A stretch of 22,153 nucleotides of DNA from a virus, in IMG/VR virus record IMGVR_UViG_3300009605_000171, positions 1-22,153 of that record; one strand, 5' to 3'. A model generated the notes under the pieces. The model saw nothing but the letters and a program-made list of their open reading frames with translations. It searched no databases and was not told where the DNA came from. Each line of letters begins with the position of its first letter. Positions within the stretch are counted from its first letter, which is position 1. Made by a program: the position numbers and the translations under genes. Below are positions 1-22,153 of the stretch, piece after piece.

Positions 1-354
1 ATTTGCATTTAATCTATCTTTATTTTTAAGATAAAATTCTTTTCTAAACTCTCTTATCTTCTCTCTATTTATTTCTCTATACTCCTTACAATTTTTAAGT
101 ATTTTATCCTTATTGTTTTCATAATATTTTTTCTGGTGTTTTAGCACTTTATCTTTATGCTCTAAGTAATATTTTCTCTTTGTTCTTCTTATCTTCTCTA
201 TATTGTTTTCATAATTTTGTTTGCTTTTTACTCTTATTTTATCCTTATTCTTTTCATTATATAGTCTCTGACCTTTTAGTATTTTAGTTCTGTGTTTTAA
301 ATAATGTTTTCTCTTTTGCTTGTTTATCTTCTCTCTATTTTTTTCTCTGTATTT
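1..354 (-). repeat. 45-bp in-frame tandem repeat, about 7.9 units
   Basis: Within the zinc-ribbon gene, residues 43-160 break exactly into 15-residue units (starting at 43, 58, 73, 88, 103, 118, 133 and 148), with no indels between units. Most units fit an aromatic-x-x-E/L-N/H-K-x-K-I pattern. At DNA level this is a diverged 45-bp repeat. A 15-residue period equals four helical turns at 3.75 residues per turn, so a long charged helix is plausible. Confidence 0.8.
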
Positions 355-480
355 CTTACAACATTCAATGCAAGGTCTACGATACCCACATTTATTTGTT
401 TTGCTCTTATAAAACATATCCAAAGATTTAACTTCTTTGCATTGACCACATTCTTTTTTCTCAAAACTATTCAAGACCAT
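1..480 (-). CDS. Zinc-ribbon protein with 15-residue Lys-rich repeats (3' end off the window)
   Basis: The frame starts at ATG 480 and stays open to base 1, giving 160 residues with the C-terminus missing. Residues 11-41 hold a Cys cluster (C11-x2-C14, C31, C37-x2-C40, C41) that looks like a treble-clef or zinc ribbon. From residue 43 the protein is made of 15-residue units of the type KYREKNREKINKQKR, very rich in Lys, Arg, Tyr and Asn. This architecture is known in phage HNH or endonuclease VII-like proteins, where the nuclease core follows the repeats. Here that core would lie beyond the window, so nuclease function is inferred and unproven. The start overlaps the stop of the upstream 64-aa gene by 14 bases. 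It could instead be a non-catalytic DNA-binding protein. Confidence 0.75.
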   Translation of the reverse strand, partial: MVLNSFEKKECGQCKEVKSLDMFYKSKTNKCGYRRPCIECCKKYREKNREKINKQKRKHYLKHRTKILKGQRLYNEKNKDKIRVKSKQNYENNIEKIRRTKRKYYLEHKDKVLKHQKKYYENNKDKILKNCKEYREINREKIREFRKEFYLKNKDRLNAN

Positions 481-661
481 TGTCTCTGTTTAAGAATTTA
501 ATAACTTGTGATTTCAATTTAGGGATCTCGTGTTTTGTCGGCTTTTCAACCTTAAAGTAACTCATGTTGTCTATCACAAATCTATCTGCTTTGGATTTGC
601 TAGAGAAAAAAGCTGACTTCTTATCCCTACCTTCTGCGAATTTAACCTCGTATATATCCAT
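467..661 (-). CDS. Small hypothetical protein, 64 aa
   Basis: I do not recognise this protein. It is 64 residues, begins MDIYEVKFAEGRDKKSAFFS and is rich in Lys with scattered Phe, with no signal peptide, membrane segment or Cys motif. The start is well supported: AGGAGG sits directly upstream of ATG 661, and the preceding annealing-protein gene stops 8 bases away. Its 3' end overlaps the next gene by 14 bases, so it is part of the same transcript. The co-location suggests an accessory DNA-metabolism or host-takeover role, but nothing in the sequence shows this. Confidence 0.65.
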   Translation of the reverse strand: MDIYEVKFAEGRDKKSAFFSSKSKADRFVIDNMSYFKVEKPTKHEIPKLKSQVIKFLNRDNGLE

Positions 662-669
662 ATTTCCTC

Positions 670-1185
670 CTAGAATGGAACTTCAGTTGATTTCATGTTT
701 ATTAATGTTTCTATGCTTTCACTCGCATCTTCTTTGGTCATTCCTTCAATTACATATTCATCTTCATCAACATTCTTTTCTGCACACAACTTTTTAATGT
801 AATTCATTTGCTTTGGCGATGCTTCTGTGCTTATTTCTTTTAATGGTTTAGATCCATCTTGATTGGCTATTGCAGTTGCTACTTCGTCTGCTGATGCAAA
901 CTCGCTGCCTAAATAACCTGCACTTGCTAAAGCCCTACCTATTGCAGAAGTTTCAGCACACTCTAAAAATGATGTTTTGTTGATCATTGAAGATTCTTCT
1001 TTCTCCATAGCATGACCATTATAAGTATTATCATTTACTTCTAGTGTTGCTTTAAAAACAACCACTCCATCTTGGAAATACACCATCTCTGTTGTTAGTG
1101 TATAATTTCCCTCTACATTAGTGTTTAACTCTTTTACTCGTTCTGCTACTGTAAAGTATTCTTTACCATGTATATTAACTGACAT
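670..1185 (-). CDS. Putative single-strand DNA annealing/binding protein (Sak/Erf-like)
   Basis: This 171-aa protein carries the block ECAETSAIGRALASAG (residues 75-90) followed by ASADEV. That pattern is characteristic of phage Sak3/Erf-like single-strand annealing or ssDNA-binding proteins. The N-terminus (VNIHGKEYFTVAERV) and the strands around residues 28-60 also fit the group. Residues about 121-165 form a separate helical tail (SPKQMNYIKKL ... EDASESIETL), of a kind seen at the end of several phage ssDNA proteins. Its expected role is annealing or coating ssDNA during phage replication and recombination in the cytoplasm. A good TGAGGAG site precedes ATG 1185. It is the only recognisable replication-type gene here. 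The precise family is uncertain without a profile search. Confidence 0.6.
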   Translation of the reverse strand: MSVNIHGKEYFTVAERVKELNTNVEGNYTLTTEMVYFQDGVVVFKATLEVNDNTYNGHAMEKEESSMINKTSFLECAETSAIGRALASAGYLGSEFASADEVATAIANQDGSKPLKEISTEASPKQMNYIKKLCAEKNVDEDEYVIEGMTKEDASESIETLINMKSTEVPF

Positions 1186-1205
1186 CTTATTTTCTCCTCA
1201 TGTAT

Positions 1206-1247
1206 GAGCAACACGCAAAGCATATAAATATATACATTATGTTGCTC
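1206..1247 (-). promoter_or_regulatory. Candidate promoter/operator with 7-bp inverted repeat
   Basis: In the 108-base gap before the annealing-protein gene, GAGCAAC (1206-1212) and GTTGCTC (1241-1247) form a perfect inverted repeat around a 28-base, almost pure A/T core. On the minus strand the core contains TATATATTTATAT, and TTACAT lies about 16 bases upstream of TATATA. This could be a promoter bracketed by operator half-sites. It is based on base composition and symmetry only. Confidence 0.3.
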
Positions 1248-1293
1248 GTTATGTAATCTATCATCATTAAAAGTTCATACATCGCATCTGTCA

Positions 1294-1551
1294 TTATTTA
1301 GTCCTATCTTGTAGAATGTGCATAACACGACCACTTTTTTCCATAGTGATCAGAGTTCCATCTTCTAGCTTTACCTTGTAATATTTATCTCCAATCATAT
1401 ATCTGAAGTTCGTATACATACCCCAACCTATTAAATTGAGCTTATTTTGTATGATTTGGCGATGATTATCTTTTTTTGGTGTGCTAGTATCACTTTCTAA
1501 TAACTTTTGCTTATCTTTACCAAAAATAGCACCTACGATGTTATTCATCAT
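1294..1551 (-). CDS. Small hypothetical protein, 85 aa
   Basis: I do not recognise this protein. It is 85 residues. The N-terminal half is Lys-rich and probably flexible. The second half (residues about 45-80, MYTNFRYMIGDKYYKVKLEDGTLITMEKSGRV, split here as MYTNFRYMIGDKYY then KVKLEDGTLITMEKSG) looks like a small beta-sheet fold. Two ATG codons sit in tandem at the start. GGAGAGTAAGTAAT lies just upstream and overlaps the stop of the Cys-rich gene, so the two are probably translationally coupled. No membrane segment or catalytic motif is visible. Confidence 0.6.
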   Translation of the reverse strand: MMNNIVGAIFGKDKQKLLESDTSTPKKDNHRQIIQNKLNLIGWGMYTNFRYMIGDKYYKVKLEDGTLITMEKSGRVMHILQDRTK

Positions 1552-1552
1552 A

Positions 1553-1747
1553 TTACTTACTCTCCTTGTTTAATTGAAATTGATAATTAAATTCTTTTAT
1601 CGATTCTTTAAGTTCTTTTGCTTTTTTTTCTTCAATATGTAGTTTATCTAGTTTGTCTAACCTTTTACAATTATGCCTTTGAGTTCTACACGCATAACAA
1701 TCTTCATTGTCGCATTGAACTCCTCTGATGTATTTATGGGTTTCCAT
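1553..1747 (-). CDS. Cys-rich putative zinc-binding miniprotein, 64 aa
   Basis: This 64-aa protein has four clustered cysteines in CDNEDCYACRTQRHNC (C12, C17, C20, C27), a spacing that could bind one zinc ion. The remainder is a highly charged Lys/Glu helix (residues about 28-64). I cannot assign a family. Small zinc proteins of this kind in phage early regions are often DNA- or protein-binding regulators, but that is inference. The start ATG 1747 follows AAGGAGTAAGTGAA, almost the same leader as the 96-aa gene upstream. The stop lies just before the next gene's ATG. Confidence 0.6.
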   Translation of the reverse strand: METHKYIRGVQCDNEDCYACRTQRHNCKRLDKLDKLHIEEKKAKELKESIKEFNYQFQLNKESK

Positions 1748-1760
1748 TTCACTTACTCCT

Positions 1761-2051
1761 TTATAAATACCATCTTTTTATAGTTTGTCTTGCTTCGTTC
1801 AATGTCCAACATTTTTGCTCAAATTCTCTATCTATATCACCAAAAAAAACAGTCATGAAATCTAAATCATTATCTTGGTAAATGTCTTTGTTAAAATTTA
1901 AAGTATAAATATTCCATTGTGCAAAAGTTGATCTTGTCGCCTTTTTTACTTTACTAATTAAATTATAAATACTTTCTTCACCACTTGTGGTTTTATATAC
2001 ATAAAATCCATCAGATTTGTTAATTAATTTTATTTTTGCTTTCTTTGTCAT
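1761..2051 (-). CDS. Hypothetical protein, 96 aa, first gene after the late terminator
   Basis: I do not recognise this protein. It is 96 residues, basic at the N-terminus (MTKKAKIKLINKSDGFYVYK) and rich in aromatic residues, with a C-terminal helix ending ARQTIKRWYL. It looks soluble, with no Cys or metal motif. AAGGAGTAAGTGAA precedes ATG 2051. It is the first gene of the left-hand operon, directly downstream of a candidate promoter and past the terminator that closes the structural operon. Confidence 0.6.
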   Translation of the reverse strand: MTKKAKIKLINKSDGFYVYKTTSGEESIYNLISKVKKATRSTFAQWNIYTLNFNKDIYQDNDLDFMTVFFGDIDREFEQKCWTLNEARQTIKRWYL

Positions 2052-2084
2052 TTCACTTACTCCTTATGTTTGTTGTCTAACCTT

Positions 2085-2113
2085 ATTGCAAAGTTCTAAA
2101 TAAAAAACGACAA
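2085..2113 (-). promoter_or_regulatory. Candidate sigma70-type promoter for the left operon
   Basis: On the minus strand TTGTCG (2113-2108) is separated by 17 bases from TGCAAT (2090-2085), about 34 bases upstream of ATG 2051. The -10 match is weak, but the position between the late terminator and the first gene of the next operon is where a promoter is expected. Confidence 0.3.
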
Positions 2114-2143
2114 TTCCAAACAAAAAGATGTGTTTCTGAGAAT

Positions 2144-2180
2144 AAAAAAAGCCCTTAACGATTAAGAAAAGAGCTTTTTT
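2144..2180 (-). terminator. Rho-independent, possibly bidirectional terminator
   Basis: AAAAAAGC pairs with GCTTTTTT as an outer stem, and CTTAA/TTAAG (2154-2158 with 2162-2166) pair as an inner stem around CGA. Read on the minus strand the structure ends in a T7 run, 45 bases after the stop of the last structural gene. The plus-strand reading also ends in T6, so it could block transcription both ways. Confidence 0.7.
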
Positions 2181-2224
2181 ATACCTACTAAACGAATGTT
2201 AATCCGATTAGTTGGAGGGAAATA

Positions 2225-3343
2225 TTACCATGTTTCTACAAAACGCATCTTCACATCATAGAGCAAAGGTGCTGTTTGGTTTATTCGTAGGCTCTGTTTG
2301 TCAAGTCGCACTAAACAGAAGTCCTCTTTTGTCTTGTCTGGCTGAAGTATGTGTGCGATTGATCCACCCTGAGTTAGGGAGAAATAATGTGAGAGAATGT
2401 TCTCTTGTTTATATGTTCCGAAATAGTTGTCTCCTGAACTACTTATATGTGTAGAAAAAATAAAATCTTCATTAAAGTTCTTTGGAAATGCTGCTGTTTT
2501 ATCTAAGAATGAAAAGGCTAGATCCCAACTACGCCTACCACCATAGCCGATAGTTCCTGATTCAGGGATAGAATTTGCATAAGATGCTGTAAATGGTCGA
2601 TGTTTTCCTATCCAATTTGGTGGGTGGTTATATGATACATTGACAAGATCACTCCCCCCTATTGTTCTTTTCTTTTTAATACCATCATAAGCATAATCAA
2701 TGTTCATGCTGAGATTAGCAGAATGTGGGAAATCAAAATAACGCCCAACAGATATTGCTCCTACCTGTATGTTTGTTGATTCAGTCATAGTTTTCAATAA
2801 AAGCAAAAATCCACAATTCTCCAATGGAGATGTCGCTGTTGCTAGATTAGGCGAGATGGTCTTTATTTTATATCCATTTCCACCATATAAAACAGAATCA
2901 GGTGCGTATTGGGATTCTGCACTTTCGTAAGCCAAACCTGCATCATCATCTGCACCATAATTAAGATCTGAATCTATCACTCTTATTTCTGTGTCAAATG
3001 TTGATATATCTCCAAAATTATGTCCTAGAACAGCATAATAATTACAAGTTGATAATAGTTTTTGGATCTCAGGTCTTGTTTTCGATGTGTCTATTTGAAC
3101 ACCCCAACGACAATAATATATCCCATGATCATCACTCGCAGGATCATCAAATCCTGTTGTTTCTTCTGTCCAACTTATAGTCGTTTTAGCAGGATTCATG
3201 TTCCACACCTCTTGGAATGATTCATTTTCAAAGCTATTGCTATAATGTCCTATTGGTATTCCCAATGACCTACAAAACTGCACATAATCTATAAAGATAC
3301 GAGGAGTTGCAACCGAACCATACACATCATTACTTAACGCCAT
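2225..3343 (-). CDS. Distal structural protein, 372 aa, last gene of the late operon
   Basis: This 372-aa protein starts MALSNDVYGSVATPRIFIDY. It is rich in Ser, Tyr, Asp and Gly, with beta-strand-like segments and no membrane helix or signal peptide. I do not know a named family for it. The position (last gene of the tail-tip block) and composition suggest a tail-tip accessory or receptor-binding protein in the virion. The start shares its first base with the last base of the upstream stop, so translation is coupled. It ends 45 bases before the terminator. A role outside the virion cannot be excluded. Confidence 0.6.
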   Translation of the reverse strand: MALSNDVYGSVATPRIFIDYVQFCRSLGIPIGHYSNSFENESFQEVWNMNPAKTTISWTEETTGFDDPASDDHGIYYCRWGVQIDTSKTRPEIQKLLSTCNYYAVLGHNFGDISTFDTEIRVIDSDLNYGADDDAGLAYESAESQYAPDSVLYGGNGYKIKTISPNLATATSPLENCGFLLLLKTMTESTNIQVGAISVGRYFDFPHSANLSMNIDYAYDGIKKKRTIGGSDLVNVSYNHPPNWIGKHRPFTASYANSIPESGTIGYGGRRSWDLAFSFLDKTAAFPKNFNEDFIFSTHISSSGDNYFGTYKQENILSHYFSLTQGGSIAHILQPDKTKEDFCLVRLDKQSLRINQTAPLLYDVKMRFVETW

Positions 3344-3843
3344 TATTCACTCCTTTTTGCTATTAAATTGCTTAAAATATTCTTTTCATTTCTTTTTGCT
3401 TTTGCAGGGATTGTTTTTTGTCTTTTCCCACCCCTTAAATAATATCTATCATCTTGTTTTATATAAGACAACATCGTGTTTACATCTTTAATGTATTTCT
3501 GTGAATGGTCATAATCTTCCCATGTAAGTTCTATCTCATCCCATTTCCCAGATATTCTATCCCATTCATCTGATTCGATATTGATAACACCACTATATGT
3601 TTTGTCTTTTGTGTAAGCAAAGATACTTCTTATTCTTAAATTCCCTTCATAATTCATAAATAAATCGTGTGGAAGATCCTGCTGTATATTATATATAATT
3701 ATTCTACTAGAGTTCATAGCTACAAATCCTGTTGGTATCATATCTCCTATAAATGTTCCACTATATCTTATATCAATTAAAATAGCTCCCCTATAATCTT
3801 TTATATATACATCATTTTTATATTGATCTACTCTAATTCTCAT
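3343..3843 (-). CDS. Tail-tip-associated protein, 166 aa, function unknown
   Basis: This 166-aa protein has a beta-rich first half (alternating hydrophobics, e.g. RGAILIDIRYSGTFIGDMIP) and a basic C-terminal tail (GGKRQKTIPAKAKRNEKN near residues 138-155). No known motif is recognised. It overlaps the giant tip gene by 4 bases (ATGA) and the next gene by 1 base, so the three are translated as a coupled unit. That fits a small virion component or assembly factor for the tail tip. The 'structural' assignment rests on context. Confidence 0.55.
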   Translation of the reverse strand: MRIRVDQYKNDVYIKDYRGAILIDIRYSGTFIGDMIPTGFVAMNSSRIIIYNIQQDLPHDLFMNYEGNLRIRSIFAYTKDKTYSGVINIESDEWDRISGKWDEIELTWEDYDHSQKYIKDVNTMLSYIKQDDRYYLRGGKRQKTIPAKAKRNEKNILSNLIAKRSE

Positions 3844-6800
3844 AATACTATATTACTGTTAATTTTTACTGTTAGACCACTCAGTAAGGCTTGGTTGGTG
3901 GTTACATTAAAAAAGTTAGAAACATCTACATCTGTTTCAGAGCCATCTTCCATATAAATTGCTTCAGAAGAAAGAACTTGCAGTTTAACAGCATTGCCCT
4001 CAGTATCAATTCCATTAGTAGATATTTTTAATGCTTTCCCATGTAGTTGTTCAACAATAAATTCAAACATCCCTTTGTAAGTATTATTAACAGAAGAATC
4101 AGAAGCCCAAGTATGTGTCCACCCACCATCAAAATCAATTATGCTAGTTAAATCTTCATGCTCAACAACGATATTTATATAAGATTTTTCAGCATTATAA
4201 AATTCTTGTGGGGGAGTAGTGCTTGAATTAGCAGCATCCGAAAACCCCTCCCATGTTAAATTAGTCCAGAGAAATCCCCAAATATGTTCTGCTGGATTGG
4301 TAGCTAAATGGTCATCATGAAAAGTAAATTTAATTTGACTTCCTGTAATTTTCCCAAAGGTATGAACAGGGTATTCATCTAAAGATAAAGAATTACCAGT
4401 ATTAGCTATTTCTAACCATTCTGAGTTCCAAGCGTTAGGATCTCCATGTATATCCATTAATTTATCAAACATAGCTGAACTTTGTAGATCCCATACAAAC
4501 AAAACTGCTGCTAAGTCATCTCCATCTTGGAACATATTCAAAAAATCCTGTATGTTTAAGTCGTGTTGATATGTAGTGTCAAACCAAACCTTAAAATCTG
4601 TCATTTGAGCAGGTGACAATGGTGTCATAGGTGGAAATGTTAATGATTCAAAATAATTATAAACACCCCAACCAATAGGAGTTGGATTTGTTTCTGTGTT
4701 ATAATAACAATAGTTCCAATTACCCACATAATCTATCCCATCAGGATTAGCACCTTCTAATACAGCCCTCCAATCAGATTGTGTTATCTGCCCAAAAGGT
4801 TCAGTAATATCTGTATTTGCAAATTGTTGTGCAGTCAAAGTATCGGGATCAAAGAAACCTGTTATAAATGCACCCCAATCATGAAAATCAACCACACCAT
4901 CCCCATTTACATCTCCCTGAATAACAGTAAATAGTCCTTCAGGTATTTCCCAACCATAATCTGTTCCCATGTCTATCACATCTTGCTCATCTATATTAGG
5001 CAACCCAACATGAGGATATTCAGGGTGGAACTCCCCATCAAAATTATAATCAGCTCTCTTTCTTATAAAATATCCTTCTACTTCTCCTGATGTATTCCAT
5101 TCTGAATCGTCAGGGTTTCCCTCGACTATTAAAGAGGGTAACTCAAGTCCATTAACAACAACATCAATTAATATATTATAATCGTGCATTGTTACACTTC
5201 CATCTCCATCTATATCCCCATACACCCAATCTGCTCCATGAGAATATTCTGTTCCTGCTAGAATACACATCGCAATATAATCTTTAAAATCAACTACCCC
5301 ATCAGCATTTACATCAGCATTTGCGAGAGCTGTTCCTGTTAGTTCATCACTAGGCAAACCCACATATACTGAATCTTGATTAAGATACATTATATGCTTC
5401 CATAAAAGAGCAAGATCTGCCTGTGTATTTGTAGTTCCATCTAAATTAATATCGCCAACACCACCATCAATTTCAACATCTTCTTCTTCTTCTTCATCTT
5501 CAACAAAATATGGTAGAGCTTCAATTTGCAGTATATCAAATATGTCAATATATCCATTTCCATTCATATCACAATTCACAAGCTGTTGCTCTGATATTGG
5601 GAAATTAACATAATTGTTTTCATTATCAAGAAGATGTGCGTTCAAATACTCAATATCATCCATATTTACAACACCATCTAAAGTAGCATCTCCTATTAAT
5701 GTTGGGTATGATGTTAATAGATTTAATTGATGTAATTGATACACCTCTATTTCCACCTCTTTTTCTGTTTTAGAAATGCCTGTAACTAAAAAATATGGAT
5801 ATACCTGTTGATCTATCGATTGCCGACTAACAATAATGGATTTCCCAAAAGATAACAATTTGTTGGGATTATCTGAGAACTTCAAAACATCTCCTACTTC
5901 TATATGAAGTCCATCTCTTATAGATAATGAAAATTTGCACAATAAATGTTGTTGCTTGTTTAATTCAAAATAGAAGTTTCTATATTGTAATGCACTTGAT
6001 TCATCTTGTATATATGGAGCTTCTAATTCTTTCTCATAGTTTATTGCATCATCTATATCATATAATTGTTTATACCAATTTGTGTTTGCAGGTGTTAATC
6101 TTTTAATAGCAGTAACTGCTGATAATTGAGTTTGTGCATAATCATATTTGTATTTAACACTAACTCCACCAAAGCACAAATCTTCTATTTTCGTTTTGCT
6201 AAATTTATATTTTATCATTCTACTTACATCTATTGTTTCATCAACATCAATCTCAGCATAACTATTCTTAATGGTTTCAAATATTCCCTGTCCATCACTT
6301 GCTCTGTATCTAAAGAATGACCTTGATTGTTCACAAACCTTTTCAATAACATCTTTTGATGATTGAACTTCATTGATAGAGAAATCTAAATTAATATTTT
6401 TATTATACAAAAAAGCATCTAGGTATTTATCCCCAACATCTATTGTAGCAATACCAAGTTCTACCTCTGCTAAATGTTTTATTATCTCAGCAGGATTCCT
6501 AACAAGTGTTTGAGCATCTTCTTCTTCTGCTATTTCCCATAGAACCTGTGTATATCCCCAACTAGCATCCACATCTTCAGGATCATTATCGGCATATTTA
6601 TTAGCATTATTAAACATGAATAAATACATACCCACTATACTAAATGGTGGAAGTTGATCAGGATCAACTATATGTATTCCACTTATTTCATTATTCTCAT
6701 TGTATGTTTTATAAGCATATACAAGCTCACCCCCAAATATTTTCCTAGCAGAAGTATAATTCTGTGTTCCAACCTCAGTTCCTTCAGAGTATATTTTTCC

Positions 6801-9230
6801 TCTAAATTCAAGAACAACCCCAGTATTGTGTTCAACCTGAAAATCATTTACCCAACCCCCTGATTCTTCATGACCAATAAATGGATTGGTATTAATAACA
6901 ACATCAGTATTAGACGCTAAATCTTGAACATCTAAAGTTGCAGTTATATCCTCTATATCTATCTCATATATAAATCTGTGTTTACCATTTATAAGATTAT
7001 GAAACATCAGTTCACAAGCTATATCATTAACAGATATTCTCGCATATTTAGGATCTGTTAATAATGTATAAAATTTATTGATATGATCGTTTAAATGTCC
7101 ATGCAGATTTATATTGTCTGTTACAACCGATGGTGCTGTATAATCTTGCCCTTCATTCCATTGAACAAAATAGCCTGAAACCTTTGTTACACTTGATTCT
7201 AGTTTACCTAGCCTACCTCTTGCATTAACAAAGAAATCTTTATTAAACACATCAGCTTCTGCCCACATTCTGCGATAGTTAATCTCTCCCCAACCAACTA
7301 CAACTGAATCCCAAATCGCTTTCCCTATATAGTTACCTCTTGCACTATTCTCCCATAGCCAAGAATCAGTTTCAGTAACTCCATCTATAACCACACCTGC
7401 TGAATTATGATATGGATATTGTGTATAATATAATGCTAATTCATTAGATTCGATTGGTTTCCATTCAGCCACTTGGTCAGCATCTCCCCATTCGTTTGAA
7501 TGTTCTATGTCTACTGAAGAATAAAAGTTTGATTCAAATGGTTTAATAGCTTGTTCCGACCACCACGAACCTTCAAGAGGTGGCTCTGCTGTTAGATGTT
7601 CATGTAAAATAGGATGTGTTAAATAAGATATATAATTAGTAGCAGTTGATTGTCCTTCATCCCCCCCCACCTCAAATCTAAACACAGCTCCTTCAGACAT
7701 ATACTTTTGCATCCAATATGGGTATCTTCTGTCATCAACAAGCATTTGATTTAAAAATGTAGAGCCTAATGCTGATGGATAACCTACATTTTCTCTTATT
7801 ATATGATCATCAACCTCTTGATAATTTGATTCTGTTGCAAATCCTATAAATTCTCCCTGTCCTGATGGATCTAATTTAATACCTGATGGGCAAGCCCATA
7901 TTACACCCCTATAATTCCTAGACGGAGCATCTGCACTTATATTCATTTGCATATTACCTGTAAAGTTTACATCTGTTGGAAATTCTGTTCTAGCTCCATA
8001 TATATCTACCTCAGAATATATATTGACACTTGGAACAGGCTTAAATTCAATAACTTGAACACCAAATGCTTGTCGCAATATTCTACCTGAATCTCCTGCA
8101 CCTATTGAATCAAAGGAAATTCCATATAACCCTGTATCTGCTTCTGTGTTTAAATTATTAAAAAAAGCACCAGCTTGTCCACCTCCAAGTGATGAGCCTT
8201 CTTCTTTCCAAACAGAATAAACTGATTGAGCTTCTCCTGTATCTTCCTCAAATAATGCTGTCATTTTATACGCAGAACATCCACTAGGCGTTGAGTTAGT
8301 GTGCACCCATAAAGCACCATTTGTTAATAATGTTGGATTTGTTCCTCCATTTGTCCTTAGTATTATCTTAGCTCTATAAGTGCTTCTATATTGACCATAT
8401 CCCCATTTATCTTTAATGCTTCTAGTGGTTGTTACATAGGGGAAACAACTCACAGAACACAATGTATCTCCAATCTTTATCTGAACAACATCATTATTTA
8501 CAAGATTAGTAGTTAGCTTGTTACCACTTGTTACAGACGCATATATATTCATTTGTTTCGCACCATCTATATCTATTTCCTCATTTATTGCAGAGCCATC
8601 AAATAATAATTCTATATGATTATTGATATTATATGGTTCAGTATTCATATCTTTAACATATACAACAGCAGGAGCAGATTCTAAATGTCCATATAAAATC
8701 GGAACAGGCTTCAAATTATAATTTTCAAATGTGTTTACATCTTTTTCTAACACATGACTAGGTCTTGGAATCTGTTTATAAAATGAATCTAAGCTAACAT
8801 CATCTGCACTTATCTTAACTACTTTCTCATCATGGGTATATCTAGTTATCTTTAAACTTGCTATCTGCATACAATCAGTCAATGTTACACAGCTTTGTGT
8901 TTTTAAATAAATATCTATACTAGCTCCAATTTTAAGAGATGAATTATTGGAGATCCTATCGCCACCATTCCAAACACCTGCATTAACAGGGAAATTTGAT
9001 AGAGTGATGGTTACACTTGATAATTGAATTTTATTCGTTTTTAGGTCTATTTTCTCGCCAATACGAGATATTTTAAGATCTCTATCTTCATAGTATTGTG
9101 CAGAATCTCCTACGCCGAACATTTGTTTGCGAGATGCTATGTAAATATTATTGGAGATTTTAATCAGATACTGAGTATCAATTACAGATGCTGTTAAATC
9201 ATTTTTTATTATATCACTTAATTGGATCAT
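3840..9230 (-). CDS. Giant tail-tip/hub protein with dockerin-like calcium-loop array
   Basis: This 1796-aa protein follows the tape measure with an ATGA overlap, the usual place for tail-tip, hub or central-fibre proteins. Residues 1-160 look like a tail-attachment beta domain. Residues about 900-1170 (VIEKVCEQSRSFFRYRASDG; a later GLHIEVGDVLKF) resemble the hub region of Tal/J-type tip proteins. From about 1180 to 1490 there are eight DxNxDG-type loops arranged as four dockerin-like pairs, with an acidic linker EDEEEEEDVEID at 1244-1255. Residues about 1500-1796 are beta-rich and may be the exposed receptor-binding end. Expected roles are closing the tube, host recognition and possibly calcium-dependent adhesion. 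No separate Dit- or Tal-sized gene is present, so those functions may be fused here. The tip assignment is by position and general pattern; the calcium loops are read directly. Confidence 0.75.
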   Translation of the reverse strand: MIQLSDIIKNDLTASVIDTQYLIKISNNIYIASRKQMFGVGDSAQYYEDRDLKISRIGEKIDLKTNKIQLSSVTITLSNFPVNAGVWNGGDRISNNSSLKIGASIDIYLKTQSCVTLTDCMQIASLKITRYTHDEKVVKISADDVSLDSFYKQIPRPSHVLEKDVNTFENYNLKPVPILYGHLESAPAVVYVKDMNTEPYNINNHIELLFDGSAINEEIDIDGAKQMNIYASVTSGNKLTTNLVNNDVVQIKIGDTLCSVSCFPYVTTTRSIKDKWGYGQYRSTYRAKIILRTNGGTNPTLLTNGALWVHTNSTPSGCSAYKMTALFEEDTGEAQSVYSVWKEEGSSLGGGQAGAFFNNLNTEADTGLYGISFDSIGAGDSGRILRQAFGVQVIEFKPVPSVNIYSEVDIYGARTEFPTDVNFTGNMQMNISADAPSRNYRGVIWACPSGIKLDPSGQGEFIGFATESNYQEVDDHIIRENVGYPSALGSTFLNQMLVDDRRYPYWMQKYMSEGAVFRFEVGGDEGQSTATNYISYLTHPILHEHLTAEPPLEGSWWSEQAIKPFESNFYSSVDIEHSNEWGDADQVAEWKPIESNELALYYTQYPYHNSAGVVIDGVTETDSWLWENSARGNYIGKAIWDSVVVGWGEINYRRMWAEADVFNKDFFVNARGRLGKLESSVTKVSGYFVQWNEGQDYTAPSVVTDNINLHGHLNDHINKFYTLLTDPKYARISVNDIACELMFHNLINGKHRFIYEIDIEDITATLDVQDLASNTDVVINTNPFIGHEESGGWVNDFQVEHNTGVVLEFRGKIYSEGTEVGTQNYTSARKIFGGELVYAYKTYNENNEISGIHIVDPDQLPPFSIVGMYLFMFNNANKYADNDPEDVDASWGYTQVLWEIAEEEDAQTLVRNPAEIIKHLAEVELGIATIDVGDKYLDAFLYNKNINLDFSINEVQSSKDVIEKVCEQSRSFFRYRASDGQGIFETIKNSYAEIDVDETIDVSRMIKYKFSKTKIEDLCFGGVSVKYKYDYAQTQLSAVTAIKRLTPANTNWYKQLYDIDDAINYEKELEAPYIQDESSALQYRNFYFELNKQQHLLCKFSLSIRDGLHIEVGDVLKFSDNPNKLLSFGKSIIVSRQSIDQQVYPYFLVTGISKTEKEVEIEVYQLHQLNLLTSYPTLIGDATLDGVVNMDDIEYLNAHLLDNENNYVNFPISEQQLVNCDMNGNGYIDIFDILQIEALPYFVEDEEEEEDVEIDGGVGDINLDGTTNTQADLALLWKHIMYLNQDSVYVGLPSDELTGTALANADVNADGVVDFKDYIAMCILAGTEYSHGADWVYGDIDGDGSVTMHDYNILIDVVVNGLELPSLIVEGNPDDSEWNTSGEVEGYFIRKRADYNFDGEFHPEYPHVGLPNIDEQDVIDMGTDYGWEIPEGLFTVIQGDVNGDGVVDFHDWGAFITGFFDPDTLTAQQFANTDITEPFGQITQSDWRAVLEGANPDGIDYVGNWNYCYYNTETNPTPIGWGVYNYFESLTFPPMTPLSPAQMTDFKVWFDTTYQHDLNIQDFLNMFQDGDDLAAVLFVWDLQSSAMFDKLMDIHGDPNAWNSEWLEIANTGNSLSLDEYPVHTFGKITGSQIKFTFHDDHLATNPAEHIWGFLWTNLTWEGFSDAANSSTTPPQEFYNAEKSYINIVVEHEDLTSIIDFDGGWTHTWASDSSVNNTYKGMFEFIVEQLHGKALKISTNGIDTEGNAVKLQVLSSEAIYMEDGSETDVDVSNFFNVTTNQALLSGLTVKINSNIVL
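4761..5693 (-). repeat. Array of eight dockerin-like calcium-binding loops in the tip protein
   Basis: Loops start at residues 1180 (GDATLDGVVNMDD), 1220 (CDMNGNGYIDIFD), 1259 (GDINLDGTTNTQAD), 1305 (ADVNADGVVDFKD), 1338 (GDIDGDGSVTMHD), 1393 (ADYNFDGEF, interrupted), 1439 (GDVNGDGVVDFHD) and 1472 (NTDITEPFGQITQSD, degenerate). Each good copy has D at positions 1, 3 or 5, G at 6 and an acidic residue at 12 of an EF-hand-type loop, followed by a short helix, as in dockerin type I. The units are diverged at DNA level, so the array is not a recent duplication. Confidence 0.8.
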
Positions 9231-11032
9231 GATATTCCGAAATCAACACCTTTTCTAACTGCTTCTTGGATTCTCTCTGATAATTCTTCCTCTACGAATT
9301 GTTCACTCATAACATTCCCTGTAACATTAACTGTGACACCACCACCACCTGCATTGTTTACTCCCTCTAAAGGTGTTACTGAAACATATTCTGATGCTCC
9401 ACCCTCACCTACTGTGAATTGTGTTGGCTCTGAAACAACACCTTCAAATCCATATTGAGCATTTTGCTGATTATATGCTGATTGAACATTTGCTACTTGT
9501 GCTAGTCCTCCTGCGACACTAGATGCTGCAACAAGTAAATTTGCAGGGAATGGATAATCTCTAAAAGCCCTAGCACCACCTGCATACGCATCGCCTAATG
9601 CCTGTGCTATTGTTAGATTTTTAGTTAGTTCTGCACTACCTTTGTTTGCTTCATTTAAATTAGCAAGATTGCCCAATATTTGCGAACCTGCCCACATCTC
9701 AATCGTTGCTGATGCTTTTAAAATTTGCATTTTAGCCTTGTAAGCAGCCATTTCATCTTCAGTCGCTTCTCTAATTTTTCCTGACAATTCGATTTTTTCA
9801 AATAACATACTATTGTGTTTAAATTCAATTGGATTTATTTTCTCTTTTAATGATGCAATAGAATTTTCCATATCCACTATTTCTGCATCTTCTTCCAAAA
9901 TCCTTGTTTTAACATCTGCTTCAGCTTCTAAATGTGAATTTAGTTCTCTAGTTTTACTAAGTAAATTCACCTTACCTGACTCCAGTTCCTTGTCTAAGGC
10001 AGTCAAAGTTTCACTCCACTCATTAGTTCCCATTAAATGAGTTAAGTAATCTTTTTGTTCAGCACTTAAATCATTTAATGCCCACCCTAATTTTAATGAT
10101 GAATCCTGCTGCTCATCAGATAAATTGTTCATTATATCCATCGCATCTGTTAAAGCTCCTAGCTGAAATTGATAATCAGCAACCCTTTCAATCATATTGT
10201 CATAGTCATCAGCTAATTCTTCTGAGATTCCTGCATGTTCTGCTGCTGATTTATTTGAGTCTGACCATGCTTTAGTATTTTTCACTAACCAACCTGTGAA
10301 TGTGTTTAGCTGTTCTATAACTCCTGATTCTATTAGTGCTTCTCCTATCTCCATTTTGAGATTTTTTATAGATGCAGAAAATTGTTCCATCTTTTGTGCA
10401 GAGGTTACTACTTCTGTTCCAAACCCACTAACTAATCTTTCCCCCTCAGAAAGAGCCTTATTAATAAATGCTTGTTTTCTTTCTGCTTCTGTCAATTTAC
10501 TAGATGTCTTACCTAGTTCTTGTGCATATTCTTCATAGGCTTTGTTGGTATCTACTATAATTCCTAGATTGTCAAGCATCAATTTAGATTGCCTACCCAA
10601 TCCAGTCACAAGCGATTCTATACCAAATGTAGCATCTTTACCAACAGCTTGTGCTAATCTTTGTGCTGTATCAAACAATTCAGCCATTTGGTCGTCACTA
10701 TCTGCAATACCTAATAACATAGCTGCGTTTGCTTGTTCCATGACTGTCAAGCTATCTACTGTTCCATTAAGAGCTTTGTCTAGCTTTGAAAATGTATTTG
10801 CAGAGAATCCTGCTGATTTACTCATATTATTAAAAGCTGTTTCCACACCCTCTAATCGCCCTGCTAATTGAACACCTTCAACTGCTACTCCAATCGCTTT
10901 GTATGCAGCAGTAACAGACACCAATCCAACAGCAAATCGCTTCATACTACCAGATAAGTTCTTAACAGCTTTATTTGTTTTTCCAAACCCTATAGCTTTT
11001 GCAATTATCTCATATATCGTTCTGTTAGCCAT
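9227..11032 (-). CDS. Tail tape measure protein, 601 aa
   Basis: This is a long, mostly helical protein that follows the frameshifted chaperone pair with an 8-base overlap and precedes the tip protein, the classic position for a tape measure. It has an Ala/Val-rich N-terminal hydrophobic stretch (residues about 30-55), a region with features of tape-measure core domains (residues about 60-240), a coiled-coil middle (about 280-440), and a hydrophobic Ala/Gly segment (LLVAASSVAGGLAQVANVQS) near 505-530. The C-terminus is Gly-rich. Tape measures set tail length and help DNA cross the envelope. At about 0.15 nm per residue, 601 residues would span roughly 90 nm, an inferred medium-short siphovirus tail. 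Confidence 0.85.
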   Translation of the reverse strand: MANRTIYEIIAKAIGFGKTNKAVKNLSGSMKRFAVGLVSVTAAYKAIGVAVEGVQLAGRLEGVETAFNNMSKSAGFSANTFSKLDKALNGTVDSLTVMEQANAAMLLGIADSDDQMAELFDTAQRLAQAVGKDATFGIESLVTGLGRQSKLMLDNLGIIVDTNKAYEEYAQELGKTSSKLTEAERKQAFINKALSEGERLVSGFGTEVVTSAQKMEQFSASIKNLKMEIGEALIESGVIEQLNTFTGWLVKNTKAWSDSNKSAAEHAGISEELADDYDNMIERVADYQFQLGALTDAMDIMNNLSDEQQDSSLKLGWALNDLSAEQKDYLTHLMGTNEWSETLTALDKELESGKVNLLSKTRELNSHLEAEADVKTRILEEDAEIVDMENSIASLKEKINPIEFKHNSMLFEKIELSGKIREATEDEMAAYKAKMQILKASATIEMWAGSQILGNLANLNEANKGSAELTKNLTIAQALGDAYAGGARAFRDYPFPANLLVAASSVAGGLAQVANVQSAYNQQNAQYGFEGVVSEPTQFTVGEGGASEYVSVTPLEGVNNAGGGGVTVNVTGNVMSEQFVEEELSERIQEAVRKGVDFGIS

Positions 11033-11441
11033 TTTGATCCTTTGTCTTGTAATTGTTTATTTCTTCATCTATGATCATAAATGATTCGATTGTTTCTATT
11101 GGAGTATCTTGGAGAGATGTATATGGTGGACAATTAAATTTCTTGCAAAACTGATACTGCTTAATCATTAATTGTTTTTTAGTATCTAACAATTTATCCA
11201 TATTTACAAACATTTGTGCCTGTTGGTATAATGCTTCTCCCAATCGATTGAACCCTTTATTTATACATTCTAAATAGCATTGAAAGATTACTTCATTGAC
11301 ATCTTCCATACTTTCGAAGATATTATGTTCCCCAGTATATGGATTTATGGCTTCATAAGGAAACTCATCAGGAAATGTTTTTATTTTTTGCAGTCCATTT
11401 AATGAAATCTGAACATTCAATCTGAGATCTATTTCTTCACT
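11025..11441 (-). CDS. Tail assembly chaperone, frameshift extension (G-T product)
   Basis: This frame encodes 138 residues and has no ATG at its start. Its first possible start is TTG at 11420, with no ribosome binding site. It is open only from the A9 run at 11441-11449, because TAA TAA TAA lies immediately before the run in this frame. A -1 slip at the end of the upstream gene joins 86 residues of G to SEEIDLRLNVQIS and onwards, giving a 224-aa fusion. This matches the G/G-T chaperone arrangement of lambda-like siphoviruses, where G-T recruits tail-tube subunits to the tape measure. The stop overlaps the tape measure start by 8 bases. Frameshifting is inferred from sequence. Confidence 0.75.
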   Translation of the reverse strand, partial: SEEIDLRLNVQISLNGLQKIKTFPDEFPYEAINPYTGEHNIFESMEDVNEVIFQCYLECINKGFNRLGEALYQQAQMFVNMDKLLDTKKQLMIKQYQFCKKFNCPPYTSLQDTPIETIESFMIIDEEINNYKTKDQNG

Positions 11442-11698
11442 TTTTTTTTATTATTAAGATCCAAAAACAATTCCATCGCAATTTGCACGATGTCTTGGTC
11501 TGTTAATAACAAAAGCTCCTCATCAGTTATATCTGTAACTATACGAACACACCTACACCATAAAGAAAATTTCTGAGGGTTTGCTTCCTGTGCTTCTGAA
11601 TACACATCCATAAATTCTTCTCGAACAGGCATTGTGATAGATTTAATCTCAACAAAGAACTTCTCATTCCTTTCTATGCTTTTAATCTCTTTTTTCAT
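11429..11698 (-). CDS. Tail assembly chaperone, short form (G-like)
   Basis: This 89-aa acidic, helical protein ends in a Lys-rich tail (NNKKKVKK). Its size, its position between tail tube and tape measure, and the A-run at its end fit the short tail-assembly chaperone. Core residues such as EVDVYSEAQEANPQKFSLWC-type helices (see MPVREEFMDVYSEAQEANPQ) and a C-terminal ELLLLTDQDIVQIAMELF helix resemble other G-like proteins in pattern only. The start ATG 11698 lies about 19 bases from the nearest GGAG, an unusually long spacing. An in-frame TAG upstream rules out a longer form. Confidence 0.75.
   Translation of the reverse strand: MKKEIKSIERNEKFFVEIKSITMPVREEFMDVYSEAQEANPQKFSLWCRCVRIVTDITDEELLLLTDQDIVQIAMELFLDLNNKKKVKK
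11441..11449 (-). promoter_or_regulatory. Programmed -1 ribosomal frameshift site (A9 run)
   Basis: In the frame of the upstream gene the run reads AAA AAA AAA followed by GTG, so it contains the slippery heptamer A AAA AAA, a site of proven strength in bacteria. Slipping back one base enters the downstream frame exactly. The zero frame stops 9 bases after the run at TAG (11431-11429). Confidence 0.75.
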
Positions 11699-11728
11699 GC
11701 TATTATATTTCTATTATCTCCTACTTTA

Positions 11729-12724
11729 TTATGCTGTTGTTGCTATTGTTACTACTGGATTTGATGTTGCTGCACTATTATAAGTAAACCTTAGTGGTAT
11801 AGTTTGTTTCCACCCATCTTCATCAAAACTGATTCCAGAATCATCTACAAATACTTTATCTCCTGTTATTTGAAAAACCCCAGTATCTATATCAAGAGCC
11901 ATTCCTGCTGTATTGTCTATTGCATCATCAATTTCTCCATCTCTTTTACAAGTAAGAGATCCAGTAACTGAATACCCACCAATAGAATATCCCATTGGTC
12001 TAAAATCATTTCCACTATCAAATCCGATTCTACTAACAGGTCTTTCTATTGCTAAATCAAAACTATATAACAGCATATCCTCTCCATCTAGTGTTGTAGT
12101 AGTAAGATCATGCATATTAAACATAGTAGTGTGTGATGTTAATAGTGTATGTGTTCCTCCAGTAAAGGTTAATGCACCTTGTGTTGGAGAATAACCTGTT
12201 TGGAATGTCGCTGTGCACATAACAACACCACCATTAGAGCCTATATCCCCAGTCATTGTTAGTCCTGTGCATACACAAGATGTAAAATACATATCAACAC
12301 CTTCTCCATCGTGTCCTGCATTTTCAAACCATAATGTAACAGGAACAACATTAGCTACGCCATGTTTAAAATTTGTAACTACTGGAGCAGAGCCAAGCAA
12401 AGCATTTGGAGTTGATCCATCTTCATACAATGCAAGACAAATCCTATCTATTGATGCTGCTGTTCCATGAAATGTCATTGATATATCATACATTCTATTA
12501 TGGCGTTCCCACTTAACCATGTCATCAGATTGTGTAAATGCTCCTGTTCCTGCTCTTGGAGGTGCTACTCCTAATGTGTGTTTTTTAATTTCAGAAAAAG
12601 AATAGTCGGTCACAGGCATTTCTATTGTTGTTCCTGCTGCAAGTGTTGCTGTTCCTGTTGTAACCTCTGTTCCAATTACTACTGTTGTGTTTTGTTTTGT
12701 TTGGAAGGTTGCACTCTTAGCCAT
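11729..12724 (-). CDS. Major tail tube protein, 331 aa
   Basis: This 331-aa protein is rich in Thr, Gly and Ser with beta-strand alternation throughout, typical of tail-tube subunits. It sits between the tail terminator pair and the chaperones, the standard place for the major tail protein. No sheath gene is adjacent, supporting a non-contractile tail. It is larger than minimal tube proteins (about 150-250 aa). The C-terminal third (from about residue 230, SIGGYSVTGSLTCKRDGEID) may be an added surface domain. The start is favoured by AAAGGAG just upstream and by a 1-base overlap with the previous stop. Confidence 0.75.
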   Translation of the reverse strand: MAKSATFQTKQNTTVVIGTEVTTGTATLAAGTTIEMPVTDYSFSEIKKHTLGVAPPRAGTGAFTQSDDMVKWERHNRMYDISMTFHGTAASIDRICLALYEDGSTPNALLGSAPVVTNFKHGVANVVPVTLWFENAGHDGEGVDMYFTSCVCTGLTMTGDIGSNGGVVMCTATFQTGYSPTQGALTFTGGTHTLLTSHTTMFNMHDLTTTTLDGEDMLLYSFDLAIERPVSRIGFDSGNDFRPMGYSIGGYSVTGSLTCKRDGEIDDAIDNTAGMALDIDTGVFQITGDKVFVDDSGISFDEDGWKQTIPLRFTYNSAATSNPVVTIATTA

Positions 12725-12906
12725 TATTTATCTCCTTTCAACTGCTTTACTTCTGTTAAATGTTCCATAAGTTTACTTGGTATTTTACCCTTCCATTCCA
12801 CCTCTTTTCCATTTAATAATCTTGAATGGGTAGAAGCAGAACCTAAAGAATAAAACGATTTTGTTAAATCTAATTCCTTATAAGATGCCTTTGCTTTTAC
12901 TATCAT
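12724..12906 (-). CDS. Small protein between tail terminator and tail tube, 60 aa
   Basis: This 60-aa basic protein (MIVKAKASYKELDLTKSFYS at the start) has a central LLNGKEVEWKGKIPSKLMEHL segment and no recognised family. A strong AAGGAG precedes ATG 12906, and it overlaps the tail-tube start by 1 base, so it is a real, coupled gene. The position suggests a minor tail or assembly factor. Nothing in the sequence shows a specific role. Confidence 0.65.
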   Translation of the reverse strand: MIVKAKASYKELDLTKSFYSLGSASTHSRLLNGKEVEWKGKIPSKLMEHLTEVKQLKGDK

Positions 12907-12918
12907 TTTTTCTCCTTG

Positions 12919-13359
12919 TTATCCTAGATTTCCACGATGAATACATTTCCACTCAAATTGCACAACATATTCTTCTGCTTCTTCTTCTAGTGCGTTTAGT
13001 TCAGTAGATTCTATTCTACAATTATATGCTACTGATGAATCTGCTAATGTTATATTAATATTATCGTGTATTAATGCTTCTATTCTTGATACTATACGAA
13101 GGACATTGTCTAGTGCTGTCTTTTCTATGTCTTTAACTGAACTATAATATAACATATTTAGTGTAAATTCTCTTTTCTCTGACTTAACTACATATTCAAT
13201 TAAATCACTACTAACTGGATCTAATCTCAAATATTGGCTACCAACATTCTTTGTTTGATGCCCTACATAAACAGGCAATGTGTTTCCAAACTCTGTTCTT
13301 ATTACATTACTTAGCTTATCTAAAATATTCTTCCAATTATTTACAGGCGTTATAGCCAT
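12919..13359 (-). CDS. Putative tail terminator/completion protein, 146 aa
   Basis: This 146-aa protein begins with a helix (NNWKNILDKLSNVIRTEFG), followed by beta strands, a middle helix with VSRIEALIHDN, and a final strand EYVVQFEWKCIHRG. That order is typical of lambda gpU/HK97 gp10-like tail terminators, which cap the tail tube and join it to the head. Its place between the connector and the tail tube agrees. Assignment is by fold pattern, size and position, without a sequence signature. Start and stop each fit the tight operon (1-base overlap with the connector gene). Confidence 0.6.
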   Translation of the reverse strand: MAITPVNNWKNILDKLSNVIRTEFGNTLPVYVGHQTKNVGSQYLRLDPVSSDLIEYVVKSEKREFTLNMLYYSSVKDIEKTALDNVLRIVSRIEALIHDNINITLADSSVAYNCRIESTELNALEEEAEEYVVQFEWKCIHRGNLG

Positions 13360-14354
13360 TAGATTCCACTATCCCATCTAGTTAATTCTATTCCACTTGT
13401 CATTGGATTTGATATTTTTCTATCTGCACTAGATACCTCTATTTCCCAAGTATCTCCATCTGTTATACTTGCTCCTTGAAACCTCACACGAAGTCCACCT
13501 AGACCTGATAATGATTGTAATCCACCTGTAACTATTTCTTCAGATGATTCAGATCCCCAAATCTTGTCGTTTCCATAGTAATGCACTTTAACTTTCCCAA
13601 CACCATAAGCACCTGTAACTGTAGCTTCTATTTTTAAAAGATCATATTTCTCTCCAACATAAGCTCCTGCTGTTTCTACTATATCCATTGTTCCTGCTAC
13701 ACTCTTATTATTAACTGCACCTTGTCTATCTTTCGCATCTACCTCATAAGATAGTTTGAACTCTCCTGCGTTTAATCTATCAGCCATTCCAGTTCTTTCT
13801 GCATTAGATACAAGTCCATGATAATAATCAGCTTCTTCTGTTTTACCTTCAGTTCTCAATATGTTTGCAACACATATATAGCAAGTCATCTTAATTACTA
13901 TTGCATCATATTCTTTAGATTGTCCACTAGACGCAGTATTTTGGTCTATTTGAGCAACTTTAGGCAAAGGGGTAGGGTATCGTGCATCTAGAAGATTATT
14001 TAGCTCCATTGAAGCATTTACAAGCATTTGGTCAAAATAGGTAGCATTGTCAATTCCACCTTCCATAAGATAATCTATCGGATTTTTACTAGCGTGGTCA
14101 AAATAGACACTATCTGTTGCTGAATCATAATACCATCTTCCATCTGCATTTACATCACTAATACTTGTCTGCTTATCTCCTAATTCTTCTCCATCAATAA
14201 ACAACTGAGTTACTAATCCACAATTTTTTGACACATACCTATCTCCTGAATCTGTAACCCACCCTAATATCTGCCTTTTAGCATCATAAGATGAGAAGTT
14301 TGGATAATACATTTCTAAATCTGTTTGTGCTGCATATTTAAAATCTGTAGCCAT
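13359..14354 (-). CDS. Putative head-tail connector/neck protein, 331 aa
   Basis: The N-terminus (FKYAAQTDLEMYYPNFSSYD) and the helical part near residues 110-190 (ASMELNNLLDARYPTPLPKV; later a Cys-containing helix YDAIVIKMTCYICVANILRT) resemble phage adaptor proteins of the Mu gp36/HK97 gp6 kind, which bridge portal and tail. Residues about 220-331 form an extra Gly-rich beta domain not found in the minimal adaptors, possibly a decoration of the neck. It has a good TTAGGAG upstream and is coupled to the tail terminator. Confidence in 'neck' is moderate, from order and pattern. Confidence 0.6.
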   Translation of the reverse strand: MATDFKYAAQTDLEMYYPNFSSYDAKRQILGWVTDSGDRYVSKNCGLVTQLFIDGEELGDKQTSISDVNADGRWYYDSATDSVYFDHASKNPIDYLMEGGIDNATYFDQMLVNASMELNNLLDARYPTPLPKVAQIDQNTASSGQSKEYDAIVIKMTCYICVANILRTEGKTEEADYYHGLVSNAERTGMADRLNAGEFKLSYEVDAKDRQGAVNNKSVAGTMDIVETAGAYVGEKYDLLKIEATVTGAYGVGKVKVHYYGNDKIWGSESSEEIVTGGLQSLSGLGGLRVRFQGASITDGDTWEIEVSSADRKISNPMTSGIELTRWDSGI

Positions 14355-14369
14355 TGTATCTCCTAATTA

Positions 14370-15905
14370 TTAAAATGTATCTACTTTTAATCTAGCGTTG
14401 CCCTTTTGCTGTGGAGTGTTTCCATATACAGCAATAAGTGAATTGATCTTCGCTGATTCTGTTGCATCTTGCTTACCAGATAATGGAGAGTTATATAATG
14501 CACTTACAACGAACTCTGCATTAGGACATGATGATATAGCCCAAGAATGCGCACCTGTTTCATAGTTTATATCTCCAACCACTCTACCTTGATATATCAG
14601 CCTACCTAGTCCATCATCTCTAATGAATATATCTTTGTAAGATGTAGAGTAAGTGATTGGATCATAAGTTGTATCAGGTGATAATCTTGCATCAACAGAA
14701 GCAGGAACATCTCCGATAGCAGGGATTCTACCTGTTCCAAAGAACTCTGCTGTTCCACTAGAACCTACTCCAAGTGCAATAGCTGATGTTGATAACTTGC
14801 TCCCAGATGTGAATACAATATCTCCTCCTGAAAGCCTACAAGTGATTCTCTTTTCAAACAAATTACCTGCTGTGTAATACTGAGTATCTAACGCAGTTTG
14901 TATAAGAGCTATGATACCATCAGAGCCACCAAACTTTGTATTACTAGAATCTACTGTGAATGATAGATTATCAAATGTTGTTCCACCATCTACTGTTATA
15001 TCAAACTCATATTCAGTTGATGCTGTTAGTCCTGATTCTGTATTATTTGAAATATCTGACAATCCAAGTTTCTGATACCCTCTGCTATAAAACTGGATAG
15101 CGACTGATCCTGCATGAATACCACTTAAATATGTTGATGCTCTCCCATAGCCAAAGAAATTCATAGCTGACCATCTGCCTTGATCGTCTGTTTGTGCTAC
15201 TGTGTATTTATCAAAATCATGGTGTGCATTAAAGAATGGGAATCTAACAGCTACATCGTCTGCGTGAGTTGCTGCTGTTGAGCCATGAACACCTCTTATA
15301 ACAGTTATTGTGCTATTAGCAAGGTCTGCTCCAGTTCCAACAGTCAATACTTCAAGTATCTCATTTTCAAGTCGTATTAAATCTCCAACTCTAAGAAATT
15401 TAGAGTGTCCATCTTCTAAATATATTGTCGTTACTGCTGCATCTGAAGCTACATCTCCTGATGTGGCTGTATCAATATCTGCTGTGCTATCTGTGTATTC
15501 ATTTGAATTAGGAGCTGTTGCTGTTACTACATCGCCCTCATATTGATCTGAATCATCTGTCATTATAGCTCTTTTTGCAGGAAGTGATACTGATTCTCCT
15601 GCACTTAAAAGAAAATGTAAATAAGATACAGCTCCTACTGTGTCCTCATCTGTCCATCTATTGTATTTAAATATTGCAAGAGCAGGTATAGATCCTGTAT
15701 TTGATACCCTTACATTATCTATATCACCTGAACCTTGTTCTGTTGCACTTGTTGATTTAGATACTTCAAGCAGAGTATCGTTTACTGATGCTGAATATGC
15801 AATAGATTTTGTAATTGAAGCTGTTGGTCTAGCCCTTCTTCTTCCTCGTCTTGGAAGCCCTCCCCTTCCTCCATTTGAGCTTATTCCATTTCCTAAATAA
15901 GGCAT
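14370..15905 (-). CDS. Virion structural protein with Arg-rich N-terminus, 511 aa
   Basis: This 511-aa protein has an Arg/Gly-rich start (GGRGGLPRRGRRRARPTA, about residues 13-30) followed by long beta-rich Ser/Thr/Gly domains. Around residues 160-215 there is a module FLRVGDLIRLENEILEVLTV ... TVIRGVHGSTAATHADDVAV, a pattern common in phage baseplate, neck and fibre proteins. The last segment (KQDATESAKINSLIAVYGN, near 475-500) is helical. It is likely a head- or neck-attached appendage. The basic N-terminus could anchor it or contact DNA. ATAGGAG precedes ATG 15905. The named function is unknown. Confidence 0.6.
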   Translation of the reverse strand: MPYLGNGISSNGGRGGLPRRGRRRARPTASITKSIAYSASVNDTLLEVSKSTSATEQGSGDIDNVRVSNTGSIPALAIFKYNRWTDEDTVGAVSYLHFLLSAGESVSLPAKRAIMTDDSDQYEGDVVTATAPNSNEYTDSTADIDTATSGDVASDAAVTTIYLEDGHSKFLRVGDLIRLENEILEVLTVGTGADLANSTITVIRGVHGSTAATHADDVAVRFPFFNAHHDFDKYTVAQTDDQGRWSAMNFFGYGRASTYLSGIHAGSVAIQFYSRGYQKLGLSDISNNTESGLTASTEYEFDITVDGGTTFDNLSFTVDSSNTKFGGSDGIIALIQTALDTQYYTAGNLFEKRITCRLSGGDIVFTSGSKLSTSAIALGVGSSGTAEFFGTGRIPAIGDVPASVDARLSPDTTYDPITYSTSYKDIFIRDDGLGRLIYQGRVVGDINYETGAHSWAISSCPNAEFVVSALYNSPLSGKQDATESAKINSLIAVYGNTPQQKGNARLKVDTF

Positions 15906-15914
15906 AATTTTCTC

Positions 15915-16703
15915 CTATGTTAAATGATACTTAACTGTAATGTTTAGTGAATAATCAGAATTAACACTATCTGATTCAAAAAATGCTAAAATAACTTTCC
16001 CTGCTGCAACTGCTGCACTATCTATTGTCCAAGATGATGAATAAGGTTGCTCTGAACCTGCGTTTGTCGTATCGCTATTGTGAGCGAGTAATGTTCCATT
16101 TGTTAGACAAGATGTAGCTCCTGATGTAAAATCGTATGAGAAAGCATGAAATCTTGTTGTATCTCCAGTAGCATTATCTGCTCCCTCTAGTGAAACAATA
16201 GCATCAATGCTTATTGCATCAGGTAAATACCAACAATATCTAACAATATCACTTGCCCTCTCATCATTACTATCTGCTGTTGTAAATGTAGTTGCAGGAT
16301 CTGTTCCTGTTCCGAATGATGTTTGGTCGTTTGTAACTGCTCCCATCGTAGCTGAGAAAGGCACAGGATGATGCGCCCCTGCTAACCAAGAATCTGAAAC
16401 ATCATTTGCAATACCAAAGTGTGCATATTGTGTATTAAGATAATTACCAAGAGCAGATACCTTGCTATTACTAGAATCCACTACTAATAATGATGTTCCA
16501 CCCTGATCTGCTACACTAAAAGCTGCTGTTGTATTATCATTTACAGGTCTTATTATAACAACATCATCAGACAATCTAAGTGCTGTGTCTGTTCCTTCTC
16601 CATCTTTAATAATTCTGGTAGAAGTATCAACGCCACTATTAGAGTTATCCATCTGTAATACATCTTTATAAGATCCCTTTACTGTTTTTCCTGATAAGCT
16701 CAT
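15915..16703 (-). CDS. Fibre-like structural protein, 262 aa
   Basis: ATG 16703 is preferred over the TTG three bases upstream because TGATG couples it to the previous stop and GAGG lies at good spacing. The first 90 residues carry repeated strands (TALRLSDDVVIIRPVNDN, then LLVVDSSNSKVSALGNYLNT) like phage fibre or spike stems. From about residue 110 there is a compact beta domain ending VILAFFESDSVNSDYSLNIT. The next gene upstream has the same plan, so the two look like paralogous or exchangeable appendage subunits. No catalytic motif is seen. Confidence 0.6.
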   Translation of the reverse strand: MSLSGKTVKGSYKDVLQMDNSNSGVDTSTRIIKDGEGTDTALRLSDDVVIIRPVNDNTTAAFSVADQGGTSLLVVDSSNSKVSALGNYLNTQYAHFGIANDVSDSWLAGAHHPVPFSATMGAVTNDQTSFGTGTDPATTFTTADSNDERASDIVRYCWYLPDAISIDAIVSLEGADNATGDTTRFHAFSYDFTSGATSCLTNGTLLAHNSDTTNAGSEQPYSSSWTIDSAAVAAGKVILAFFESDSVNSDYSLNITVKYHLT

Positions 16704-17392
16704 CAATCCCTCATTGTAAATTTATATGTTATATTGCCTGACCATATACCTGATATTCCTGATACATATTGAAATGCTGCATATACGCTATCTCCTGCGT
16801 TTAATGAAATGTTAGGATCAGCTGTTGTAACATTGATTGTATCTCTTGACGATGTCAAAGTGTCTGTTGTTCTTAAAGTAACATCAACAGTTGATGCTGT
16901 TAAATGAACTACTGAACCAGTCCATGTTTGAAAATAAATAATATTCTCAGATGAGTTCCCCTGATACCCAACGATGTTTGCTCCTGCATAATGACAATCA
17001 TAAGGAACAACTATGCCTGATACTGAGTTTGGTGCTGCAATCGATATTTCTGTTCCTAGTGTTGTGGAATCGTCTGTATCAAAAGCATCCCACTTCATTG
17101 GGTAGTTAGAATCATCTACATCTCTAAAGTATGTTCTGCTTGTTGTAGTATTACTAAAATAATAATGCTGTGTTAAACTAAACTTAGATGGGAATATTCC
17201 TGTTGCACTTCCACTAACAACAAGATCTCCCTCAACATATACATTCTTATCCCCTAACAACAATCCTGTTGAATCCTCTCCAATCTTAACTGGTTTTCTA
17301 TCAGTTCTAAGAGGGTTGTCTAATCTTAGATGCTTATCAAGATTTTCAGATTCTTTTTTAGTTGTTACTCTTGTTGTTGATCCATAAGCCAT
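16703..17392 (-). CDS. Fibre-like structural protein, 229 aa
   Basis: The 229-aa protein begins with a charged segment (STTRVTTKKESENLDKHLRL), then a short stem (LLLGDKNVYVEGDLVVSGSA, about residues 44-63) typical of trimeric phage fibre stems. A beta-sandwich-like C-terminal domain follows, ending SGNITYKFTMRD. It shares length, strand pattern and ending with the 262-aa gene that follows. It overlaps its neighbours by 1 base on each side. Likely a virion appendage; the receptor is unknown. Confidence 0.6.
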   Translation of the reverse strand: MAYGSTTRVTTKKESENLDKHLRLDNPLRTDRKPVKIGEDSTGLLLGDKNVYVEGDLVVSGSATGIFPSKFSLTQHYYFSNTTTSRTYFRDVDDSNYPMKWDAFDTDDSTTLGTEISIAAPNSVSGIVVPYDCHYAGANIVGYQGNSSENIIYFQTWTGSVVHLTASTVDVTLRTTDTLTSSRDTINVTTADPNISLNAGDSVYAAFQYVSGISGIWSGNITYKFTMRD

Positions 17393-17646
17393 TATTCGTC
17401 ATACCATTTCTTGTCATCAGTTTTCTTCTTTGATTTTAATTGCTTCATTTGATTCTTTAAGAATATTATATCATCTTTCATCTTTCCAATATCAACATTA
17501 TTCTCATTAGGTTCTTCAACATATTTCTTAATGGGAATCATATCATTTTTTAATGCTTTCTTGGTGTTCTTAATCTCTTTCTTAACATCAGCTATCGTTT
17601 TACCAATCGTTGCTACTGTCTTTATTGCTGTGAAGATATTAAGCAT
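17392..17646 (-). CDS. Small coiled-coil protein, 84 aa
   Basis: This is an 84-residue, Lys-rich, mostly helical protein. The N-terminal 20 residues (MLNIFTAIKTVATIGKTIAD) are amphipathic and could lie on a membrane. Residues about 52-75 (DIGKMKDDIIFLKNQMKQLK) have a heptad pattern. It overlaps the 93-aa membrane protein by 8 bases and the fibre gene by 1. It may belong to the lysis or membrane group or be a fibre assembly factor. I do not recognise the family. Confidence 0.55.
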   Translation of the reverse strand: MLNIFTAIKTVATIGKTIADVKKEIKNTKKALKNDMIPIKKYVEEPNENNVDIGKMKDDIIFLKNQMKQLKSKKKTDDKKWYDE

Positions 17647-17920
17647 TGTCTGATTTTAACCCTTTGATTATTCCTCTGACCATAGATCCGAATATGTTGT
17701 CGATAGCATCCACTATGTAAGGCTCAACTGTCTTGTTCCAAACATCCTTGCTCCAACTCCACTTCGCTAGACCTAGTGTGCAAGTTCTACCTAGTCCAAA
17801 AAAGGTAGACTCTACAACAGCACAGATCTTATCGTTTGGGATCTTCTTTAGAATCACAGCTACGATTCCACCAGATCCAACTCCTACTATTGTTGCTATA
17901 TTATTAAATATAATGTCCAT
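17639..17920 (-). CDS. Small membrane protein, holin candidate, 93 aa
   Basis: Residues 3-24 (IIFNNIATIVGVGSGGIVAV and on) form a Gly-rich hydrophobic helix with KK directly after it. A second, weaker hydrophobic segment lies at about 32-53. The C-terminal half is a soluble helix (NKTVEPYIVDAIDNIFGSMV). Position close to the endolysin and size fit a holin or a holin-associated protein, but no holin signature is certain. AAGGAG lies inside the 3' end of the upstream gene, coupling the two. Other membrane-associated roles are possible. Confidence 0.55.
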   Translation of the reverse strand: MDIIFNNIATIVGVGSGGIVAVILKKIPNDKICAVVESTFFGLGRTCTLGLAKWSWSKDVWNKTVEPYIVDAIDNIFGSMVRGIIKGLKSDNA

Positions 17921-17923
17921 TCA

Positions 17924-18313
17924 TTACTCCTTATAGCCATTTGTTTTGAAATTACTTATATCTATTTTTTCCATTGGTCTTGTCATTATAAAATCTTTTA
18001 ATTTGCTATTCTGTATTTCCAAATCTTCTCCACCACTTATAAATGGTTCTCCATCAGTTGTGTAATCGACATTATACACGATAATTGAGCATTTAAACAA
18101 TCCAAGTCTAACAACCCTACCTGCATATTTCTTCCCCTCTATCCATATATATATACAATCTCCTATGTTAATCGAGTTGCCTGCGAAGATCTTAAACGAT
18201 TCTGTTAGTCCTTCTATTGTAGATCTGAATAATATCGCTAAAAAGCCAAGACAAAAAAGCCAACCATAGTTTCCTATAAAGTTTGTTCCAATATCCTTTA
18301 ATTGTTCTTCCAT
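17924..18313 (-). CDS. Minimal MscS-like membrane protein, 129 aa
   Basis: ATG 18313 is preferred to TTG 18331, which lies inside the upstream gene and lacks a ribosome binding site. Residues about 15-33 (NYGWLFCLGFLAILFRSTIE) are a membrane helix. Next come IFAG-NSINIGDCIYIWIEG (residues 42-60), G65-R-V-V-R-L, and LEIQNSKLKDFI (98-109). These match in order the TM3 to beta-domain signature of MscS channels (FxxGDxIxI, GxVxxI, IPNxxL). The usual first two helices and the C-terminal cage are absent. A channel-like or membrane-scaffold role next to the endolysin is inferred. I am fairly confident of the resemblance, less so of the function. Confidence 0.55.
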   Translation of the reverse strand: MEEQLKDIGTNFIGNYGWLFCLGFLAILFRSTIEGLTESFKIFAGNSINIGDCIYIWIEGKKYAGRVVRLGLFKCSIIVYNVDYTTDGEPFISGGEDLEIQNSKLKDFIMTRPMEKIDISNFKTNGYKE

Positions 18314-18317
18314 CCAT

Positions 18318-18560
18318 TTAGTTTTCCACAATGAGTGTTTCTAATCGTTTACCCCACTCATCAATCTTAGTTTCTAACTTTGCAACACTAACTTTCATAT
18401 CATTGATGTCATCATCAGCTTTGTTTATGCGAACAGCGTTCACATTTATATCTTTTTCAAAAGATTCTATCTTGTTTGATGTAATCCCTAGCGTATAAAT
18501 AAAAGTGCCTAGAATCGTTAATATTGTTAGTGATGTTCCGATTATGTTTTTATCCATCAT
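18318..18560 (-). CDS. Single-helix coiled-coil membrane protein (i-spanin-like topology), 80 aa
   Basis: Residues about 6-26 (IIGTSLTILTILGTFIYTLG) are a membrane helix close to the N-terminus. Residues 28-78 are a continuous charged coiled coil (KIESFEKDINVNAVRINKAD and on). This N-terminal anchor plus extended coiled coil is the topology of inner-membrane spanins, and it is next to the endolysin. However, no outer-membrane lipoprotein partner was seen, and it is shorter than most Rz proteins. A holin or antiholin role is the alternative. Two ATG codons are tandem; either could be used. Confidence 0.55.
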   Translation of the reverse strand: MMDKNIIGTSLTILTILGTFIYTLGITSNKIESFEKDINVNAVRINKADDDINDMKVSVAKLETKIDEWGKRLETLIVEN

Positions 18561-18562
18561 CG

Positions 18563-18967
18563 TTATTCTTCTTTCCCTAATTCAAAATGAGGTCGATCCT
18601 TAAAATCAGTATCTTTTATTTCAAAGTCACCATTCCAATCATTACCCCATATTAATTTTACTCCCATCTGCTTTGCTGTGCCTAGAACATATCCTGCAAA
18701 GTAAGCAAATCGTTCGTATTCTTTCCATCTGCCTTTTATCGGATAAGGAACGACATCAACAGCACGAGAAGGCTTACTATTATGACGACCATTAGGGTAT
18801 TTAACCTTTGAGTTCCCTCGTTCAAAGGCTTCATCTTGTTCTTTTTTTCCTCTGTGTCCTTTGAGAACTGAGCAATCCACGAATTGAATAACTTCATTGA
18901 ATACCTCTTGTAGTTTGGGATGACAAGTGGCTAATTGTTCCCTTGATTTCTTTCCAAAGCTAGGCAT
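18563..18967 (-). CDS. Endolysin, M15-type peptidoglycan L-Ala-D-Glu-type peptidase
   Basis: ATG 18967 (MPSFGKKSREQLATCHPKLQ) is the likely start. A TTG five codons upstream lies within the previous gene. The 134-aa protein resembles T5-type endolysins: FGKxSxxQL near the N-terminus, KGHRGKKEQ at 36-44, H62-x8-D71 (HNSKPSRAVD) and D124-R-P-H127. H62, D71 and H127 are the expected zinc ligands and D124 the catalytic acid position. These enzymes cut the peptide stem of peptidoglycan at the end of infection. There is no signal peptide or anchor, so export should need a holin, for which the next genes are candidates. An 8-base overlap couples it to the small gene before it. Confidence 0.85.
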   Translation of the reverse strand: MPSFGKKSREQLATCHPKLQEVFNEVIQFVDCSVLKGHRGKKEQDEAFERGNSKVKYPNGRHNSKPSRAVDVVPYPIKGRWKEYERFAYFAGYVLGTAKQMGVKLIWGNDWNGDFEIKDTDFKDRPHFELGKEE

Positions 18968-19166
18968 TATTATCAATAACAATTAATGTGAATATTTGTT
19001 GTCCGAATGATGTGCAAGTGATATTTAAATTAGATGTTCCGTCTATTGTTCCACCATTTGCAGTAATCCAATCTTGGACATCTTCAGGGAGAACTCCATC
19101 TGCATCTCCTGATGCTCCTACTATTTTAGAATTAGTATGTAAAAAAGTTTTTGCAACAATAGCCAT
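18960..19166 (-). CDS. Small hypothetical protein, 68 aa
   Basis: I do not recognise this 68-aa protein. It starts MAIVAKTFLHTNSKIVGASG, has a short acidic middle (GDADGVLPEDVQDWITANGG) and ends in a beta-like stretch. It is coupled on both sides (TAATG with the 51-aa gene, 8-base overlap with the endolysin). It follows the capsid gene and may be a small virion protein, such as a decoration subunit. That is context only. Confidence 0.55.
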   Translation of the reverse strand: MAIVAKTFLHTNSKIVGASGDADGVLPEDVQDWITANGGTIDGTSNLNITCTSFGQQIFTLIVIDNNA

Positions 19167-19321
19167 TATTTACCTTCCTTCTTCTTAGATTTCTTTGCTA
19201 CTTTTTTAAGTTCTTTTCCATCTTTATCACACTCAACAAATCTATCTTTTAATGATTCCATATCGTGTGTTGGGATCACTTGAATAACTACCCCATTTGG
19301 TTTTTTAAAAAATCTTTCCAT
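19166..19321 (-). CDS. Small basic protein after the capsid gene, 51 aa
   Basis: ATG 19321 follows AAGGAG at ideal spacing. The 51 codons (MERFFKKPNGVVIQVIPTHD at the start) end in a Lys-rich tail, AKKSKKKEGK, with the stop shared with the next ATG as TAATG. It begins just after the attenuator hairpin, so it is the first gene read by transcripts passing it. The residues FKKPNGVVIQV suggest a small beta hairpin. The family is unknown. Confidence 0.6.
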   Translation of the reverse strand: MERFFKKPNGVVIQVIPTHDMESLKDRFVECDKDGKELKKVAKKSKKKEGK

Positions 19322-19330
19322 TTTTTCTCC

Positions 19331-19363
19331 TTATAAAACGAGGGGAGCTTTTACACTCCCCTC
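19331..19363 (-). terminator. Attenuator/terminator hairpin after the major capsid gene
   Basis: GAGGGGAG (19340-19347) and CTCCCCTC (19356-19363) are perfectly complementary around an 8-base loop, the most GC-rich stem in the window. On the minus strand it is followed by GTTTTATAA, a weak U-tract, and then immediately by the next ribosome binding site. Partial termination here would give more capsid than downstream products. Confidence 0.65.
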
Positions 19364-19376
19364 AATTAATCAGTTA

Positions 19377-20318
19377 TTATGAAACATCTGACAAGATATA
19401 AACACCAAAACCATCGTGTATCTCTATCTCGCCCCAGAATCCAGTAGCAACATATTCTGTTGTTCTGAATGAAGCGTTACGTTCTGTTTCTATTCTCATT
19501 AATCCTTCAGGACCAATCGCTAATCCAACAGCACCTTTACTAAAAGCAAAACCAGCAGCATCGCCACCTGATCCTACATTCTCGTTTATTTGGTCTGACC
19601 AATAAACATCAAAACCAGCAATAGAGCCTACAACACCATTAGCTAATTTAGTTTGTGCTAGTGGATTATCTGCTTGAACTCCAGCAGATGGATCAATCAA
19701 TAATCCTGATAAACCTTTAGCACCCCAAACTTGTTTAGGAGATAATACTAGATTATAAGGCATTGGAGCACCTGCTGCTCTTAATTGTCGCATAGATCCA
19801 AATATGTGGTCTAATGCTAATGCTGTTCCTGCTCCACATTCAGTTTGACTAAATGCTTCGCCAAGTGTAACTAGATCATCATCAAGTTTTGCTGCAACTG
19901 CGTTTCCTAATACTGCTCCAACATTTCCTGTGTAGTCCTCTGCACTACCCATAGCTGCTAAATCAGACACATCTGTTCTGATAACGTGCTCTGATACTGT
20001 TACACTTCTAGCAGCAGTATCAATAGATGTCATTGTTGTATAATCTGCACCATCAGTTCCTGCTCCAACATCACTTGATCCAATCTTTGTATAATCTACA
20101 AATTGAACTGTAATAGCACCTTTAACAGCTTGTTTTGAAGTAACAAGTGGAAGCATTACATTAGAGTGATTGAAAGCAACAACTGCATCGCCAATAATCT
20201 TACCTAGACCACCAACTGTTCTACCTGATCCTGTGTCCGATACTGCATCAGCCATAAGATGATTACCTGCATAACCATTCTGTGTCCAACCTTGTAACTT
20301 ATTTAATAAATTAATCAT
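19377..20318 (-). CDS. Major capsid protein, HK97-fold-like, 313 aa
   Basis: This 313-aa protein follows the scaffold and a small gene, and it is rich in Ala, Gly, Val and Asp as capsid subunits are. Features of the HK97-type fold group include a long helix with LGNAVAAKLDDDLVTLGEAF (about residues 137-156), the segment DHIFGSMRQLRAAGAPMPYN, which reads as a spine helix plus loop, and a C-terminal GPEGLMRIETERNASFRTTE strand region. No N-terminal delta domain is apparent, consistent with a separate scaffold. AGGTAGG precedes ATG 20318, and the gene ends just before the attenuator hairpin. I am fairly confident of 'capsid' from order and composition. Confidence 0.8.
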   Translation of the reverse strand: MINLLNKLQGWTQNGYAGNHLMADAVSDTGSGRTVGGLGKIIGDAVVAFNHSNVMLPLVTSKQAVKGAITVQFVDYTKIGSSDVGAGTDGADYTTMTSIDTAARSVTVSEHVIRTDVSDLAAMGSAEDYTGNVGAVLGNAVAAKLDDDLVTLGEAFSQTECGAGTALALDHIFGSMRQLRAAGAPMPYNLVLSPKQVWGAKGLSGLLIDPSAGVQADNPLAQTKLANGVVGSIAGFDVYWSDQINENVGSGGDAAGFAFSKGAVGLAIGPEGLMRIETERNASFRTTEYVATGFWGEIEIHDGFGVYILSDVS

Positions 20319-20341
20319 AATTTATAACCTACCTTTTCAAT

Positions 20342-20596
20342 TTAATTTTTTATTATTTTACCATTCTTATCAAAACTAACGCCACCAAACAATCCTATTG
20401 AGTTGCTTGTTAATGATTTCCCTTGCTGTTGCCTATTGGCTCTTTCTTCAAGTTCATCTACATAAGTATCAAAATTCATATCTTGACCTTTATATTTAAC
20501 ATCACAATCTCCATCAGATTTCTTATCTAACTTCATATCATTCTTTGGATCAAGATCAACTCCGAATATTTCGCTATGTTTCTTACTCGTAGGCAA
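20342..20596 (-). CDS. Small hypothetical protein between scaffold and capsid, 84 aa
   Basis: This charged 84-aa protein (MPTSKKHSEIFGVDLDPKND at the start) overlaps the scaffold gene by 14 bases and ends just before the capsid gene. Its middle is acidic and helical (FDTYVDELEERANRQQQGKS), and a short beta end follows. No family is recognised. It may be a scaffold partner or a head-completion factor, by position only. Confidence 0.6.
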   Translation of the reverse strand: MPTSKKHSEIFGVDLDPKNDMKLDKKSDGDCDVKYKGQDMNFDTYVDELEERANRQQQGKSLTSNSIGLFGGVSFDKNGKIIKN

Positions 20597-21164
20597 TCTT
20601 TATTCCTTGTCCACCCAATGTGTCGTTAGCTTTTTTATATCCTTCAGGATCTTTAGTAGCCCATTCTTGATAAGAACTATACCCACCAAAATCTCCTGTT
20701 CCCTTTGTAGAGTTCGCAGGTCTTTGATTTGGTGTGCCTACTGTGTTAGTTTGCGTAACCCTGTTTGCAAACTTCTCCAACTTAGCGAGTGATAGATCTT
20801 CTGCAATTAGTTTATCGTCATCATTCGTTATTGTTTCCATGATCGATGCTCGTTTGTTGGTCTTGTAATCATTCCATGCAGTAGAATCAGCTTTGTATTT
20901 CTCTAATTCTTTGCCTTGCTCCTCTAGAAGTGTTTTATACTCGCCTTGCTTTTCTAGTTCCTTCTTTCTAGCAGTTTCCTGCTTTGCTTGAAGTTCCTCT
21001 AACTGAGCCTTATAAGAATCACCTCTTTCAGTAGCTTTGTGCTTTTGAGCAACTACCTCATCTAATCTAGCTTTTGGAATACCATGTTCATTTGTTGCAG
21101 CTTTTGTGCTGTCATTTGTTTCGCTGTTGTTATCAGCTATGGGTGTGTTTTCTTGTTCAGTCAT
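20583..21164 (-). CDS. Capsid scaffolding protein, 193 aa
   Basis: This 193-aa protein is acidic and disordered at the N-terminus, then carries GIPKARLDEVVAQK (residues about 28-41), a common entry motif in phage scaffolds. A Lys/Glu coiled coil follows (about 45-92: KAQLEELQAKQETARKKELE and on), then a Gly/Asn-rich tail. Scaffolds shape the procapsid and are removed before packaging. Its position before the capsid gene agrees. AGAGGA lies 7 bases from ATG 21164. There is no protease motif. Confidence 0.8.
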   Translation of the reverse strand: MTEQENTPIADNNSETNDSTKAATNEHGIPKARLDEVVAQKHKATERGDSYKAQLEELQAKQETARKKELEKQGEYKTLLEEQGKELEKYKADSTAWNDYKTNKRASIMETITNDDDKLIAEDLSLAKLEKFANRVTQTNTVGTPNQRPANSTKGTGDFGGYSSYQEWATKDPEGYKKANDTLGGQGIKIAYE

Positions 21165-21201
21165 TTTTAGTTCCTCTTTTGTGAGTTTTTAGTAACAAAA
21201 T

Positions 21202-21230
21202 CTTATACATATAATAGTTATAAATTCCAA
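21202..21230 (-). promoter_or_regulatory. Candidate sigma70-type promoter before the scaffold gene
   Basis: On the minus strand TTGGAA (21230-21225) and TATAAG (21207-21202) are separated by 17 bases in the 79-base gap before the scaffold gene, the largest gap in the head module. The -10 hexamer matches 5 of 6 consensus bases and the -35 matches 4 of 6. It could boost scaffold and capsid transcription. Confidence 0.4.
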
Positions 21231-21243
21231 TCAAATAAAATAG

Positions 21244-21672
21244 TTATTTTCCAATCTTGATCTTGACTTTCTTGTTCTTTGGAAATTGTCGCTTGATTTC
21301 TTTGTCTACTCTAGCATCTATCATTTTAATAATATTCTTGGGGAATGGCTGTCTGTCATCAGTTACTTTTCTTCCCATCTTAGCTAAATGATTAACCCTT
21401 GATCCATGAGCTGCCCACCTTACTGAAGCAGAGTTGCTAGTATGTGATGGCTTTGCATCATCTCTAAAATCCCCAGTTAATACAGGAGATGTCTTGTTTG
21501 CAAATGCACTTTCTTGTCTAGGAAAAGAATCTGCTCTTTTTCTTGTTCCATACTCTGTGGTATATCCCTTAAATCCACTACCAAACACATCTTTGCCTTT
21601 GACAAATGTATGATTAACATAATCTTTTCTAATTACATTAGCTAGGCTCTTAAAGAACATCTTGTCAAGCAT
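21244..21672 (-). CDS. Virion morphogenesis-like head protein, 142 aa
   Basis: This 142-aa basic protein has residues LTGDFRDDAKPS near 65-76, followed by RWAAHGSRVNHLAKMGRKVT, a pattern resembling Mu gpG/HK97 gp10-like virion morphogenesis proteins (joining or completion factors). A basic C-terminus (RQFPKNKKVKIKIGK) follows. It overlaps the Mu-F-like gene by 8 bases, as expected for paired head-assembly genes. It could be a neck factor placed early in the operon. The assignment is by motif and order. Confidence 0.55.
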   Translation of the reverse strand: MLDKMFFKSLANVIRKDYVNHTFVKGKDVFGSGFKGYTTEYGTRKRADSFPRQESAFANKTSPVLTGDFRDDAKPSHTSNSASVRWAAHGSRVNHLAKMGRKVTDDRQPFPKNIIKMIDARVDKEIKRQFPKNKKVKIKIGK

Positions 21673-22153
21673 CTGACCTCACATCCCTGCTTTCATCTGA
21701 TGCTTCTACAGGCATCCATTGATGTCTACAATTAAATCCACCCCTATCAATTAAATAATTAGCACCAAGTGCTTCTATTTGTTTTTTCGTCATCGCACCT
21801 CTCCCCCATAATTGTAAGCATATTGGTCGTGTTCTATCATCTATCGCACCTACATATCTATACTTTGTATTCTCTGGAGATTCATCAATCATTATCTTCC
21901 CAACAGATGCAGAGTAATCATTAAGACCAGTCGTTACAAGTGTCCTCATCTGTGCATTAGATAATCCTGCTTGTTGTTGAATGGCTTGGAATATGCCTTG
22001 CTCTGTTGCTTCTCCTAATACTCCCTTGACAAGCTCTGTCTTTATAACCCCACTCATCTTTCCCAAGCTATCTGCGAATGATGACTGACTGAAGTTGGTT
22101 AATGCTTGTAGGGTGTTTTCTGTAACCTCTGCAAATAAGGTCATATCAGCAAG
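21665..22153 (-). CDS. Mu F-like minor head protein (5' end may lie outside the window)
   Basis: The frame is open to the right edge. An ATG at 22144 gives 159 residues, but only 9 bases precede it, so the real start could lie beyond the window. Residues about 90-150 contain YRYVGAIDDRTRPICLQLWG and later GGFNCRHQWMPVE, the Cys/His-containing block that marks the C-terminal region of Mu gpF/SPP1 gp7-like minor head proteins. These help portal and capsid assembly and can enter the host with the DNA. It heads the head module as seen here; the portal and terminase would be expected upstream. Confidence 0.75.
   Translation of the reverse strand, partial: LADMTLFAEVTENTLQALTNFSQSSFADSLGKMSGVIKTELVKGVLGEATEQGIFQAIQQQAGLSNAQMRTLVTTGLNDYSASVGKIMIDESPENTKYRYVGAIDDRTRPICLQLWGRGAMTKKQIEALGANYLIDRGGFNCRHQWMPVEASDESRDVRSDA

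Follow-up and report, generated by a model that had tools for sequence, protein, structure and literature searches.

A single-helix homologue of the MscS channel core in a late, often lysis-associated gene slot of uncultured ocean phages

The gene and its cassette

The window (the whole stretch of DNA analysed, 22,153 nt) is a 22 kb fragment from IMG/VR, in which tRNA and Rfam scans gave no matches. Its minus strand carries a cassette in the order M15-type endolysin, transmembrane (TM) plus coiled-coil protein, mini-MscS (the subject of this report), 93-aa protein, 84-aa coiled coil and tail genes (Table 1). The mini-MscS gene opens with ATG, as read from the ORF and its translation, and matches exactly the 129-aa ORF named in a preliminary description of this DNA, which did not state the strand.

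Table 1. Positions and characteristics of the features discussed, in window coordinates
Feature	Position	Strand	Remarks
M15-type endolysin	18563..18967	(-)	without signal or SAR segment; phrog_465, E 8.2e-36; Pfam Peptidase_M15_4 weak
ORF within the M15 endolysin gene	18736..18897	(-)	+1 frame
80-aa TM + coiled-coil protein (family TMCC)	18318..18560	(-)	phrog_739 Rz-like spanin, weak, E 1.7e-4
mini-MscS protein	17924..18313	(-)	N-tail 1-11; membrane helix ~12-29 (TM3-like); amphipathic helix ~30-46 (TM3b-like); beta domain 53-101; short C-tail
93-aa small membrane-type protein (family F97)	17639..17920	(-)	3 nt downstream of mini-MscS
84-aa coiled-coil protein	17392..17646	(-)	downstream in cassette
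Tail-tip-like protein, 1796 aa	3840..9230	(-)	dockerin type I repeats

The nearby endolysin mentioned in the preliminary description was identified as M15-type. The TMCC gene stops 4 nt ahead of the mini-MscS start, and members of the TMCC family are also found beside mini-MscS in four related loci (L003, L013, L016, L017). The spanin label given to this partner in the preliminary description is weak: the phrog_739 match is marginal, and no lipobox o-spanin candidate was found on the minus strand of positions 16500-20400. A two-component spanin pair was rejected, as the TMCC gene has no lipobox partner nearby. An AAGGAG motif stands at the end of the mini-MscS gene, just ahead of the ATG of the next gene, whose product belongs to a family with 108 ORFs in the related loci (F97) and matched no Pfam or PHROG family.

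The M15 endolysin gene itself contains an ORF in the +1 frame, present also in L003, L013, L014 and L017, that encodes 53-61 aa with a charged N-terminal part and a strong C-terminal TM segment. Embedded ORFs of at least 50 aa with a hydrophobic segment were found in 63% of 75 distinct endolysin genes vs 2.9% in synonymous shuffles, synonymous sites in the embedded-ORF region were slightly more conserved (1.12 vs about 1.00), and none of 88 GH24 genes carried such an ORF. It is a candidate embedded holin.

Mini-MscS has a single hydrophobic helix, of modest hydrophobicity in the window protein (KD19 of 1.56) and clearer in its relatives (1.8-2.3). Neither hydrophobicity nor the AF2 model gave any sign of TM1 or TM2, and the C-terminal alpha/beta cage with its side portals is also absent, the protein stopping ~28 aa past the beta domain. 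The signatures SINIGD (residues 47-52, with the F of FxxGD replaced by I/L), GRVVRL (65-70) and IQNSKL (100-105) follow one another in the order FxxGD-type, GxVxxL and IQNxxL given in the preliminary description, which had also correctly recognised one membrane helix and the loss of the other MscS helices and of the cage. In an alignment of 35 divergent relatives, D52, I100, Q101 and N102 are invariant, as are the phage-specific positions T32, E34, K41, R66, R69, G71, K74, P90 and G94-G95. Most of the conservation falls in the TM3b and beta regions. The membrane helix (FIGNYGWLFCLGFLAILF-like) is variable; apart from the invariant G14 and G23 it has no conserved face, and it is not a Gly/Ala-rich, pore-lining helix of the TM3a kind. 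The N-tail has a mean net charge of -2.6, and an invariant K/R and an invariant K come directly after the helix; fold and charge pattern together suggest an N-tail outside, in the periplasm, and a beta domain in the cytoplasm, as for TM3 of MscS.

Relationship to MscS channels

Homology of mini-MscS to the TM3 plus beta-domain core of MscS channels is well supported by reciprocal profiles, profile-profile comparison and a fold search. In hhalign, the phage family scored 34.9 against the bacterial MscS core (57 sequences), compared with a maximum of 25.5 for 300 column shuffles of two kinds (150 in one set) and 10-14 for controls with other phage alignments. An MscS profile searched over all 18,119 ORFs from the viral loci collected here ranked the mini-MscS family first, with 39 of the top 40 matches. 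In the reverse direction, the phage-family profile (A6) searched over 398 Pseudomonadota genomes gave four matches at E ≤ 0.01, a threshold at which about four are expected by chance; all four are genuine MscS channels, and they align in register from TM3b through the beta domain. Members of both mini-MscS subfamilies gave weak PF00924 matches. Single sequences score below the Pfam gathering cut-offs, and scans with Pfam, PHROG and NCBIfam returned no model that recognises mini-MscS above cut-off. Searches of PDB sequences with the window protein (phmmer) and with the A1 and A6 profiles yielded nothing significant. An identity with DUF7464/phrog_5533 (0.018/0.046) was rejected because the match occurred in one member only.

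The first AF2 model, from 13 near-identical sequences, was of low confidence (60.6); the alignment of 35 relatives raised the mean pLDDT to 75.5 (beta domain 80-86) and gave one long helix (residues 2-46) followed by four strands (53-58, 61-70, 74-84, 90-101). Its nearest PDB folds in Foldseek were MscS structures, which took the top nine places (probability 1.0, E 4e-3 to 1.5e-2) and were led by the miniature MscS of T. cruzi; the TM-scores were moderate (0.40-0.44), owing chiefly to uncertainty in the angle between helix and barrel. The model thus predicts an Sm-like beta-domain fold after the pore helix, as in the MscS superfamily; at least TM2 and TM3 (usually three or more TMs) are characteristic of that superfamily and are not found here. 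The match of helix and beta domain to MscS proposed in the preliminary description is upheld by profiles and fold alike, with no other beta fold ranking nearer. It is extremely improbable that the resemblance is convergent, with an unrelated Sm/SH3-like beta barrel carrying a TM anchor. Direct sequence scores under the family cut-offs and some Sm-fold matches lower in the Foldseek list could be read in that way, but the MscS structures outrank every Sm protein, the order and register of helix and barrel fit MscS, and the reciprocal search of the 398 genomes returned the four MscS channels and nothing else.

The best viral structural match of the model was the BFVD model A0A1B1IQW5 (138 aa; E 2e-9, TM 0.63, 25% identity), possibly a further mini-MscS subfamily in a named virus, as judged from predicted structures.

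Mini-MscS shares with E. coli MscS and other bacterial MscS proteins (PF00924 beta domain) the TM3b-to-beta register, the GD and I-x-N signatures and, by its sequence, what appears to be a cytoplasmic-type beta domain after the last membrane helix. It has kept the helix leading into the beta domain, the GD turn, the G-x-V/I-x-R/x-x segment and the I-x-N-x-K/Q strand end, but not TM1, TM2, the alpha/beta cage or the Ala/Gly-rich face of TM3a. Unlike MscS, it has Q in place of the P of IPN, a longer beta3-beta4 hairpin with an invariant GxP..GG, and the phage-specific R66, R69, G71 and K74. The closest counterpart in fold is the T. cruzi channel TcMscS (9bgq/9bgt/9bgu), an MscS core of similar length, which likewise lacks TM1 and the cage and is still a working heptameric mechanosensitive channel (PMC12334622). 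TcMscS, however, retains TM2 next to TM3 and an N helix, whereas the phage protein has one membrane helix. Mini-MscS is accordingly a variant of the MscS fold, homologous but without three defining channel features (TM2/TM3 pair, cage, TM3a face).

Phages with an MscS match are already on record: for gp51 of the Antarctic sea-ice phage PANV1, the authors obtained an HHpred match to the MscS-family structure 6RLD with a poorly predicted TM, and listed the protein under 'additional function' with no tie to lysis genes (PMC9239159). Our literature search found no paper linking MscS with phage lysis, none describing a single-TM MscS core and none placing such a core in lysis cassettes. Many uncultured ocean phages carry this single-TM MscS core, often beside their lysis genes.

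Distribution, constraint and gene context

About 215 IMG/VR stretches encode mini-MscS, in two subfamilies. Close relatives (77-88% identity) were found in 20 IMG/VR loci; the second subfamily (clade 2), reached by fetching more distant phages via the neighbouring tail gene and endolysin, is ~35-44% identical to the window protein, and its family scan matched 195 stretches. No relative was found in isolate phages by tblastn, and no close relative in GTDB species genomes by pattern search. Mini-MscS is therefore not a recently captured host gene; that origin was rejected on the lack of a close relative in GTDB contigs and on the nature of the four genome matches, which are ordinary MscS channels. 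Genuine MscS genes in INPHARED records were mostly on bacterial contaminant contigs or unannotated fragments and are not relatives of mini-MscS.

Between the window and its relatives, the mini-MscS proteins are 78-86% identical and the third codon positions 50-60% identical, with a dN/dS of about 0.04-0.07, the strongest constraint in the cassette; the endolysin, TM-coiled-coil and tail proteins diverge to 29-70% in the same comparison. Third codon positions are saturated, as in the neighbouring genes, which rules out recent horizontal transfer as the cause of the high conservation. By these sequence comparisons the gene is old in these phages and strongly constrained.

In nearly all loci, mini-MscS starts 0-12 nt past the upstream gene or overlaps it slightly, and that gene encodes a TM-coiled-coil protein, a small TM protein of ~48 aa or a metallophosphoesterase. 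An M15 or GH24 endolysin lies within 2.6 kb in 38 of the 63 loci; in the remaining 25, no endolysin was recognised in the examined flanks and mini-MscS follows a metallophosphoesterase. The lysis-like setting of the preliminary description, with the gene beside endolysins in related phages, is partly supported, by the 38 loci and by the slot exchange described below. The type of endolysin can change while mini-MscS stays (GH24 in L002, M15 in L013). Both types start directly with the enzyme domain, with no N-terminal hydrophobic segment visible, and no SAR or signal-anchor segment, as in a pinholin/SAR-endolysin pair, was found on the paired endolysins.

In 47 related loci (L190:3997-4287, L172:5146-5439 and 45 others), the slot of mini-MscS holds a single-TM protein of ~98 aa (phrog_18771), and the two never co-occur (47 loci vs 57 loci). 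One replaces the other, as a non-orthologous gene, in a late slot that is often associated with lysis. The phrog_18771 protein resembles mini-MscS in its place between endolysin/TM-coiled-coil and a 97-aa gene, in its short N-tail, its one TM and its cytoplasmic-type C-domain, and differs in that this domain is helical, with no MscS beta domain. Its shape suggested a BhlA/UviB holin, an identity that was not adopted; Pfam gave no confirmation.

Two further neighbours belong to clade 2. Metallophosphoesterases (phrog_221, phrog_284; one with an N-terminal zinc ribbon; e.g. L393:5219-5998, L248:2154-3368) either immediately precede mini-MscS or separate it from the endolysin in most loci of this clade. 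The ~48-aa small TM protein ('...TWIEWLPVVIRIAVGIASLVYL...'), coupled to clade-2 mini-MscS (L348:5066-5209, L248:3452-3595), had no informative family match and is another holin candidate.

Possible roles at the end of infection

At the close of infection, mini-MscS may have a part in opening the host membrane or in controlling it. We tentatively favour an accessory role, in which it would form a late membrane ring, small pore or primer in the manner of a pinholin, with another small protein opening the hole for the cytoplasmic endolysin. The protein is a member of the MscS fold cut down to the pore helix (TM3) and the Sm-like beta domain. Judging from the fold, the beta domains would assemble into a ring that gathers the membrane helices; in MscS and the T. 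cruzi channel this ring is a heptamer. Made together with the late genes, this ring might, less certainly, form a small or tension-sensitive pore or prime the inner membrane; it would then depolarise the membrane or time lysis, and a different small membrane protein of the cassette would release the endolysin.

Pinholins such as S68 of phage 21 contain two TMs, lack a beta domain and are paired with SAR endolysins. Mini-MscS would resemble S68 as a small phage membrane protein near endolysin genes that may form a heptameric pore, and is unlike it in its beta domain, its one TM and its lack of a SAR endolysin partner. The accessory role is consistent with the MscS homology and with the precedent of a channel without cage or TM1 (PMC12334622), with the position between endolysin/TM-coiled-coil and tail genes, the endolysins in 38 of 63 loci and the exchange in 47, and with the strong constraint and the N-tail charge, which fits the orientation of MscS TM3. 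Against it stand the membrane helix without conserved face or Ala/Gly-rich TM3a packing, the TM2 that the T. cruzi precedent retains, and the 25 loci in which a metallophosphoesterase, and no recognised endolysin, accompanies the gene. The exchange also does not prove a holin role, because phrog_18771 carries no known function.

A less probable, though possible, reading is that the MscS-type beta ring is membrane-anchored but non-conducting, a scaffold or regulator acting as an antiholin-like timer or as an adaptor for the TM-coiled-coil, metallophosphoesterase or small TM partner. The concentration of conservation in TM3b and beta domain, the single, lipid-exposed and variable TM, and the close packing of the gene against a metallophosphoesterase or against membrane partners that change between loci all point this way; yet the core shared with MscS is exactly what surrounds the permeation path of the miniature channel, and holin TMs vary too. 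It is unlikely that the ring is an osmotic safety valve or host-physiology gene, opening under tension not to promote lysis but to prevent premature bursting or to tune the osmotic response of the host. The 25 loci without a recognised endolysin nearby, the strong conservation, the MscS homology and the mechanosensitivity of TcMscS without TM1 or cage (PMC12334622) would suit such a valve, but the gene sits among late structural and lysis-type genes and has no close cellular relative, the TM1/TM2 tension sensor is missing, and the same slot can be filled by an unrelated single-TM protein without a channel-like beta domain.

That mini-MscS is the main, endolysin-releasing holin is very unlikely, even though it is a small, late, endolysin-proximal membrane protein (129 aa with one TM, encoded in the endolysin's cassette and on its strand) that exchanges with another single-TM protein. 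The M15 and GH24 endolysins, lacking any SAR or signal segment, need a micron-scale hole to get out, and a small MscS-like pore alone could not export them; the lumen of a heptameric pinholin pore measures about 2 nm (PMC9636201). Other small TM candidates (F48, F97 and the ORF embedded in the endolysin gene) are equally good, which together with the cytoplasmic endolysins argues against an export role. Returning to a conducting ring, it is doubtful, though conceivable, that the single-TM MscS core defines a class of phage lysis proteins not described before: holins or pinholins that act as a mechanosensitive 'valve', are built on the smallest known MscS, are common among marine phages and can be exchanged for an unrelated protein with one TM.

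If mini-MscS conducts, no smaller MscS-type channel is known: with one membrane helix and the beta domain it would undercut even the miniature channel of T. cruzi, and the parts of MscS required for assembly and tension gating could be tested on it. Lysis in ocean phages, where most holins go unrecognised, would also become accessible at the molecular level, because current family libraries miss mini-MscS entirely.

Elsewhere in the window, the large tail-tip-like protein contains dockerin type I Ca-binding repeats in two stretches (Pfam Dockerin_1, 5.3e-14), which are unusual for a phage structural protein.
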